The notes under the pieces were generated by a model. It saw only the letters and a list, made by a program, of their open reading frames with translations, had not been told where the DNA came from and ran no database searches. The translations under genes and the position numbers were made by a program. Of a DNA stretch of 64,000 nt, positions 1-64,000 are shown in pieces. Where the stretch lies: the NCBI GenBank assembly GCA_017551925.1, contig JAFZKA010000065.1, positions 1-64,000 on the forward strand, written 5' to 3'. Position 1 is the stretch's first letter; every line of letters begins with the position of its first letter. The stretch is from Bacteroidaceae bacterium (GTDB lineage: Bacteria > Bacteroidota > Bacteroidia > Bacteroidales > Bacteroidaceae).

Positions 1-27
1 ACGGCCTATTGCATTGATTACTTCCAT
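1..27 (-). CDS. rpsI: 30S ribosomal protein S9, N-terminal fragment
   Basis: Only the first nine codons (MEVINAIGR) lie in the window; the rest continues past the left edge. The start resembles Bacteroidales S9 proteins, and rpsI follows rplM in nearly all bacteria. The ATG lies 11 bases after the rplM stop codon, so the two are almost certainly one transcript. S9 sits in the small-subunit head, with its C-terminal tail reaching the P site. The call rests on the short match plus synteny. Confidence 0.85.
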
Positions 28-38
28 TCTCTTTCAAA

Positions 39-500
39 TTAACTAAGTGAATTGATATCGATTGCCTTGGGCTGCTGTGCCTCATGCTTGTGCTCTGAAC
101 CTGCATAAACATAGAGGTTGTCAATAAGCTTGTCACCAAGTTTTGTCTTGGGCAGCATTCCCTTAACAACTTTCCTCATAAGTCTCTCAGCACCGTTGGG
201 CTTAGCCATCAACTGTGCAGGTGTGGTCTCGCGCTGACCGCCGGGATAACCGGTGTAACGCAGATAAACCCTGTCAGTCCATTTCTTGCCGGTCAGAACA
301 ACCTTATCGGCATTGAGAACGATGACATTGTCGCCGCAATCAACATGCGGAGTGAAATTTGTCTTATACTTACCGCGCAGCAGCTTGGCAACCTTCACGG
401 CGAAGCGGCCCAGGACCTGGTCTGTAGCATCAACTACAACCCACTCCTTATTAACGGTAGCCTTATTGGCCGAAACAGTCTTGTAACTTAAAGTATCCAT
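39..500 (-). CDS. rplM: 50S ribosomal protein L13
   Basis: A 153-residue protein matching L13 over its full length: the N-terminal W-VVDA-DQVLGR motif, the GKYK-NFTPHVDCGD-VIV segment, the YPGG turn and the -MLPKTKLG- segment. It is about ten residues longer than E. coli L13, with a polar C-terminal tail. L13 binds 23S rRNA early in large-subunit assembly. It is the first gene of an rplM-rpsI operon and follows a leader of roughly 175 nt that contains several hairpins. In E. coli L13 represses its own operon; a similar control here is inferred. Confidence 0.97.
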   Translation of the reverse strand: MDTLSYKTVSANKATVNKEWVVVDATDQVLGRFAVKVAKLLRGKYKTNFTPHVDCGDNVIVLNADKVVLTGKKWTDRVYLRYTGYPGGQRETTPAQLMAKPNGAERLMRKVVKGMLPKTKLGDKLIDNLYVYAGSEHKHEAQQPKAIDINSLS

Positions 501-690
501 TCTAAACTTTAAATCATAAATTAAACATTCATTCTCTTACGCAACCTCTCCGTCATCCCGACGTCATGGAAACTCCCTAAACGCTTGTTTTCAGCGGTTA
601 CGCTATACCGCAGAACCCGTACTCGGGGGTTTAACACGTTAATAACTAACCCTTTATCCAAGGGTTGATAATAATCGGCTCGCAAAATTA
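501..690 (-). promoter_or_regulatory. rplM-rpsI promoter and structured 5' leader
   Basis: Read leftward, a Bacteroidetes -7 element TAATTTTG lies at 690-683. This predicts a start near 676 and a long untranslated leader before the rplM ATG at 500. The leader holds at least three hairpins: AACCCTT/AAGGGTT (stem arms 648-654 and 660-666), AACCC/GGGTT (614-618 and 627-631) and GCGGT/ACCGC (594-598 and 607-611). A leader of this length and structure fits ribosomal-protein autoregulation, but I cannot assign it to a described leader family from sequence alone. Confidence 0.55.
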
Positions 691-851
691 CACTTTTTGA
701 ATGAATTAGCGCACTTTTTCTTGGACTTTTTTCGATGAGAAAAAAAAGGGGCGGTACATTTTGTACTTATCCTTTCACGCTCCTTAAACACATCTAATCC
801 AAGTACAATAACAGTCGTACCCATTTTGGGTACAACTAAACAACAATCCAA

Positions 852-902
852 GTAACTTTTTTGTTACTTTCTTTGGAGACAATAACAAAATCGTTACCTT
901 TG
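852..902 (+). promoter_or_regulatory. hicAB promoter with twin operators
   Basis: A near-ideal Bacteroidetes promoter: -33 TTTG at 872-875, a 19-base spacer, and -7 TACCTTTG at 895-902, 20 bases ahead of the hicA ATG. Two inverted repeats of the same design lie around it: GTAAC-N6-GTTAC at 852-867 and TAAC-N6-GTTA at 883-896, whose centres are 30 bp (about three helical turns) apart. The second overlaps the -7 element. HicB proteins carry a DNA-binding domain and repress their own promoter, so these are probably HicB operators. Confidence 0.7.
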
Positions 903-921
903 CAGAAAAATAGTCCTATCC

Positions 922-1104
922 ATGAAATATTCCGAATTAAAACGATTGCTCCGTAAGAATGGTTGCACAATTGATCATGAAGGAGGCAATCACGAGATAT
1001 GGTATTCGCCTAAAACAGGAAATATGTTTCCCGTTGGTCGGCACGATTCTGAGGAAGTTAAACCAAACACACTTGCGTCAATCAAGAGGCAAGCAGGTAT
1101 ATAA
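922..1104 (+). CDS. hicA: HicA family type II toxin (mRNA interferase)
   Basis: A 60-residue protein with the HicA double-stranded-RNA-binding fold. The N terminus KYSELKRLLRKNGC is followed by the GGNHEIW segment carrying the catalytic histidine, then the basic VGRHDSEEVKPNTLASIKRQAG end. HicA cleaves mRNA in a ribosome-independent way and stops growth until HicB neutralises it. The toxin gene comes first, as is usual for hicAB. It is preceded by a promoter with two inverted repeats. Confidence 0.92.
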   Translation: MKYSELKRLLRKNGCTIDHEGGNHEIWYSPKTGNMFPVGRHDSEEVKPNTLASIKRQAGI

Positions 1105-1148
1105 TCAATTATCAATGAAGAACGCTTATGTTAGTTAGAATTAGAAAG

Positions 1149-1562
1149 ATGAGTATGAAAGTAAATGCATTAATAGAGAGGACTGATAACGGTTATTACT
1201 CCATCGCTTGCGATGGAAAGATCGGTAATTTCTGCCTTGGCGGGTTTGGTGATAGTGTTAAAGACGCAAAAGCAGATTTTGACTCTATCGTTAAAGAAGC
1301 CCAAGACTCATATATAAAAGAACACGGAAGTCTGCCCGAAGAATTCAAAGAGATTATTGTTGACTACAAATATGACTTGCAGTCTTTCTTCAATTATTTT
1401 AATTGGATCAACATCAGCAAGTTTGCAAAAGCTACCGGCATAAACGAAAGCAAGATGCGTCAATACAAAACCGGAAAGGCTTTTGCCAGTGAACGCACAA
1501 AAGCTACTATTGAAACGACAATTCACCGATTGAGCGAAGAACTTGCATCTGTAGAGTTATAA
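1149..1562 (+). CDS. hicB: HicB family antitoxin with DNA-binding C terminus
   Basis: The N-terminal half (MKVNALIERTDNGYYSIACD) is the partially degraded RNase H fold of HicB that binds and masks HicA. The C-terminal half (about residues 85-137, INISKFAKATGINESKMRQY) looks like an XRE-type helix-turn-helix, consistent with autorepression. It starts 44 bases after hicA. In-frame ATGs occur at 1128, 1149 and 1155; 1149 or 1155 best fits the family N terminus. At about 137 residues it is a normal full-length HicB. Confidence 0.88.
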   Translation: MSMKVNALIERTDNGYYSIACDGKIGNFCLGGFGDSVKDAKADFDSIVKEAQDSYIKEHGSLPEEFKEIIVDYKYDLQSFFNYFNWINISKFAKATGINESKMRQYKTGKAFASERTKATIETTIHRLSEELASVEL

Positions 1563-1564
1563 TT

Positions 1565-1840
1565 TTATGCGGTAGCGGCTGCTATTACACCAAGCAGGAG
1601 AATAGTCAATGCTGCTATGGCTAGTATTGCAAGGAGTGTACCCAGGCAGCCCCATTTTCGTTCACCTGCTGGAAGTTTATCAAACAAGAGAGTTACAATC
1701 AATCCTATTAGTGGAGTCGTTATGGCTGATATTAGGAATGCCCAGCCGAAACCTATCTTACGGCGTGCTCCGAGTAAGCCTACAAGCACTGAAACCAATG
1801 AGAAAGAGATAACTCCAAAAATAATTAGCAATGCATCCAT
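1565..1840 (-). CDS. small membrane protein of unknown function
   Basis: A 91-residue protein with three predicted membrane helices: about residues 3-23, 30-54 and 66-90. A basic loop (GARRKIGFG) follows the first helix and a charged loop (DKLPAGERKWG) precedes the third. No enzymatic motif is visible and I do not recognise the family. The gene starts 7 bases after the thioesterase stop codon on the same strand, so the two are probably co-transcribed. It ends 2 bases from the convergent hicB stop. Confidence 0.65.
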   Translation of the reverse strand: MDALLIIFGVISFSLVSVLVGLLGARRKIGFGWAFLISAITTPLIGLIVTLLFDKLPAGERKWGCLGTLLAILAIAALTILLLGVIAAATA

Positions 1841-1847
1841 ATCTGTA

Positions 1848-2261
1848 TTATTCTAAGCCTGAGAATGGTGCCGGCATACGTTTGGTGTAACCTTGGGCGT
1901 GGAATGTGGCAATTATGGTGCCGTTCTGGTCTGTAACCTGAACCACTGCAGCCGGAATTTTGGGATGGCGGCTGGTAAAGTGGCCCTCTGCTGTGAGAGT
2001 ATCACCCAATTTGGCCGATACATGATAATAAATGGTAGAGTTGATGGCAAAGGCCATATTCTCACCCTGATTGACAAGTGCGGCAAAAACCAGGTCTGCC
2101 AGAGTAAACAGCGCCCCACCCTGGCAAATGTTACCGGCATTCATATGGTGCTCTGTAACTGTCATTGTAGCCTTGGCCGTACCGGGCTTTACTTCAACAA
2201 GATCTATACCTATGTATTTTGCGAACTTATCGCCTTCATTAAGAAAATCCTTCAGTGTCAT
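1848..2261 (-). CDS. PaaI-like hotdog-fold acyl-CoA thioesterase
   Basis: A 137-residue single hotdog domain. The family signature is visible as MNAGNICQGGALFTLADLVF, the helix and preceding loop carrying the active-site Asn/Gln-Gly-Gly and acidic residue of PaaI-type thioesterases. ENMAFAINSTIYYHVSAKLGD supplies the central strands. Such enzymes hydrolyse acyl-CoA thioesters, acting in general housekeeping or phenylacetyl-CoA turnover. No catabolic genes lie nearby, so the substrate is unknown. It is divergent from the DUF2271 gene and shares its promoter region. Confidence 0.85.
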   Translation of the reverse strand: MTLKDFLNEGDKFAKYIGIDLVEVKPGTAKATMTVTEHHMNAGNICQGGALFTLADLVFAALVNQGENMAFAINSTIYYHVSAKLGDTLTAEGHFTSRHPKIPAAVVQVTDQNGTIIATFHAQGYTKRMPAPFSGLE

Positions 2262-2275
2262 GTTTTTTGCTTTGA

Positions 2276-2308
2276 TTGGCGCAAAGATACACTTTTTGCT
2301 TATCTTCG
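2276..2308. promoter_or_regulatory. divergent promoter pair (thioesterase / DUF2271 gene)
   Basis: On the minus strand TATCTTTG (2289-2282) is a perfect -7 element 20 bases ahead of the thioesterase ATG. On the plus strand TTGG (2276-2279), a 21-base spacer and TATCTTCG (2301-2308) fit a promoter for the gene at 2344. The two core elements lie within 33 bp, so the two promoters probably compete. Confidence 0.55.
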
Positions 2309-2343
2309 CGAGGTAATCAAAGACTAACCTTATTCAAATCATT

Positions 2344-2895
2344 ATGAAAACAAAATCTCTATTCATCGCTTTATTGGCTTCATTGATGGCATTGCCAATC
2401 GCAGCAAAGAGTGTAGAACTCTCATTCAACTATCAGAAACAGAGTGGTGCAGGCTCCAACCAGTGGGCTGTCTGGGTTGAGAATTCTGAGGGCAAGGTAG
2501 TTCGTACCCTTACCGTGACATCATTTACATCAAAGGGCCGTGGAGGCCGTCGCGGTTATACTTTCCGCCCCACATGCGTTCCAACATGGGTTAAGAATGC
2601 AGGAGCAGAACATATGACCGATGAGCAGATTGATGCCGTAACAGGTGCAACACCTAAAGAGAGCGGTGTTCAGACCTATACTTGGGATTTCAAGGATGCC
2701 AATGGCAAAGAGGTTCCCGCCGGCGATTACAAGATACGCCTTGAAGCAACCCTGTATTTCAACAGCATCATACTTTACAGCGGCTCATTCTCTACAAAGG
2801 ACAAAGCCGGTGAAATCAAACTCACCTCAACCCTGACAGAAGAGGATGAGGCTCACAAGAACATGATCACCGACGTAAAGGCTGCCCTCAAATGA
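2344..2895 (+). CDS. DUF2271 family secreted protein
   Basis: A 183-residue protein with a Sec signal peptide (residues 1-21, cut after LPIAAKS or nearby) and a single DUF2271 domain. Features are the NQWAVWVENSEGKVVRTL strand pair, a TGATP turn and a TYTWDFKDANGKEVPAGDYK segment typical of FlgD-like Ig folds. Family members are periplasmic and often sit beside flavin or PepSY proteins, but none is present here. The function is unknown. The next gene starts 47 bases downstream on the same strand. Confidence 0.85.
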   Translation: MKTKSLFIALLASLMALPIAAKSVELSFNYQKQSGAGSNQWAVWVENSEGKVVRTLTVTSFTSKGRGGRRGYTFRPTCVPTWVKNAGAEHMTDEQIDAVTGATPKESGVQTYTWDFKDANGKEVPAGDYKIRLEATLYFNSIILYSGSFSTKDKAGEIKLTSTLTEEDEAHKNMITDVKAALK

Positions 2896-2942
2896 GGAGC
2901 AACCTTTGCTTTGAAAAATATCGATAACCTTTTTTGTCCATA

Positions 2943-4097
2943 ATGAAAAAATCCTTTTCCACATTGGCCCTGTTGTGCCTTATTGCTTTGACAACAGGTT
3001 GCAAAAGCAGTAATCCTGAGAGTGTTTCAGAATTCAAGTACAACATCACAATGACTGAGTTGGCAGAGCCCTCCTGGTATGATCTGGTTGACTCTGCCTC
3101 TTACATAACCCTCAAGTCACCTGACGGCACAGTTATGGGTGAGATTAAACAACTTATAGTCAATGATGACCGTATCTATGTCCTGGCCGACGGATTCTAC
3201 TGCTTTGATATGCAGGGTAACTGTCTGTTCAAACAGACAGCCAAAGGCCGCGCCAGGAATGAATTCATTGATGCAAGTTCAATGTCCGTATCAGACGGCA
3301 TGCTGTTTTTGTATGACAGGATGCAATACAAAGGCCTGTTCTTTGATGCTCTGACAGGGAAGTATGTCAGTTCCGTGAGCAGTTCTGTCAATGGACGTGC
3401 AGGATACCACTTGGGTGATAATATCATTATAAATAATCTGAATGACGGCGATGATCCAAGATTTAAAATCCTTCCCAAAGAAAATCCAGAGAACGTTCTG
3501 ACAGGTTTCTTTGCAGGAAAGGAACATCTCTCATCAATACGCGGTACAACGTCATGGGTTGATGACGGTCTGATTTACACTTCATACCGCAGGAACCTTG
3601 CCTGGAAAATGACCGGCCAGGAGTGCGTTCCATATATCAGTATTACCGTTCCAGAAGACAAAAAGTTACCGGATCAACTCATTGATGATATGATTGAGGC
3701 CGGGACGATTTCTCCCCAAGGATATGAAGCTTCTGACTTCACCTATGGCTTATCAGAAATTAAGGAATGTGACGGTTTCATTACAGGAAGACTTAATGAC
3801 GAAAACACTTTCATATATTTTGTGTTCGATAAGAATTCCGGAAAATCACTGTTCTTTAAATATCCCGCAAAGGAGGTATGGCAACAGCTTCCCATAGACG
3901 AGAGTGTATGTGCCGGTTATAAAGATTGCATTTGTACCGTAGTACGTCCTGAGAATGTGCTGCTTTTAAAGTCCATCTTAGGCGGCATAGGCAACGAACC
4001 GACTCAAGAAAAGTTCCGCCAGGCATATGACGAGATAAACGCCCTGACTGAAAACGATTACGCCATTATTGCCTGCATCCGGCTCAAAGCTCTATAG
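2943..4097 (+). CDS. 6-bladed beta-propeller lipoprotein
   Basis: A 384-residue lipoprotein: signal peptide with lipobox LTTGC (Cys about residue 20), then a Bacteroidales beta-propeller with repeating blades such as DRIYVLADGFYCFDMQGN. The ATG at 2943 is preferred; an upstream in-frame TTG at 2934 would only add three residues. Members of this family are abundant in gut Bacteroidales and their ligands are mostly unknown. A second member lies at 18012-19172. The last 6 bases overlap the convergent gene at 4092. Confidence 0.85.
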   Translation: MKKSFSTLALLCLIALTTGCKSSNPESVSEFKYNITMTELAEPSWYDLVDSASYITLKSPDGTVMGEIKQLIVNDDRIYVLADGFYCFDMQGNCLFKQTAKGRARNEFIDASSMSVSDGMLFLYDRMQYKGLFFDALTGKYVSSVSSSVNGRAGYHLGDNIIINNLNDGDDPRFKILPKENPENVLTGFFAGKEHLSSIRGTTSWVDDGLIYTSYRRNLAWKMTGQECVPYISITVPEDKKLPDQLIDDMIEAGTISPQGYEASDFTYGLSEIKECDGFITGRLNDENTFIYFVFDKNSGKSLFFKYPAKEVWQQLPIDESVCAGYKDCICTVVRPENVLLLKSILGGIGNEPTQEKFRQAYDEINALTENDYAIIACIRLKAL

Positions 4098-5033
4098 GTT
4101 CGTTCTTATTATTGCATCAATCAGTTCCTGACCGGGAAAATCCATTGGGATTATTCCAATCGGTCCATTATGGGTTTTAAGGTAATCAAGCAGTTGTTTG
4201 TTGATAGTGTCCGAGCACCTTTTAATATTGGTCTTAATGCCGGTACCTATATAGCCCGATGTATGGTTTATGCACCATATGCCGTTATCTGACTCCGGGA
4301 ATGCTGACAACAGACTGTACAGATTATTCCACTTTCCGGTAAGATATGCATCCTTATCATTATTACCTGATGTAAAGTAATCCTGTGCCCAGAGCACAGC
4401 GCTCTCATCTGAAGATGATGCCAGCCGCGCCCTACGTGATGCTGCGTTACCGGGCCAGCCACGGGTTACAACGCCCGGATAATCCACACCTGCAGACGGT
4501 GTATTGCGATGAATGAAAAGAATACGTCCGCGAGCATCGGCCACGGTCAAATCGGCTTTGAAATCAGCCAGCATGTCGGCAGGAATTACGGAGCATATCT
4601 GTTCCATTGTCATATCAACTGCCGTCTGCCCGCCGCCTGCGCTGTTGGTCATAACAATGCAGAACTCAGTAGGGTTCTCTACAAGTTTTTGCTTTAGAAT
4701 AAGCAACGCCTCATTAAACGTAATATGGCAGTTGGCAGGACCATGATAAATCTTGAGTTCGCCACCTTCAAGTTTTGGGCGCAAATCGAAAAAACGTATC
4801 CCGGCATCCCACTGCTCTGCCAGACTCATTGTCTGTGTGCGTGCATAATGTTTCATGGGAAAGCGCACGCCCGCAGTACCGGAATCATGTGTTCCCGGAA
4901 TGGACACTCTGCAAACCTTCACAGTATCAGACAGCGCAGCCATCCAATTGCCGTTCTGCGCACCGGCAGCAAACGTCAGCGGCAGAAAAGTCAAAAGGAC
5001 GATGCACCTCCTTATACGTGTGATGGCAAACAA
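4092..5033 (-). CDS. secreted PI-PLC X-domain phosphodiesterase
   Basis: A 313-residue protein with a signal peptide (residues 1-25) and a phosphatidylinositol-specific phospholipase C X domain. SIPGTHDSGT carries the first catalytic His, GIRFFDLRPK the metal/substrate-binding Arg-Asp, and IYHG the second catalytic His. Bacterial enzymes of this type cleave PI or GPI anchors by cyclic phosphodiester formation. The only start that keeps the signal peptide is TTG at 5033, because an in-frame stop lies three codons upstream. That TTG sits immediately after the upstream gene's stop codon, suggesting reinitiation. Confidence 0.85.
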   Translation of the reverse strand: MFAITRIRRCIVLLTFLPLTFAAGAQNGNWMAALSDTVKVCRVSIPGTHDSGTAGVRFPMKHYARTQTMSLAEQWDAGIRFFDLRPKLEGGELKIYHGPANCHITFNEALLILKQKLVENPTEFCIVMTNSAGGGQTAVDMTMEQICSVIPADMLADFKADLTVADARGRILFIHRNTPSAGVDYPGVVTRGWPGNAASRRARLASSSDESAVLWAQDYFTSGNNDKDAYLTGKWNNLYSLLSAFPESDNGIWCINHTSGYIGTGIKTNIKRCSDTINKQLLDYLKTHNGPIGIIPMDFPGQELIDAIIRTNL

Positions 5034-5034
5034 T

Positions 5035-5934
5035 TTACTTTATGGTCTTACGTACCAGGTCAAGCAGTTTCTTTGAAGGAACGGCCTCATCCTTAAGAGG
5101 AATCAGATACCAGTCTACAACCCATGTCAGACTCTCACCTGGAGCCAGTGTCTTGTATTCACCTTGGCTCTCCAGTTCAATATAGGTCTTGCCCTGATTT
5201 ACATACACCTGAATCTCTGCCTCATCGGGAGCAGGCTGTGACGGGGTAAGGTCATCAAATTTCTTGATCATGAGCAGGCCGTTAGCGGCATATGCAAGCC
5301 AGCCTTTTCCGTCAGCGTTTATCTTGCGGTTCTGGGCTCCTGTCTCAAAGTTGTACCATGAAGCACCGGCCTCACCCTTGAACGGTATCAGTCCGGCTGG
5401 AGCAATGCCTTCAACGGGAGCGTCAAAGAATATCAGGCCGCTCTCATCGGCTACGACACGTGATATCTCCCACGGAGCAACCTTGCGTTCGGCATCACCC
5501 TTATTGATAATAGTATAAGCCACTTTTATGAACTTGCCTTTTGGGTCAGGAGTATATTGTTTCTGTATCTGGAACGGCAGTTTGCGTGCCACCTGACTGG
5601 TAAGCACAAGTGACTGTGAATGCTTGGCTGCATCAGTCTCATCTGTGTAGGCCCCACGGTCAAACTCAGTTACAGGCGGCCAGTTCCACTCTTTCTGGGG
5701 GCTGGTCCAGAATGTGCTGCCGTACTGGTTCTGCATACGCAGTTGCGACAACATCTCCTTGTCATCATACTTGTATGACATGATCTTGCCGCCCTCTTTG
5801 GCACTGACGGTCATTGTCACATTACCGGCCTTAATGGTAAAACCCTCATCAACTGAACCCTGCACTGTCTGCGCACTTGCAGCACCTGATATCACAACAG
5901 CCATCAAGGCTGCCATTAACTTATTTGTTCTCAT
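5035..5934 (-). CDS. DUF4380 family secreted protein
   Basis: A 299-residue protein with a signal peptide (about residues 1-21, ending GAASAQ) and a DUF4380 domain. The domain looks like a galactose-mutarotase-type beta-sandwich: GNVTMTVSAKEGGKIMSYKYDD near the N terminus and FWTSPQKEWNWPP around residue 74. The ATG at 5934 was chosen because upstream in-frame codons lie over the promoter. It is probably bicistronic with the PLC gene, whose start follows its stop. The substrate is unknown; a carbohydrate-related role is inferred from the fold. Confidence 0.8.
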   Translation of the reverse strand: MRTNKLMAALMAVVISGAASAQTVQGSVDEGFTIKAGNVTMTVSAKEGGKIMSYKYDDKEMLSQLRMQNQYGSTFWTSPQKEWNWPPVTEFDRGAYTDETDAAKHSQSLVLTSQVARKLPFQIQKQYTPDPKGKFIKVAYTIINKGDAERKVAPWEISRVVADESGLIFFDAPVEGIAPAGLIPFKGEAGASWYNFETGAQNRKINADGKGWLAYAANGLLMIKKFDDLTPSQPAPDEAEIQVYVNQGKTYIELESQGEYKTLAPGESLTWVVDWYLIPLKDEAVPSKKLLDLVRKTIK

Positions 5935-5944
5935 ATAGTAAATT

Positions 5945-5975
5945 TTTGTAGTAACCGCAAAGATAACTATCTTTG
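5945..5975. promoter_or_regulatory. back-to-back divergent promoters forming a palindrome
   Basis: CAAAGATA-AC-TATCTTTG at 5958-5975 is a perfect 18-bp palindrome made of two opposed -7 elements: TATCTTTG on the plus strand at 5968-5975 and TATCTTTG on the minus strand at 5965-5958. The plus-strand promoter also has TTTG at 5945-5948 with a 19-base spacer. The minus-strand -33 is weaker (TTTG at 5985-5982, spacer 16). The two -7 elements are two bases apart, so only one direction can probably fire at a time. Confidence 0.7.
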
Positions 5976-5997
5976 GAAAAACAAATAAGCCAACAAC

Positions 5998-7926
5998 ATG
6001 AAAAGAGTCCTTTCTTTTTCTCTGTTTGCAATTGCGTGCATCATTATCTGCTCCTGCAAGAGCAAAAATGGTCAAATTCCATCAACTTCAACAGCAGAGA
6101 CACCGACAGGTACGGCGGCAACCGTACTTGAGTTTTATAAGGTTTTCTGTACTGACTGGGATGGTCAATCCAAGACAGATTCCATTCTTTTAAAGTATTG
6201 TACAAAAGAACTCCGAGATGTTGTAATGGACGCATTAACAACCGATGCTTATGACTTTGTAACAAACGGAGTTCCTGGAATAGACACCAAATCCCTCAGT
6301 GTCGTCAAACGGAATGAGAAATACGTTGTTTCTTTTGAGTATGCCAAATGGCCCGTCAGTGATGAGCCCGGAAAGGACTCGATATATGTAATGGTCAATA
6401 AGGAGAATAAGATTTCATATTTAATAAGACCTAGTGACAACTACAGGATTCCAGGTGTTTACAGCAGCAAGAGCCCACTCCTCTATTATTATGAGCATCA
6501 ATATGTTGACCTGGGCCTGAGCGTAAATTGGGCCACCAGCAATATCGGCTCAAGGTCTGTAGATCCACAATGGCCCGGTGATTTGTTTGCATGGGGCGAG
6601 ACCGTGACAAGGGATCACTTTGACAAGAACTATTATCTTGCCCCTATTCAGGACCATTATTATGAGGGTAAACTATCATTATTAGAACAAGATGATGACG
6701 CCGCTGCAGCGCTATGGGGTAAAGACTGGCGTCTGCCCACAAAAGAAGAATTCCAGGAACTGATAGACAAATGCAAATGGGAATGGACAAGAGAGAATTA
6801 TTCTTATTGGGGATATAAAGTGACAGGTCCCAACGGCAACTCAATATTTCTCCCGGCCGGAGGAATGAAAAGAAGAAATGAATCTATAAATCGCGAACAT
6901 GGGCTTTATTATTGGACCGCTTCATGCAAATTTGATGACCCCGAAAGAGAGCCTAAAGCATGGCAGTTCTTGTCCACCTCCGATGAGCCGGACAAGAGCA
7001 AGAACCGATATATGATTATGACACTCGTCCCTTTGAGTATTCAGTCCGGACGTTCCATAAGACCTGTCACCGATAAACCGTATATCCCTATCAGCGACAT
7101 CGGTCTCAATAAGAAGGAACTGAGACTGGAAATAGGCGAGGATTTTGTTCTGACCGCCTCATTCTTTCCTAAGGGTGCCACTCCAAGGAACTTATACTGG
7201 CATAGCGGAAATTCAGCTGTAGCCCATATTGACACAAACGGAAAGGTCACTGCCGTTTCAGACGGTAAGTGCACAATCACGGCAGTATGCGGAGAGTTAA
7301 AGAAGGAGTGTCAGGTAACTGTCGTAATGCCTAAAGACTTTGTTCCTGTTGAGCCGAAAGTAACCACCGTATTTGAGTTTGGAAAAGAGGTGAACAAAGC
7401 ATATATTGATGATCTCCAGGAATTTGATAATTCCTTAGAGTTGAAAGAAGTTTTCAGGACACACATTGGTAATAAAACAAAGGGATTTGATATAACTTTT
7501 TCAGATTTTACCGATGAAGCCTGGAGCGATGACCCCGGTGAATTCTGTATGATAACGATTGAAACTGCCGGACAACAATACAGATTCAAGAACTCAGATT
7601 GGGTTACCGATTACAGATTTGACGATAAATACTATCTCTGTTATCCTATGGGCAAGTCCCGATATCTGCTGTTCCTGAAAGGTTTTGATTATGGATGCTG
7701 CCCCGGTGTGCTGACAGTACTGGCCATCGATGAAACCGGTGCACGTGTAGTTTATAATAAGGAAAGTAATCTTAATGAAATAAACATTGAACCCTTCTCA
7801 ATGACATTTGAGGAGTGGTATGCCGAATCTGTTTCAAGATATAAGACAAATTACTCCAACGCCTATAACCTATTTGTTGAAGATGATGCTCTTAAGATGA
7901 AAAAGGTTGAGTTGCTGCGCGAATAA
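5998..7926 (+). CDS. multidomain lipoprotein: FISUMP plus Ig-like (BID_2) domains
   Basis: A 642-residue lipoprotein (lipobox IICSC, Cys about residue 20). Residues about 40-155 resemble a DUF3828-like domain. Residues 165-355 form a FISUMP domain (EHQYVDLGLSVNWATSN, FAWGET, DWRLPTKEEF, SIFLPAGG, YYWTAS, SIRPV). Residues about 362-442 are a bacterial Ig-like BID_2 domain (ISDIGLNKKELRLEIGE and later CTITAVCGELKKECQVTV). The last 200 residues are unrecognised. The order suggests a surface-exposed adhesive or binding protein. It is driven by the divergent palindromic promoter just upstream. Confidence 0.8.
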   Translation: MKRVLSFSLFAIACIIICSCKSKNGQIPSTSTAETPTGTAATVLEFYKVFCTDWDGQSKTDSILLKYCTKELRDVVMDALTTDAYDFVTNGVPGIDTKSLSVVKRNEKYVVSFEYAKWPVSDEPGKDSIYVMVNKENKISYLIRPSDNYRIPGVYSSKSPLLYYYEHQYVDLGLSVNWATSNIGSRSVDPQWPGDLFAWGETVTRDHFDKNYYLAPIQDHYYEGKLSLLEQDDDAAAALWGKDWRLPTKEEFQELIDKCKWEWTRENYSYWGYKVTGPNGNSIFLPAGGMKRRNESINREHGLYYWTASCKFDDPEREPKAWQFLSTSDEPDKSKNRYMIMTLVPLSIQSGRSIRPVTDKPYIPISDIGLNKKELRLEIGEDFVLTASFFPKGATPRNLYWHSGNSAVAHIDTNGKVTAVSDGKCTITAVCGELKKECQVTVVMPKDFVPVEPKVTTVFEFGKEVNKAYIDDLQEFDNSLELKEVFRTHIGNKTKGFDITFSDFTDEAWSDDPGEFCMITIETAGQQYRFKNSDWVTDYRFDDKYYLCYPMGKSRYLLFLKGFDYGCCPGVLTVLAIDETGARVVYNKESNLNEINIEPFSMTFEEWYAESVSRYKTNYSNAYNLFVEDDALKMKKVELLRE

Positions 7927-7939
7927 AAGATTATCTTTG
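7907..7939 (+). promoter_or_regulatory. promoter of the gate-domain membrane protein gene
   Basis: TTGA at 7907-7910, a 21-base spacer and TATCTTTG at 7932-7939, 24 bases ahead of the ATG at 7964. The element starts within the end of the preceding gene, so the downstream gene can be expressed independently. Confidence 0.6.
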
Positions 7940-7963
7940 CAGCCGTTTTAGAACAAAACATGC

Positions 7964-8908
7964 ATGGATAGGTTCAAAAGGGTTGTAAAGCAGGCTGCGC
8001 CAAGGGCGCTCAAGACAATATGGTGGATATTCAAGATAACCACCGTAGTTTCTTTTATCATGTTCCTGCTCAAATATACCGGAATCCTCACTTGGATTGC
8101 GGCTGCAGTGAGTCCTGTATTCCATATTTTCGGACTGCCGGGCGATGCGGCACTGGCCTATGTGAGCGCCTATTTCATAAATATATACTCCGGCATAGCC
8201 GTAATCTCCACTCTTGACCTCACCGTACGCCAGATTACCATTCTGGGCACGATGAACCTGGCGGCACACGCCATGGTGGCTGAGACTGCCATCCAGAAAA
8301 AGACCGGTGCCCCCATTTCCTATGTGATATGTATCCGTACACTTGCATCAATCACCCTGGGAATAATCATGAACCTGGTGCTTCCCGGACGGCCTGTCTT
8401 TAACGCTGAAAACATCAACTTGGCTGAGGTACCTTTCCTTAATATTCAAGGTGAGTTCTGGCCCATGTTCCTGGTATGGCTCAAGGGGCTTGCAAGACTT
8501 ACTGTATGGATGACCACACTCATATTCACTCTCAATATCATACAGCGTGCCTTGTATGAGTATGGTATTATGAATAAGGTATCCAGGTTCTTCAGTCCGC
8601 TCCTTACCGTGTTCGGCCTGCCCCGTGAAACCACGTTCCTTTGGATTGTAGCCAATGTCATCGGACTGTTGTACGGATCGGCTGCAATTATGGATGAGAT
8701 GGAACGGGGTAAAATATCTGAACGCAGCATACTGCTTTTGAATACACACATCGGGATATCTCACAGCAACCTGGAGGACCTTATGCTTTATGCGGCTATG
8801 GGGGGCATGTGGTACTGGATGCTGCTGTTCCGCTGGGCACTGGTCACCATCCTTGTCTGGTCCCTCCGTGCAATTGGGGACAGTCCCCTTTTGCACATTA
8901 AAACGTGA
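7964..8908 (+). CDS. nucleoside recognition (Gate) domain membrane protein
   Basis: A 314-residue integral membrane protein with two Gate-type halves related to SpmA/SpmB and nucleoside transporters: YTGILTWIAAAVSPVFHIFGLPGD in the first and GIMNKVSRFFSPLLTVFGLPRE in the second. About eight membrane helices are visible. The role in Bacteroidales is not established; metabolite transport is inferred. The last dozen codons run into a palindromic repeat (GGGGACAGTCCCC at 8876), so the native C terminus may have been replaced by repeat insertion. Confidence 0.8.
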   Translation: MDRFKRVVKQAAPRALKTIWWIFKITTVVSFIMFLLKYTGILTWIAAAVSPVFHIFGLPGDAALAYVSAYFINIYSGIAVISTLDLTVRQITILGTMNLAAHAMVAETAIQKKTGAPISYVICIRTLASITLGIIMNLVLPGRPVFNAENINLAEVPFLNIQGEFWPMFLVWLKGLARLTVWMTTLIFTLNIIQRALYEYGIMNKVSRFFSPLLTVFGLPRETTFLWIVANVIGLLYGSAAIMDEMERGKISERSILLLNTHIGISHSNLEDLMLYAAMGGMWYWMLLFRWALVTILVWSLRAIGDSPLLHIKT

Positions 8909-8934
8909 CAAAAAGGGACAGTCCCCATTTGCAC
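8876..8934. repeat. REP-like pair of GGGACAGTCCCC palindromes
   Basis: Two copies of a unit read GGGACAGTCCCC followed by T/A, TTTGCAC: at 8877-8896 and 8915-8934. GGGGACAGTCCCC is itself a perfect palindrome about a central A. Similar 'GTCCC-TTTTGC' units recur at 61731 and 61979, so this is a dispersed REP-like family in this genome. No RAYT transposase is present in the window. Confidence 0.7.
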
Positions 8935-8937
8935 GAT

Positions 8938-8972
8938 AAAAAAACTCCGGCTCGTCTGAACCGGAGTTTTTT
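8938..8972. terminator. bidirectional intrinsic terminator
   Basis: AAAACTCCGG and CCGGAGTTTT (8941-8950 and 8961-8970) form a 10-bp stem with a 10-base loop, with T-runs on both strands. It serves the plus-strand membrane gene and the convergent asnS, which ends 6 bases away. Confidence 0.85.
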
Positions 8973-8975
8973 AAT

Positions 8976-10421
8976 TTAGAATTCTGCTGAACGCGGAGTG
9001 CGGGGGAACGGGATCACATCTCTGATGTTCTGCATGCCGGTGACGAACAGGATCAGGCGCTCAAAGCCCAGACCGAAGCCGGCGTGCGGGCATGAACCCC
9101 AGCGGCGGGTATCCAGATACCACCACAAATGAGTCATATCCATCTGACGGCGGTTGATCTCACCCATCAGCCTGTCATAGTCAGCCTCACGTACTGAACC
9201 GCCAATGATCTCACCAATCTGCGGGAACAGCACATCAGTACCCTGCATGGTTGATGCGGGAGCCTTAACGCCATGATAGCCTATTGAACCGCCATCGGCC
9301 GTAGCCTCATTCTGCTTCATGTAGAATGACTTGATGGCCGTAGGATAGTCAGTCATTATAACAGGCTTCTTGAAGTGCTCCTCTACAAGGAAACGCTCAT
9401 GCTCTGAGGCAAGGTCATCGCCCCAGTTGCACGGGAACTCAAACTTCTTACCGTTCTTGATGGCATCCTGAAGAATATCGATACCCTCAGTATATGTAAG
9501 ACGTACAAAGTTCTCCTTGAGTACACCATTCAGACGCTCCAGCAGGGTCTTGTCAATCATGTTGTTCAGGAACTCCAGGTCATCCTGGCAGTGGTCAAGC
9601 GCCCAGCGTACGCAGTATTTGATGAAATCCTCCTCAAGGTCCATAAGTTCCTCCTGATCCAGGAAAGCAATCTCGGGCTCAATCATCCAGAACTCGGCCA
9701 GATGGCGCGGAGTATTGGAATTCTCGGCACGGAATGTAGGACCAAAGGTATAAATGGCACCAAGAGCGGTTGCACCAAGTTCTCCCTCCAACTGACCGGA
9801 AACAGTCAGTGAAGTCTGCTGACCGAAGAAATCATCATCATAGATTATCTTGCCGTCCTTATCTTTCTTAAGGTCATAAAGGTTCTTGGTTGTTACCTGG
9901 AACATGTTGCCGGCACCCTCGCAGTCACTTGCAGTGATAAGCGGAGTGTGGAAATAGTAGAATCCATGCTCATGAAAATAGGTATGGATTGCCATTGCCA
10001 TATTGTGACGTATGCGCATCACGGCACCGAAAGTATTGGTACGCAGACGCATATGGGCATGCTGACGCATGTACTCGAATGACTGACCCTTTTTCTGCAT
10101 AGGATAGTCATCACCGCAAAGGCCCAGCACCTCAATCTCAGATGCCTGAACCTCAACAGCCTGACCTGAGCCGATGCTCTCAACCATGATACCCTTTACG
10201 CTGAGGCAGGCACCGGTGGTGATCTGTTTCATCAGTTCATCACTGAACTTTTCAAGGTCAGCCACAATCTGAACATTCTTGATTGTCGAGCCGTCATTAA
10301 GGGCAATGAAACTTACGCTTTTGCTACCGCGCTTGGTTCTGACCCAACCCTTGACGACAACCTCCTGCCCGAAATCGGTACGCTTAAGAAGGTCGGCAAT
10401 CCTTGTTCTTTTAATATCCAT
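8976..10421 (-). CDS. asnS: asparaginyl-tRNA synthetase
   Basis: A 481-residue class IIb aminoacyl-tRNA synthetase. The N-terminal OB-fold anticodon-binding domain (about residues 15-105, [20 protein letters not shown]) is followed by the catalytic core with motif 2 ([20 protein letters not shown]) and motif 3 ([15 protein letters not shown]). The [11 protein letters not shown] end is typical of AsnRS. It charges tRNA-Asn with asparagine using ATP in the cytoplasm. The gene lies 23 bases downstream of the pseudouridine synthase and may share its transcript. Confidence 0.97.
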
Positions 10422-10444
10422 CGTTTTAGTTTTTTCCTGATTAA

Positions 10445-11824
10445 TTATTCGTAAGCACCCATACGGAGCATGTTGACCTCCTTCTCGGTGAGGAAACGCC
10501 AGTCACCGCGACGCAGACGCTTCTTGGTAAGACCTGCAAACTGTACGCGGTCAAGTTTGGTTACGCGGTAACCCAGAGCATCGAACATACGGCGTACCAC
10601 ACGGTTGCGGCCTGAATGAATCTCAATGCCCACCTGGGTCTTGTCATCGTTAACGTAGCTCACCTCATCGGCACGTACGATATCGCCGTCCTCTTCACCG
10701 ATGTTGACACCGTCAAGAAGTTTCTGCATATCCTCAGCACTTACAGCGCGGTCCAGACGTGCATGATAAATCTTTTTCTTGAGGAAACGGGGGTGTGTGA
10801 GGCGGCTTGCCATCTCACCGTCATTGGTAAGAAGCAGCACACCTGTAGTGTTGCGGTCCAGACGGCCTACGGGATATACGCGCTCCTTGCAGGCACCCTT
10901 GATATAATCCATAACGGTCTTGCGCTCCTGAGGATCATCAACAGTAGTAACGCAATCCTTGGGCTTGTTGAGAAGAATATATATCTTTCTCTCGATGCTT
11001 ACCAACTGATCGTGGAACAGCACGTTGTCACCACGATGAACCTTGGTACCGAGTTCGGTAACGGTCTGGCCGTTAACCTTGACAACACCGGCCTGGATGA
11101 ACTCATCGGCCTCACGACGTGAACATACACCGGCATTTGCCAGGTACTTGTTCAAACGTATCTCCTCCTCAGGATCATGAATTACATCCTGATACTCTAT
11201 GCGCTTGCGATTGTCCTGACGCTTCTGCATGGGCTTGCGGAAACCGCCCTGCTGGCCGTAACCGCCCTGACGCTGACCGTAACCGCCCTGACGCTGACCA
11301 TAGCCGCCCTGACGCTGACCATAGCCGCCCTGACGCTGGCCATAGCCGCCTTGGCGCTGATAACCCTGACGCTGATAGCCGCCTTCCTGCTGCTCACCGC
11401 CCTGGCCCTGTACGCGCTCCCTGTAGAAACGGGGCTGACCCTCCTCGCCGTTGTTGTACTGGCGGGGCTGGCCATAACGCTGCTGTCCGTAGCCAGGACG
11501 ATTATTATTGTAACCACGGTTCTGGTAGCCGCCCTGACGGTTCTGACCATAACCCTGCTGATCTCCATAGTTCTGTCCATTCTGACGACGCGGACGGTCC
11601 TGACCGTAGCCCTGATCACCATCCTGACGTTGTGGACGCTCTACTCTTGAATACTGGGGACGATTGTTGTACTCAACCCTTACAAAACGGGGTCTTCCTT
11701 CACGACGGTTAGTACTCTGGTTGTTCTCATCGGAGTTTCCACTGAACCTGTTAAAGCTGTTCTCCTGTTCTTCCTGATTCCCGCTCTCGTCGTAGAATCT
11801 GTTTCCATTCTCTGTTTCCATCAT
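10445..11824 (-). CDS. rRNA pseudouridine synthase with Gly/Gln/Arg-rich disordered N terminus
   Basis: A 459-residue protein. Residues about 225-285 form an S4 RNA-binding domain ([20 protein letters not shown]). Residues 290-440 form an RsuA/RluB-type catalytic domain with the nucleophile motif [20 protein letters not shown] and the conserved [15 protein letters not shown]. It should isomerise uridine in 23S or 16S rRNA. The first 220 residues are disordered: Asn/Arg/Gln-rich, then tandem QRQGGYG repeats. This RGG-like tail probably binds RNA or drives condensation (inference). It lies between purB (upstream) and asnS (downstream). Confidence 0.9.
11262..11345 (-). repeat. 21-bp in-frame tandem repeat (QRQGGYG units)
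   Basis: Four consecutive 21-bp units at 11262, 11283, 11304 and 11325 differ by only one or two bases, and degenerate units flank them (11244 and 11346). Each encodes seven residues, so copy-number change keeps the reading frame. The near identity of the units suggests recent expansion by slippage or recombination. Confidence 0.9.
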
Positions 11825-11890
11825 AATTGTAAATTTTTAATAAATAGAAGCCATCACGGCTTCATCTGATTTAGATTTTTGTTAGTGACT

Positions 11891-13237
11891 TTATACGCCA
11901 AAATAATTGCCAGGCGCTATGGCTTTAAGTTCTCGTTTTATATTATCGTTAACATTAAGACTATCAATAAATTCGCTGATTGACTCCTTGGTTACCTGAC
12001 TATTGGTACGCGTCAAGGCCTTAAGTGCCTCATACGGATGCGGATAACCCTCGCGGCGCAGAATGGTCTGAATGGCCTCGGCCACTACGCTCCAGCATCC
12101 GTCCAGGTCAGCGGCAATCTTCTGCTCGTTGATGAGCAGTTTGCCCAAACCCTTGAGTGAACTGGCTATTGCTATCATCTGATGTCCGAAAGGAACACCG
12201 ATATTACGTATTACGGTTGAGTCTGTCAGGTCACGCTGCAAACGTGATACCGGCAATTTGCGTGCCAAGTGTTCCAGAATGGCGTTTGCCATACCCAGGT
12301 TACCCTCGGCATTCTCAAAATCTATGGGATTGACCTTGTGAGGCATGGCGCTTGAGCCCACCTCGCCGGCCTTGATCTGCTGCTTGAAGTACTCCATTGA
12401 TATGTACTGCCAGAAATCACGGTTCATATCAATCTGGATGGTGTTCATGCGCTTCATGGCATCAAACAGCGCTGCCAGATTGTCATAGTTTGAAATCTGG
12501 GTTGTATATTCCTCACGCTTCAGGCCCAGTTTCTCACTCAGGAACCTGGCGCCGAATGCCTTCCAGTCAATATCGGGATAAGCAACGTGATGTGCGTTGA
12601 AATTACCTGTGGCACCACCGAACTTGGCTGACATGGGCACAGCCTTGAGTTGGGCAAGTTGCTCACGCAGACGGTATGCAAAAACCTCAATCTCCTTGCC
12701 AAGACGTGTGGGTGAAGCGGGCTGTCCGTGGGTGCGTGCCAACATGGGAACATCTTTCCAACGCTGGGCATACTCCTCAAGTTTGTCAATAAGAGACTGA
12801 ATGGCAGGATAATATACGTTCTCAAGAGCCTCACGGATAGAAAGAGGCACTGATGTGTTGTTTATGTCCTGTGATGTGAGACCGAAGTGTATGAACTCCT
12901 TGTAGGGAACAAGTTCCGGTACCAGGTCAAACTTTTCTTTCAGGAAATACTCAACCGCCTTGACGTCGTGGTTGGTAACCTTTTCAATATCCTTTATGTG
13001 AGCGGCATCCTCTTCATTGAAATTCTGCCATATAAGGCGCAGGCCGTCCAATGAGGCACGCGATACACCTGCCAACTGCGGAAGCTGGAATTCACAGAGA
13101 GCCGTAAAGTATTCAATTTCAACTCTTACCCTGTAACGGATAAGTGCAAACTCTGAAAAATAAGATGCAAGTTCCTGTGTCTTGCCACGGTACCGCCCGT
13201 CAATTGGGGATACAGCTGTCAATTCGTCTAATTTCAC
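11891..13237 (-). CDS. purB: adenylosuccinate lyase
   Basis: A 448-residue enzyme of the fumarase/aspartase superfamily. The signature loop is seen as GSSAMPHKVNPIDFENAEGN. The active-site His segment TSQDINN and the TARTHGQPASPTRLGKE region are also present. It cleaves SAICAR and adenylosuccinate, releasing fumarate, in steps 8 and 12 of purine synthesis. It is the first gene of a leftward group purB - pseudouridine synthase - asnS, with 66 bases to the next gene. Confidence 0.97.
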   Translation of the reverse strand: MKLDELTAVSPIDGRYRGKTQELASYFSEFALIRYRVRVEIEYFTALCEFQLPQLAGVSRASLDGLRLIWQNFNEEDAAHIKDIEKVTNHDVKAVEYFLKEKFDLVPELVPYKEFIHFGLTSQDINNTSVPLSIREALENVYYPAIQSLIDKLEEYAQRWKDVPMLARTHGQPASPTRLGKEIEVFAYRLREQLAQLKAVPMSAKFGGATGNFNAHHVAYPDIDWKAFGARFLSEKLGLKREEYTTQISNYDNLAALFDAMKRMNTIQIDMNRDFWQYISMEYFKQQIKAGEVGSSAMPHKVNPIDFENAEGNLGMANAILEHLARKLPVSRLQRDLTDSTVIRNIGVPFGHQMIAIASSLKGLGKLLINEQKIAADLDGCWSVVAEAIQTILRREGYPHPYEALKALTRTNSQVTKESISEFIDSLNVNDNIKRELKAIAPGNYFGV

Positions 13238-13302
13238 TTTAAAAAATCAACTTTACCACGTTTTTTCAATATCACACACGTAACTGCTTCGCAGCATCGC
13301 TG

Positions 13303-13330
13303 CAAAATTAATAAGAAATTCATATTTTTG
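13303..13330. promoter_or_regulatory. divergent -7 elements for purB and the MFS gene
   Basis: TAATTTTG on the minus strand (13310-13303) and TATTTTTG on the plus strand (13323-13330) both match TAnnTTTG and lie back to back between purB (ATG 13237) and the MFS gene (ATG 13360). No convincing -33 boxes were found at the expected spacing, so this call rests on the -7 elements alone. Confidence 0.45.
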
Positions 13331-13359
13331 CGCATTATGAAATAACAAAAAAATAAAAT

Positions 13360-14724
13360 ATGGACACTATAAGCAAGAAATTGAGCGAAAGTAAAGGCGC
13401 CCGCTGGACAGCGATGATTATCGTTTCACTGACCATGATGTTCGGATATTTCTTTACTGATGTCATGGCACCTCTTGAAGAGATGCTCACCAGATCACAA
13501 GCCACCGGAGGTTTGGGGTGGAGCAGTGAAGAGTACGGATTCTTTTCAGGTGCTTACGGGTTTTTCAATGTTTTCCTGCTTTTACTGTTCTTTGGAGGCA
13601 TTATTCTGGACAAATTCGGAATACGGATTACAGGAATACTCAGCACAGTCCTTATGTTTGCCGGAGCACTCATCAAATACTGGGCTGTAAAGAACAGTTT
13701 TGAGGGTACAATGACACTTCCGCTTGGAATAGGCACATACAGCATGCAGGTAATTTGGGCATGCGTAGGGTTCGCCACGTTTGGCGTAGGTTGTGAAATA
13801 GCCGGTATCACCGCCAGCAAAATCATAGTGAAATGGTTTACCGGACATGAACTGGCTCTGGCCATGGGTCTGCAGGTGGCTCTCTCCCGCGTAGGCACCG
13901 CTGCCGCACTGTCGGTTGCACTCCCGTTTGCGCAGCGTTTTGGAGGCATCTCCGCATCGGTAGGTCTTGGCGCCGTCATGCTCTGCATAGGCATGATCAG
14001 TTTTCTGGTTTACTGCGTAATGGACAAGAAAGAGGATGAATCTGTTGCCACTGTCCAGACTGAACCCGAAGAAGGATTCCACTTTTCAGACCTCAAGATA
14101 CTGTTTACCAGCAAGGGATTCTGGCTCATCACGCTATTGTGCCTTATGTTCTATGCCGGAGTGTTCCCGTTCCTCAAGTTTGCAACCAAACTGATGATAA
14201 CAAAATATGGTGTAAGCGACAGCCTGGCCGGCCTCATCCCTGCCATGCTGCCATTCGGAACAATCATTCTGACCCCGTTGTTCGGAGGCCTTTATGACAA
14301 ACGCGGTAAAGGAGCCACGCTCATGATAATCGGCTCGATACTGCTCACGCTTGTACACATCATATTTGCCGTTCCGTTAAACAACTGGATGATAGCCATA
14401 GCCGATATGCTCATTCTTGGAATTTCATTCGGACTGGTTCCCGCCGCCATGTGGCCGTCTGTGCCCAAGATCATACCCATGAAACTGCTTGGCACGGCAT
14501 ACGCCATGATATTCTACATCCAGAACATAGGTCTTTCACTTGTACCTATTCTCATTGGTAAGATCAATCAGGCCAATACCGATGCCGCCGGCATCATAAA
14601 CTACACCGAATCAATGTATTGCTTTACACTGTTCGGAATCATTGCGGTTCTTCTTTCATTCTGGCTCAAGGCTGTTGACAAAAAGGCCGGTTACGGGCTT
14701 GAAGAACCAAACATAAAAGAATAA
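13360..14724 (+). CDS. major facilitator superfamily transporter
   Basis: A 454-residue MFS permease with about 12 membrane helices. The segment after helix 2 (GGIILDKFGIR) matches the MFS loop motif, and LFGGLYDKRGKG repeats it in the second half. The N terminus carries MFGYFFTDVMAPLEEML. The substrate cannot be read from the sequence; organic anion transport is possible. It is 9 bases upstream of a sodium-dependent transporter gene and probably co-transcribed with it. Confidence 0.85.
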   Translation: MDTISKKLSESKGARWTAMIIVSLTMMFGYFFTDVMAPLEEMLTRSQATGGLGWSSEEYGFFSGAYGFFNVFLLLLFFGGIILDKFGIRITGILSTVLMFAGALIKYWAVKNSFEGTMTLPLGIGTYSMQVIWACVGFATFGVGCEIAGITASKIIVKWFTGHELALAMGLQVALSRVGTAAALSVALPFAQRFGGISASVGLGAVMLCIGMISFLVYCVMDKKEDESVATVQTEPEEGFHFSDLKILFTSKGFWLITLLCLMFYAGVFPFLKFATKLMITKYGVSDSLAGLIPAMLPFGTIILTPLFGGLYDKRGKGATLMIIGSILLTLVHIIFAVPLNNWMIAIADMLILGISFGLVPAAMWPSVPKIIPMKLLGTAYAMIFYIQNIGLSLVPILIGKINQANTDAAGIINYTESMYCFTLFGIIAVLLSFWLKAVDKKAGYGLEEPNIKE

Positions 14725-14733
14725 CCTGTACAA

Positions 14734-16107
14734 ATGGGAAAAATGGAAATACGGAAAGAGCGTTTTGACAGCAGATTCGGAATGATAATGGCCATGGCAG
14801 GATCTGCCGTAGGCTTGGGTAATTTGTGGCGATTCCCGTTCCTTGCCGCCCAGAACGGCGGCGGAGCCTTTATTTTTGTTTACCTGGTATTGCTGCTTAC
14901 AATTTGCCTGCCGGTACTTATGACCGAGATCACATTGGGACGCAAATGCCGTACCAACGTAACGCGCGTATATGACAACCTGGGTGCTCCGCGCTGGCGC
15001 TGGGCCGGATTCATAACGCTGCTTACCCCGATTGTTATTATGGCATTCTATACCGTTGTGGGAGGCTGGTCTGTCAAATATCTGATTCAGGCATGCACTT
15101 TCAGTTTTACCAGTCCCGGGGCAGACTATTCAGGCGCATTCGGCGGATTCATCAGTTCCACATGGGAGCCTCTGATATATACCGGAATATTTCTCTTTGT
15201 AACCGCAATTGCCAACTTTGGAGGCGTAAGAAACGGCATAGAACGTTTCTCCAAACCCATGATGACGATACTCTCCATAACCATCATCCTGGTTGCAATA
15301 CGTTCCCTCACACTGCCCGGAGCATCACAAGGCACAAAGTATCTGCTCATTCCTGATTTCAGCAAAATTGACGGCAAGGTGCTGATCACAGCACTCGGAC
15401 AGGCATTCATGTCTTTGAGCATAGGTATCGGCATACTGCTCACATACGGTTCATATGTCAAGACAAAAGAGGATATTGTAATGACATCGGTCTCAACCGG
15501 CCTTATTGATACGCTGTTTGCAATCATTGCCGGCCTTGCAATCATTCCCGCCGTCTATGCCATAGCCTATATGAACGGTACAGAGCCTGCAATAAACGCA
15601 GGTCCGGGTCTGGTATTCATAACTCTGCCCGGAGTATTCGCATCCATGCCGGGCGGCAGCATTATTGCCATTCTTTTCTTTCTCTCACTGCTTTTGGCCG
15701 CTGTTACATCGGCCATATCAATGCTTGAGGTTATTGTGGCCTATTTCATTGAGGAGTGGCATTTGACACGTCGCAAGGCGGTCTCAGTCAGTATGTTGAT
15801 AATAATCCTGTTAGGCTGCATCTGTTCCCTGTCACAAGGCACGCTCTCCGGCATCACGCTGGCAGGCATGAACATATTTGATTTCTTTGATGTCATTTCA
15901 TCCGATGTCCTGATAACCGTGGGCAGCCTTATCATGGTGCTCTTTGCGGGCTGGCGCGTCAGGAAAGCTGATTTTCTGGATGAGTTGAGTGGGCACGGCA
16001 CCTCTCGCGTTCCAGCATGGGTGCTGCGCTACGTCTATTTCATGGTCCGCTGGATTGCCCCCGTAATCATCATCGTGATCATGCTCAGTAATCTACTGAT
16101 GCAGTAA
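14734..16107 (+). CDS. sodium-dependent transporter, NSS/SNF family
   Basis: A 457-residue membrane protein of the neurotransmitter:sodium symporter family (LeuT fold). The family hallmark AMAGSAVGLGNLWRFPFLAA (with NGGGAF just after) lies at residues 16-43 and forms the substrate and Na+ sites in helix 1. About 11-12 helices follow. Bacterial members usually import amino acids with Na+. A start at 14734 or the ATG at 14743 (MEIRKERF) is possible. It ends at the edge of a large stem-loop shared with the convergent peptide transporter. Confidence 0.9.
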   Translation: MGKMEIRKERFDSRFGMIMAMAGSAVGLGNLWRFPFLAAQNGGGAFIFVYLVLLLTICLPVLMTEITLGRKCRTNVTRVYDNLGAPRWRWAGFITLLTPIVIMAFYTVVGGWSVKYLIQACTFSFTSPGADYSGAFGGFISSTWEPLIYTGIFLFVTAIANFGGVRNGIERFSKPMMTILSITIILVAIRSLTLPGASQGTKYLLIPDFSKIDGKVLITALGQAFMSLSIGIGILLTYGSYVKTKEDIVMTSVSTGLIDTLFAIIAGLAIIPAVYAIAYMNGTEPAINAGPGLVFITLPGVFASMPGGSIIAILFFLSLLLAAVTSAISMLEVIVAYFIEEWHLTRRKAVSVSMLIIILLGCICSLSQGTLSGITLAGMNIFDFFDVISSDVLITVGSLIMVLFAGWRVRKADFLDELSGHGTSRVPAWVLRYVYFMVRWIAPVIIIVIMLSNLLMQ

Positions 16108-16285
16108 ACTTAAGGAGGTGTAGTCTCTGGAACCATCGACGCCCATGTCGTGCGAACCGACGCACGAAGAGAGAGCAGAGTAAACTTGCTTACTCTGCCG
16201 AACAAGAAGGAGGAAAGGAACGGAGTTCCTAATGGGAGGGGTAGCGCTTTAGCGCGTAGTTCAAGAGATTATACCTCCTTAAGTT
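16107..16285. repeat. giant stem-loop element filling a convergent intergenic space
   Basis: The two ends (16107-16133 and 16259-16285) are inverted repeats matching at 24 of 27 positions; as RNA two of the three differences would be G-U pairs. Inside are four further hairpins: TCGTGCG/CGCACGA (16148-16167), GCAGAGTAA/TTACTCTGC (16175-16198), AGGAAC/GTTCCT (16216-16230) and GCGC/GCGC (16244-16255). The element occupies the whole space between two stop codons. It could be a two-way terminator, a structured RNA or a small non-autonomous mobile repeat. I do not recognise it. Confidence 0.75.
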
Positions 16286-17866
16286 CTATTCTTTAGTAGC
16301 GGATTCCAGTTTCTTGCGGAGCGCAAACATGATGACACCTGCTATGACGCAAAGTGCGATAATGATAGCCCAGTTAGTCATCAAAGAAACCTTGTTCCAG
16401 AGAGCTGACGGAATGCGGCTCAAGTAGTTGCCGATAGCCGTTGAAGCAAACCATCCGCCCATCATCAGACCCTTGTATTTGGGAGGAGCAACCTTACTTA
16501 CAAAACTGATACCCATGGGACTGAGCAGAAGTTCAGCCACAGTCAGCGTAAAGTAGGTCCCTATGAGCCAGTTGGGATCAAGAATATTCTGAGTCCGGTT
16601 ACCCAGATCCATAGGCGATATCAGATTGGTTGATGCCACCGTGATAACTGCAAAACCCACACCGGCCAGAAGCATACCCAGACCTATCTTGACAGGAGCA
16701 GAAGGCTCCTTACCCTTCTTGCCAAGAGCGCCGAACACAGCGACTGACACCGGAGTCAGAGCAACCACAAAGAACGGATTGAACTGCTGGAAATCAGATG
16801 TAACCGCATTGAATGATGCAGGCATCTGGAGATAGAAAGCAATAGCACCCGCCCAAAGGACAAGAGTAGCAACAGTTGCAATGACACGCGCCTTACGGGT
16901 ATCGCTCTGGAAAATGGCGAACAGGGTATATACCGATACTCCGATAAGGGCCAGAGACCAGATATTGAACCACATGCGGTTAATACCGGTAATACCGTTG
17001 AGTTGGGTATATTTATCAGCAAAGAATGTCAGGGCAGAACCGTTCTGATGGAAAGCCATCCAGAAGAATATTACAACAGCGAACACAAGCAAAAGAGCCA
17101 CAATACGATCCTTTGTCTGTTTGGGCGTAAGATCCTGAACCTTGACATCCTGGGCTTTAGCCTGCTTGACATTGACATCGGCATACTTGAACCACGGGCG
17201 GCATACCAGATATACTATGTAAGAGAGCAGATGCGCTGCACAGGCTGCATAGAAGCACAAGCGGTAGCCGTTTGAAAGCGACTCCAGATATGCAACAGAC
17301 TGTGCTCCGTACTCAATGGCGGCGCTGTCAATCGGCACAAAATGGAAACCTGCGCTCTCAATGAACGGATTGTAGAGAGCCTTAGCCATAGCGGGAGCAA
17401 ACATCGCACCTATGTTGATGGCCATATAAAACAGGCTGAATGCCGAATCACGCTTATCAGAAAGTTTCGGGTCATCATAGAGATTGCCCACCAGCACCTG
17501 CAGATTACCCTTGAACAATCCTGTTCCTATCGCAATAAGTCCAAGGCTGACAAACATTGCCCATTTGTCGGCATCAATGCTGACCATCGGAACTGAAAGG
17601 ACCAGATAGCCCAGAATCATTATTATTGAACCTATGGATACGCATTTTCCGTAACCTATCTTGTCGGCCACGATACCGCCAAGCAGAGGCATGAAATATA
17701 CTCCTGCCAGGAAAACGGCATACACCTGCCCGGCCACATTCTCATCCCATCCGAACTTGGATTTCATATAAAGTGTAAAGATGGCTAACATTGTGTAGTA
17801 GCCGAAACGCTCGCCTGCGTTTGAAAAAGCCAATGCAAAAAGGCCTTTAGGCTGTCCCTTGAACAT
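16286..17866 (-). CDS. POT family proton-dependent oligopeptide transporter
   Basis: A 526-residue MFS-type membrane protein of the POT/PTR family. The N-terminal ERFGYYTMLAIFTLY contains the ExxERFxYY-like signature of proton-coupled di/tripeptide importers, and GGIVADKIGYGKCVSIG is the loop after helix 2. About 14 helices are visible, as in DtpT-type proteins. It should import small peptides with H+. It is transcribed toward, and ends at, the large stem-loop at 16107-16285. Confidence 0.93.
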   Translation of the reverse strand: MFKGQPKGLFALAFSNAGERFGYYTMLAIFTLYMKSKFGWDENVAGQVYAVFLAGVYFMPLLGGIVADKIGYGKCVSIGSIIMILGYLVLSVPMVSIDADKWAMFVSLGLIAIGTGLFKGNLQVLVGNLYDDPKLSDKRDSAFSLFYMAINIGAMFAPAMAKALYNPFIESAGFHFVPIDSAAIEYGAQSVAYLESLSNGYRLCFYAACAAHLLSYIVYLVCRPWFKYADVNVKQAKAQDVKVQDLTPKQTKDRIVALLLVFAVVIFFWMAFHQNGSALTFFADKYTQLNGITGINRMWFNIWSLALIGVSVYTLFAIFQSDTRKARVIATVATLVLWAGAIAFYLQMPASFNAVTSDFQQFNPFFVVALTPVSVAVFGALGKKGKEPSAPVKIGLGMLLAGVGFAVITVASTNLISPMDLGNRTQNILDPNWLIGTYFTLTVAELLLSPMGISFVSKVAPPKYKGLMMGGWFASTAIGNYLSRIPSALWNKVSLMTNWAIIIALCVIAGVIMFALRKKLESATKE

Positions 17867-17909
17867 ATTAAGATTTGATTAGTTATAAAAATATAGGTTT
17901 TATGAACCC

Positions 17910-17917
17910 CAAAATTA
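17910..17917 (-). promoter_or_regulatory. -7 element of the POT transporter gene
   Basis: CAAAATTA on the plus strand reads TAATTTTG on the minus strand, 43 bases ahead of the ATG at 17866. No -33 box was convincing. Confidence 0.4.
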
Positions 17918-17956
17918 AAGAATTCTATAATAAGTTTTCCAACATTGTAAGTTTTT

Positions 17957-18001
17957 ATGGGTTGTATCAGTATAAACATTACTTTTGTGGAGACAACCCA
18001 T
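17957..18001 (+). promoter_or_regulatory. promoter -7 enclosed by a 9-bp inverted repeat
   Basis: ATGGGTTGT (17957-17965) and ACAACCCAT (17993-18001) are perfect inverted repeats 27 bases apart. TACTTTTG, a good -7 element for the lipoprotein gene at 18012, lies between them at 17980-17987. The arrangement suggests either a dimeric regulator site spanning the promoter or a hairpin next to the start codon. Confidence 0.5.
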
Positions 18002-18011
18002 TTTCCAAACA

Positions 18012-19172
18012 ATGAAAATCATGAATCATTTCAGAACAATAGTCCTTTGCAGCCTTGCAGCATCTTTATTTTCCGCATGCGGAAACAGTTCCAAATCAGG
18101 CGAATACGGTTATAAAGAACTGTATTCAAATGCCAGCGGAATAACATTTGATGATTTTGATATAGTAGAGTTGTCAGAGGATGTTCCGCTGGGCGCTGTC
18201 CGCAAGATAAAGATTGAGGACTCACTTATCTTTATCAGTACCGATGAGAGCATGTATTCATTCAATATGGACGGCTCTCTCAATGCCACATATGGCACGC
18301 AAGGCCGCGCCGCAAATGAATATCTTTATCTTGAGGCCTTTTATATTGACACAAATGCAAAGCAGGTCTGCATTATCGATGCCACGCAGGGAAAACTGCT
18401 TTACTACGACTATGACGGAACGTTTATCAGAAAACAGAAACTTGAATCAGTGAACAATAAACTGAACTTTCTGTATGACGTAAGGCTGCTCCCTGCCGGC
18501 CGTCTGTTTGCACATAACAGGATATACAATGACAACGGCCTGCTCTTTTCAATCATTGACCTGAATAACGGCAGCATAACTGATTTCAAGTCAGTGCCTT
18601 TCAAAACCGCCAATACCGCAGAGTACTGCGGGAATCATTTGTGCAACATGTATGACGGACGTCTTTACTATATACTCCCGTTTGATCCCAACATCTATGT
18701 ATTTAACGGCACTGAGGGAACCGCCTGCCGTGAGATTCCCGGAGTGGAGAATATCCCCACTGAGAAGGATCTGAAAGAGATTACGGACTATAGTTTCTTT
18801 AAGACCTACAACATGTACAATGAAGGGGACTTTGTGGGATTCAGCGGACTGTATGAGACAGATTCACTTATTTTTCTCAATGAGTTGGAGGGGTTAAACT
18901 ATTACATTATAGACAAGAACACCGGCGCACAGAAAAGATACAGTTACTCTTATGATGAAGATGAACTCAAGACCGTTCCCATAAAAGCCATAAGAGCAAC
19001 ATATAAGAATTGCCTGATAGGAGTTGCCGATCCCGCAACCATCACCATGATAAGTGAGGATTTTGAGGGGAACACTTCTGATCCCTTCCTGAACAAGGTG
19101 CACACTCTTGCCCGCAGGATTAAAGTTGACTCCAACCCCTGCCTCCTATTCTACAAAATCAAATCAATCTGA
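18012..19172 (+). CDS. 6-bladed beta-propeller lipoprotein
   Basis: A 386-residue lipoprotein from the ATG at 18012 (signal peptide ending SLFSAC, Cys about residue 23). An upstream in-frame start would fall inside the promoter. The body is a Bacteroidales beta-propeller: DSLIFISTDESMYSFNMDGS, GKLLYYDYDGTFIRKQKL and similar blades. It is paralogous in architecture to the protein at 2943. A monocistronic transcript seems likely. Its 3' side is followed by more than 400 bases of repeated hairpins. The ligand is unknown. Confidence 0.85.
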   Translation: MKIMNHFRTIVLCSLAASLFSACGNSSKSGEYGYKELYSNASGITFDDFDIVELSEDVPLGAVRKIKIEDSLIFISTDESMYSFNMDGSLNATYGTQGRAANEYLYLEAFYIDTNAKQVCIIDATQGKLLYYDYDGTFIRKQKLESVNNKLNFLYDVRLLPAGRLFAHNRIYNDNGLLFSIIDLNNGSITDFKSVPFKTANTAEYCGNHLCNMYDGRLYYILPFDPNIYVFNGTEGTACREIPGVENIPTEKDLKEITDYSFFKTYNMYNEGDFVGFSGLYETDSLIFLNELEGLNYYIIDKNTGAQKRYSYSYDEDELKTVPIKAIRATYKNCLIGVADPATITMISEDFEGNTSDPFLNKVHTLARRIKVDSNPCLLFYKIKSI

Positions 19173-19182
19173 ATTCGCTAGT

Positions 19183-19557
19183 CCCCTTCTACGCAGGTAC
19201 AAGCGTATTGGGGCGAAGTGAGTATGCGAACGAGAGCGGCCGGGTAGGCCGCCAAGCGACCAAAGGGAGCGCGTTTACGAAGTAAACTAAAAGAAGGAAA
19301 TAATGGAGTCATAGACTCTATGGCTCCATTGGGGCGAAGTGAGTATGCGAACGAGAGCGGCCGGGTAGGCCGCCAAGCGACCAAAGGGAGCGCTTTCGCG
19401 TAGCGAAATAAAAAAAGGACGAGGGGGCTCTGCCCCCTGGTTCGAATCCGTCAGCGTCCGCAAAAAAATGAGGTCCTCATTGAAGCTCTGAGAAATCGAG
19501 CTCTTGAGCGAGATCGGCCGGAGGCCGCCCGTTCGCGTTAGCGAACTAAAAAAAGGT
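19183..19557 (+). repeat. modular hairpin repeat array, three units
   Basis: Two units share a perfect 66-bp core (19207-19272 and 19328-19393, period 121). Each core contains a GCGGCC/GGCCGC hairpin and is followed by a different small hairpin (GTTTAC-GAA-GTAAAC, then TTTCGC-GTA-GCGAAA), an A-rich TAAA-AAGG linker, and another variable hairpin (AATGGAG/CTCCATT, then AGGGGGC/GCCCCCT). A shorter third unit (about 19497-19557) keeps the order: GGCCGG, GTTCGC-GTTA-GCGAAC, TAAAAAAAGG, GTGGGCG-CCA-CGCCCAC. Paired bases change together between units. No protein is encoded. Confidence 0.8.
19417..19461 (+). other. tRNA 3'-half-like fragment
   Basis: GGTTCGAATCC followed by GTCAGCGTCC (19439-19459) resembles the T-loop and 3' acceptor strand of a tRNA. 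GGACG at 19417-19421 can pair with CGTCC at 19455-19459, but a simple AGGGGGC/GCCCCCT hairpin replaces the D and anticodon arms. The T stem is only partly pairable, so this is not a working tRNA. It is a remnant or mimic inside the repeat array, next to a real tRNA on the other strand. Confidence 0.5.
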
Positions 19558-19566
19558 GGGCGCCAC

Positions 19567-19614
19567 GCCCACGAAAAAGAGGAGCCTCATTTGAGACTCC
19601 TCTTTTTCGTGGGC
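19567..19614 (-). terminator. 18-bp perfect hairpin at the 3' end of tRNA-Val
   Basis: GCCCACGAAAAAGAGGAG (19567-19584) pairs perfectly with 19597-19614 around a 12-base loop. The arm near 19611 overlaps the last bases of the tRNA. Read from the tRNA side, the array's third hairpin and a run of seven T follow (19557-19551), so this is probably the tRNA transcription end. The overlap means hairpin and tRNA acceptor stem compete for the same bases. Confidence 0.65.
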
Positions 19615-19684
19615 GTTGACGGATTCGAACCGCCGACCCTCTGCTTGTAAGGCAGATGCTCTGAACCAGCTGAGCTAAACGCCC
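19611..19684 (-). tRNA. tRNA-Val (anticodon TAC)
   Basis: The minus strand folds as a 74-nt cloverleaf: acceptor GGGCGTT/AACGCCC, a D-arm starting TAGCTCAGCTGGTT, anticodon arm CTGCC-TTACAAG-CAG with anticodon TAC, and T-arm with loop TTCGAAT. The discriminator base after the acceptor stem is A. CCA is not encoded. TAC reads GTA and related valine codons. Confidence 0.95.
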
Positions 19685-19861
19685 GTGCTCTTTGTAAAAG
19701 CGGTGCAAAGATAAGCACTTTTACGTACAGGCAAAAACTTTGAGGCATTTTTTTGAGAATAATCTTCTCTTTTCTTGCATATTTTTGATAATTGCCCTGT
19801 TTTTGCGCTCAAATATGGCTGTTTTGTGGTAACTTCGCGGCACAAAAATCAAAACAAGAAA

Positions 19862-20854
19862 ATGGAAACAGTTCTCAGCGGCATACGCCCCACAGGAAAC
19901 CTTCACCTTGGTAACTACTATGGTGCAGTGACAAGTTTTGTGAAACTTCAGGATTTGTACAGATGCTTTTTCTTTATTGCAGACTGGCACTCCCTGACCA
20001 CTCACCCCACCCCTGAGAACATCCAGAACAGCGTCCGTACCATACTGGCCGAGTATCTGGCCTGCGGTCTGGACCCTGAAAAGGCTACCATTTACGTTCA
20101 GAGTGACGTTCCTGAGGTAGTTGAACTCTACCTCTATCTCAACATGAACGCTTATCTTGGTGAGTTGGAGCGCGTAACCTCATTCAAGGAAAAGGCCCGC
20201 AAACAGCCCGATAACGTAAACGCCGGCCTGCTCACCTACCCCACACTCATGGCATCGGACATCATTATCCACAAGGCCAACAAAGTGCCTGTAGGCAAGG
20301 ACCAAGAGCAGAACATGGAGATGGCACGCAAGTTTGCACGCCGTTTCAACCAGATGTACAAGGTGGAATACTTCCCTGAACCCGCATCATTCTCACTGGC
20401 CAAGGAGGGTGGAATCAAGATTCCCGGACTGGACGGTTCAGGCAAGATGGGCAAGAGTGAGGGTAACTGCATCTATCTGTGTGACGAACCCTCAGTAATC
20501 CGCAAGAAGGTGATGAAAGCCGTTACCGATGCAGGTCCACAGGCCATGAACAGCGAGAAACCTGAGGTTATCCAGAACCTGTTCACCCTGCTTGAGGTTG
20601 TATCATCAAAGGATACCTACAATTATTTCAACGATAAGTGGAATGATTGCACACTGCGCTACGGTGACCTCAAGAAACAACTGGCTGAGGATATCGTGGC
20701 TGCTACTGATCCTATACGCGAGCGCATCAAGGAGTACTCAGGCAACACTGAACTGCTGGACAAGATTGCACGTGCCGGCGCTGAGAAGGCTCGCGAATCT
20801 GCATCCAAGACTCTCCGTGAAGTCCGTCAGATCATCGGCTTCAAAGTCTATTAA
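19862..20854 (+). CDS. trpS: tryptophanyl-tRNA synthetase
   Basis: A 330-residue class Ic synthetase. The ATG at 19862 gives METVLSGIRPTGNLHLGNYY with the HIGH-like HLGN motif; the KMSKS-like motif is GKMGKSEGN near residue 200. It attaches Trp to tRNA-Trp. A -7-like TAACTTCG lies at 19830-19837. The 3' end overlaps the convergent mutL stop by 4 bases, leaving no room for a dedicated terminator between them. Confidence 0.97.
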   Translation: METVLSGIRPTGNLHLGNYYGAVTSFVKLQDLYRCFFFIADWHSLTTHPTPENIQNSVRTILAEYLACGLDPEKATIYVQSDVPEVVELYLYLNMNAYLGELERVTSFKEKARKQPDNVNAGLLTYPTLMASDIIIHKANKVPVGKDQEQNMEMARKFARRFNQMYKVEYFPEPASFSLAKEGGIKIPGLDGSGKMGKSEGNCIYLCDEPSVIRKKVMKAVTDAGPQAMNSEKPEVIQNLFTLLEVVSSKDTYNYFNDKWNDCTLRYGDLKKQLAEDIVAATDPIRERIKEYSGNTELLDKIARAGAEKARESASKTLREVRQIIGFKVY

Positions 20855-22662
20855 TCAAACCATTTGGTGATTTCCTGATCGGATTTGAGGATGTAGGTGG
20901 GTTTAGCGTCGGGAGTACGTGAAGGCATCTGGCATGATTTGAGTGAGCGCAGCAGTTCCTGCATCTCGGTTTCAGAGAGATGACGTCCCGCGGGAATAGC
21001 CGCCTTGCGTGCCATAGCAAGCGCCATTGATTCAAGTTGCCGATCCTCCTCCTGAGTAGGATTGATGCGTAGGTCTGCAATCATATCGGTAATCAGCCGC
21101 TCATAATCCTGCCCTTCCATTCCTGACGGAATGCCCTGTACGGCAATCGCTCCGCGCCCCATATCAGATATGTCAAAACCAAGTGCAGCAAACCGGGGTT
21201 TCAGTTCAGCAAATGCAGCAACATCAACCTGTGAAAGTTGGAACATCTCAGGAAACAGCAATCCTTGCGATGCGGTGCCATGAGCCTTGGCCCCGGCAAG
21301 GAAACGCTCATACAGCACACGAACATGGGCACGATGCTGGTCAACAATCATCAGTCCCTGCTCTGATGCAACCAGAATATATCTGTCTGCATATTGGAAC
21401 GGATGCAAGGGCTGTTCCTCAGGCTGTATAAGTTGCTCTGAGGCCGGCTGATACGGAATGCCGCCCTCACTTATCTTATGATCAATCACATCATCATAAA
21501 GTTTGCTCCAATAATCAGCGTTGCCGCGACTCGGACGCGGCTCGGTACGGGTTCCTGAAAACGGATTGAATGATGTATTTATGTCAACCTTGGGCGGTAC
21601 GGCCGGACGTGATGCGTCATAAATAGGAATATCAGGCATATCAGCCGTATTGAAATCAATGGTGGGCATCTCCTCAAACTTGCCCACGGTCTCCTTGACG
21701 GCAGCCATAAGGATTTTCCATATAACCTGCTCATCCTGGAACTTTATTTCAGTCTTGGTTGGATGGATATTTACATCAATAGTATCGGCAGGGACTGTCA
21801 GGAACAGGAAATATGACGGCTGTTCGCCATCAGGAACAAGCCCCTCATAAGCGCTGAGCACTGCCTTATGGAAATAGGGGTGACGCATGAACCTGCCGTT
21901 CACAAAAAAGAACTGCTTGGCTCCCTTGCCCTTCACATTGTCCAGATTGGAACAGAATCCGCTCACGTTCACAACCGATGTCTCAACCTCAACAGGCAGA
22001 AGCGCCTGATTTATCTTACGCCCGAACAGATTTACAATGCGCTGTTTTATGGCCGATGCCGGAAGCGACAGTATCTGTTCGCCCTGATGGGTCAACTCCA
22101 GTTCCACCTCAGGATGAGCCAGAGCCACACGCTCCACCTCAGTCAGTATATGCCCGAACTCCGTCTGATTGCTCTTGAGGAACTTGCGGCGCGCAGGCAC
22201 ATTGTAAAAAAGGTTACGTACCGTAAAACTACAGCCCACTGGACACACACAGGGTTCCTCCTGCTCTATTTCTGATGCTTTTATCAGCACCATAGTGCCG
22301 GTATCGCTATCGGCAGTACGTGTACGCAGTTCAACCTGGGCTACAGCGGCTATTGACGGCAGAGCCTCGCCACGGAATCCGAATGTGGTGAGTGAATAAA
22401 GGTCATCTGATTCCCGTATCTTGGAGGTGGCATGACGCTCAAATGCAAGACGTGCATCATCGGCAATCATACCGCAACCGTTGTCAATCACCTGGATTGA
22501 CGTACGGCCTGCATCGGTAATAATGATTTTTATGCTATCAGCACCTGCATCAACAGCATTCTCAACCAGTTCCTTTACAACCGATGCGGGGCGGTTGACC
22601 ACCTCGCCTGCAGCAATCTGGCTGGCTACCTGCTGTGACAAAACCCTGACCTTTCCCTCCAT
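20851..22662 (-). CDS. mutL: DNA mismatch repair protein MutL
   Basis: A 603-residue MutL. The N-terminal GHKL ATPase shows ELVENAVDAGADSI, DNGCGM and the GFRGEALPSIAAV lid motif, with the transducer domain after residue 200. The C-terminal dimerisation domain starts near residue 420. The usual endonuclease motif DQHA-x2-E-x4-E appears as DQHRAHVRVLYE, so the first Glu is Val and the Ala is Arg; nicking activity may be altered or lost. It couples MutS recognition to repair. It is the last gene of the long leftward run. Confidence 0.95.
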   Translation of the reverse strand: MEGKVRVLSQQVASQIAAGEVVNRPASVVKELVENAVDAGADSIKIIITDAGRTSIQVIDNGCGMIADDARLAFERHATSKIRESDDLYSLTTFGFRGEALPSIAAVAQVELRTRTADSDTGTMVLIKASEIEQEEPCVCPVGCSFTVRNLFYNVPARRKFLKSNQTEFGHILTEVERVALAHPEVELELTHQGEQILSLPASAIKQRIVNLFGRKINQALLPVEVETSVVNVSGFCSNLDNVKGKGAKQFFFVNGRFMRHPYFHKAVLSAYEGLVPDGEQPSYFLFLTVPADTIDVNIHPTKTEIKFQDEQVIWKILMAAVKETVGKFEEMPTIDFNTADMPDIPIYDASRPAVPPKVDINTSFNPFSGTRTEPRPSRGNADYWSKLYDDVIDHKISEGGIPYQPASEQLIQPEEQPLHPFQYADRYILVASEQGLMIVDQHRAHVRVLYERFLAGAKAHGTASQGLLFPEMFQLSQVDVAAFAELKPRFAALGFDISDMGRGAIAVQGIPSGMEGQDYERLITDMIADLRINPTQEEDRQLESMALAMARKAAIPAGRHLSETEMQELLRSLKSCQMPSRTPDAKPTYILKSDQEITKWFD

Positions 22663-22671
22663 ATAGCCGGA

Positions 22672-22965
22672 TTAAAACAATTTACCGTTCAGAATTGAAA
22701 ACATCAGCACTGACAAAAGCACAATAAGTACTATGGCGACCGGGAAACTGAGTCGCGGGCCGCCGTTCTCCTTGCGACGCTTCAGATGGGTGGTTCCCTC
22801 AAGGAACTTGCCACGGATTCTTTCAGGATTGAACTCCTCCTCCGGCAGCATACCCAGTTCACGCTTGGCATTCTGCTCTATCTTGGCCAGTTTCTCCTTG
22901 CGCTCATCATAATAGATGTACTTATGCTCAAAGCGACGCGGCTCCCTTACGGTGAACATTCCCAT
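22672..22965 (-). CDS. conserved hypothetical protein with C-terminal membrane anchor
   Basis: A 97-residue protein: a charged cytoplasmic part (REPRRFEHKYIYYDERKEKL, then Lys/Glu-rich helix to residue 68) and one C-terminal membrane helix (LSFPVAIVLIVLLSVLMFSI). It lies 2 bases after the LptA-like gene and 9 bases before mutL, an arrangement I believe is common in Bacteroidales. No function is assigned; a membrane-associated role linked to LPS transport is only a guess from position. Confidence 0.75.
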   Translation of the reverse strand: MGMFTVREPRRFEHKYIYYDERKEKLAKIEQNAKRELGMLPEEEFNPERIRGKFLEGTTHLKRRKENGGPRLSFPVAIVLIVLLSVLMFSILNGKLF

Positions 22966-22967
22966 AA

Positions 22968-24626
22968 CTATTTCTTTTTATTCTTGTTCCTATTCAGTGT
23001 AGGCATCGGAACATCCTTGACTGATGAACTCTTTTTCAGTTTTTCCTCAACACTCTTTCCGCGCCAATAGAATACATCCTCAGCATCCAACGGCCTTATC
23101 CTGTCAAACCAGTTGAAGTTTGAGAGGAACTGTTTCTTGGGGTCAATCTGGTTCATTGGGTACAGGATACCGTTTGACTGTCCCGTAATGACCATCCTGT
23201 GAACTGCTTTCATCAGGAAATATATGGTAAGTTCCGATGCCTCGGTAGTATTCATTCCAATCATAGTGGAATCCTCATCCTCAGGAAAGAATACCGCCAT
23301 GACATTGCCGTTCACTATAGCGTGATCAATCTCACCGTTCTTGAAATAGGCTCTCATCTCACGCCCGGCAATCTGATTGAAATAGGCGGTATCCAACCTC
23401 TCCACAAAAAGGGCCTGGCCAATCACATGCACCCAGTCAATAGTACTGTCATTAAGATAGATAATGATCTTTTCGCCCAATATCTGCTGGCCTTCACTCC
23501 ATATTATGGGATCATCAAAGAGAGTCAGTGTTGAGTCCTTGGTGCTGAACTGGATTGAATCAGCCACCATCTGCAGGTCAGGCCTGTAGGCACGGACCTT
23601 GTGGAATCCGCGGACATGACGCTCAATGACCGTATCGCCCGCCTCATTGTAGAATGTCTTTAAACGGAATGTGTCAGCGTGCATGAACAGGCTGTCACCC
23701 GATGAATATTCAATCATAAGGGCCTTGCCTGTAACAACGGCAGAATCAATGTTCTGGTCATAAAAGACATACTCGCCATGCACATCAAGTTTGTCTTTAT
23801 AGTTGTTTATGACAACGTTGCCGAATCCGTTCATACGGCCCTCACTCTTATCATACAATATACTGTCACCGGTCATGACACTCTCTCCACCGTTCTGGTT
23901 TATCACTGAACGGTCCAGAAGCACGGCATTGTGAGTATCGGTATTGAAAATACCGCGGCTGGAATTTATGACATTGTCATCACTGACTATCTCTGTGGGA
24001 CAGGTGATATAGGCAATATGGAGATCCGTATTGTAAACCAGCGTATCAGTGGTCATTATATAGTCAGGGCTTTCAAGCGATACTCCGTCAATGAATGTTG
24101 CCAGATTTATTGATGTAAGGAACTGGCCGTACTCGGATATAAGGGTACTCTCCTCATCAAGCAGGGTACCGCCATCAAAGAACCACCCCAGACCAAGATT
24201 GCGGTCATAGTTCAGGCTGTCTGTCAGCAGTATCATGGTGCGGTTCTCAAGCCTCACGTTATCACGCACTCTGAGCAACCTGGTATTTCCGTCATAATAC
24301 AGCGAATCACCGTACATGAACAGAGTATCGCCCTGCTCGGCCTTGACATTATGATATGCACGGAACGAGTTGGCCTCCTGAAAGAACACCGCGCTGTCAC
24401 AATACATATACATGCTGTCATGACGGAAAATGACGTTTCCAATCAGTATCTGGGCATCGGGATGCAGATACTGGTCAAAGTTGATGACATCTGAATTAAG
24501 CAGATAAACATAATCAGGTTCCCCATTGACCGTATCCCTAACAGCATACGTTGAGTCCTGCTGGGCCCACAACGCCATGCTGAACAGCATCAGTAATGTT
24601 GACAGAACTATTTTAACTGCTCTCAT
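22968..24626 (-). CDS. OstA/LptA-like LPS transport protein
   Basis: A 552-residue secreted protein with signal peptide (about residues 1-23, ending ALWAQ) and repeated OstA/LptA-type strands, e.g. NSDVINFDQYLHPDAQILIG and DSMYMYCDSAVFF. Each repeat ends with a V-shaped beta segment that could build the periplasmic LPS bridge. The ATG at 24626 follows the SurA-like stop by 14 bases; an upstream TTG is unlikely. It is longer than E. coli LptA (185 residues), as seen for Bacteroidetes. Its neighbours are outer-membrane foldases, and lptB lies 9 kb away. Confidence 0.85.
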   Translation of the reverse strand: MRAVKIVLSTLLMLFSMALWAQQDSTYAVRDTVNGEPDYVYLLNSDVINFDQYLHPDAQILIGNVIFRHDSMYMYCDSAVFFQEANSFRAYHNVKAEQGDTLFMYGDSLYYDGNTRLLRVRDNVRLENRTMILLTDSLNYDRNLGLGWFFDGGTLLDEESTLISEYGQFLTSINLATFIDGVSLESPDYIMTTDTLVYNTDLHIAYITCPTEIVSDDNVINSSRGIFNTDTHNAVLLDRSVINQNGGESVMTGDSILYDKSEGRMNGFGNVVINNYKDKLDVHGEYVFYDQNIDSAVVTGKALMIEYSSGDSLFMHADTFRLKTFYNEAGDTVIERHVRGFHKVRAYRPDLQMVADSIQFSTKDSTLTLFDDPIIWSEGQQILGEKIIIYLNDSTIDWVHVIGQALFVERLDTAYFNQIAGREMRAYFKNGEIDHAIVNGNVMAVFFPEDEDSTMIGMNTTEASELTIYFLMKAVHRMVITGQSNGILYPMNQIDPKKQFLSNFNWFDRIRPLDAEDVFYWRGKSVEEKLKKSSSVKDVPMPTLNRNKNKKK

Positions 24627-24640
24627 AGAACTGACGGGAA

Positions 24641-26011
24641 TTACTTTACATTCCAACCGGGATATTTGAATTCGCAGTCATTCCACCCATCACTGATTTT
24701 CACATAGGTGGTGCGCTGCTTTTCACGAATCCATTTATCGAGAGCCTCCTGACAACGGGCATTATAGACTATGTCATACAGCAGTTCATAGTCATCGGCC
24801 ATAGTGGCTCTGTGGGCATTGGTCTTGCTTTTGAGTTTCACAATAGCGCAGATTGTTTTGCCGTTTGACAGATGCATGGTGAACGGGTCCGATATCTCAC
24901 CCACGTGCATCCGGTCTATTACACGTGCCACATCCTGCGGCAATTGCTGCAACTCGAATTTGGACACGCCCGGAACGCCAGGATTCGGGGTATAGGTCAT
25001 AAGTCCGTTATTGTTTCTGGTATCCTTGTCATGAGAATATCCGGCTACGCAGAACTCAAACGTATGATTGCCGGTTCTGATATCATTGGCTATGGTATCA
25101 AGGCGAGCCAGACATTTCTCAATGCTCTCTTGCGGAATACGGGGCTTGCGCAATATATGACGTACCCTGACACGGTCACCCAGCCTTTCAACAAACTGGA
25201 TGATATGGAAACCGTATTCAGTCTCGACAATCTTTGATATCTTGTTGGGCTCAGTCATGTTGAACGCTACTGCCGAGAACTCCGGCACCATCTCTCCACG
25301 ACCGAAAAAGCCGCAATCGCCGCCGTTTCTGGCAGAACCCGGGTCATCAGAATACAGGCGTGCAAGAGTTGAGAATGATATCTCACCGTTCTGCACTCTC
25401 TCAGTATATTCACGCAGTTCCTTTTTGACAGCATCAATCTCATCCTGGGGTATTACAGGTTCTTGAGTGATAATCTGAACCTCAACCTGATTATCCACAT
25501 ATGGAATGTCATCGGGTGACATATCCTTAAGATATCGGCGTACATCGGCCGGTGTAACCTTGACTTTTGAAATCAGATTACTCCTGACCTTTGTTATGAC
25601 ATATTCCTGTCTGCGGCTCTCATACAGGCGGTTCCTGATCTGATCTATCGTCATGCCGTAATACTCCTCAAGTTTCTCCTCTGAGCCCACCTGTGCAACC
25701 AGTTCCTTGTAGTACAACTCGGCATTCTGGCTGATATCGGCATCGGTTGCCGTAATACTGTCAAGTTCAGCCTGATTCAGGAACAGTTTGTTAATGGCCA
25801 ACTGCTCAGGAATGACGCAATAGGGATCACCGTCCCATTGTGTTCCCTTCATCTGTCCGTCAGAACGTGCCTCTTCAACCTCAGATTTATATATAGCCTC
25901 GTCACCTACTACCCAGACTATCTCATCTATGACGTTATTCTGACCCGATACAGCGGAGTATGGCAAAACGGTTACGATAAGCAATACCGCCAATAAAATG
26001 GTTCTCTTCAT
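24641..26011 (-). CDS. SurA-like periplasmic peptidyl-prolyl isomerase
   Basis: A 456-residue secreted chaperone. Signal peptide (residues 1-23) is followed by a SurA N-terminal helical domain (VVGDEAIYKSEVEEAR) and a parvulin domain at about 180-275 (GDCGFFGRGEMVPEFSAVAF, then EYGFHIIQFVER). A second, more degenerate parvulin-like part follows (RVRHILRKPRIPQ). Such proteins carry outer-membrane proteins across the periplasm. It is the third of three consecutive SurA/PpiC genes, with ATGA-type overlaps between them. Confidence 0.9.
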   Translation of the reverse strand: MKRTILLAVLLIVTVLPYSAVSGQNNVIDEIVWVVGDEAIYKSEVEEARSDGQMKGTQWDGDPYCVIPEQLAINKLFLNQAELDSITATDADISQNAELYYKELVAQVGSEEKLEEYYGMTIDQIRNRLYESRRQEYVITKVRSNLISKVKVTPADVRRYLKDMSPDDIPYVDNQVEVQIITQEPVIPQDEIDAVKKELREYTERVQNGEISFSTLARLYSDDPGSARNGGDCGFFGRGEMVPEFSAVAFNMTEPNKISKIVETEYGFHIIQFVERLGDRVRVRHILRKPRIPQESIEKCLARLDTIANDIRTGNHTFEFCVAGYSHDKDTRNNNGLMTYTPNPGVPGVSKFELQQLPQDVARVIDRMHVGEISDPFTMHLSNGKTICAIVKLKSKTNAHRATMADDYELLYDIVYNARCQEALDKWIREKQRTTYVKISDGWNDCEFKYPGWNVK

Positions 26012-26910
26012 TTTTTATCCTTATAGTGGAATATGATTCTGTTTCTTTCAATTGCGGCCTGATAAAGGTCCTCCTTGATTTTTCTCATATATGAAACCTC
26101 GTTGCTGTTAATCAGCAGGCCGCGTATTCTTGCCCTGGCATGTTCCAAGGGTTCAATATCTCCTTTGGCTGCATATTCGCTCACATTCAGAAGGTAAATA
26201 TAGTCTTCATCCTTGAACTCAAAACTGCGGCCATTCAGGAGCAGAGTCTCCAGAGAGTTCTCCATAGGAGGCAGTTGCGCCTCTATCTCAGCCACAGTAT
26301 GCCAGTTCTCATAAAAGAACTCGCAACGGGCTGCATTGCGGATACTGTATTTCTCAATCTCTTCAAAAGACTCGTCATCAGTCTTGGTATAAAGGTTCCT
26401 TATGCTTGACAGGTCATGCGCCTTGTTCGATATCTTAAGATAAAGACCTTTTATCAGTGACTCGTCAAGTGCGAACAACCCGCTGTTCTCGTTATAGAAA
26501 GACTCTATTTCATCATCGGTAATCTCTGATGAGAAAGTCTGTTCAATCAGTCTGCGCTGATATTCATGTTCAAACAGAGAGCGGCGGTAATTCTCCACAA
26601 GCCTGTCAATATCCTTGGTATCAGGAATGTTCCTTATTGCGTTCTGATAGAACAACTGATCCTGGACCCAGTTCTTTATATATCTTTCAGCAAAAACCGC
26701 ACTGTCAGCATCAGAATAACCCAAGGGCAGGACCTGATTCAGGTCCTCAGCATAAAGCACATCGCCGTTTATCTCAACCAACGGAGTCTTGCCGTAATCA
26801 TATTGGGTAACATTATTCCGCCATTTACACGAAACAAGGAACAGTGACAACAGAACTGCCTGTATCACCATTCCCTTGTATATTGAAACGGATCTGTTAC
26901 TCATCATCAT
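26008..26910 (-). CDS. SurA N-domain-like lipoprotein foldase
   Basis: A 300-residue lipoprotein (lipobox LFLVSC). It starts with a SurA/PpiC N-terminal pattern (LVEINGDVLYAEDLNQVLP) and helical segments (AERYIKNWVQDQLFYQNAI), but the parvulin catalytic core is not clear. It may act as a chaperone only. It overlaps both neighbours by 4 bases, showing translational coupling with the two full PPIases. The start could be any of three clustered ATGs (MMMS). Confidence 0.75.
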   Translation of the reverse strand: MMMSNRSVSIYKGMVIQAVLLSLFLVSCKWRNNVTQYDYGKTPLVEINGDVLYAEDLNQVLPLGYSDADSAVFAERYIKNWVQDQLFYQNAIRNIPDTKDIDRLVENYRRSLFEHEYQRRLIEQTFSSEITDDEIESFYNENSGLFALDESLIKGLYLKISNKAHDLSSIRNLYTKTDDESFEEIEKYSIRNAARCEFFYENWHTVAEIEAQLPPMENSLETLLLNGRSFEFKDEDYIYLLNVSEYAAKGDIEPLEHARARIRGLLINSNEVSYMRKIKEDLYQAAIERNRIIFHYKDKK

Positions 26911-28334
26911 TCAAGGCTCATCTTTTTCAGAACCTTTTTATTTATCTTGTATTTGTATTTCTTTCTGAGATTCTTGACCCACTGTTCCTCAAGGCTCTTC
27001 TGATAATCCTCAACCACCTGGGTAATCACGTCACGCACGCTTTCAGGAGCATCAATGACATTTCCTATCACATTGACATACGGAAATCCCTTGAGCGGTT
27101 CGAACTCACCCTCGCCAAAAACAAGTTTGTCAACATACGGATTCTGCCCCTTCTTGAAAATGCCGGTTTCAGATGATCCGCGCATGGCACGTACCTGTGA
27201 CTTTTTCTTGTTGAAAGTCACGATTGTATCAGCCCACTGACTTACAGGAAGCCCCTCAACAGCCGATTCTATTGAGTGGAACACATCCTCGTCAAGACAG
27301 AAAAAGACCATTCCCCTGAAAACAGGCTCTTCAAAACGGTATTTCTTGCGGTTTTTCTCAAAATAGGAGTTTATGCCCTCGGTATCCTTTGATGCCTTTT
27401 CCCATACCATGCGGTTGCTTATCTCAAAAAGCAGCAGTCCGTCATGATACTCCTGTGAAATAAAACCGAATTCCGGTTCAATCTCCTCAAGGACCTTATC
27501 CATATAGACAACGGCCGAGTCTTCGGGCATATCCCATGAGAACTTTTCAGAATAGTACCTGGCCTTGCGTCTGTAAGCCTCATCCATGATTTTCTTTTCA
27601 CCGCGCATCCATTCATAAATCTGATGACGGTTATCCTCATATGAACCAAGATCCCTGTGGGCGGCAGACATAATGATCATAAACGCATCATCAAACATGA
27701 AAGGTTCGGAATATTTTCCGGGAGCAAGAGTAAACAGGACATCGGCTATCTCATCAGGGAGTTGGTCACGTGACATCCATCCGCAGGCTCCTCCATCTTC
27801 GGCAAACCTGTCATTGGAATGCTTTTTTGCCAGTTTGGTAAAATCCTGTCCCGCTTCAAGGCACTTGTAAAGAGAATCTATGCGTGATATGCACGATTCA
27901 ATTTCTGCCGGATCCTCTGACTCGGGAATTGCCGATATCATCAGCATATAACTGAAACCGTCAGGACCAACTTCATTGACAGACTCCTCATAAGTCATGC
28001 GGGCGCACTCTTCAAGATACAGAGTATCAACCATATAGTCTTCAGCCTGCATGTCCCTGTACTCTTTAAACTCTTTGAGGAAAGACTCACTTTTGTCAAG
28101 ACCTTCATCAATGGCAGCCTGGACTTTCAACTTGAAGTTAAGGTACAGATCGGCATACTCCATGATCTCCTTACCTGTCTCAGTTTCGGCTACCCTGTTC
28201 TTTTTATAAAAATATTCAAGTTCAGACTTATGAATATCGTTCCCGTTCACACTGATGACCACAGGATCATCATTGTCGGCCAAGACAGGCAGACATAAGA
28301 GTGCGGAAACCACATAACTGAAAAAACGTTTCAT
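26907..28334 (-). CDS. PpiC-type periplasmic peptidyl-prolyl isomerase
   Basis: A 475-residue secreted protein with signal peptide (residues 1-19, ending VLADND) and SurA-like N domain (VISVNGNDIHKSELEYFYKK). The parvulin core at about 125-230 is marked by GGACGWMSRDQLPDEIADVLF and APGKYSEPF. It is the first of three successive foldase genes and lies 8 bases downstream of guaB. Family knowledge supports folding of outer-membrane proteins; redundancy or specialisation of the three is unknown. Confidence 0.88.
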   Translation of the reverse strand: MKRFFSYVVSALLCLPVLADNDDPVVISVNGNDIHKSELEYFYKKNRVAETETGKEIMEYADLYLNFKLKVQAAIDEGLDKSESFLKEFKEYRDMQAEDYMVDTLYLEECARMTYEESVNEVGPDGFSYMLMISAIPESEDPAEIESCISRIDSLYKCLEAGQDFTKLAKKHSNDRFAEDGGACGWMSRDQLPDEIADVLFTLAPGKYSEPFMFDDAFMIIMSAAHRDLGSYEDNRHQIYEWMRGEKKIMDEAYRRKARYYSEKFSWDMPEDSAVVYMDKVLEEIEPEFGFISQEYHDGLLLFEISNRMVWEKASKDTEGINSYFEKNRKKYRFEEPVFRGMVFFCLDEDVFHSIESAVEGLPVSQWADTIVTFNKKKSQVRAMRGSSETGIFKKGQNPYVDKLVFGEGEFEPLKGFPYVNVIGNVIDAPESVRDVITQVVEDYQKSLEEQWVKNLRKKYKYKINKKVLKKMSLE

Positions 28335-28342
28335 ATGGTTTG

Positions 28343-29818
28343 TTATTCGTGACGACTGTAGTTTGGTGCCTCACTGGTGATGGCCACATCATGCGGATGG
28401 CTCTCATTCATACCCGCATTGGTAATGCGTACGAACTTGGCGTCATGCAGTTTTTCAATGTTAGCCGCACCGCAGTAGCCCATTCCTGAACGCAGGCCGC
28501 CTGCCAACTGATAGACAACCTCATAAAGGGTTCCCTTGTAAGGAACACGTGCAGCAATGCCCTCAGGTACCAGTTTCTTGACATCCTTTTCACCGGCCTG
28601 GAAATAACGGTCCTTTGAGCCGTTCTCCATAGCCTCAAGTGAGCCCATACCACGATATGATTTGAACTTACGTCCGTTGAATATGATGGTCTCACCGGGA
28701 GACTCCTCTGTGCCGGCTACAAGAGAACCGAACATCACGCAGTCACCGCCTGCGGCAAGAGCCTTGACAACGTCACCTGAATAGCGCAGACCGCCGTCGG
28801 CAATGACGGGAACACCTGATCCCTTGATTGCACTGGCAACATCATAGATGGCTGAAATCTGCGGCACACCAATACCTGCAATGATACGTGTGGTGCATAT
28901 TGAACCAGGACCTATACCTACCTTGACGGCATCGGCACCGGCATCAACCAGCATCTTGGCGGCACCGGCAGTCGCAATATTGCCAACTACAATGTCAACG
29001 CCCTTGAAACTGGCCTTAGCCTCTTTGAGTTTCTCAACCACAGAGCGTGAATGACCGTGAGCGGTATCAATTACAATGGCATCGACACCAGCCTCAACCA
29101 AAGCCTCGATACGCTCCATTGAATCTGCTGTAACACCAACACCGCCGGCAACACGCAGACGCCCCTTGCTGTCCTTGCAGGCCATGGGTTTATCCTTGGC
29201 CTTGGTAATATCCTTGTAGGTGATAAGACCTATCAGTTTGCCGTTGTTGTCAACAACCGGCAGTTTCTCAATCTTGTTCTCCTGCAGAATCTGTGATGCT
29301 GCCTCCATATCAACCTGCTGATATGTGGTAACCAGATTCTCCTTGGTCATAACTTCCTCAATCTTGACGTCATAGTTGCGCTGGAACCTGAGGTCACGGT
29401 TCGTTACGATACCGCACAGTTTGCCGTCGGTCTCAACCACAGGTATTCCGCCGATATGGTACTCTGCCATAAGGGCAAGAGCGTCACGGATAGTATTCTC
29501 ACGATGAATTGTGATAGGATCATAAATCATACCGTTCTCGGCACGTTTTACTATTGCCACCTGACGGGCCTGCTCCTGGATTGACATATTCTTGTGGATT
29601 ACACCGATACCGCCTTCACGGGCAATGGCAATAGCCATACTTGATTCGGTTACGGTATCCATTGCAGCCGTCACGAACGGCAGATTCAGTGAAATGTTAC
29701 GAGAGAAACGCGATGCAAGCGAAACCTCACGCGGAAGTACCTCGGAATATGCAGGCATCAGCAGCACATCATCAAATGTGAGTCCTTCCATAACTACCCT
29801 ATCTTTCAAAAATGACAT
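28343..29818 (-). CDS. guaB: inosine-5'-monophosphate dehydrogenase
   Basis: A 491-residue IMPDH. The catalytic Cys loop is [20 protein letters not shown] at about residues 300-319. Two CBS domains (about 95-205) are inserted into the barrel. The flap carries MGSLEAM and the YFQ segment. The enzyme oxidises IMP to XMP with NAD+, the committed step to GMP. CBS domains normally bind adenine or guanine nucleotides allosterically. It sits between recQ and the foldase genes on one strand. Confidence 0.98.
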
Positions 29819-29848
29819 CTTGATATGTTTTTATTGTTGTTTCAAAAA

Positions 29849-32029
29849 TCAGTTACCCATCTCTGATATGAACTTGATACGCACCAGACGTATCTCCTCT
29901 TCACTGTAGTCATCACCCAGTTCGTCAATGGCGTCATCAATGGAATCGCTCTCAGACTCCCTGAAATACTCATATATATCCTCTGAACGGTCCTCGTCCA
30001 TCACACTGTCAATGAAATAGTCTATATCCAGTTTGGTGCCGGAGTTGACTATGGCCTCAATTTCAGTAAGCAACTCATCAAAGTCTATGCCTTTGCTTAT
30101 TGCTATGTCATCAAGAGCCACCTTCATGTCAATGCTCTGTATGATGCTCACCTTGAGTTTGGATTTGTTGGCTACAGTACGTACGCGCAGATCCTCAGGG
30201 CGCTCAATCTCATTCTCCTCAACATGACGCTTGATCAGGTCTATGAAATCCTGGCCGTAACGTTTGGCCTTGCCTGCACCCACGCCCGGTATATTCTGCA
30301 GTTCATCAATCGTTACCGGATAGGTTGTGGCCATAGCCTCAAGTGAAGGATCCTGGAATATGACGTAAGGAGGCAACTGCAGGTGCTTGGAGAGTTTCTT
30401 GCGCAGGTCCTTGAGCATTGAATAGAGTTCAGGATCAACTGCAAATGAACCGCCTCCGCGCATCGGGCCTTCTGACTCGTCATCATCAAACTCCTTGTCC
30501 TCAACAATCATGAATGACTTGGGGTTCTTCATAAAGTCACGGCCCTCATCGGTTATCTTGAGCAGTCCGTAGTTCTCTACATCCTTCTTGATGTATCCTG
30601 CTATCAGAGCCTGGCGTATCACTGCGTTCCAGGTCTTTTCCTCCTCATCAGAGCCTGAACCGAACACCTCAAGGTCATCATGCATGTGGTCTGTGATCTC
30701 TGAGGTCTCCTTGCCAAGAAGCATGTCAATGATATAATCTGCCTTGAAGTTCTCCTTGACTGCCTGTATGCACTCCAGTACGGTCTCCAACAACTGCTGT
30801 GCCTCAACCCTCTTTTTGGGATTCAGACAGTTGTCACAGTTGCCGCAGTTATCCACCTCATAGTTCTCACCAAAGTAGTGCAGCAACAGTTTGCGGCGGC
30901 ATACCGATGACTCGCAGTATGCAGTGGTCTCAGCCAGCAACTGACGCCCTATATCCTGCTCGGCAAGAGGTTTGCCCTCAAGGAACTTTTCAAGTTTCTG
31001 TACATCCTTGCTGTTGTAGAAGGCTATGCACTGACCCTCACCACCGTCACGTCCGGCACGTCCGGTCTCCTGATAGTAGCCCTCAAGACTCTTGGGAATA
31101 TCGTAATGGATTACATAGCGTACATCGGGTTTGTCAATACCCATACCGAACGCAATGGTAGCCACAATCACGTCAATCTTCTCCATTATGAAGGCGTCCT
31201 GAGTCTTGGAGCGTGCGGCAGCCTCCATTCCGGCGTGATAAGCCATGGCCGATATGTCATTGGCCTGCAGTATCTCGGCCAGTTCCTCAACCTTTTTGCG
31301 GGAGAGGCAGTAAATAATACCTGACTTGCCGGGATTGGCCTTGATGAACTTTATTATATCCTTGTCAACATTCTTGGTCTTGGGCCTTACCTCATAGTAC
31401 AGGTTCGGACGGTTGAATGATGACTTGAAATCCTTGGCATCCTGTATGCCCAGGTTCTTCTTGATGTCGTCACGCACCTTGTTGGTGGCAGTGGCAGTCA
31501 GGGCAATGATAGGAGCCAGTCCTATCTCCTTGACTATATCGCGTATCTTGCGGTACTCCGGGCGGAAATCATGTCCCCACTCCGATATGCAGTGCGCCTC
31601 ATCAATGGCGTAGAATGATATTTTGATCTTTTTGAGAAAATCCACATTCTCCTCTTTGGTAAGTGACTCGGGAGCCACATACAGAAGTTTGGTCTTGCCT
31701 TCAAGTATATCTGCCTTGACAAGGTCTATTGAGGTCTTGCTGAGAGAGGAATTGATAAAATGGGCTATTCCGTCCTCCTCACCCAGGTTGCGCATGGCAT
31801 CAACCTGATTCTTCATGAGAGCGATGAGAGGCGATATGACAATGGCGGTTCCGTCCATCACAAGAGCGGGAAGTTGATAGCATAACGATTTGCCGCCACC
31901 TGTAGGCATAAGAACGAATGTATCGTTTCCTCCCAACAGATTACGTATAATAGCCTCCTGGTCTCCTTTGAAAGTGTCAAAACCAAAATGGACTTTCAGG
32001 ATTTCCTGCAGATTAACATCTTTTGCCAT
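29849..32029 (-). CDS. recQ: ATP-dependent DNA helicase RecQ
   Basis: A 726-residue RecQ. Motif I is MPTGGGKSLCYQLP, motif II DEAH (AIDEAHCISEWGHDFRP), and motif VI QETGRAGRDG. The RQC zinc-binding cysteines follow (CRRKLLLHYFG then CGNCDNC). An HRDC domain sits at about 535-615 and an acidic tail closes the protein. It unwinds recombination intermediates and stalled forks 3' to 5'. The C-terminal 110-residue extension beyond HRDC is longer than in E. coli (609 residues). Confidence 0.96.
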   Translation of the reverse strand: MAKDVNLQEILKVHFGFDTFKGDQEAIIRNLLGGNDTFVLMPTGGGKSLCYQLPALVMDGTAIVISPLIALMKNQVDAMRNLGEEDGIAHFINSSLSKTSIDLVKADILEGKTKLLYVAPESLTKEENVDFLKKIKISFYAIDEAHCISEWGHDFRPEYRKIRDIVKEIGLAPIIALTATATNKVRDDIKKNLGIQDAKDFKSSFNRPNLYYEVRPKTKNVDKDIIKFIKANPGKSGIIYCLSRKKVEELAEILQANDISAMAYHAGMEAAARSKTQDAFIMEKIDVIVATIAFGMGIDKPDVRYVIHYDIPKSLEGYYQETGRAGRDGGEGQCIAFYNSKDVQKLEKFLEGKPLAEQDIGRQLLAETTAYCESSVCRRKLLLHYFGENYEVDNCGNCDNCLNPKKRVEAQQLLETVLECIQAVKENFKADYIIDMLLGKETSEITDHMHDDLEVFGSGSDEEEKTWNAVIRQALIAGYIKKDVENYGLLKITDEGRDFMKNPKSFMIVEDKEFDDDESEGPMRGGGSFAVDPELYSMLKDLRKKLSKHLQLPPYVIFQDPSLEAMATTYPVTIDELQNIPGVGAGKAKRYGQDFIDLIKRHVEENEIERPEDLRVRTVANKSKLKVSIIQSIDMKVALDDIAISKGIDFDELLTEIEAIVNSGTKLDIDYFIDSVMDEDRSEDIYEYFRESESDSIDDAIDELGDDYSEEEIRLVRIKFISEMGN

Positions 32030-32178
32030 ACCAATAATTATAAAGCATCCGTTCTATCTCAAGAGATAGAAAAACAAAGTTAAGTACAAGAATATTATTC
32101 TTGCAAACTTTTTGCCAAAAAAAACTGCAAAAAAATATAATAAAACGCGCTTGACGCGGGCAGGACTACCGCAGGCTT

Positions 32179-33408
32179 TCAGGAGTTCTCAAACACGGCT
32201 CCGTCGGCCTTATCCAACTGCTGCTTTGCGTAATCCAGGGTCACTGTGTAACTCTTTTTTCCCGATGAAGGAATCTCATACATTGCGTCTATCATTATGG
32301 TCTCCACGATTGACCTGAGTCCACGCGCACCCAGTTTGAACTCTATGGCCTTGTCAACAATGAAATCAAGGACCTCAGGCTGGAACTTGAGCTCCACTCC
32401 GTCCAACTTGAATATTTTGGTATATTGTTTTACAATTGAGTTCTTGGGTTCTGTCAGGATATTGCGCAATGCAGTACGGTCAAGCGGCTGCAGGCTGGTA
32501 ACCACCGGCAGACGTCCTATAATTTCAGGAATGAGTCCGAAAGACTTGAGATCCTGCGGCGCAACGTATTTCATAAGGTTGTTCAGATCAACCTTGCTGC
32601 GCTGTTCAACTGACTCAAAACCGACCACCTGTGTATTCAGACGGTTTGCAATCTTACGCTCAATACCGTCAAATGCGCCTCCGCAGATAAACAGTATGTT
32701 CTTGGTGTCAACCTGAATGAATTTCTGTTCTGGATGCTTGCGGCCACCCTGAGGCGGTACATTGACAACAGAACCTTCAAGGAGTTTCAGCAGGCCCTGC
32801 TGAACACCCTCACCGCTTACGTCACGTGTTATTGAGGGATTGTCGCTCTTTCGGGCTATCTTGTCAATCTCATCAATGAACACTATTCCGCGTTCTGCGG
32901 CATCAACATCATAATCAGCCACCTGCAACAGACGTGACAGGATACTCTCAACATCCTCACCCACATATCCGGCCTCAGTGAGCACCGTAGCGTCAACAAT
33001 GGTGAAAGGCACCTTGAGCAGACGTGCTATGGTCTTGGCCAGAAGTGTCTTGCCCGTTCCGGTAGCACCTACCAGGATTATGTTGCTCTTTTCAATGTCA
33101 ACATCATCATTACCCGGCTGGGTTATGCGTTTGTAATGGTTATAGACAGCAACAGAAAGATAGCGCTTGGCTGCATCCTGACCAATCACATAGTCATCAA
33201 GAAATTTCTTGATCTCTTTGGGCTTGGGTACGGAATCCATGGTGAAAGAAGGTTTGGGACCGCCCTCCTTTGAGTCACGGACAATCTCAGCCGCACGTTC
33301 CACGCACTCATTGCAGATACAGCCGTCAATTCCGGTTATAAGAAACTCAACCTCCTTGTCTGACCGTCCGCAGAAACTGCAACTTCTGCCTTTCTTAACT
33401 CCTGCCAT
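32179..33408 (-). CDS. clpX: ClpXP protease ATPase subunit ClpX
   Basis: A 409-residue AAA+ unfoldase. The N-terminal zinc domain ([11 protein letters not shown] then CICNEC) recognises substrates and adaptors. Walker A is GATGTGKT, Walker [11 protein letters not shown], and the pore and sensor regions follow. IGF-type loops for ClpP docking lie in the C-terminal half. It forms a hexamer feeding unfolded proteins into ClpP. It starts 8 bases after clpP in the tig-clpP-clpX operon. Confidence 0.98.
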
Positions 33409-33416
33409 CAGAACCT

Positions 33417-34082
33417 TTATTTACGTTTTTCCAGAACCTGGTCAATCATTCCGTACTCCTTGGCCTCCTGTGCCGTCATCCAGTAGTCACGGTCACTGTC
33501 TGCCCAAACCTTATCAAACGGAGTATGTGAATGCTCTGAAATGATGGTGTAAAGTTCTTTCTTTAATTTCTGAATCTCACGGGCCGTTATTTCAATGTCA
33601 CTTGCCTGACCCTGAACACCGCCTAAAGGCTGATGTATCATAACCCGGCTGTGAGGCAATGCAGAACGCTTTCCCTCCTGGCCTGATACCAGAAGTACGG
33701 CAGCCATACTGGCAGCCATACCGGTGCAGATGGTGGCAACCGGGCTTGAAATGAACTGCATGGTATCATAAATTCCCAGACCGGCGGTTACGCTTCCGCC
33801 GGGGGAATTCAGATATATCGATATCTCCTTGGATGAATCCACAGAATCCAGGTAAAGCAACTGTGCCTGAATGGTGTTGGCGGTATAGTCATTGATTTCC
33901 GTTCCCAGAAATATGATGCGGTCCATCATCAGGCGGGAGAACACATCCATCTGGGTCACATTCAACTGACGCTCCTCCAGAATATAGGGGTTCAAATACT
34001 GTGATTCTGCCTTTAAGACATCATCAAGAACCTGGCTGTTCATGCCCAGGTGCCCGGTAGCGAATTTGCGGAAATCGTCCAT
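33417..34082 (-). CDS. clpP: ATP-dependent Clp protease proteolytic subunit
   Basis: A 221-residue serine peptidase. The nucleophile Ser lies in [12 protein letters not shown], the catalytic His in [12 protein letters not shown], and the Asp further C-terminal in the handle. [19 protein letters not shown] forms the substrate groove. Fourteen subunits form a barrel that degrades proteins delivered by ClpX. It lies between tig and clpX with a 21-base spacer to tig. Confidence 0.98.
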
Positions 34083-34103
34083 TCTGATATGTTTATATTG
34101 TTC

Positions 34104-35495
34104 TTACTTCTTAGCGGCTTTCTTTGCCTTGGGCTCAGCGGGAGTTGCAGGCTCAAAGAGTTTGTTGAACTCATCAACGGTAACCTTCTTGTTCTTGAGT
34201 TTGACCTCACCCTTGAGAGCGGCGGTCAGTTTGGTCTCAATGGCACGGTTTACCAGGCCGTCAACGGTCTCACGTTTCTTGAGCATCTCCTTTGAGTAGT
34301 TGTCAAGCAACTCGTCAGGAATGTTCATCATTCCGTACTGTGCGAACTGGGCGCGGGTTGCCTCACGTGCCATAGCCTTGATGTCATCATCCTCAACCTT
34401 GATGCTGTATTTCTCAACCAACTTCTCCTGAATCAGGTGCCATGTGAGTTCCTCAAGGCTGCGCTGGAATGTAGCCTCATCCTGCTCTGCATCGGGCTTG
34501 TTGGCCTTCATGATACGCTTGAGCAGATCCTCGGCATACTCCAGTTTACCGACCTTCTCCATAAGATAGGCACGTACATCAAGCAGGAACTTGTAGTCGC
34601 TGTCAGGAACAAAACTCTTGGCGATTGACTCCTCAACCTTGGCGCGGAAACCGGCCTCATCCTTGACTGCATCCTTGCCGAATACATGGTCAAAGAGTTC
34701 CTGATTGAGTTCACTTTCAACAAAACGTGTAATATCCTGAACTGTGAGTGAAAAATCAGCGTCAATGCCTTCAACCTCTTCTTTCTTCCTGTTAAGGAGT
34801 GAAGATATCTCTATGGCGTTGCCCTCATAAGCCTTGGCGGGGTTGAATACTATAGCGGCACCCTTCTTGGCCTTGGCAAAGAGTTTCTTCTGAGCCTCAT
34901 CCTTGATATACTGAGGCATAAGTGTTGCACCCTCTACAACGATACCGTCCTCCTTGGCTGAACCGTCTGCGCCCAGTTCCACCAACTGGCCCTTGATTAC
35001 ATCATTCTCCTTGTAACTGTCAACCTGCTCATATTTGCCGCCCTGCTGAGCGTAAGCCTTGACCTGGTTGTTTACCATCTCCTCTGAAACCTTGATCTCA
35101 TAGTAGGTGATAGCGTCATCCTTACCTATCTCAGCATTGAACTGCGGTGCAAGTGCAATATCAAAGTAGAATGTCAGATTGTCATCATCAAGGCTCAACC
35201 CTGCCTCCTTCTCATCATTTGGCAGAGGCTCACCAAGCATATCAATCTTGTTGTCCTTAATGTAACCGTAGATTTTCTCCTGAAGGATCTTGTTAATCTC
35301 ATCGGCCTTTACCTGCTTGCCGTACATTTTCTGCACGAGTCCCATGGGAACCATTCCCGGACGGAAACCCGGCATCTGGATTTTCTTTTTGGCATCTTTA
35401 AGTGCCTTGTCAACATTCTCCTGATAATCAGCCTTTTCCATGCTGATGGTAAGCAGACCCTGTGCCTTGCTTACATTCTCAAACTTTACGTTCAT
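34104..35495 (-). CDS. tig: trigger factor
   Basis: A 463-residue ribosome-associated chaperone. The N-terminal ribosome-binding domain carries the MPGFRPGMVPMGLV loop, a variant of the GFRxGxxP signature. The middle FKBP-like domain appears divergent and may lack strong isomerase activity, while the C-terminal helical chaperone arms end in a Lys/Ala-rich tail. It binds nascent chains at the exit tunnel. It heads a conserved tig-clpP-clpX operon. Confidence 0.94.
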   Translation of the reverse strand: MNVKFENVSKAQGLLTISMEKADYQENVDKALKDAKKKIQMPGFRPGMVPMGLVQKMYGKQVKADEINKILQEKIYGYIKDNKIDMLGEPLPNDEKEAGLSLDDDNLTFYFDIALAPQFNAEIGKDDAITYYEIKVSEEMVNNQVKAYAQQGGKYEQVDSYKENDVIKGQLVELGADGSAKEDGIVVEGATLMPQYIKDEAQKKLFAKAKKGAAIVFNPAKAYEGNAIEISSLLNRKKEEVEGIDADFSLTVQDITRFVESELNQELFDHVFGKDAVKDEAGFRAKVEESIAKSFVPDSDYKFLLDVRAYLMEKVGKLEYAEDLLKRIMKANKPDAEQDEATFQRSLEELTWHLIQEKLVEKYSIKVEDDDIKAMAREATRAQFAQYGMMNIPDELLDNYSKEMLKKRETVDGLVNRAIETKLTAALKGEVKLKNKKVTVDEFNKLFEPATPAEPKAKKAAKK

Positions 35496-35575
35496 TCTCT
35501 GTTATAATTGTCTGTTACTTTATTCCTTAATACCGGCGAATCATCAAAATCTTTCAACCACCTTATTTTAGACCG

Positions 35576-35715
35576 CGAAATTACTGCAATAATAGCAAAC
35601 TGAAAAATAATTCAATTTTTTTTGCATTATCAGTGACACTCATTTGATATTTATCCCGACGCATAACGGACTGCTCCCAATTACTTTGCAATGTTTTCCG
35701 GTTTTACTATCTTTG
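35576..35715. promoter_or_regulatory. intergenic promoters for tig and lptB
   Basis: For the plus strand, TTTG at 35686-35689, an 18-base spacer and TATCTTTG at 35708-35715 form a strong lptB promoter, placing the transcription start just before the ATG at 35724. For the minus strand, TAATTTCG (35583-35576) is a plausible tig -7 element with an 80-base leader. The rest of the gap is AT-rich with no gene. Confidence 0.6.
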
Positions 35716-35723
35716 CACTTACT

Positions 35724-36503
35724 ATGGAAGAAATCATTCAGGAAACAGCATCTGACCACAAGATGGTTCTCAGGACTGAGAATCTTGTAAAACGCTACGG
35801 CAAGCGCACCGTGGTAAACCAGGTCTCTTTTGATGTGAAACAGGGTGAGATAGTAGGTCTGCTCGGTCCAAACGGAGCCGGCAAGACCACTTCATTCTAT
35901 ATGACCACCGGCCTTATCACACCTAATGAAGGCCACATCTACCTTGACGAGCAGGATATTACTGATTACCCCGTATACAAGCGGGCCCGTGCCGGCGTAG
36001 GCTACCTGGCTCAGGAGGCCAGCGTTTTCCGCAAGATGAGTGTTGAGGACAATATCGCTTCGGTGCTTGAACTTACCGGAAAGCCGCTTGACTACCAGCG
36101 TGACAAACTGGAGAGCCTTATAGCAGAGTTCAGGTTGCAGAAAGTGCGCAAGAACCTGGGTGACCGACTGTCAGGCGGTGAACGCCGCCGTACCGAGATA
36201 GCCCGATGCCTGGCCATCGAGCCCAAATTCATAATGCTTGACGAGCCTTTTGCCGGCGTTGACCCTATTGCCGTTGAAGATATCCAGCAGATTGTGTGGA
36301 AACTCAAGGACCGCAACATAGGTATTCTCATAACTGACCACAACGTACACGAGACTCTCAGTATCACGGACCGTGCATACCTTCTGTTTGAGGGCCGTAT
36401 CCTGTTCCAGGGAACGCCCGAGGAACTGGCAGAAAATCCTATTGTAAGGGAAAAATACCTGAGCCAGAGTTTTGAACTCAAAAAGAAGAATTTCCAGAAA
36501 TAG
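35724..36503 (+). CDS. lptB: LPS export ABC transporter ATP-binding protein
   Basis: A 259-residue ABC ATPase. Walker A is [10 protein letters not shown], the signature [12 protein letters not shown], Walker [13 protein letters not shown], and the switch His lies in ITDHN. It powers LptFG extraction of LPS from the inner membrane. An in-frame ATG at 35691 is excluded because the promoter lies between it and 35724; MVLRTEN at 35763 is a possible alternative. The next gene starts one base after its stop codon. Confidence 0.95.
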
Positions 36504-36504
36504 A

Positions 36505-38145
36505 ATGAGAGTCATAAGACACATATTGACTGTCCTGACTTGTATCTCTTTTTTCACATCAGGTTTTGCAATCCAGACAAGAAAACACCCCGTAATGCCT
36601 GTCCAGGATTACGTAGCCGTTACTGACCGTGACAATCCCGCGCTATGGGAGGTCCCGCAGTCCCTTACCAAAGCCGCCGTTCCGGGAGCATATTCCACAA
36701 GAAACGTTCCCAGAACAGGCAACCGTGAATATCTTACCGTACTTGTTGATTTTACTGACACCCGCTTTTCCATTCAGGATACGGCCAAACTGAGAAATTA
36801 TTATGACCGTATGTTCAATGAAAAGGATTTCTCGCCCAAAACTCCGTCAGTATATAAGAGTCTGGTCATCAACCCCGCCAAGGGCAGCGTATCGGATTAT
36901 TACCGTGACCAGTCATTCGGAAAATTCAATCCCAGTTTCAAAATAGTGGGCCCGATACATGCGTCACAGGACTTTGCATATTATGGCAAGAACAGCGGCG
37001 GCAATGACCGTTACGTTGACAGACTTGTACGTGAGATCATTGATTCCATCAGCGCCCAAGGCCAGATTGACCTGACGCGCTACTCTGTAAACGGAGCGAT
37101 AGAAAACCTTTGCGTCATATATGCCGGCGTGGGTGAAAACTATGATTATGCCGATGTGAACAGAATTTTTCCGCATGCAGACTCCATACAGAATGTCAAT
37201 GGTTTCAAAAAAGTTTTCTTTGCCTGTGCGTGTGAACTTTTTTGGGACAGTGACACCATATTTGACGGCATAGGAACAATCTGTCATGAATTTGCCCATA
37301 CGCTCGGACTGCCTGACTTCTATAACAAATCCTCAGCCTCAGGCGCCATTTCAAACGCAGCAATGGGATATTGGAGTCTCATGGACTACGGCAATTATGA
37401 GAATGAGGGATTCTCACCCGTAGGCCTCACGGCCTTTGAGAAATATTCACTCGGATGGATGGATATTGAGGAAATCAAGGCCCCTGGTCACTATACCCTT
37501 TCTGCCGATATCAGTCAGGAACCGGACCCTGAACACGGTATCTGTTCAGCATACCGCATCAACACTGAAGATGACAACACGTTCATCATACTGGAGAATC
37601 ATGCAAAAACAGGCTGGTACAAATACCATGCAGCCGAGGGGCTTATGGTTACCGGTGTCAGATATGACAACTACAGTTGGAGCAGTAACCTGATAAACTC
37701 CACCTCATCAAACCTGTACAAACGGTTCCTTATTTTCCCTGCTGACAACAATTACTCCCGCACTTCAAACGCCGGTGACCTGTTTCCCTACCAGGATGTT
37801 GACAGCATAACCGTAAATGGCAAACCTGCACTCTTACTGGCCTCAAATACACCCCGATACTCTGTTTATGACATACGCAAACAGGGCAATATCATATCAT
37901 TCAATGTAGGTAAAGACAGGGCATCCGGCTTGGAGAACCGGTCAGCAACAGATATCTCAATAAACCTGACTAACGGGGAACTGTCTGTCACCGCACCTGT
38001 AGGATCAGTCGTCACCGTTCATGACATATCGGGGCGCATGGTTTCCAGGACCGTTACAAGCCAGGCTACTCAGGTGATTGCACTGCCTGGGCGCGGAGTC
38101 TGGATTGTCAAGTGCGGGAACACCGTTCGCAAAATCAATTATTAG
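36505..38145 (+). CDS. M6 family metalloprotease with T9SS type A sorting domain
   Basis: A 546-residue secreted protease. Signal peptide covers about residues 1-22. The zinc site is CHEFAHTLGLPDFY (HExxHxxGxxD) near residue 260, followed by a Met-turn-like NAAMGYWSLMDYG. The last 70 residues form an Ig-like beta module ending VTVHDISGRMVSR, GVWIVKCGNTVRKI, which is the Por-type (T9SS type A) C-terminal signal. The protein is probably exported and cell-anchored or released by type IX secretion, whose PorQ is at 48974. It starts right after lptB but is unrelated in function. Confidence 0.88.
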   Translation: MRVIRHILTVLTCISFFTSGFAIQTRKHPVMPVQDYVAVTDRDNPALWEVPQSLTKAAVPGAYSTRNVPRTGNREYLTVLVDFTDTRFSIQDTAKLRNYYDRMFNEKDFSPKTPSVYKSLVINPAKGSVSDYYRDQSFGKFNPSFKIVGPIHASQDFAYYGKNSGGNDRYVDRLVREIIDSISAQGQIDLTRYSVNGAIENLCVIYAGVGENYDYADVNRIFPHADSIQNVNGFKKVFFACACELFWDSDTIFDGIGTICHEFAHTLGLPDFYNKSSASGAISNAAMGYWSLMDYGNYENEGFSPVGLTAFEKYSLGWMDIEEIKAPGHYTLSADISQEPDPEHGICSAYRINTEDDNTFIILENHAKTGWYKYHAAEGLMVTGVRYDNYSWSSNLINSTSSNLYKRFLIFPADNNYSRTSNAGDLFPYQDVDSITVNGKPALLLASNTPRYSVYDIRKQGNIISFNVGKDRASGLENRSATDISINLTNGELSVTAPVGSVVTVHDISGRMVSRTVTSQATQVIALPGRGVWIVKCGNTVRKINY

Positions 38146-38163
38146 TCTCGCAGAAGTCCTTTT

Positions 38164-39477
38164 TTATTTCTGGCGGATGAAGATGTTGATGGGGGTGCCG
38201 CTGAAATCCCATTTCTCGCGTATCTTGTTCTCAAGGAACCTCTTGTAGGGATCCTTAACGTACTGCGGCAGGTTTGCAAAGAATATGAACGTAGGAATCT
38301 GCGGTCCCTGCAGTTGTGTGCAGTACTTTATCTTGATGTACTTACCCTTGGTTGATGGTGGCGGATACGCCTCAATAAGCGGCAGCATCTCGGCATTCAG
38401 TTTGCCGGTAGATACATGGTTGGTCTTGTGCTTATATACATCCTTGGCGCACTCCAGTACCTTGAGTATGCGCTGTTTCTCAATGGCCGATGTAAACACA
38501 ATGGGGAAATCAACAAACGGAGCCAGACGTGAACGTATGGCGTCCTCATAGTTCTGCATCACCTTGGCCGAGCGGTCCTCAATAAGGTCCCACTTGTTGA
38601 CCACCACCACAAGACCCTTCTGGTTCTTGACAATGAGTGATACGATATTCATATCCTGGCTCTCAATGCCGCGTGTGGCATCAAGCATGAGCACGCACAC
38701 ATCACTGTTCTCAATGGCGCGGATGGAGCGCATCACGGAGTAGAACTCCAGATCCTCCTCAACCTTGCTCTTTTTACGAATGCCGGCGGTATCAACCAGA
38801 TAGAAATCAAAACCGAATTTGGTGTAACGGGTATATACGGAATCACGTGTCGTACCTGCAATATCGGTCACAATATTGCGGTCCTCACCTATGAACGCAT
38901 TTACTATGGAACTCTTGCCCACGTTAGGGCGGCCCACCACAGCAAAACGCGGTATGTTCTCATCAGTCTCGGCATCGGCCTCAACCGGAAGTTTGCTTAC
39001 AATAAGGTCCAGGAGTTCACCCGTTCCGCTGCCGTTTGCAGCTGATATGCTTACAGGATCACCCAGCCCAAGACGGTAGAACTCTGCCGCAGCATACTGC
39101 AGGTCAAAGGTATCCATCTTGTTGGTAACCAGTATCACAGGAGTCTTGGAACGGCGCAGTATGCCTGCTACCTCATCATCAAGGTCTGTGACACCGTTCT
39201 TTATGTCAACCAGGAAGAGAATGAGGTCAGCCTCTTCAATGGCAATACCCACCTGCTTGCGTATCTCCTCCTCAAACACGTCATCAGAGTTAACCACCCA
39301 TCCTCCGGTATCTACTACAGAGAATATGCGGTTGCCCCACTCGCACTTGCCGTACTGACGGTCACGGGTTGTACCGGCCACATCATCGACAATGGCCTGA
39401 CGGGTCTGTGTAAGACGGTTAAAGAGTGTTGACTTGCCTACATTGGGGCGGCCTACTATCGCTACCAGATTGCTCAT
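38164..39477 (-). CDS. der: ribosome biogenesis GTPase Der (EngA)
   Basis: A 437-residue protein with two tandem GTPase domains: GRPNVGKST with DTGG, NKMD in domain 1 and GRPNVGKSS with DTAG, NKWD in domain 2, then a C-terminal KH-like domain. Der assists 50S subunit maturation. It lies 21 bases downstream of era, forming a GTPase pair commonly found together in Bacteroidetes. Confidence 0.97.
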
Positions 39478-39498
39478 GATTGTCAGATTCTTGTATTG

Positions 39499-40380
39499 TT
39501 AATCCTGTCCGTAACCAAAGTTTTTCAACTCACGGTCTGAACTGCGCCAGTCCTTGTCAACCTTTACGAACAGTTCCATGAAAATCTTCTTGCCAAAGAA
39601 CCTTTCAAGATCCTTACGGGCCTCAATTGCCACACGCTTGAGTGCCTGCCCCTCATGTCCAATCAGGATGCCTTTTTGGGATTCGCGCTCTACATAAATG
39701 ACTGCGTTTATCACTATTCTGGAGTGATTCTCGCGGAACTGTTCCACTACGACCTCAACAGAATAGGGAATCTCCTTGTCATAATTGAGCAGTATCTTCT
39801 CCCTGACAATCTCCGATACGAAGAACCTGGCCGGCTTGTCAGTCAACTGGTCCTTCTCAAAATACGGAGGACACTCCGGAATCAGTTCATTCACACGCTT
39901 AAGCACGGTTTTTACACCGAAAGATGTGGCTGCCGATATGGGAATAATCTCGGCATTGGGCAGTTTTTCATGCCATGACTCCACCAGTTTCACAAGGTTC
40001 TCCTCATCGGTCAGGTCAATCTTGTTGATGATTACCAGAACCGGCACCTTCATCTTGGCCACCTTGTCCAGGAACTCTGAGTTCTTGTCGGCTTTCTCCA
40101 CCACATCGGTCATATAGAGAAGCACGTCAGCATCAACCAGGGCTGATTCTGAGAACGCCAGCATGGATTCCTGCAACTTGTAGTTGGGTTTGAGCACACC
40201 CGGAGTGTCTGAAAAGACTATCTGTGACTCCTCAGTGTTCACAATACCCATTATCCTGTGACGCGTGGTCTGCGCCTTGAATGTGGCAATGGATATATGT
40301 TCGCCCACAAGCAGATTCATCAGTGTTGACTTGCCTACGTTGGGGTTACCCACGATGTTTACAAATCCGGCCTTATGCAT
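39499..40380 (-). CDS. era: GTPase Era
   Basis: A 293-residue GTPase: GNPNVGKST (P-loop), DTPG (G3), NKID (G4), followed by a KH domain (GILIGHEGQALKRVAIEARKDLE) that binds the 3' end of 16S rRNA. Era acts in 30S maturation. A terminator hairpin at 40407-40440 separates it from rpmF, so an internal promoter probably drives era-der. Confidence 0.97.
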   Translation of the reverse strand: MHKAGFVNIVGNPNVGKSTLMNLLVGEHISIATFKAQTTRHRIMGIVNTEESQIVFSDTPGVLKPNYKLQESMLAFSESALVDADVLLYMTDVVEKADKNSEFLDKVAKMKVPVLVIINKIDLTDEENLVKLVESWHEKLPNAEIIPISAATSFGVKTVLKRVNELIPECPPYFEKDQLTDKPARFFVSEIVREKILLNYDKEIPYSVEVVVEQFRENHSRIVINAVIYVERESQKGILIGHEGQALKRVAIEARKDLERFFGKKIFMELFVKVDKDWRSSDRELKNFGYGQD

Positions 40381-40406
40381 AGGAGATTCTGTTTTTGGTA
40401 CGAATC

Positions 40407-40440
40407 AAAAAAAACGCATCTTTTTGGGGATGCGTTTTTC
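40407..40440 (-). terminator. intrinsic terminator between rpmF and era
   Basis: On the minus strand the stem AAAACGCATC/GATGCGTTTT (arms 40429-40438 and 40411-40420) with an 8-base loop is followed by a T-run (40410-40407). It lies 9 bases after the rpmF stop, so it ends the DUF177-rpmF transcript or attenuates into era. Confidence 0.8.
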
Positions 40441-40448
40441 GATTTTGT

Positions 40449-40637
40449 TTATTCAGCGGCTGTTTCCTTGACTACTGCCAACTTGCCTCTGTAATAACCG
40501 CACTCACCGCATACTGTGTGATAAACGTGCCAGGCTCCACAGTTGGGGCAGATTGCAAGTGTAGGTGCTACTGCCTTATCGTGGGTCCTTCTTTTCGCAG
40601 TTCTTGTCTTGGACTGCCTTCTTTTAGGATGTGCCAT
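40449..40637 (-). CDS. rpmF: 50S ribosomal protein L32
   Basis: A 62-residue protein with the L32 start MAHPKRRQSKTRTAKRR and a zinc ribbon CPNC...CGEC. Retention of all four cysteines classes it as the zinc-containing form. It lies 25 bases after the DUF177 gene, the usual YceD-RpmF pairing. In many Bacteroidales I recall fabH following rpmF; here era follows instead. Confidence 0.97.
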   Translation of the reverse strand: MAHPKRRQSKTRTAKRRTHDKAVAPTLAICPNCGAWHVYHTVCGECGYYRGKLAVVKETAAE

Positions 40638-40662
40638 TTTGTTTTGTTTTTATTATTGTTGT

Positions 40663-41205
40663 TTATTCGTTATCTGATTCCAGAATACTGTTCAATGCAT
40701 CCCAACGGGGATCTGCTGCACCGGTATCCACATCACCACCTTCTTCACCACCCTCTTCGGCCGAGTGCTCATCAAGTTTCTCCATCATGCCTTTGTTGCA
40801 CTTGCCGGGTGCATGAACGTGCTTGATGGGAATGGCCAGAGCAATGAACTCATAGATATACCATGCTACATTGACAATACCCTTGTCCTCTGGTACTACC
40901 ACAATGTCACCGTCATCAGCAAAATCAGGGCCGAGTTTAACCTTGAGTTCACCTTCATTCTCTATATCAAGTGACATGTCGTCAAGGCAACGGTCACATG
41001 TTACTATGACTGTTCCGCTGACTGAAAAATTGAGATGATATACACCGGATGCCTTTGTTACCTTAAGGTCAACATTCACCTTGCCGCGCTGAACCTCTTC
41101 GCCCTCCACAATACTGAAGAACTCCTGGTCAACTGTCCAACTATAGGTAGAATTGCTTTCTGTAAGCCCCTTAAGTTCAACATTATATTTATCCAGTCTT
41201 CCCAT
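40663..41205 (-). CDS. DUF177 (YceD-like) protein, 23S rRNA accumulation factor family
   Basis: A 180-residue protein with the DUF177 signature TCDRCLDDM (paired cysteines) and a following acidic segment. The family (YceD) is linked to 23S rRNA accumulation and is nearly always encoded upstream of rpmF, as here. The ATG at 41205 is chosen because an in-frame GTG at 41226 falls inside the -7 element. The C terminus is Glu/Asp/Gly-rich and probably flexible. Confidence 0.88.
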   Translation of the reverse strand: MGRLDKYNVELKGLTESNSTYSWTVDQEFFSIVEGEEVQRGKVNVDLKVTKASGVYHLNFSVSGTVIVTCDRCLDDMSLDIENEGELKVKLGPDFADDGDIVVVPEDKGIVNVAWYIYEFIALAIPIKHVHAPGKCNKGMMEKLDEHSAEEGGEEGGDVDTGAADPRWDALNSILESDNE

Positions 41206-41225
41206 CAGACAAATTTTTCGGGGCA

Positions 41226-41233
41226 CAAAGATA
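41226..41233 (-). promoter_or_regulatory. -7 element of the DUF177-rpmF operon
   Basis: CAAAGATA on the plus strand reads TATCTTTG on the minus strand, 20 bases ahead of the DUF177 ATG. This placement decides the start codon of that gene. A -33 box at proper spacing is not evident. Confidence 0.55.
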
Positions 41234-41372
41234 CAATATTATTTTTTCAAACTGAAATGATTAAGATTTTTTTTGCTACTCACTTTGGCGTTGGCGTTGG
41301 CATTGGCCCCATGCGGTGCGCTTACATTGGAACAAATCAACACAACTGGAACGGTTCTGCTAGTGTCAATAT

Positions 41373-41400
41373 CAAAGGGTGACCGCACGGCCACCCTTTG
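41373..41400. terminator. hairpin ending cassette I
   Basis: CAAAGGGTG (41373-41381) pairs with CACCCTTTG (41392-41400), with inner CCG/CGG pairing. It lies 33 bases past the stop of the lipoprotein gene at 41433. No clear T-run follows, so termination is probable but not certain. Confidence 0.55.
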
Positions 41401-41432
41401 TTATTGGATTCTTATCCCGTTAGGATTTAATA

Positions 41433-42827
41433 TTACCAGGCGAATACACCGCGATACCAGTTGTCATATGATGATTCACTAAACTTAGAAACAGAGAACA
41501 GATATACTCCATAATCATCTTTATAAGTACGACGATAGAAAGAGGTGAAATATCTATCTTCATTACTATCTGCGTGGAATGCGTCACCACCGCAAGCGGT
41601 TATCAATGTTTGTATTGCACCGCAGTCGAAACTGGTGCTGCTACCACTGGAATAATTCTCATAGTTGGGGGCTGATCCACCGCAAGCATTGAATATGCGC
41701 TGCCACTGCAGTGTTGCAGGAACAGCCCACTCGCTGGCACCACCGGGACGTTCAGGGAACCCGGCAAATGAGATATTGGGGTAAGCCACCTTTTCTGCAT
41801 TGCCATCATGGAGAGATATGCACAGACCGTGGGTTTTGCCATCAACACCGGTATCCTCGCCCTCGTAGGCAATCATACCTGAGGCGGTAGTGCCAGCAGC
41901 CTCTGCCTCTGCGACCGTAGCATAAATATTGCCATTAGCGCCCAGCACCTTGCCAATTTTACTATCGTACTGGGGCAATTTCAACGTAGAGTTGTAAATC
42001 TTGCCGGCCTGAAGCGTAACTGAAGGAACAGTCTTCTTATAGACCTTTAGTCCAGCTTGAGCCGTAAGGGTGAACGTCTTGTCACTGACTGGTTGCAAAA
42101 CTACGTAGATGGGACCTGCGGTAGCCTCACGACAGATATAGTAAGTATGCGCACCATCGTTGATGGTAAAATTGTTGATAGTCGAGGTTATGTCGCTATT
42201 GTCAGAAGCGTCCTGTATCGTAAATTTACAGATACTCAACTGGTTTGTCATTGAAATAGAAGAAGGCATAGAGGTTCCGTCAAGTGTAAATTCAGACTTG
42301 CAGTAGTCAAATCTGTTTGCACCATACTCACCCTCCAGTGTGCCATCTTGTGAAAATCCAAGGCCTTTACCAAAAGTATTATTTATAATGGCATTCTTCA
42401 TCACGCTTTCTTCATCCAACGTGCAATAATTGCTCCCATTATTAACAAAGAGATGCCAAGGATAAATAATAGCAACCTGGGTGTTTTCTTCCGGGTCGGT
42501 AAGCGTCAAGTTTAGAGTGGCTGTCTTAGTAGCTTCATCATAAGCATAAATATTAACACTAGTATATTTTGCATATTGGTTGCCAGATACATGGTTGTAG
42601 AGCACACAAACTCTTTCACCCACCTTAACAGACTTATGTCCGTCGGCATCGATGGCACGGGTGCCGTTATTGCCGTCAAAGGTAATTTGTATGGTCTGAG
42701 TTACTGTTTTCTCTCCATTGGATTCCTGAATCTCATTGTTCAGTTTGTTGTCCTGAGAGCAGGCGGTCATTCCTGCCACCATCAACAGAGCGGCAGTTAT
42801 GTTTTTGAACATATTGATTTGTTTCAT
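41433..42827 (-). CDS. fimbrillin-like lipoprotein with FISUMP-like C terminus
   Basis: A 464-residue lipoprotein (ATG 42827; lipobox MTAC at about residue 23). The N-terminal 270 residues look like a fimbrillin-type beta-sandwich (TIQITFDGNNGTRAID start, strands ending in LQAGKIYNSTLKL). The C-terminal part begins KIGKVLGANGNIYATVAEAE and resembles lectin-like FISUMP modules (WQRIFNACGG, then FDCGAIQTLITACGG). It is the second lipoprotein of cassette I, 35 bases after the first. Pilus tip or surface adhesin roles are inferred from family. Confidence 0.7.
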   Translation of the reverse strand: MKQINMFKNITAALLMVAGMTACSQDNKLNNEIQESNGEKTVTQTIQITFDGNNGTRAIDADGHKSVKVGERVCVLYNHVSGNQYAKYTSVNIYAYDEATKTATLNLTLTDPEENTQVAIIYPWHLFVNNGSNYCTLDEESVMKNAIINNTFGKGLGFSQDGTLEGEYGANRFDYCKSEFTLDGTSMPSSISMTNQLSICKFTIQDASDNSDITSTINNFTINDGAHTYYICREATAGPIYVVLQPVSDKTFTLTAQAGLKVYKKTVPSVTLQAGKIYNSTLKLPQYDSKIGKVLGANGNIYATVAEAEAAGTTASGMIAYEGEDTGVDGKTHGLCISLHDGNAEKVAYPNISFAGFPERPGGASEWAVPATLQWQRIFNACGGSAPNYENYSSGSSTSFDCGAIQTLITACGGDAFHADSNEDRYFTSFYRRTYKDDYGVYLFSVSKFSESSYDNWYRGVFAW

Positions 42828-42862
42828 CGTTTGATTCAATTTTTATGGTTAGACATTTGTTA

Positions 42863-43768
42863 TTAAAGACCTAAGAACGGATCGCCTCCATCCTCGTAGT
42901 CATTAATAATACCACTGATGCATGGCACATTAGTCCATTTAGAGGAGATATCACCCAGACCTATGTATTTGCTTTCGCTTATGGTTTTGCTACCTGCGTC
43001 ATATCTGTAAAGCAATAGTCCTGTGTTGTCAAAGATGCTAAACTGGTATTTAACGGCGCGACCCACTGCGCTGGAAACAAGTGCACCTGAAAAAGTCAGG
43101 TTGCTTCCGTCCTCATAACCCTTTAAGGAGTTTCCTGCATTACCCTCGTTCAGAGTTATAGTACCGTCTGATGAAACCTGTGCCAAAGCGAGAGGCCTCA
43201 CACTGTTTTGGTACATTGAGTAATCGTTGCTGACGGTAAAGCCCTGAACATCAAAATGTATGTACACTTCGCCGGAATAGAGAGCGGGTGCGCCCAACGT
43301 AAGCGTACCGGATAGTGTACCGGAGCTTATGGTGTAGGAGCTTTTCTCGTCTTTAAGGAAATAGCCCTCATAGGTGGGAGTGAATCCGAACACGCCGCCT
43401 TCGCCTGCAACTACGGTTGAACTGCTTCCGTAGGGAAGATAGACTGCCGTCATCTTTTTTGATGCAGCACCCTCAAGGTCGTCAACGGCAAGGCCGTTCT
43501 TGGCTGTGTATTCCCATGTGCCGGAATTGGTACGCTTCGCCTCAAGGTACTTGGGCGATGCTATTCCGTCAAAGAATATGAACACTACGTCATTCGTAGC
43601 AAATGAAGACTTTACATATGCCTTGGTATCGGCTGTGCTTATGGTCAGGTTTACCTTGAAACCGCCCGTCTCCTGAAGTTCCTGATCGGGAGTCTCTACG
43701 CTCAGTTTGTCATTGCCGCACGCTACCAGCATGAGCATGGCGCTTAGTATTGCTAATGTCTTTTTCAT
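42863..43768 (-). CDS. fimbrillin-like lipoprotein, first structural gene of cassette I
   Basis: A 301-residue lipoprotein (lipobox MLVAC). An ATG two codons upstream (43774) is also possible. Residues 30-60 read GFKVNLTISTADTKAYVKSS then NDVVFIFFDG, matching the N-terminal pattern of the proteins at 56054 (TKAVKKGWADGDIINIWFDN) and 58248 (TKAAKNAWVAGDKLNIWFQV). The three are paralogues sharing a domain I do not find a name for. It begins 27 bases after the 49-residue peptide gene, the same distance class as in the other cassettes. Confidence 0.75.
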   Translation of the reverse strand: MKKTLAILSAMLMLVACGNDKLSVETPDQELQETGGFKVNLTISTADTKAYVKSSFATNDVVFIFFDGIASPKYLEAKRTNSGTWEYTAKNGLAVDDLEGAASKKMTAVYLPYGSSSTVVAGEGGVFGFTPTYEGYFLKDEKSSYTISSGTLSGTLTLGAPALYSGEVYIHFDVQGFTVSNDYSMYQNSVRPLALAQVSSDGTITLNEGNAGNSLKGYEDGSNLTFSGALVSSAVGRAVKYQFSIFDNTGLLLYRYDAGSKTISESKYIGLGDISSKWTNVPCISGIINDYEDGGDPFLGL

Positions 43769-43795
43769 AATCATTTCTTCAATTTACATTAAACA

Positions 43796-43945
43796 TTACC
43801 AGTCTTCACCTCCTGCAAACGGAACGGTAAATTCACTTCCTAACACTTGTAAAACGGACAACACCCCGCTGTTGCAAAGGACCCTCTCCGTCTGGAGTTC
43901 CACAACCTGGGTCGTGGGAGATTCATAGTTCTTTTTCTTTTTCAT
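43796..43945 (-). CDS. cassette peptide, 49 residues, undescribed family
   Basis: A 49-residue peptide starting MKKKKNYESPTTQVVELQTE, then RVLCNSG, and ending PFAGGEDW. It matches two others in the window (55871 and 58079): MKKKK.Y..PTT.VV...TE..LC.S is common to all, and all end in Trp with a nearby acidic residue and PF. There is no signal peptide. It is too short for ordinary gene callers but conservation of frame, start, length and position before a paralogous lipoprotein gene supports it as coding. It lies downstream of the leader with upstream ORF and hairpin. Confidence 0.8.
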   Translation of the reverse strand: MKKKKNYESPTTQVVELQTERVLCNSGVLSVLQVLGSEFTVPFAGGEDW

Positions 43946-43983
43946 TTTGTAATCGTATAAATATGATTATTGGTTATAGGCAT

Positions 43984-44019
43984 AAAAAAACACGCGGACT
44001 CCGGCATGGAATCCGCGTG
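43984..44019 (-). terminator. leader attenuator hairpin, cassette I
   Basis: On the minus strand CACGCGGA (44019-44012) pairs with TCCGCGTG (43998-43991) around a 13-base loop, followed by seven T (43990-43984). This is a full intrinsic terminator located between the promoter and the peptide gene (ATG 43945), 34 bases after the stop of the upstream ORF. It should stop most transcripts unless prevented, so it is a candidate attenuator. The same arrangement recurs at 57979-58013. Confidence 0.75.
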
Positions 44020-44053
44020 AAATATATTTAATATATTGATTAATAAGTCTTTA

Positions 44054-44119
44054 TTACCCCCCCCCTATTACATAAGAGAGATTCCCAAAAGCTTGGCTAT
44101 CGGAAAGGCTATTGTACAT
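44054..44119 (-). CDS. 21-codon upstream ORF ending in GGG GGG GGG TAA, cassette I
   Basis: ATG at 44119 starts a 21-residue frame, MYNSL...YVIGGG, whose last three codons are a nine-G tract (44065-44057) followed directly by tandem TAA stops. A second ORF of exactly the same length with the same start pattern (M-x-N-S-L) and the same end is found at 57880-57945. The bases just before the ATG are also conserved. A leader peptide whose translation controls the hairpin downstream is the simplest reading; no protein evidence is available. Confidence 0.65.
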   Translation of the reverse strand: MYNSLSDSQAFGNLSYVIGGG

Positions 44120-44171
44120 CTTTGACTAAAAGTTGTACAAAGATATAAATAACCTTTAAAGAATATTCAAA
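44112..44171 (-). promoter_or_regulatory. cassette I promoter and start-site dyad
   Basis: On the minus strand TTTG (44171-44168), a 22-base spacer and TATCTTTG (44145-44138) form the promoter. TTGTACA/TGTACAA (44140-44134 and 44118-44112) is a 7-bp dyad with a 15-base loop that overlaps the end of the -7 element and the ATG of the upstream ORF. The equivalent dyad in cassette III is TTGCGCA/TGCGCAA, so two base pairs have changed together. Confidence 0.6.
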
Positions 44172-44205
44172 ATAATGTATATATTTTTCAACATGGAGTA
44201 ATTGG

Positions 44206-45357
44206 CTACCGCGGAATCTCTATGCGGAAGGTGGTGCCTTTGCCAAGTTCGGAGTGAGCTACATAAATGCGACCCTTATGGTATTCGGTTATAATACGTT
44301 TGGCCAACGATAATCCCAGACCCCAGCCTCTTTCTTTGGTGGTGTAACCGGGATCAAACACGCTCTTCCATGAGTTCTTGGGTATTCCTTTGCCGGTATC
44401 GGTAACCTGGATTGATACGCAGTTCTTTTCCTGGGCCAGCGTTATGGTAAGTTTACCCTTGCCGTTCATGGCATCGACTGCATTCTTGCAGATATTCTCA
44501 ACAACCCAGCCGAACAATGATGCGTTTACGCGGGCGTTCACAGGCGGATTGGGGAAATCACGTACAAACTTTACGGTAGCGGGCGAACGGTGCTCCACAT
44601 AATCTATCACGTTGTCAAGCACGCCAACCATATCGGCCTGAACAGGCTCAGGCATTGAACCTATCTTGGAGAATCGCTCGGCCACCATTTCCAGACGGTT
44701 TACATCCTTTTCCATCTCGGATATAAGCTCGTCATCATACTTGTCTTTAAGCAGTTCGGTCCAAGCCATGAGCGATGATATAGGTGTACCCAACTGATGC
44801 GCGGTTTCCTTAGACAGTCCCACCCAGACACGGTTCTGTTCCGTCTTTTTAAAACTGAGCAGTGCAAATATGGCTATCAGCACAAACAGCACTACTACTG
44901 CCAGTTGGATATACGGATATACTGTTAAGCGGTTAAGCATTAGGGATTCATCGTAACATACCTCGTAGTAGCGCGATTCATCCTCCTCATCAAACAGAAT
45001 ACGTATGGAGTTGCCGTTATCGCGCATGCGGTGAGCGTAATCGGCCAGATATACTGCTGTATCTTTTTTACCTATTTCAATGTTAAGCCAGCTTATAACC
45101 TTCTGGTCCTGGTCCGTAACAATTACAGGAATGGTCTTGTTGCCCGATATAACGGCAAGCACAAGCCCCAGGTCAGTATTTTCATCGGCCGCGTTGATGG
45201 TCTGGTAAGCCTTGGCAAACACCTCCATCTTGCTATGCTCCTCACGCGACAGGTCTTTGACCAGAGACTGAGAAACAAAAAGCGAAATGAACGCTATGAT
45301 TATTGCTACAACTATAAGGACAGTCCTTATGCGCTTAAATTCCTTGAACTTTCTCAT
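44206..45357 (-). CDS. sensor histidine kinase (orphan)
   Basis: A 383-residue membrane kinase. Helices at about 12-30 and 148-168 flank a periplasmic sensor of about 115 residues. The H-box is KETAHQLGTPISSLMAW, the N-box ENICKNAVDAM, and the G-boxes DTGKGIP and GWGLGLSLA. The H-box variant ETAHQLGTP is common in Bacteroidetes. No response regulator gene adjoins it. It is transcribed toward cassette I, whose promoter begins 35 bases beyond its stop, so read-through into the leader is possible. Confidence 0.92.
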   Translation of the reverse strand: MRKFKEFKRIRTVLIVVAIIIAFISLFVSQSLVKDLSREEHSKMEVFAKAYQTINAADENTDLGLVLAVISGNKTIPVIVTDQDQKVISWLNIEIGKKDTAVYLADYAHRMRDNGNSIRILFDEEDESRYYEVCYDESLMLNRLTVYPYIQLAVVVLFVLIAIFALLSFKKTEQNRVWVGLSKETAHQLGTPISSLMAWTELLKDKYDDELISEMEKDVNRLEMVAERFSKIGSMPEPVQADMVGVLDNVIDYVEHRSPATVKFVRDFPNPPVNARVNASLFGWVVENICKNAVDAMNGKGKLTITLAQEKNCVSIQVTDTGKGIPKNSWKSVFDPGYTTKERGWGLGLSLAKRIITEYHKGRIYVAHSELGKGTTFRIEIPR

Positions 45358-45433
45358 TATTATTCAAGCCGGAACTCGGCTCCGACAAAAGAATAAACGC
45401 AAAAACAGGAGTGTTATTGTACGACCCGGTCTT

Positions 45434-46225
45434 TCAGAGCCTGAACAACGTGCGGGCGTTGGCGTTGGTAATCTGTGCTATTTGGTCAACCGGCAGTCCG
45501 TAAACCTGAGCTGCACGCTCAGCCACTAATGGCAAAAAGGACGGTTCGTTACGTTTTCCGCGCATAGGCACAGGTGCCAGATAGGGACAGTCAGTCTCCA
45601 ACACTACCTTGGATAAAGGGATTTGTGACAGTACATCCGGAAGAGTTGATTTCTTAAATGTTAGTACACCGCCTATTCCGAACATAAATCCGCCGAATTC
45701 CATCAAAGCCTGAGCCTCCTGGGCGTTTCCTGAAAAGCAATGGAACACACCTCTAAGACCACTGTCCCGGTAATCAGACATTACCTTATATAATTGCGTA
45801 AACGAGTCTCTGGAGTGGATTACAATAGGAAGGTCATATTCCAATGCCCATTCTATCTGTATCCGGAATGATTCTATCTGGTCATCAAGTCTTGATTTGT
45901 CCCAATACAGGTCAAGGCCTGTTTCACCTATTCCTATATATTGGTGTAAACCGGAATCGGCCTGATCTCTATCCAATATAGACTTGAGCTCTGACAGTTG
46001 GGAGTGAAAGACATCTGAAAGGTCCTCAGGATGCAGTCCAATCATGGGCCTGCACAAATCAGGCCACAAAGAACAGGCGTTGAGTAAATCTGGCAGGGTA
46101 TTGGGATTAATGTTGGGCAAGAGCAAAAGCTCCAGACCTGCGTCTATGGCACGCTTAATCACTTGGGGCATGTCCTCACGGAACGCCTCGTCATAAACGT
46201 GACAGTGTGTATCAATCAGTTTCAC
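45434..46225 (-). CDS. TatD family metal-dependent hydrolase
   Basis: A 263-residue TIM-barrel hydrolase. The first metal site is IDTHCHVYD, with later ligands in GETGLD, VIHSRDSF, FHCFSG and ETDCPYLAP. TatD-type enzymes act as 3'-5' DNA exonucleases or deoxyribonucleases. It overlaps the preceding hypothetical gene by 14 bases. Confidence 0.93.
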   Translation of the reverse strand: MKLIDTHCHVYDEAFREDMPQVIKRAIDAGLELLLLPNINPNTLPDLLNACSLWPDLCRPMIGLHPEDLSDVFHSQLSELKSILDRDQADSGLHQYIGIGETGLDLYWDKSRLDDQIESFRIQIEWALEYDLPIVIHSRDSFTQLYKVMSDYRDSGLRGVFHCFSGNAQEAQALMEFGGFMFGIGGVLTFKKSTLPDVLSQIPLSKVVLETDCPYLAPVPMRGKRNEPSFLPLVAERAAQVYGLPVDQIAQITNANARTLFRL

Positions 46226-46910
46226 CTTTGCGGTAATAGTATATCAGACCGTATTCGCGGCACGCCTTGAGTTTCTTTTCACCTGTCAGATCAGAGAAAT
46301 AGTTCTCTATTGAGTTCCATACGTCAAGAATTATGGAATCAATCTGAGGGCGCATAAGTGAGACCACCATGAGGGTCTCATCAGTGAGTTGACGCAGGTC
46401 ACACTGCTTGTCATACAGTTCTTTGAACAGTTCATAATGAACCGTGACCTTGGCAATTGTAGGATTGTAAATTGGAATGCCGCCTTTTTCAACTCTTGCC
46501 TTTTCACCACGTATGGTATTCTCACAGCAACGTATCACAGCAATGTCAGTTGACATATCAGGCATTTCACCTGAATTGACCGGAATTGAGTAGTACTCCC
46601 TGTCGGCCTCCTTTATCTCACCGCGTTTTACACAGAGATTGAACACAGTCAGAAAATGTGAGACATACATCTTGGCATTCTTGAGCCTGTCCTGATATGA
46701 TTCTGACTTGGAGTAACTCACCTGGGTATCAAGAGATTTAAGATAGCGGTCAACAGCCTCACTGAATTGTGCCAGTTTCTTTTCAGCCTTGGCAAACAGT
46801 TCAGGTGACAGGACCGGAGCATAATACTCACTGTATTTCATCTTGTTGATGGCAGTCTCCAGAGAACGGATACGGGCCTTATCTGTATTCGGCAATCTCC
46901 TGTACGGCAT
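46212..46910 (-). CDS. conserved Bacteroidales hypothetical protein
   Basis: A 232-residue soluble protein, mainly helical, with no signal peptide or membrane helix. It starts MPYRRLPNTDKARIRSLETA and contains charged helices. The N-terminal RRLPNTDKAR pattern is typical of a Bacteroidales-specific family of unknown function, so I assign none. It lies between a prenyl synthase (10 bases away) and tatD in one leftward run. Confidence 0.8.
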   Translation of the reverse strand: MPYRRLPNTDKARIRSLETAINKMKYSEYYAPVLSPELFAKAEKKLAQFSEAVDRYLKSLDTQVSYSKSESYQDRLKNAKMYVSHFLTVFNLCVKRGEIKEADREYYSIPVNSGEMPDMSTDIAVIRCCENTIRGEKARVEKGGIPIYNPTIAKVTVHYELFKELYDKQCDLRQLTDETLMVVSLMRPQIDSIILDVWNSIENYFSDLTGEKKLKACREYGLIYYYRKGETD

Positions 46911-46920
46911 ATATCGGAAT

Positions 46921-47895
46921 TTAAATAACGCGGTTCATTAAACTTTTGGCATAATCCTTAAGCGGTTGCTTACGGGATTCCGGCATATTTACGCTGTCAA
47001 GTTTCACCAAAGCCTCATTAAAGAGTGAATCAATAAGTTTCTCTGACAGTTGTTTTACACCAACAGCATCATAAATGGCACGCACGCCGGCAATCTTTGA
47101 ATCTGGATCATTGCCGTCATACACTGCCCATCGGTCAAGTTCTGCCCTTTGCTGCTTATCAGCCAACAGATAAGCGTTTATATACAGGTATGTCTTTTTG
47201 TTGCATAGTATGTCACCTCCTATTTTCTTTCCGAATACGGCCGAATCACCGTAAACGTCAAGAAGGTCATCCTGAAGTTGGAATGCGAGCCCTATCTTTT
47301 CACCGAACTCATACAGGAGTTTTGAATCTGCATCCGATGCACCGCCAAGCACGGCTCCCATCTGGACGCATGCGGCCAGCAGCACAGAGGTCTTGAGACG
47401 TATCATTTCAATGTATTCGGCCTCTGTCACATCATCACGGGTTTCAAATTCCATGTCATACTGCTGCCCCTCCATAATACCGGTAAAGGTCTCATTGGCA
47501 ATATCAAGAATTCTCTTAATGTCAGTCCCCGATGCCTGTGTAAGATAGCGGTATGCCAGAACCAGCATTCCGTCACCTGAAAGGATTGCCGCATTCTCAT
47601 TCCATTTCTTGTGGACGGTAGCCTTTCCGCGACGCAGATCTGCCTTGTCCATAAGGTCATCATGCAACAAAGTGAAATTGTGGAAAATCTCTATGCCCGC
47701 GGCAGCCTGATACACACTCTCCACATTCTCAGCATACATGTTATACGCCATAATAAGCAATGTGGGGCGTATGCGTTTGCCTCCCAATGAAAGGACATAT
47801 TCTATCGGGGCATACAAACCAAAGGGGGCACGTGAATAATCCAGCCCCTTGAGATAACTCTCAAAACTCTCCTGTATTTGCTGTACTGATTTCAT
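46921..47895 (-). CDS. polyprenyl (all-trans) diphosphate synthase
   Basis: A 324-residue trans-isoprenyl diphosphate synthase from the ATG at 47895; a longer start at 47931 is possible. The first Asp-rich motif is LLHDDLMDKADLRRGK and the second FQLQDDLLDVYGD; KTS and KK substrate-binding residues are present. It condenses IPP with allylic diphosphates; medium-chain product (e.g. for menaquinone) or farnesyl/geranyl product cannot be separated by eye. Its neighbours do not specify a pathway. Confidence 0.92.
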   Translation of the reverse strand: MKSVQQIQESFESYLKGLDYSRAPFGLYAPIEYVLSLGGKRIRPTLLIMAYNMYAENVESVYQAAAGIEIFHNFTLLHDDLMDKADLRRGKATVHKKWNENAAILSGDGMLVLAYRYLTQASGTDIKRILDIANETFTGIMEGQQYDMEFETRDDVTEAEYIEMIRLKTSVLLAACVQMGAVLGGASDADSKLLYEFGEKIGLAFQLQDDLLDVYGDSAVFGKKIGGDILCNKKTYLYINAYLLADKQQRAELDRWAVYDGNDPDSKIAGVRAIYDAVGVKQLSEKLIDSLFNEALVKLDSVNMPESRKQPLKDYAKSLMNRVI

Positions 47896-47943
47896 CAACT
47901 GCGAATTTAACAAGTTGTCCTGATATATCACAACAAAACGAAT

Positions 47944-47980
47944 AAAAAAGTGCGAAGAGACCGGAAAGGCCTCTTCGCAC
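47944..47980 (-). terminator. intrinsic terminator of the tonB gene
   Basis: GTGCGAAGAG/CTCTTCGCAC (arms 47971-47980 and 47950-47959) with an 11-base loop and a run of six T on the minus strand (47949-47944). It lies 20 bases past the tonB stop. Confidence 0.9.
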
Positions 47981-48000
47981 CTGTTTTCTTTACCCTTGAA

Positions 48001-48687
48001 TCAGTTCAGTCTGAAGTTTACAGGAACGGTGTATTTAACACGTACGGGTTTACCGCGCTGTGAACCGGGTTTCCATTTAGGCATACCTGAAATCACGCGG
48101 AGAGCCTCCTTGTCAAGTGACGGGTTAACGCTCTTTACAACCTCAGGATCAACAATTGCACCATCCTTGTTAACAATGAATGTTACAAGTACACGACCCT
48201 GGATGTTGTTCTCCTGACAGATTCTGGGATACTTGATATTCTTGCGGAGATAATCCAGAAGTGCAGCCTGGCCGCCCGGGAATTCAGGCATATCCTCAAC
48301 CACCATGAACGGGGCATCCTCCTCAGGCTCCTCCTCAACTACAATCTCCTCAACCTCATTGATATCAACCCAATCAGACTGATCTTCAAATGAAGCCATG
48401 ATATCCTCTTCAATATCGGCATCATCCTCTACAATCTCAATGATTTCTGCCTTGGTAACAGCGGCTGGTGGGGGCGGAACCTGTTTCTTTTCAGGCATGG
48501 TGATAGGTACCTCCTCGGCCTCAAAGACAAGGTCCTGAACGCCGTAGATCTCAGAGTTATCCTCAACCTCCCTCTCAGTCCATTCCAAAGCCACGAACAT
48601 GACTGCAAGAGCCATTACAAATCCAATAAGGAGTGAAGTTCCCTTACCCCTTTCAAGATCAGCTTTTTCAGACTTCTTTATTTCCAT
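48001..48687 (-). CDS. TonB family energy transducer
   Basis: A 228-residue protein: short cytoplasmic N terminus, one membrane helix (LLIGFVMALAVMFVALEW), a Pro/Glu-rich periplasmic linker (MPEKKQVPPPPAAV and acidic stretch 85-125), and a C-terminal TonB domain (FPGGQAALLDYLRKNIKYP, GRVLVTFIVNKDG, KWKPGSQRGKPVRVKYTVPV). It passes proton-motive energy to outer-membrane receptors. No exbB/exbD lies nearby. It has its own terminator and a TATTTTTG -7 element at 48737-48730. Confidence 0.93.
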   Translation of the reverse strand: MEIKKSEKADLERGKGTSLLIGFVMALAVMFVALEWTEREVEDNSEIYGVQDLVFEAEEVPITMPEKKQVPPPPAAVTKAEIIEIVEDDADIEEDIMASFEDQSDWVDINEVEEIVVEEEPEEDAPFMVVEDMPEFPGGQAALLDYLRKNIKYPRICQENNIQGRVLVTFIVNKDGAIVDPEVVKSVNPSLDKEALRVISGMPKWKPGSQRGKPVRVKYTVPVNFRLN

Positions 48688-48729
48688 AATTATCGTTTTT
48701 TAATTTTTGACACTTTTATTATCATCGGG

Positions 48730-48967
48730 CAAAAATACTAATCTTTTTTCATCTTGAACAACAAAAGGTCAATTTTGTGTATTTTTAATATTTAAGAAAC
48801 GCTGTATCTGTTACCCGTTTCTGTCATGTAAACGATACCTTTTTTACAATACGTCTCAATTCTGAAAAAAATATGATGCTTTTTTTTCTTTAGGCCCCCG
48901 TGTATCGGTTTGCAATTAAAAAACGTTATTACCAAAATGTATGTTCCACCACTTTTTTGTAAATTTG
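48730..48967. promoter_or_regulatory. divergent intergenic region tonB / porQ
   Basis: The 286-base gap 48688-48973 holds a minus-strand -7 TATTTTTG (48737-48730) for tonB and a plus-strand -7 TAAATTTG (48960-48967) only 6 bases before the porQ ATG. The porQ message would therefore be nearly leaderless. No gene or strong hairpin was seen in the remaining AT-rich stretch. Confidence 0.45.
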
Positions 48968-48973
48968 TTCCCA

Positions 48974-49960
48974 ATGAAGAGAACCGTTTCGACAATAGCA
49001 TTATCTGTATTTCTGATCGGAGCAAACTGCCTCCGGGCGCAGAGCCTGGAGAGTTCTTTTGAATTTCTGAAACTGCCGTTGTCAGCCCACAGTTCATCAC
49101 TTGGCGGCCACGCCGTTTCACTGGCAGAATCAGATCCGGCCCTGTTCATACAGAATCCCGCCCTGCTTACAGCCGTTGACAAGAGACTGCTGGGCCTGAA
49201 CGCCATGACATGGTTCTCAGGTACCACCATAGCCGGAGCGCAATTCTGCAACATGTTTGACGAACGCTCGGTCTATGCATTCAACGCCCGTTACGTGAAT
49301 TACGGAAAGATGCCTGAAACCACCGCCGACGGCACTGTAACAGGGACTTTCCGCGCAAAAGACATGGCCTTGGGAGCCACCTATACATATCTGCTCACTG
49401 ATAATCTGAGCGGCGGCATAACCGGAAACTTTATCTGTTCCAGATACGGGTCAATGACATCAATTGCCATTGGGGTAGATCTTGGACTGCATTATTCAAT
49501 ACCGGACCAGGGCATTTCAATCGGCCTTGCCGCAACCAACCTGGGCGGTCAGATCAAAGCGTTTGAGAACACATTCCAGAAACTGCCTTTTGACCTTGCC
49601 GCCAGTGTGGCGTTCCGTCTGAACCATGCCCCCTTGAGGTTTGTGGTTTCAATGGACAACCTGACCCGATGGAACAAGACAGACTTTTACTTTGCCGAGA
49701 ATGCCGATGCCGGATTCGGTGAGATTCTAAAGCGTCACCTGTCACTTGGAGTTGACGTTCTGCTTACCGAACGCTTTTACATAGCAGCCGGACTCAACAT
49801 GCGCAACCGCATTGAACTGGCCGGCGAGGGCAAGAAAGGACTTACGGGCATAACCCTGGGTACCGGACTCAGGATAGGCCGGATAATGTTTGACCTCTCT
49901 TACGGCAAATACCAGGTATCGGAATCATCATTAATCTGCAACTTTGCATTCAACATATGA
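48974..49960 (+). CDS. porQ: type IX secretion system protein PorQ
   Basis: A 328-residue outer-membrane protein from the ATG at 48974 with signal peptide (about residues 1-23, ending CLRAQ) and a PorV/UPF0164-type 14-strand barrel. The family N terminus [21 protein letters not shown] is clear. PorQ anchors the sortase PorZ in the T9SS attachment complex. It overlaps cmk by 4 bases; I recall this porQ-cmk neighbourhood from other Bacteroidetes. It fits with the T9SS-targeted protease at 36505. Confidence 0.88.
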
Positions 49961-50640
49961 AAAAGATAATCATTGCAATGGACGGCCACTCGTCGTGCGG
50001 AAAGAGCACCATGGCCAAGACACTCGCCAAAAAGATAGGATACACATATATTGATACCGGTGCCATGTACCGCGCCGTGACACTATACGCCATGCGTCGC
50101 GGGTTTATCGGCAAAGACGGCATTGATGAGGAGTCACTGCGCAAGGAGTTGCCGCAGATAAAGATCTCATTCGGCCATGAGAACGGCATGCAGTACACCA
50201 TGCTGAACGGAGAGAATGTGGAGCGCGAGATACGCGGTATGGAGGTTTCAGGCAACGTAAGCCCCATATCGGCCATAGGTTTTGTAAGGGAGGCCATGGT
50301 CGCCCTGCAAAGGGAGATGGGAAAGCAGGGAGCCGTTATCATGGACGGCCGTGACATAGGAACCACCGTGTTCCCAAACGCCGAACTCAAGATATTCGTT
50401 ACCGCGAGCGATGAAATCCGCGCCCGCCGCCGTTTTGACGAATTGAGCATGAAGGGTGAGAATCCGGTATATGAAGAGGTGCTCAAGAATGTCCGTGAAC
50501 GTGACTACATAGATTCGCACCGCGCCGTATCGCCACTCAGAAAAGCCGATGACGCCATTGTGCTTGACAACAGCAACCTGACGTTTCAGGAGCAGGACGA
50601 ATGGCTTATGGAACACTATCTTAAGGCAGCCAGGGAGTGA
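49957..50640 (+). CDS. cmk: cytidylate kinase
   Basis: A 227-residue NMP kinase. P-loop is [14 protein letters not shown], with [13 protein letters not shown] and [19 protein letters not shown] following. It phosphorylates CMP and dCMP. It overlaps porQ upstream (ATGA-like) and ends at the ispH start region, so the three genes form one operon. Confidence 0.96.
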
Positions 50641-50645
50641 GCGTT

Positions 50646-51509
50646 ATGCGGGTTGAGATTGACAATGAGTCAGGATTCTGCTTTGGAGTGCTGTCGGCCA
50701 TAAACAAGGCCGAAGAGGAGTTGCACAAGGGCGATGAGTTATATTGCCTTGGTGATATCGTGCACAACGGCATAGAGTGCAACCGCCTGCAGAAACTGGG
50801 TCTCAAAACCATAAACCATGATGAATTCAAGGATCTGTGCAAGGCCAGAGTCCTTTTACGCGCCCATGGTGAACCTCCCTCAACCTATTCAACCGCCCAT
50901 AAGAACGGAATAACCCTGATTGACGCAACCTGCCCCGTTGTGCTCAAACTGCAGCAGCGCATTCACCGCCAGTATCAGGAACTTGATCCTGCCACGCAGC
51001 AGATTATCATATTCGGTCAGAAAGGTCATGCCGAGGTTCTTGGCCTGGTAGGACAGACTGACGGCACCGCCACCGTGATTGAATCGGCCGATGAAATTGA
51101 CCTGATTGATTTCAACAAGGATATTTTCCTGTACTCACAGACCACGAAATCAGCGTCAAGTTACAATCAACTGATTGAGAAGATTGCAGAACGTGTTCCC
51201 TCTGACCGCAAGTTCATTCACAACAACACCGTATGCGGACAGGTTTCACACCGCCGCGAGAACATACGTGAATTTGCCAGCAGGCATGATATAATACTGT
51301 TTGTATCGGGCCGCAAGAGTTCAAACGGAAAAGTGCTGTTCAACGAATGCCTCAACGTCAACCCCAAATCATATTTGATTGAAGGTAAAGAGGATATTGA
51401 TTTCAAGATACTTGAAGGAGCGGAATCGATCGGGATATGCGGCGCGACATCTACGCCAAAGTGGCTGATGGAGCAGTGCCGCGACTATATACTTAATAGA
51501 ATAAAATGA
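50646..51509 (+). CDS. ispH: 4-hydroxy-3-methylbut-2-enyl diphosphate reductase
   Basis: A 287-residue Fe-S enzyme. Cluster cysteines are in SGFCFGV, DATCPVV and NNTVCGQV. It makes IPP and DMAPP from HMBPP in the last step of the MEP pathway. A GTG at 50637, overlapping the cmk stop, is also possible, but the ATG at 50646 (MRVEIDN) matches the family N terminus better. Confidence 0.96.
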   Translation: MRVEIDNESGFCFGVLSAINKAEEELHKGDELYCLGDIVHNGIECNRLQKLGLKTINHDEFKDLCKARVLLRAHGEPPSTYSTAHKNGITLIDATCPVVLKLQQRIHRQYQELDPATQQIIIFGQKGHAEVLGLVGQTDGTATVIESADEIDLIDFNKDIFLYSQTTKSASSYNQLIEKIAERVPSDRKFIHNNTVCGQVSHRRENIREFASRHDIILFVSGRKSSNGKVLFNECLNVNPKSYLIEGKEDIDFKILEGAESIGICGATSTPKWLMEQCRDYILNRIK

Positions 51510-51534
51510 CAAACCTAAATAAATACAACCAATT

Positions 51535-52488
51535 ATGAGTCTGAAATACAACGAAATCGGTAAAACCGGAATGAAAGTGGCCCGTCTGGCCTTTGGTGCA
51601 TCATCACTGGGTGGCGTATTCCATGACATCAATGAAAAAGAGGCCATTAATGCCGTATTCACCGCCGTTGACAACGGCCTGAACTTTATTGACGTATCAC
51701 CTTACTACGGCCACTACAAGGCAGAGACCGTGCTGGGCAAGGCACTCAAGGATATTCCGCGTGACAAATTCTTTCTGTCAACCAAGGTGGGCCGCTACGG
51801 AAAGGACGGTGTGAACACCTGGGATTACAGCGCCAAGCGTGCCACAGAGAGCGTCTATGAGAGCATGGAACGCCTCAACATAGACCATATAGACCTTATT
51901 AATGTACATGATATAGAGTTCCAGGCAGCCCTGCCCGGCGGCTTACAGAAGGTGGTTGATGAGACCCTGCCCGCACTGGTTGAACTGCGCGAGAAAGGCA
52001 TTGTAAGCCACGTGGGTATTACAGACCTGCAACTTGAGAACCTCAAGTGGGTGGTTGACCACGCACCCGCCGGAACTGTTGAGAGCATTCTCAATTTCTG
52101 CCATTTCTGCCTGAATGATGACAAACTCAATGACTATCTGGGTTACTTTGAGCAGAAGGGCATAGGCGTTATCAATGCCTCGCCGCTTGCCATGGGCCTG
52201 CTCTCAGAGCGCGGCGTACCTGATTGGCACCCCGCACCCAAACCGTTGGTTGAGGCCTGCGCCAAGGCTGCACAGCACTGCAAGGCAAAGGGCACATCAA
52301 TTGAGAAACTTGCCGTTCAGTACTCCTACAGCAACCCGCGTATTGCCACCACCCTGTTCAGTTCAGCCAACCCCAAGAACGTACTCAAGAACATTGAGGT
52401 GGTTCAGGAGCCGCTTGACTGGGACCTGGTATTTGAGGTTCGTGAAATCATCGGTGACCAGAAGAGAGTAACCTGGTGCAATTCATGA
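51535..52488 (+). CDS. aldo/keto reductase, probable L-fucose/L-galactose dehydrogenase
   Basis: A 317-residue AKR. The start (YNEIGKTGMKVARLAFGASSLGG) and the active-site Asp/Tyr region (FIDVSPYYGHYKAETVLGKAL) fit the L-galactose/D-threo-aldose dehydrogenase group. Such enzymes oxidise L-fucose to its lactone with NAD(P)+. The lactonase-like amidohydrolase, fucose permease and Zn dehydrogenase that follow support an L-fucose role. It starts 25 bases after ispH and may be read from that operon or its own promoter. Confidence 0.8.
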   Translation: MSLKYNEIGKTGMKVARLAFGASSLGGVFHDINEKEAINAVFTAVDNGLNFIDVSPYYGHYKAETVLGKALKDIPRDKFFLSTKVGRYGKDGVNTWDYSAKRATESVYESMERLNIDHIDLINVHDIEFQAALPGGLQKVVDETLPALVELREKGIVSHVGITDLQLENLKWVVDHAPAGTVESILNFCHFCLNDDKLNDYLGYFEQKGIGVINASPLAMGLLSERGVPDWHPAPKPLVEACAKAAQHCKAKGTSIEKLAVQYSYSNPRIATTLFSSANPKNVLKNIEVVQEPLDWDLVFEVREIIGDQKRVTWCNS

Positions 52489-53405
52489 TGAAGATAATTG
52501 ACACCCACTCGCACCTTTGGCTGCGTCAGGACACCGTAGTAAACGGCTATCCCATCCGCACGCTTGAGAACGGCCGCTCCCTGTTTATGGGTGAGGTACG
52601 CCAGATGGTGCCCCCGTTCATCATTGACGGCCGCAACACTGCTGAGATATTCCTCTCAAACATGGATTACGCTCAGGTAACCGCCGCCGTAGTGGTGCAG
52701 GAGTTCATTGACGGCCTGCAGAATGACTACCTGGCCGATGTTCAGAGCCGATACCCTGACCGTTTCATAGTATGCGGAATGGCCGATTACCGCCAACCCG
52801 GATATCTGGAGCAGGCCAAACAACTTATAGCACAAGGATTCAAAGGCATAGCCATACCCGGACACAGGCTTCAGACTCCCGCAGGCCGCGTGAGCCTTAC
52901 CTGCCCGGAGATGATGCAGATGTTCCGTCTTATGGAGCAAAAAGGAGTGTTCCTGTCAATCACCCTCGAGGACGGAGCCGTACAGGTACCTGAGATGGAA
53001 GAGGTAATACAGGAATGCCCCAACCTCAAGATTGCGGTAGGCCACTTTGGAATGGTCACCGTACCCGGATGGATGGAGCAGATACGCCTGGCCCGCCACA
53101 AGAACGTGATGATAGAATCAGGCGGCATAACCTGGCTCTTCAACTCAGAGTTCTACCCCTTCAAGGGAGCCGTAAAGGCCATCCGTGAGGCTGCCGATGA
53201 GGTTGGCATGGACAAACTGATGTGGGGATCGGACTATCCGCGCACCATCACCGCCATCACCTACCGCATGTCATATGATTTCATACTGAAGACAAATGAA
53301 CTCACGGAGTTTGAAAAGGAACAGTTCCTGGGCCTGAACGCCGTGAATTTCTATAATATCAAAACTCAAATAGATTTACCTTACATTAAAAATATGTCAG
53401 AATGA
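52485..53405 (+). CDS. amidohydrolase 2 family, probable L-fuconolactonase
   Basis: A 306-residue TIM-barrel hydrolase. Metal-ligand motif IDTHSHLW at the N terminus, GHFGM and WGSDYPRT further on, are typical of COG3618-type lactonases. It probably opens L-fucono-lactone to L-fuconate. Its ATG overlaps the AKR stop (ATGA) and its end overlaps fucP, showing translational coupling. An upstream GTG at 52476 is less likely. Confidence 0.8.
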   Translation: MMKIIDTHSHLWLRQDTVVNGYPIRTLENGRSLFMGEVRQMVPPFIIDGRNTAEIFLSNMDYAQVTAAVVVQEFIDGLQNDYLADVQSRYPDRFIVCGMADYRQPGYLEQAKQLIAQGFKGIAIPGHRLQTPAGRVSLTCPEMMQMFRLMEQKGVFLSITLEDGAVQVPEMEEVIQECPNLKIAVGHFGMVTVPGWMEQIRLARHKNVMIESGGITWLFNSEFYPFKGAVKAIREAADEVGMDKLMWGSDYPRTITAITYRMSYDFILKTNELTEFEKEQFLGLNAVNFYNIKTQIDLPYIKNMSE

Positions 53406-54616
53406 GCCAGAACGCTAAATCAAAAACATTTACCGTTGCGCTGTCAATGGTAATCTGCCTGTTTTTCCTTTGGGCAATAAGCAACAACCTGCTGTCATCG
53501 GTTGTAAAAAAGATGATGACCCTGTTTGATATAGACCAGGCCAAGGCCGAATTTGTAGAGACCTCATACTGGTTTGCATATTTCCTGTTCCCCATACCTA
53601 TTGCCATGTTCATGAAACGGTTCAGTTACAAGGCCGGCATAGTATTGGGATTGTTGATTGCAGCCGTAGGCGGACTGCTGTTCATGCCTGTAACGCGTAT
53701 GCACAGTTTCCCGCTTTACCTGTGCGCTTTCTTTATCGTGGCCATAGGCATGTGTTTCCTTGAGACTGCCGCAAACCCGTATGTAACAGAACTTGGTGAC
53801 CCGGCTACCGCCCCGCGCCGACTGAACCTGGCACAGGCTTTCAACGGTCTGGGCGCGTTCATCGCCGCCATGTTCCTGAGCAAGATTATCTTGGGTACTG
53901 AGGCAACCAGCACAGTTGAGCAGGAGATACATACTTTCCGCCTTACCTATGCCATATTCGCCATAGTGCTCATAGTAATTGCTATAGTGTTCATCTTTAC
54001 CCGTCTGCCCCGCATTCAGGCCGAAGATGCCGATGAAGGCAGCACCAAACTGATATCATTCAAGGTTCTAAAGCGCAGCCACCTGCGCAACGGTGTGATA
54101 GCACAGTTCTTCTACAACGGCGGTCAGACAGCCGTAAACAGTCTGTTCCTGGTATATTGCATCAACTACGTAGGCATGACCAACAGCCAGGCCACCACAT
54201 TCTTCGGGTTCTACATGCTGTTCTTCCTGCTGGGCCGATGGGTAGGCACCACACTGATGGTCAAGTTCCGCCCCGAGAACATGCTGGTATTCTACGGTAT
54301 TGCTAACGTGCTGCTCTGCATATTTGTATGCGTAATAGGCGGCAAGGCAGCCGTATTCGCCATGATGGGCATATCATTCTTTATGTCAATCATGTACCCC
54401 ACCCAGTTCTCTCTGGCACTCACTGACCTTAAGGGTGATACCAAGAGCGGATCGGCTTTCCTGGTAATGGCAATCGTAGGCAACTCCATACTGCCCATCC
54501 TGACCGCATACGTTCAGAAATCAATGGCCAACCCCAACATAGCATACGTGATTCCGCTCATCTGCTTTGCTGTATGCGCTTGGTACGGCTGGAAAGGACA
54601 TAAAGTAATAGATTAA
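53402..54616 (+). CDS. fucP: L-fucose:H+ symporter
   Basis: A 404-residue MFS permease of the FucP type. FLWAISNNLLSSVVKKMMTL at residues 21-40 and CFLETAANPYVTELGDP match the family, including the conserved acidic residue in the sugar cavity. About 12 membrane helices. It imports L-fucose and related sugars with H+. It sits inside the four-gene fucose cluster. Confidence 0.88.
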   Translation: MSQNAKSKTFTVALSMVICLFFLWAISNNLLSSVVKKMMTLFDIDQAKAEFVETSYWFAYFLFPIPIAMFMKRFSYKAGIVLGLLIAAVGGLLFMPVTRMHSFPLYLCAFFIVAIGMCFLETAANPYVTELGDPATAPRRLNLAQAFNGLGAFIAAMFLSKIILGTEATSTVEQEIHTFRLTYAIFAIVLIVIAIVFIFTRLPRIQAEDADEGSTKLISFKVLKRSHLRNGVIAQFFYNGGQTAVNSLFLVYCINYVGMTNSQATTFFGFYMLFFLLGRWVGTTLMVKFRPENMLVFYGIANVLLCIFVCVIGGKAAVFAMMGISFFMSIMYPTQFSLALTDLKGDTKSGSAFLVMAIVGNSILPILTAYVQKSMANPNIAYVIPLICFAVCAWYGWKGHKVID

Positions 54617-55636
54617 ATGAGACAGATAAGAATTCCCGCACAGGGACAGATGATTGTAGAGGAGGCCCGGAAACCACAGGCAGGTGCCGGTGAAGTGCTC
54701 CTCAAGATAGGTTACGTAGGTTTTTGCGGCTCAGATTTGAATACGTTCCTGGGCCGGAACCTGATGGCCAAGGAGGCTGTTATTCCTGGCCATGAGATTG
54801 GTGCAACTATTGAGAGTGTTGGCTCCGGAGTTCCTGAATTCCTTACTCCAGGACTCACCGTTACGGTCAATCCCTACACCAACTGCGGTCACTGTGCCGC
54901 CTGCCGTTCAGGCCACCCAAACGCCTGTGAGTTCAATGAAACACTTGGCGTACAGCGTGACGGCGCCATGCGTGATTACATAGTTCTGCCCTGGCAGAAA
55001 GTCATACCCGCTCCAGGCATAGCCCTGCGAGACTGTGCCCTGATTGAGCCCATGAGCGTAGGATTCCACGCCGTGTCACGCGCTCAGGTTACTGATTCTG
55101 ATACAGTGCTGGTATTCGGTTGCGGAATGATTGGCGTAGGCGCAATTGTACGTGCCTCTCTGCGCGGCGCCACCGTAATAGCAGTTGATCTGGATAATGA
55201 GAAACTGGCTCTGGCCCGCCGCTTGGGTGCAGCCCACACCATCAACTCAAAGGAGCAGGACCTGCATGCTGAACTTGTAAAACTTACAAACAATCTCGGT
55301 CCCACCGTGGTAGTTGAGGCCGTAGGCAGCGTGCCCACATATCAGGCTGCCATTGATGAGGTGGCATTCTCAGGCCGTGTGGTATGCATCGGGTACTCCA
55401 AGAATGACGTTACATTCCACACCGGACTGTTCGTAAAAAAAGAGATAAACATTCACGGCAGCCGTAACGCCATGCCGTCAGACTTTGAGGCGGTAATCCG
55501 ATACCTCCAGCGCGGCACATGCCCTAAGGATGAACTGATCTCTGCAATCGTAAAACCCGAGCAGGCGCTCGGCGCCATGCAGAAATGGGTGGAGGCTCCG
55601 GGCAAGGTCTTCCGCATCCTCGTTGATTTTACTTAA
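54617..55636 (+). CDS. zinc-dependent medium-chain dehydrogenase
   Basis: A 339-residue MDR alcohol dehydrogenase. Catalytic zinc ligands are in FCGSDLN and GHEIG; the structural zinc cysteines in CGHCAACRSGHPNAC. The Rossmann motif is GCGMIGVG. It starts directly after fucP. In an oxidative fucose route it may oxidise fuconate or 2-keto-3-deoxyfuconate (inference). Fuconate dehydratase is not in the window. Confidence 0.8.
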   Translation: MRQIRIPAQGQMIVEEARKPQAGAGEVLLKIGYVGFCGSDLNTFLGRNLMAKEAVIPGHEIGATIESVGSGVPEFLTPGLTVTVNPYTNCGHCAACRSGHPNACEFNETLGVQRDGAMRDYIVLPWQKVIPAPGIALRDCALIEPMSVGFHAVSRAQVTDSDTVLVFGCGMIGVGAIVRASLRGATVIAVDLDNEKLALARRLGAAHTINSKEQDLHAELVKLTNNLGPTVVVEAVGSVPTYQAAIDEVAFSGRVVCIGYSKNDVTFHTGLFVKKEINIHGSRNAMPSDFEAVIRYLQRGTCPKDELISAIVKPEQALGAMQKWVEAPGKVFRILVDFT

Positions 55637-55652
55637 ACTCACACAGAAAGCA

Positions 55653-55738
55653 CAGAAATATTTCGCTTCGCGTTAATCTCTCGCAGAGATCGCAGAAACC
55701 GCAGATAAATTTCTGCGATCTCTGCGATTTCTGCGAGA
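55653..55738. repeat. dispersed repeat copy 1, flanking cassette II
   Basis: An 86-bp sequence repeated nearly identically at 57658-57744. It begins CAGAAATATTTCGCTTCGCG and contains imperfect inverted arms built from CTCGCAGAGATCGCAGAAA and its complement, so it folds into a long hairpin. Copies bracket the 1.9-kb cassette II in direct orientation. A degenerate third piece lies near 59258-59300. Confidence 0.85.
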
Positions 55739-55794
55739 CTTTGTTTTCCGCGAGAGACCTTACTTCGGTAAAAAACATGCATCAAATCAACAAC

Positions 55795-55818
55795 AATTAT
55801 TTGTTTTTATTAACTTTA
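55795..55818 (+). promoter_or_regulatory. cassette II promoter
   Basis: A 23-base block ending TATTAACTTT is identical to 57839-57861 in cassette III; here the -7 reads TAACTTTA (55811-55818) with A in place of the final G. The remaining leader is short and lacks the upstream ORF, G tract and hairpin found in cassettes I and III. Confidence 0.5.
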
Positions 55819-55870
55819 CGCATCATTGACCTGAGATTCACAACTAACCTTATTACATATTCTACAACAA

Positions 55871-56032
55871 ATGAAAAAGAAAAAGATTTATTCAAGGCCC
55901 ACAACCCATGTTGTGGAGACCAAAACAGAACAGATTCTGTGTATGAGTTCTGTAGGGATTATCAGCATCTTGATGGACAGTGAATCAGCAATTTCCAACC
56001 CCTTTGCCGGTTTGGAGGAAGTATTGTGGTAA
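55871..56032 (+). CDS. cassette peptide, 53 residues, undescribed family
   Basis: Starts MKKKKIYSRPTTHVVETKTE, continues QILCMSSVG and ends NPFAGLEEVLW. It shares the MKKKK.Y..PTT.VV...TE..LC.S core, the PFAG motif and the terminal Trp with the peptides at 43796 and 58079. There is no signal peptide. The next gene (ATG 56054) begins 21 bases downstream. A C-terminal insertion of four residues distinguishes it from the 49-residue members. Function unknown. Confidence 0.8.
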   Translation: MKKKKIYSRPTTHVVETKTEQILCMSSVGIISILMDSESAISNPFAGLEEVLW

Positions 56033-56053
56033 CCTTTAAACATTTTGAAGACA

Positions 56054-57646
56054 ATGAAAAAGATTAATATTCTATTGGCAACCCTAGCAATGCTGGTAGC
56101 CACTGTTTCATGTAACAATGATGACAAGATCCAGACTGAAGAGCTTGGAGTTCCCGCAGGTAGCATTAGAGTCAACATCGCTATAAGTGATCTGCAGCCT
56201 ACAACCAAAGCTGTCAAGAAAGGTTGGGCAGATGGTGACATAATCAATATCTGGTTTGATAATAAAGTATTTCAGACACCTGAACTGACAATGACATACA
56301 ACAATGGTGCATGGGTGGCATCACAAATCTCAGATGAAGTGGTCAATCAGTTAAAATCAAATGGCACAATCTGGGGCTTCTATGAGGCTTCAAATTCTGC
56401 TACTACTGCCTGGACGTTCGGAGATAGTGGAAAATCCGGATATGTTGCCAATTTTGAAACTCCCGAATCCAATTGGACAGTTGGCACATACGGTTACCTG
56501 ACTGTTAAATTCCAAAACATCAGTTATACATTTGACGGAACAACTCTCAGTGCCAATTTGAACAATTGGACTTTTGGAACTGATTTCCAAATGGTAATAA
56601 CCGGTCTGGATAATACAAAGACGTGGACACTTAAAAGTGCTGGTATAGTTAACTGGTATGGCATTCAAATGTGGCTTGAAGGTGAGAATCATGACGAGTT
56701 CAACATGTGGTATTATTTAGGAGGTTCAAACCGTCCAATGTATGGAATGCCTAATGATGACGGATTAGCATTCTATGGAAGATTGGAATCTAGTGACAAT
56801 TCTGCTCAGAATCATACCTTTACTCTTACAAATGTAACAGACAATGTAACATATACCCTTACCAAGAACGCTCAAATCAGCACAAATCAGGGCGCAACTC
56901 TTTTTGCCGCAAAGGTTCCGTTTGGCAGGTTCTCAATAGATATGGGTAACGGCTTAAAGTGGGCTGTCAGCAATCTAGGTGCCGATAATCCATGGGACTA
57001 CGGTGATTACTTTGCCTGGGCGGCCACCACACCTTATTACGAGGCTGGCTATGCTCAGGAAAACCCGCAGGCCCACTGGCGTGAGGGAAAGAGCAGTGGA
57101 TACTATTGGTCTAGTTATCCTTTCATGCAATCCGGTCAAAAATCTTCCAAATACATTACCAAATATACCTATGCCGATGGTAAGACAAGCAACATATATT
57201 ATAAAAATAACAAATTCAAGGGTGATAATGGTGATGGCGTAGAGCACAAGGACTTTGCCTCATACGATTATGTTGATGACCCTGCCCGTTATAACTTGGG
57301 TGGCACCTGGCGCACACCTACAAAACAGGAGTGGGACTGGTTGATTTCAAACTGCACTTGGGTTTCAACGAGTGATTACAACGGCTCCGGTGTGAAAGGC
57401 TACATTGTGACAAGTAAAATTGAAGGTTTTCAGAATAACAGCATCTTCATTCCTGCTGCCGGTTCTTATAGCAATAAACTTCTCGGTAATGATGGTTACT
57501 GCTACTATTGGTCTGCATCCCTCGCTGATACTAGCGGCAGTCAAGGTGGCTCGCACCGCGCATGGTCTTTCAGTTCATTGATGGGACCCAAGATGAATAG
57601 CACAGAACGCCAATTCGGCAACACCATCCGTCCAGTCTGCGAATAA
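56054..57646 (+). CDS. fimbrillin-like lipoprotein with FISUMP domain, cassette II
   Basis: A 530-residue lipoprotein (ATG 56054; lipobox VATVSC at about residue 20; a TTG at 56045 is less likely). Residues 35-290 carry the cassette lipoprotein domain (TKAVKKGWADGDIINIWFDN). Residues 295-530 are a FISUMP module (GNGLKWAVSNLG, DYFAWAATTPYYEAGYAQEN, GGTWRTPTKQEWDWL, SIFIPAAG, YYWSAS, NTIRPV). The combination suggests a surface-exposed binding protein. It corresponds to a fusion of the two lipoprotein types that are separate genes in cassette I. Confidence 0.8.
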   Translation: MKKINILLATLAMLVATVSCNNDDKIQTEELGVPAGSIRVNIAISDLQPTTKAVKKGWADGDIINIWFDNKVFQTPELTMTYNNGAWVASQISDEVVNQLKSNGTIWGFYEASNSATTAWTFGDSGKSGYVANFETPESNWTVGTYGYLTVKFQNISYTFDGTTLSANLNNWTFGTDFQMVITGLDNTKTWTLKSAGIVNWYGIQMWLEGENHDEFNMWYYLGGSNRPMYGMPNDDGLAFYGRLESSDNSAQNHTFTLTNVTDNVTYTLTKNAQISTNQGATLFAAKVPFGRFSIDMGNGLKWAVSNLGADNPWDYGDYFAWAATTPYYEAGYAQENPQAHWREGKSSGYYWSSYPFMQSGQKSSKYITKYTYADGKTSNIYYKNNKFKGDNGDGVEHKDFASYDYVDDPARYNLGGTWRTPTKQEWDWLISNCTWVSTSDYNGSGVKGYIVTSKIEGFQNNSIFIPAAGSYSNKLLGNDGYCYYWSASLADTSGSQGGSHRAWSFSSLMGPKMNSTERQFGNTIRPVCE

Positions 57647-57657
57647 CACAAATAGCT

Positions 57658-57744
57658 CAGAAATATTTCGCTTCGCGTTAATCTCTCGCAGAGATCGCAG
57701 AAACCGCAGATAAAATTTCTGCGATCTCTGCGCTTTCTGCGAGA
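57658..57744. repeat. dispersed repeat copy 2, flanking cassette II
   Basis: Near-identical to 55653-55738, with one single-base indel and few substitutions. Starts 12 bases after the cassette II stop codon and folds into a long imperfect hairpin that may also end transcription. Same orientation as copy 1. Confidence 0.85.
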
Positions 57745-57838
57745 TTTTATTTCTGTGTTTTCCGTGTTTTCTGTGTGACATTCTTTTTTCTGCGAGAGAT
57801 TAAGCATTGTTGATAAAATTATACATATAGTGTGTAAT

Positions 57839-57887
57839 AATTATTTGTTTTTATTAACTTTGCGCAACTTTAGTCAGAAATGCGCAA
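57839..57887 (+). promoter_or_regulatory. cassette III promoter and start-site dyad
   Basis: TAACTTTG at 57855-57862 is a consensus -7 element inside a block shared with cassette II. The dyad TTGCGCA/TGCGCAA (57860-57866 and 57881-57887, 14-base loop) begins in the -7 element and ends inside the start of the upstream ORF. No clear -33 box. Downstream bases AACTTT-AGTCA are conserved with cassette I. Confidence 0.6.
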
Positions 57888-57945
57888 TAGTCTTATCCAT
57901 AGGATGTTTTCTGATGCGCTCCTTTATAATTTAGGGGGGGGGTAA
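57880..57945 (+). CDS. 21-codon upstream ORF ending in GGG GGG GGG TAA, cassette III
   Basis: ATG at 57880 opens a 21-residue frame MRNSL...LYNLGGG. The nine-G tract (57934-57942) forms its last three codons, followed by TAA TAA. It equals the cassette I upstream ORF in length, in M-x-N-S-L start, in a Tyr three residues before the glycines, and in the GGG end, although the middle differs. Same-length, same-frame conservation argues that it is translated. Confidence 0.65.
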   Translation: MRNSLIHRMFSDALLYNLGGG

Positions 57946-57978
57946 TAATAGACTTTTAATCAATAATTTACATATTCT

Positions 57979-58013
57979 ACACGTGGATTCTCTTTTGAGC
58001 CCACGTGTTTTTT
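57979..58013 (+). terminator. leader attenuator hairpin, cassette III
   Basis: ACACGTGG (57979-57986) pairs with CCACGTGT (58001-58008) around a 14-base loop, with a run of six T (58008-58013). It lies 33 bases after the upstream ORF stop and 65 bases before the peptide gene. The stem sequence differs from cassette I but position and form are the same. Confidence 0.7.
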
Positions 58014-58078
58014 GTGTCTTTATACCACTCCTACTTACCTGATTCATACATTTAACCCTATAACATATTTATACAAAG

Positions 58079-58228
58079 ATGAAAAAGAAAAAACTTTATT
58101 CAAGCCCCACGACCGATGTCGTGAAGATTAAGACAGAGGGTATCCTGTGTACCAGCGGTCTTGATGCGATTGTGTCAACATTAGATTTAGCAAGTCCCTT
58201 CGGTAATAACACTGAAGTAGAGTGGTAA
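58079..58228 (+). CDS. cassette peptide, 49 residues, undescribed family
   Basis: Starts MKKKKLYSSPTTDVVKIKTE, continues GILCTSG and ends SPFGNNTEVEW. Same family as the peptides at 43796 and 55871. The lipoprotein gene follows within 20 bases. Not detected by ordinary length cutoffs; support comes from three-way conservation. Roles to consider: a peptide partner, a RiPP-like precursor (conserved Cys and C-terminal Trp), or a regulatory peptide. None is shown by sequence. Confidence 0.8.
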   Translation: MKKKKLYSSPTTDVVKIKTEGILCTSGLDAIVSTLDLASPFGNNTEVEW

Positions 58229-58247
58229 CTTAAAAATGACTACGATT

Positions 58248-59150
58248 ATGAAAAAGATTTTTGCAATTCTTATGGCAGTATTTGCCATCGCAGTTGTGTC
58301 ATGCTCAAAAGAAGATCTGAACGATATCGTATCAGCAGATCCTCAAGAGAATGATTTTGAGACAATCAAAATAAATATCACTTTCCCCGGTGAAACTAAA
58401 GCCGCCAAGAACGCTTGGGTAGCCGGCGATAAACTCAATATTTGGTTCCAAGTAAATGAAAGTACAGATCATTTATCTCCTGATTTGGTTATTACATATG
58501 ACGGTTCCACATGGAAAGCCGGTTCTCTTCGTTCTGGAGCAACACTTTCTGCATCAGGAGATAACATGACATTACTTTACGAGGGACATAATAATATTAT
58601 TTCATGTGATAACTATAATTATTACAATGGATCTGCTTGGTATAGTTTCTATGCTAAAGACTACCATAATGTTTATTCCAATGGTTTGATATTCTATGCA
58701 TATAATATAAAGTATACTTATTCAGATAACACATTGAGTGCCAAAATCTCCACCTGGCAATATGCTACAAGGTTTAAAGTGTTGATTAAGAATAACGACA
58801 ATGGAATGATTCATAATCCCAATGAGTATATACTCCAGGTGGTAAATAATAGTACTGACCCGATTTCATATCCCGGATCAAGAGGAGCGATAGTTATCAG
58901 ACGTGAATATGATAGAATTGATGTTAATAACGGGTCCAGCAATTATGAAGGCAGAGTATCAGGTTTTCAAGAGGCTGATGGTATTGCTTTCTACTATACC
59001 AGTTTTAATGCAACTAACGCTGATATCACATTCTCACTTAGAGATATCAACAATGGAACAGTTAAAACATACTCTGTGACCAACAAGACAATAGCTGCGA
59101 ATCAAAATTGTTGTACCGGCATAGTACTTAACTACTCCTCATTCAATTAA
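58248..59150 (+). CDS. fimbrillin-like lipoprotein, cassette III
   Basis: A 300-residue lipoprotein (lipobox AVVSC). An ATG at 58236 would add four residues; 58248 (MKKIF) matches the sister genes. The domain pattern TKAAKNAWVAGDKLNIWFQV identifies it as a paralogue of the first lipoprotein in cassettes I and II. No FISUMP module is attached. Codon use is noticeably A/T-rich compared with the housekeeping genes, suggesting horizontal exchange or relaxed selection. Confidence 0.75.
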   Translation: MKKIFAILMAVFAIAVVSCSKEDLNDIVSADPQENDFETIKINITFPGETKAAKNAWVAGDKLNIWFQVNESTDHLSPDLVITYDGSTWKAGSLRSGATLSASGDNMTLLYEGHNNIISCDNYNYYNGSAWYSFYAKDYHNVYSNGLIFYAYNIKYTYSDNTLSAKISTWQYATRFKVLIKNNDNGMIHNPNEYILQVVNNSTDPISYPGSRGAIVIRREYDRIDVNNGSSNYEGRVSGFQEADGIAFYYTSFNATNADITFSLRDINNGTVKTYSVTNKTIAANQNCCTGIVLNYSSFN

Positions 59151-59168
59151 TAAAGCACTCTGTTTAAA

Positions 59169-59204
59169 AAACAAAAGCGGTCCATGTGACCGCTTTTGTT
59201 TTTT
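59169..59204 (+). terminator. intrinsic terminator of cassette III
   Basis: AAACAAAAGCGGTC (59169-59182) pairs with GACCGCTTTTGTTT (59188-59201) around a 5-base loop, then more T. A textbook terminator 19 bases past the stop codon. Confidence 0.9.
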
Positions 59205-59302
59205 ACAGTACAATAATCTTATGCGTTATTTATATCACACACCGAATAGAATCTTTCTGCGCTTTCAGCGTTTTCTGCGAGAATTATCTTTCCTGCGAGA
59301 GT

Positions 59303-61138
59303 TTATTCCTCTTCGGCAGCATCCAGAGCCTTGATCTGGGCAAGCAGGTCTTCGGCCTCTTTCTTGAGGGTTTCAATCTTGCTCTTGATGGCGTCAACAA
59401 AGCCGTTGCCGGTCTTGCTTGAGGCGTTCATAAAGCCCAGGTTGTTCTCATAGGTCTGAATCTCACTCTTCTTCTGCTCATACTGGCGCTGCAGCCGCTC
59501 ACGAGGTGAACCCACCTCACGGATACCGCCGCCGCGCTGTGACTGGCGGCTACGCTTGGCGCTCACTGCACCTCCGAATGACTCAACAATGGCCTTGAAC
59601 TCAGACGCAATCTTATCCTTAACCTTGAACGGTACGAATCCTATTCCATTCCACTCATCAATGAGTTGCTGAATGGCCTGGGTATCATCATCGGTAAGGT
59701 TGGCGGCGTCAAATGCCTTGAGTTTGGAGAGAATCTCCTTCTTGGCAGCCAGGTTGGCGTTCTCCTCGTGCTTCTTGGATGAGGTGTTCTTGTCACGCTG
59801 CTCATAGAAATAGTCACATGCGCCTATAAAGCGCTTCCAGATGGAGTTGGTGTACTTTTTCTGAACGGGACCTATCTCACGCCACTGCTTTTGCAGTTCA
59901 GCCATCTTCTCACCGGTGGCTTTCCAGTCTGTGCTCTCCTTGAGAGCCTCGGCCTGCTCACACAGGGCGGTTTTCTTTTCAAGGTTGGCGGTCATATCGT
60001 TCTTGGCCTGCTTGAAGAACTCACCCTTGCGGCTGAAGAACGCATCACATGCGGCACGGAAACGCTCAAATATCTTCTGGTTCTGCTTGGCAGGTGCAAA
60101 GCCTATGTCTTTCCATTTCTTCTGGAGTGCCAGCACCTCCTGTGTCTTGTCATTCCAGTGCTGGAAAGTGGTCAGTTTGTCAAACTCAATACCCTCAAGC
60201 AGTTCACAGATCACGGTCTTCTGGTCAAGGTTCTCTTTCTCCTTTTCCTTGAGTTCCTCAAAGTGCTGCTGATGGCGCTTGTTTATTACGGTCGATGCAG
60301 CCTTGAACCTGGTCCATATCTCCTCTCTTGACTCCTTTGAAACAGGGCCTGTCTCGCGGTAATCCTGGTGCAGTTTCTGGAGTTTGCGGAATGCAGCCAC
60401 TATGTCGGGCTCATCGGCCAGTTTCTCAGCCTCCTCACAGATGGCTATCTTGGCCTCCATGTTCTTCTTGAAGTCATACTCACGGAACTCATTGTTCAGT
60501 TTCTGTATGTCATAGAACTGCTCGGCATACTGCTGATATGCTTTCCAGAGTTCGTTAGCCTTATCGGCCGGAACCTCCTTTATCTCTTTCCACTCCTGCA
60601 GAATGGTCTTGAATTCATTATATGATGCACCCTCGGTATTAGCCTTTTCAATGAGGGCCTTGAAGCGGTCAAGAAGTGCAAGTTTTTTCTTGTAGTTCTC
60701 CTTGCGTACTATCTCAAGTGCCTCCTGGGCTGCGGCCTTTTTCTCCTTGATTATATTCATCAACTTGCGGAACTGCTCCTCAATGGGGTCTGCCTCGGGT
60801 TTGAACTCCTCAGCGGTTCCACCACCGGCCACAAATGCGGCTACCTGTTCCTCCTGGGCTGCACGCTGCAACTTATAGAAAACCTGTTTTAATGACTCTA
60901 ATTCGGGACGCTTGGCCAATGAAATATCACTCACCATCTCCTGCATACGTGCAATTACCTCTTCACGTGAGGATACAGGAGCAACAACCTCCTTCTCTTG
61001 TTCCTCAACAGATTCTACTGACTCAGCAGGAGCCTCAACCTCAGCCTCCTTCTCTACGATAGGTTCAACAGGAGCAACCTCTGCCTTAACTTCTTCAACA
61101 GGCTCCAAGGTGTTCTCTGTGTTCATTTCTTCACTCAT
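59303..61138 (-). CDS. DUF349 repeat protein
   Basis: A 611-residue, mostly alpha-helical, Glu/Lys-rich protein from the ATG at 61138. The N-terminal 90 residues are acidic and disordered (EVEAPAESVESVEEQEKEV). From about residue 125, repeated DUF349 helices follow with pattern W-x-IG-x-(V/A)PxK, e.g. LQEWKEIKEVP, KKWKDIGFAPAKQNQKIF, KQWREIGPVQKKYTNSIW, DEWNGIGFVPFKVKDKI. The family is widespread in Bacteroidetes without a defined function. No operon partners. Confidence 0.9.
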   Translation of the reverse strand: MSEEMNTENTLEPVEEVKAEVAPVEPIVEKEAEVEAPAESVESVEEQEKEVVAPVSSREEVIARMQEMVSDISLAKRPELESLKQVFYKLQRAAQEEQVAAFVAGGGTAEEFKPEADPIEEQFRKLMNIIKEKKAAAQEALEIVRKENYKKKLALLDRFKALIEKANTEGASYNEFKTILQEWKEIKEVPADKANELWKAYQQYAEQFYDIQKLNNEFREYDFKKNMEAKIAICEEAEKLADEPDIVAAFRKLQKLHQDYRETGPVSKESREEIWTRFKAASTVINKRHQQHFEELKEKEKENLDQKTVICELLEGIEFDKLTTFQHWNDKTQEVLALQKKWKDIGFAPAKQNQKIFERFRAACDAFFSRKGEFFKQAKNDMTANLEKKTALCEQAEALKESTDWKATGEKMAELQKQWREIGPVQKKYTNSIWKRFIGACDYFYEQRDKNTSSKKHEENANLAAKKEILSKLKAFDAANLTDDDTQAIQQLIDEWNGIGFVPFKVKDKIASEFKAIVESFGGAVSAKRSRQSQRGGGIREVGSPRERLQRQYEQKKSEIQTYENNLGFMNASSKTGNGFVDAIKSKIETLKKEAEDLLAQIKALDAAEEE

Positions 61139-61267
61139 AATCACTAATTGTATACCAAAAGATGCAAATAAAAGCAAATCCCTGCAAAAATCCTATTATT
61201 TGCAGAGATTTATTTGAAAACAGCACAAAAGGGAACCCCACTAAGTCACTTTTACTGTACTATCGTA

Positions 61268-61576
61268 TCAAAGTTCTTTTATCTGTTCCGCCGTCAGGCC
61301 TGTAATCTCAGAAATCAGACATAAATCAAGCCCTTTTTCTTTCATCGCCTTAGCTGTTTCAGCTATGCCTTCTGCACGCCCCTTGGCTAATCCCTTGGCA
61401 AGTCCTTTGGCCTCACCTCTCTCCTCACCGTGCATGATGGCTGTGGCGAGCTGGCTCTCGCGGTCCCATTCTGCCATCATCTGGCGTACGTATTTCATCT
61501 GCATATCCTCATTCATGTGAGCAAACATACACGTTTCAAAGAACTTATCCAAACCTTTTCCAAGAAATTCTTTCGG
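61268..61576 (-). pseudogene. C-terminal remnant of an Rpn/PD-(D/E)XK family nuclease
   Basis: About 102 codons read PKEFLGKGLDKFFETC, EWDRESQLATAIMHGEERGE, then Ala/Lys/Gly repeats (AKGLAKGLAKGRAEG) and EKGLDLCLISEITGLTAEQ. This is the C-terminal third of Rpn family recombination-promoting nucleases (about 300 residues). The frame meets a stop just upstream (TGA at 61579-61577) and no N-terminal nuclease core follows, so the gene is decayed. A TTG at 61552 is the only start-like codon near. Confidence 0.7.
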
Positions 61577-61730
61577 TCAATAAATAATGGTATCTAAAAC
61601 AATCAAGGGGCATCCCATCTGACACCCACATGCCTTGTGGAACACCCCTTGGTATCAGATATTGCAAAGATATGTGATTATATGAAATAAACCAAAAATG
61701 ACACAGGGAAACGACTCTACTGTTTCATAA

Positions 61731-61763
61731 TGTCCATGGAACAGACCGTCCCTATTGCGGACA
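61731..61763. repeat. REP-like unit, copy 1
   Basis: 33 bases bounded by TGTCC and GGACA, containing ACCGTCCC-T-TTGC. Most bases match 61979-62011. The ends can pair to make a small hairpin. Related in core to the GGGACAGTCCCC pair at 8876-8934. Confidence 0.65.
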
Positions 61764-61978
61764 GGTGGATTTTCCGACCTGACGACCACCAAACAGGAAC
61801 ATGCCTTCATCAAGGCGATTCACTATATAAAATATTCTATGATACATATTGCTTATGAATTTTTGCAGCATCGTTGACAATATTTCGTAAAAATCATCAG
61901 CGACAATGCAGAAATAATACAGTTCTTATAAATTACAAAATCTTTGCAAGGTTATTGAAGTGACAATTGTACTTTTTT

Positions 61979-62011
61979 GTCCACGGAAGGAACCGTCCCT
62001 TTTGCGGACAC
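61979..62011. repeat. REP-like unit, copy 2
   Basis: Same 33-base layout as 61731-61763: TGTCC, ACGGAAGGAACCGTCCC, TTTTGCGGACA. It ends 5 bases from the stop codon of the FISUMP gene and could serve as its transcript end. Confidence 0.65.
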
Positions 62012-62016
62012 TTGTG

Positions 62017-62832
62017 CTAATTGGCGACGGGTCGGACAGAGTAACCGAAGTAGCGATTGTTGGTACCCCAAGCCGGGATGTTCGAAAGAATGTTGAAGTC
62101 GTACGCGCCACTCGGGTTGCCCGTGTAGAGCGAACTGGACCAGTAGTTGCCCTGGTTGACATTAACAATGAGGTCCGTGCCACCGCGGAACCAGGCAGCC
62201 GGGAGGAAAAGCGTGGCGCCGGTTGAATTCCTTACTATCTGCAATCCTATAATATCGGTGCCCGCATATTTTGTTGTACTGCCATCACACCAGGTCCAGG
62301 TGTAATCATCGGTTTTTGTTTTAGTAGCAATAAGTTCGTCAAAATCACCTTTTGTGGGCATGCGCCAAGAGCCGCCCCAGTTGTAACTGGCTGCGTCATC
62401 CTCCGGGTCAAGAGTGGTCTTGGAGTCTGTGAAACCATCTTCTCCATAATAGCTGTTGTTACAGTACTTGGTCAGAGCTTTGCCTGAGTCGTTGAGCCAC
62501 TTGTAAGATTTCCAGTTATAGCCATATGTTTTCTTATTGTCATCTTTCCAGTGAGTTTGTGGATTTTCCTGAGCATAACCGGGCTCGTAGTAGGGCACGG
62601 TCTCGCCCCAAGCAAAGTAGTCACCGTACTCCTCAGGTTTGCTGGCACCTACGTTGCAAGTGGCCCACTTGAGGCCGGAGGGGAGGCCCAGATCTACGTA
62701 CTCGTGACCGTTGTAGGGATCTACCGGAACGGGATCATTATCATCGCTGCCATCATGGCAGCAACAGCCTGTAAGCATCAGAGCGCCTATCAGGAGCCCC
62801 TTGGGTAATAAAGAAAAGGAGTATTTAGTCAT
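62017..62832 (-). CDS. FISUMP domain lipoprotein
   Basis: A 271-residue lipoprotein from the ATG at 62832 (lipobox MLTGC; upstream in-frame codons overlap the neighbouring gene). Nearly all of it is a FISUMP domain: NGHEYVDLGLPSGLKWATCN, YGDYFAWGETVPYYEPGYAQ, GGSWRMPTKGDFDELIA, TGATLFLPAAW, YWSSS, FGYSVRPV. The fold resembles C-type-lectin-like modules. The segment before the last YWSSS and the C-terminal 60 residues differ strongly from the neighbour at 62874, while the flanks are nearly identical. Confidence 0.85.
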   Translation of the reverse strand: MTKYSFSLLPKGLLIGALMLTGCCCHDGSDDNDPVPVDPYNGHEYVDLGLPSGLKWATCNVGASKPEEYGDYFAWGETVPYYEPGYAQENPQTHWKDDNKKTYGYNWKSYKWLNDSGKALTKYCNNSYYGEDGFTDSKTTLDPEDDAASYNWGGSWRMPTKGDFDELIATKTKTDDYTWTWCDGSTTKYAGTDIIGLQIVRNSTGATLFLPAAWFRGGTDLIVNVNQGNYWSSSLYTGNPSGAYDFNILSNIPAWGTNNRYFGYSVRPVAN

Positions 62833-62873
62833 TGCTTTGTAATTAGGTTCTGTTTTATCAGTTTGTGCTAATC

Positions 62874-64000
62874 CTACGGGCACACGGGCCGCACGGAGAA
62901 GCCGAGGTGGCGGTCGCTGCCGTACGCGTTCGCGCCGCTGGAATAGAAGCCGATGTTCCACGCGTTGCCCGGGTAGACCGTGCCGAGCGAACTGGACCAG
63001 TAGTAGCCGACGGAACCAACATCGCCGAGGTTCGTGTCGTAGCGGTACCCGGCAGCAGGGAGGAAAAGTGTGGCGCCGGTTGAATTCCTTACTATCTGCC
63101 ATCCGCCATTGCACCAAGTCCAAGTGTAGTCAGTGGTGTTATCCTTGGTTGCTATAAGTTCGTCAATATCACCTTTTGTGGGCATACGCCAAATGCCGCC
63201 CCAGTTGTAACTGGCTGCGTCATCCTCAAGTACAAGAGTGGTCTTGGAGTCTGTGAAACCATTATAGCCATAAGTGCCATTGTCGCAGTACTTGTTCAGA
63301 GTTTTGTATGAGCCTTCACACCACGTGTAGGTGGACCAGTCGTAACCAGCTGACTTTCCTTTTTTCCAAGTCAACGGATCTTGACTGCTGTAATAAGGTA
63401 CTGTATCGCCCCAGGCAAAGTAGTCTCCGTACTCCTCAGGCTTGGTAGCACCTACGTTGCAGGTGGCCCACTTGAGGCCGGAAGGAAGGCCCAGATCTAC
63501 GTACTCATGGCCGTTGATTATGGGGATTGTGGGATATATCTCCTTGGCTTCTTCCAGGCCGATGGTGGTGCCGGCAGACCAGTCTTTTACTGAGATATTG
63601 GCCAGTTCTATTATATCCTTGCCTACTATCAGGTTCAGGGTGGTGTATTTGCCGCCCTCAAGCGGGATTTCCTGGGCGGAGGTGTAAACGAATACTCTGT
63701 TACCTATGGTGATGGATATTCTGTTTACATCATTCTGCGGTATCTGCAGGCCCGTAAAGCTCATTTCAAAGCCCTGCGTTGGGTCAGCGGCCTTGGGGAT
63801 TATCACTTCTCCTGCCGTGCCAGAGGTTGTTACTTCCTTGGTCAGGTAGTTTATCTTGGCACTTGAGTATGCTCCTGCTGTTACGCTGCTTACATCGGGG
63901 GTGCCGCCAAATTCATTACGGAACTTGAGGTTGACGTTGAGTTTTGCCATTACATGCTCAAAGGTGAGGTTTACCGGGCCGTCTGTAGCCTTGACGCCAG
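62874..64000 (-). CDS. fimbrillin-FISUMP surface protein, N terminus cut by window edge
   Basis: The frame is open to the right edge; an internal ATG at 63950 is not the real start, since upstream codons read GPVNLTFEHVMAKLNVNL, a typical fimbrillin strand. Over 370 residues are visible: a fimbrillin (Mfa-like) domain to about residue 155, then a FISUMP domain (NGHEYVDLGLPSGLKWATCN, FAWGDTVPYY, GGIWRMPTKGDIDELIA, LFLPAAGYR, YYWSSS, LGFSVRPV). It lies 41 bases upstream of the 62017 gene, so they form a tandem operon. Confidence 0.85.
   Translation of the reverse strand, partial: GVKATDGPVNLTFEHVMAKLNVNLKFRNEFGGTPDVSSVTAGAYSSAKINYLTKEVTTSGTAGEVIIPKAADPTQGFEMSFTGLQIPQNDVNRISITIGNRVFVYTSAQEIPLEGGKYTTLNLIVGKDIIELANISVKDWSAGTTIGLEEAKEIYPTIPIINGHEYVDLGLPSGLKWATCNVGATKPEEYGDYFAWGDTVPYYSSQDPLTWKKGKSAGYDWSTYTWCEGSYKTLNKYCDNGTYGYNGFTDSKTTLVLEDDAASYNWGGIWRMPTKGDIDELIATKDNTTDYTWTWCNGGWQIVRNSTGATLFLPAAGYRYDTNLGDVGSVGYYWSSSLGTVYPGNAWNIGFYSSGANAYGSDRHLGFSVRPVCP

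Follow-up and report, generated by a model that had tools for sequence, protein, structure and literature searches.

Two leaders in a 64,000-nt stretch of contig JAFZKA010000065.1 from a Bacteroidaceae bacterium (positions 1 to 64,000, hereafter the window), together with their relatives elsewhere in the genus, are probably slipped-strand, phase-variable transcription attenuators, a reading to which we assign a probability of roughly 0.77. RNA polymerase would start just 3′ of a −7 promoter element and ribosomes would load on a short leader ORF at once. A G gained or lost at a G-tract in this ORF during DNA replication would then shift the downstream frame. In two frames of three, the ribosome would stop ∼15 to 45 nt before a hairpin, the terminator would form, and the operon would be OFF; in the third, it would run through the hairpin, blocking the terminator, so that the peptide and lipoprotein genes beyond it would be transcribed (ON). 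The simplest mechanism is that a ribosome translating the open frame directly occludes the terminator. We infer a tract length that changes reversibly within a strain, antitermination that depends on the ribosome, and an effect on lipoprotein expression. The case rests on a combination of features: the spacing of the tract, a three-phase rule for the reading frames, the open frames of leaders with broken tracts, an ATGA overlap between the open frame and the following gene, and the in-frame fusion found in leader L005.

Cassette I lies on the minus strand. Its −7 element (TATCTTTG; 44138..44145) is of the Bacteroidota type, for which the consensus is TAnnTTTG, and is followed by a leader ORF that as sequenced has 21 codons plus TAA and is in the OFF phase (44054..44119, with the ATG at 44119 and the TAA at 44056-44054; MYNSLSDSQAFGNLSYVIGGG). 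A tract of nine Gs (44057..44065) is the proposed slipped-strand switch. Frame computation placed the ON-phase frame 3′ of the tract at 43942..44058 (GNKDLLINILNIFHADSMPESACFFMPITNNHIYTITK, then a stop); it stays open through the terminator and closes on a TGA that shares bases with the start codon of the peptide gene (ATGA). The intrinsic terminator (43984..44019) comprises a 29-nt hairpin (44019-43991) of 12 pairs, 8 of them GC, and seven Ts (43990-43984), and it was the sole terminator-like site in 43900-44200 (shuffle mean, 0.1). Beyond it are genes for a 49-aa peptide (43796..43945), a 303-aa lipoprotein with a lipobox-like LVACGN identified by eye (42863..43774), and a second protein of 468 aa (41433..42839).

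Cassette II, on the plus strand, repeats this arrangement. A −7 element matching the same consensus (TAACTTTG; 57855..57862) precedes a leader ORF that is again 21 codons plus TAA as sequenced and in the OFF phase (57880..57945; MRNSLIHRMFSDALLYNLGGG), with a G9 tract at 57934..57942. The ON-phase frame 3′ of the tract (57941..58042; GNNRLLINNLHILHVDSLLSPRVFCVFIPLLLT, then a stop) was computed to be open through an intrinsic terminator at 57979..58013, made up of a 30-nt hairpin (57979-58008) and five Ts. Genes for a 49-aa peptide (58079..58228) and a 304-aa lipoprotein (58236..59150) follow. A preliminary description of this DNA had given the order of −7 element, 21-codon ORF ending in nine Gs and TAA, terminator, and 49-aa peptide gene, which was confirmed at 43984-44145 on the minus strand; its observation that the order recurs at a second site was likewise borne out, at 57855-58013 on the plus strand ahead of peptide and lipoprotein genes. 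The further proposal that the leader ORF gates the terminator in front of surface-lipoprotein genes is supported by both window sites and by homologous leaders elsewhere.

Family assignments for the payload were sparse. The best match was that of the 468-aa protein to the NCBIfam Mfa1 fimbria family, at 31 bits and below the cutoff of 130. The 304-aa protein matched the NCBIfam PG1828 lipoprotein family below its cutoff (25.8 bits; cutoff, 50), and the 303-aa protein had a single NCBIfam lipoprotein match, at 16 bits and likewise below its cutoff. Pfam returned nothing for the two peptides (copies I and II) or the four cassette proteins, and the peptide of cassette I had no Pfam or NCBIfam match at an E value of ≤0.01. 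Structure prediction for the 303-aa protein was poor (mean pLDDT, 53.3), and its Foldseek matches, mostly antibody fragments with TM-scores of <0.26, were discarded.

A pattern search of the organism's own genome identified two more copies, and a covariance model built from six leaders (R1) raised the number to five and also found relatives in the genus. The five leaders of this genome are L001 and L002 (both in the window), L003, L004, and L030. The covariance-model search for homologous leaders that the preliminary description had proposed was productive: all 17 hits of a second model (R2, 14 leaders) were accepted, and they fall in 11 of the 37 genus genomes; L021, L043, and L044 had been in neither training set. 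Two R1 hits, L024 (E value, 0.014) and L025 (E value, 0.035), were dropped since no leader could be seen by eye. Outside the genus, R2 returned a single hit among 399 family genomes (G397; E value, 0.007), dropped because only a terminator was apparent by eye, and a single hit among 393 order genomes (L099 in G464; E value, 0.0023), dropped because the tract appears to lie within an ordinary coding ORF. In L099, which is from a different family of the same order, the G9 run is at the ORF start and one frame leads into a signal-peptide-like sequence by eye, so that from its sequence the tract looks like ordinary coding phase variation. As the family and order searches sampled a larger group under stricter filters, weak relatives outside the genus may be missed. 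The leader pattern had no matches in viral contigs or in a first scan of genome contigs; a second scan of genome contigs gave two loci, L007 and L008, which were left out of all counts because their leader sequence and tract equal those of L006 and L005, respectively, and they are very likely the same records.

Of the 17 leaders, 13 have TAnnTTTG 17 to 19 nt before the start codon (per-locus background, 0 to 0.051), a distance that would put the start codon near the 5′ end of the RNA; the exact motif was absent from L005, L028, L043, and L044. Intrinsic terminators, assessed by eye, had a clear T run in 12 leaders, a weak one in three (L028, L043, and L044), and none in two (L005 and L023).

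In the window, two G9 runs were observed against 0.34 expected, and since 8 of 100 shuffles reached two, these tracts alone are only mildly unusual; G7 was not enriched there (6 matches versus 6.14 expected). The whole 2.6-Mb assembly has eight tracts of at least eight Gs (12 overlapping matches), five of them at the identical position in homologous leaders and three with no leader discernible by eye. Among the 17 leaders, the tract is G9 in six (L001, L002, L004, L005, L022, and L028) and G8 in six (L003, L006, L018, L019, L023, and L030), interrupted in three (GGTGGGGG in L016; GGGGGGAG in L043 and L044), and absent from two (L020 and L021). An intact G8 or G9 tract 52 to 54 nt past the start codon was thus present in 12 of the 17. 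The same spacing was found in every one of the 14 leaders that have at least six Gs in a row, a constancy that is partly by choice because GTG was taken as the start of L023 and the second of two in-frame ATGs as that of L028. Lengths of 8 and 9 differ between copies and between genomes in the assemblies, a difference that may be an assembly error.

For the 14 leaders having six or more consecutive Gs, the stop of the ORF was computed at tract lengths of −1, 0, and +1. Exactly one phase of the three was open past the hairpin in 13. Of the 26 closed phases in those 13 leaders, 25 stopped 15 to 45 nt ahead of the hairpin, and the single exception, in L030, stopped inside it. The hairpins that the script had picked for L003 and L030 have an extended stem. 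The remaining leader, L023, had no open phase relative to the hairpin chosen by the script, and by eye it passes a nearer, weaker one. As sequenced, 10 of the 17 leaders are open through the hairpin (L003, L005, L006, L016, L020, L021, L022, L030, L043, and L044) and six are closed (L001, L002, L004, L018, L019, and L028), with L023 not assignable. States are mixed in one genome, where L001, L002, and L004 have G9 and are closed while L003 and L030 have G8 and are open. Taken from sequence, both window copies (G9) can be read as OFF, and the two G8 copies of the same genome as ON.

All five leaders with a broken or missing tract (L016, L043/L044, and L020/L021, representing three loci) are open through the hairpin, against 5 of 11 with an intact tract when L023 is left out, a difference that reaches only a P of ∼0.06 by our own arithmetic. 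One such leader, L016, occupies a locus orthologous to that of L004 (flanks 80 to 87% identical), and the former is broken and open where the latter is G9 and closed. The open frame also connects with the genes downstream: in L001 and L006 it ends on the next ATG (ATGA), the next ORF in L006 being an 88-aa fragment rather than a peptide gene, and the open frame of L005 continues straight into the peptide gene as an in-frame fusion. L021 has two open frames beyond the tract position. An open frame of ∼65 to 80 nt is in itself not rare, as dinucleotide shuffles of the post-tract regions kept at least one frame open in 0.35 to 0.78 of trials per leader; the product of these fractions over ten groups, using the highest value of each and excluding L023, was 0.0019, although the groups are partly dependent on one another.

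Long homopolymers can promote slippage, and a fairly improbable alternative is that RNA polymerase or the ribosome slips on G8 or G9 in every cell, so that a constant share of ribosomes would move into the open frame, giving graded rather than bistable expression. In keeping with programmed slippage, both window tracts end exactly at the stop, and a shift of one base gives access to an open frame. Such slippage would, however, not need variation in length, whereas G8 and G9 copies in one genome have different unslipped states and the broken tracts retain the open frame directly.

The preliminary description had instead placed the decision at the Gly-Gly-Gly-stop end of the ORF, where the position of the ribosome would control the terminator. 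In classical attenuation of this kind, pausing or termination by the ribosome at that end might sense glycine or the translation state. Three leaders (L001, L002, and L004) do end in GGG GGG GGG TAA, but this provides just three Gly codons, and the end is missing from the other 14; moreover, the G8 leaders L003 and L030 and the five leaders with broken or missing tracts read through. Pairing that could form an antiterminator was no better than in shuffles in 16 of 17 leaders. Glycine sensing was rejected because the Gly-stop end occurs in only 3 of 17, and we consider attenuation of this kind extremely unlikely.

The comparison with amino-acid operons applies in part. In attenuators of the trp type, a translated leader peptide lies before an intrinsic terminator, as in the leaders described here. 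The phase-variable leaders differ in that the switch sits in the DNA sequence and not in the supply of charged tRNA, and in that no antiterminator pairing was found. Base pairing between the leader and the terminator's 5′ arm was no better than in shuffles for every leader except L028 (shuffle fraction, 0.04, as against ≥0.18 for the other 16 of the 17), which makes a trp-like antiterminator unlikely and fits occlusion of the terminator by the ribosome. Nor was a regulatory codon run of the trp type conserved, the Gly run being absent from L020 and L021 and reduced to two native-frame Gly codons in L018, L019, L022, L043, and L044.

Signals at the level of the RNA raise another possibility, namely, that the leader is a stand-alone small RNA or RNA-binding site whose ORF and frames are incidental. 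The unit from promoter to terminator measures ∼150 nt, the folds of all four leaders modeled had greater stability than those of shuffled sequences (z, −2.6 to −4.1), and TTAATCAAnnnTTA is conserved at the nucleotide level beyond what coding alone requires. Over the first 17 codons there was no consistent coding signal: among the 12 pairs that had changes, the ORF frame held the most synonymous changes in 5, shared first place in 1, and ranked lower in 6. On the other side of the tract, the ON frame held the most synonymous changes in 9 of 12 pairs and shared first place in 2, and in the remaining pair (L020/L021) it ranked lower; neither comparison is a formal test because the pairs share sequences. 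Against an incidental frame stands the retention of one open phase in 13 of 14 leaders despite changes in tract and sequence, and Rfam covariance models, applied at the gathering score to the whole window, found one tRNA and nothing at the leaders. We regard a small RNA or RNA-binding site with an incidental ORF as very unlikely. An LLINxL-like core could be recognized by eye in the ON frame of 16 of the 17 leaders, L023 differing.

Among the terminator pairs compared in six leaders, 4 of 11 had one sequence changed on both sides and 5 of 11 were broken in one or two sequences. Between tract and terminator, AATCAAYnnnTTAnATA (44041-44025; 57958-57974) was conserved nearly letter for letter (alignment A3), and in the organism's own genome it matched four of the five leaders and nothing else (reversed control, 0). 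A CUCCU-like stretch immediately before the G-tract was its pairing partner in all four single folds as well as in the consensus fold of six leaders, and a pause hairpin is a possible role for this predicted pairing. The start-site dyad of the preliminary description is present as two TGNNCA palindromes (44141-44110; 57859-57890), the left one overlapping the −7 element and the other the start codon; most of the diverged relatives do not retain the pair. The two palindromes equal each other in L001 (TGTACA) and in L002, L003, L004, L016, and L030 (TGCGCA), and this equality is lost in L006, L018, L019, L020, and L021. An operator is a possible explanation for the pair, as is chance.

Phase variation through homopolymers within coding genes is familiar from Neisseria and Campylobacter. 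The G-tract leaders resemble those tracts in that a slipped-strand change would shift a frame, and they differ in that the frame is that of a leader ORF and the output would be transcription through a terminator rather than the protein of the slipping gene. In Bacteroidales, phase variation is known mainly from DNA inversion. No precedent in Bacteroidota was present among the matches listed from the open-licence literature, judged on title and the start of the abstract. In the parts consulted of a 2025 review (PMC11868660), passages on Bacteroides deal with inversion or with shifts that depend on temperature, and its main text contains none of the words "leader," "terminat-," and "gallolyticus."

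The preliminary description knew of no leader with this plan. That statement does not hold in principle, because the pil1 locus of Streptococcus gallolyticus works in this way and pil3 is reported to be of like design, according to the portions consulted of Danne et al. 2014 (PMC3894217). There, out-of-frame changes in the number of GCAGA repeats in the leader raise pilus expression, deletion of the terminator locks expression high, and loss of the leader start signal leaves it low; mutants with three stops were, unexpectedly, slightly above the low state (PMC3894217). The evidence for pil1 thus consists of sequenced repeat variants together with terminator and start-codon mutants. As in pil1 and pil3, a simple repeat lies within the ORF of a leader peptide and repeat number sets the frame; the genes controlled are those of surface appendages in S. 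gallolyticus and would be those of surface lipoproteins here. The short pil1 peptide stops 39 to 49 bp before the terminator, two figures being given, whereas the end of the longer peptide falls near the terminator, inside it, or past it (PMC3894217). Unlike pil1, the leaders reported here carry a homopolymer of 8 or 9 Gs and not GCAGA units (22 in pil1 and 13 in pil3 of strain UCN34; PMC3894217), occur in Bacteroidales rather than Streptococcus with five copies in one genome, use a promoter of the Bacteroidota type that would leave the start codon near the 5′ end of the RNA, include broken-tract and leaderless alleles, and precede small-peptide and lipoprotein payloads. On this comparison, the G-tract leaders match pil1 in plan and not in repeat, phylum, promoter, or payload. 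What appears to be new is a homopolymer, multicopy Bacteroidales version of the pil1-type design in front of lipoprotein cassettes with variable payload. If the attenuator reading is right, this would be a second, apparently independent "slippery leader plus terminator," which suggests repeated evolution of the design. Tract length modulo 3 would also give a sequence-only ON/OFF rule for surface-lipoprotein operons that could be applied to metagenome reads, and hidden expression mosaics would be predicted in uncultured bacteria.

The payloads themselves vary. Peptides of 42 to 53 aa resembling M-[KE]-x-K-x-K-x-Y-x-x-P were found behind the leader in most cassettes read (in the window at 43796-43945, 58079-58228, and 55871-56032), and a peptide of the M-[KE]-x-K type was absent behind L006, L028, L043, and L044. 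The leader of L016 resembles that of L004 (91%), and its payload, from ∼44 nt past the terminator, is ∼92% identical to the payload of L020/L021 at a different locus (L086 7890-9753, L089 10125-11992, and L090 2432-4299 compared); in this case the payload seems to have been replaced behind a leader that was retained. A broader and more speculative idea, which we offer as doubtful, is a genus-specific surface-repertoire system in which poly-G switches would remain at fixed loci while peptide-lipoprotein payloads are swapped by recombination just past the terminator, and in which a further layer of control would come from the conserved LLINxL/TTAATCAAnnnTTA stretch, acting perhaps through the nascent peptide or as an RNA signal between tract and terminator.

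A third cassette in the window (55811-57646, plus strand) has no leader ORF, G-tract, or terminator. It begins with a promoter block like those of cassettes I and II and a gene for a 53-aa peptide (55811..56032; peptide gene, 55871-56032), and its −7 element has lost the final G. This leaderless cassette might be constitutively on, its altered −7 element (TAACTTTA) notwithstanding. Flanking it (region 55641-57717) are two direct copies of a 72-nt repeat, at 55641 and 57646, which are 94% identical and lie 2005 apart, an arrangement that suggests recombinational deletion or duplication. At the corresponding site, genome G009 lacks cassettes II and III, the flanking genes there being ∼128 nt apart (L098 8704 and 8832 versus window 59320 and 55617). 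In two genomes, a leader was found in opposite orientation between conserved flanks (L089 9825-13571 versus L091 7838-11040), which could reflect either inversion of the cassette or independent insertion.
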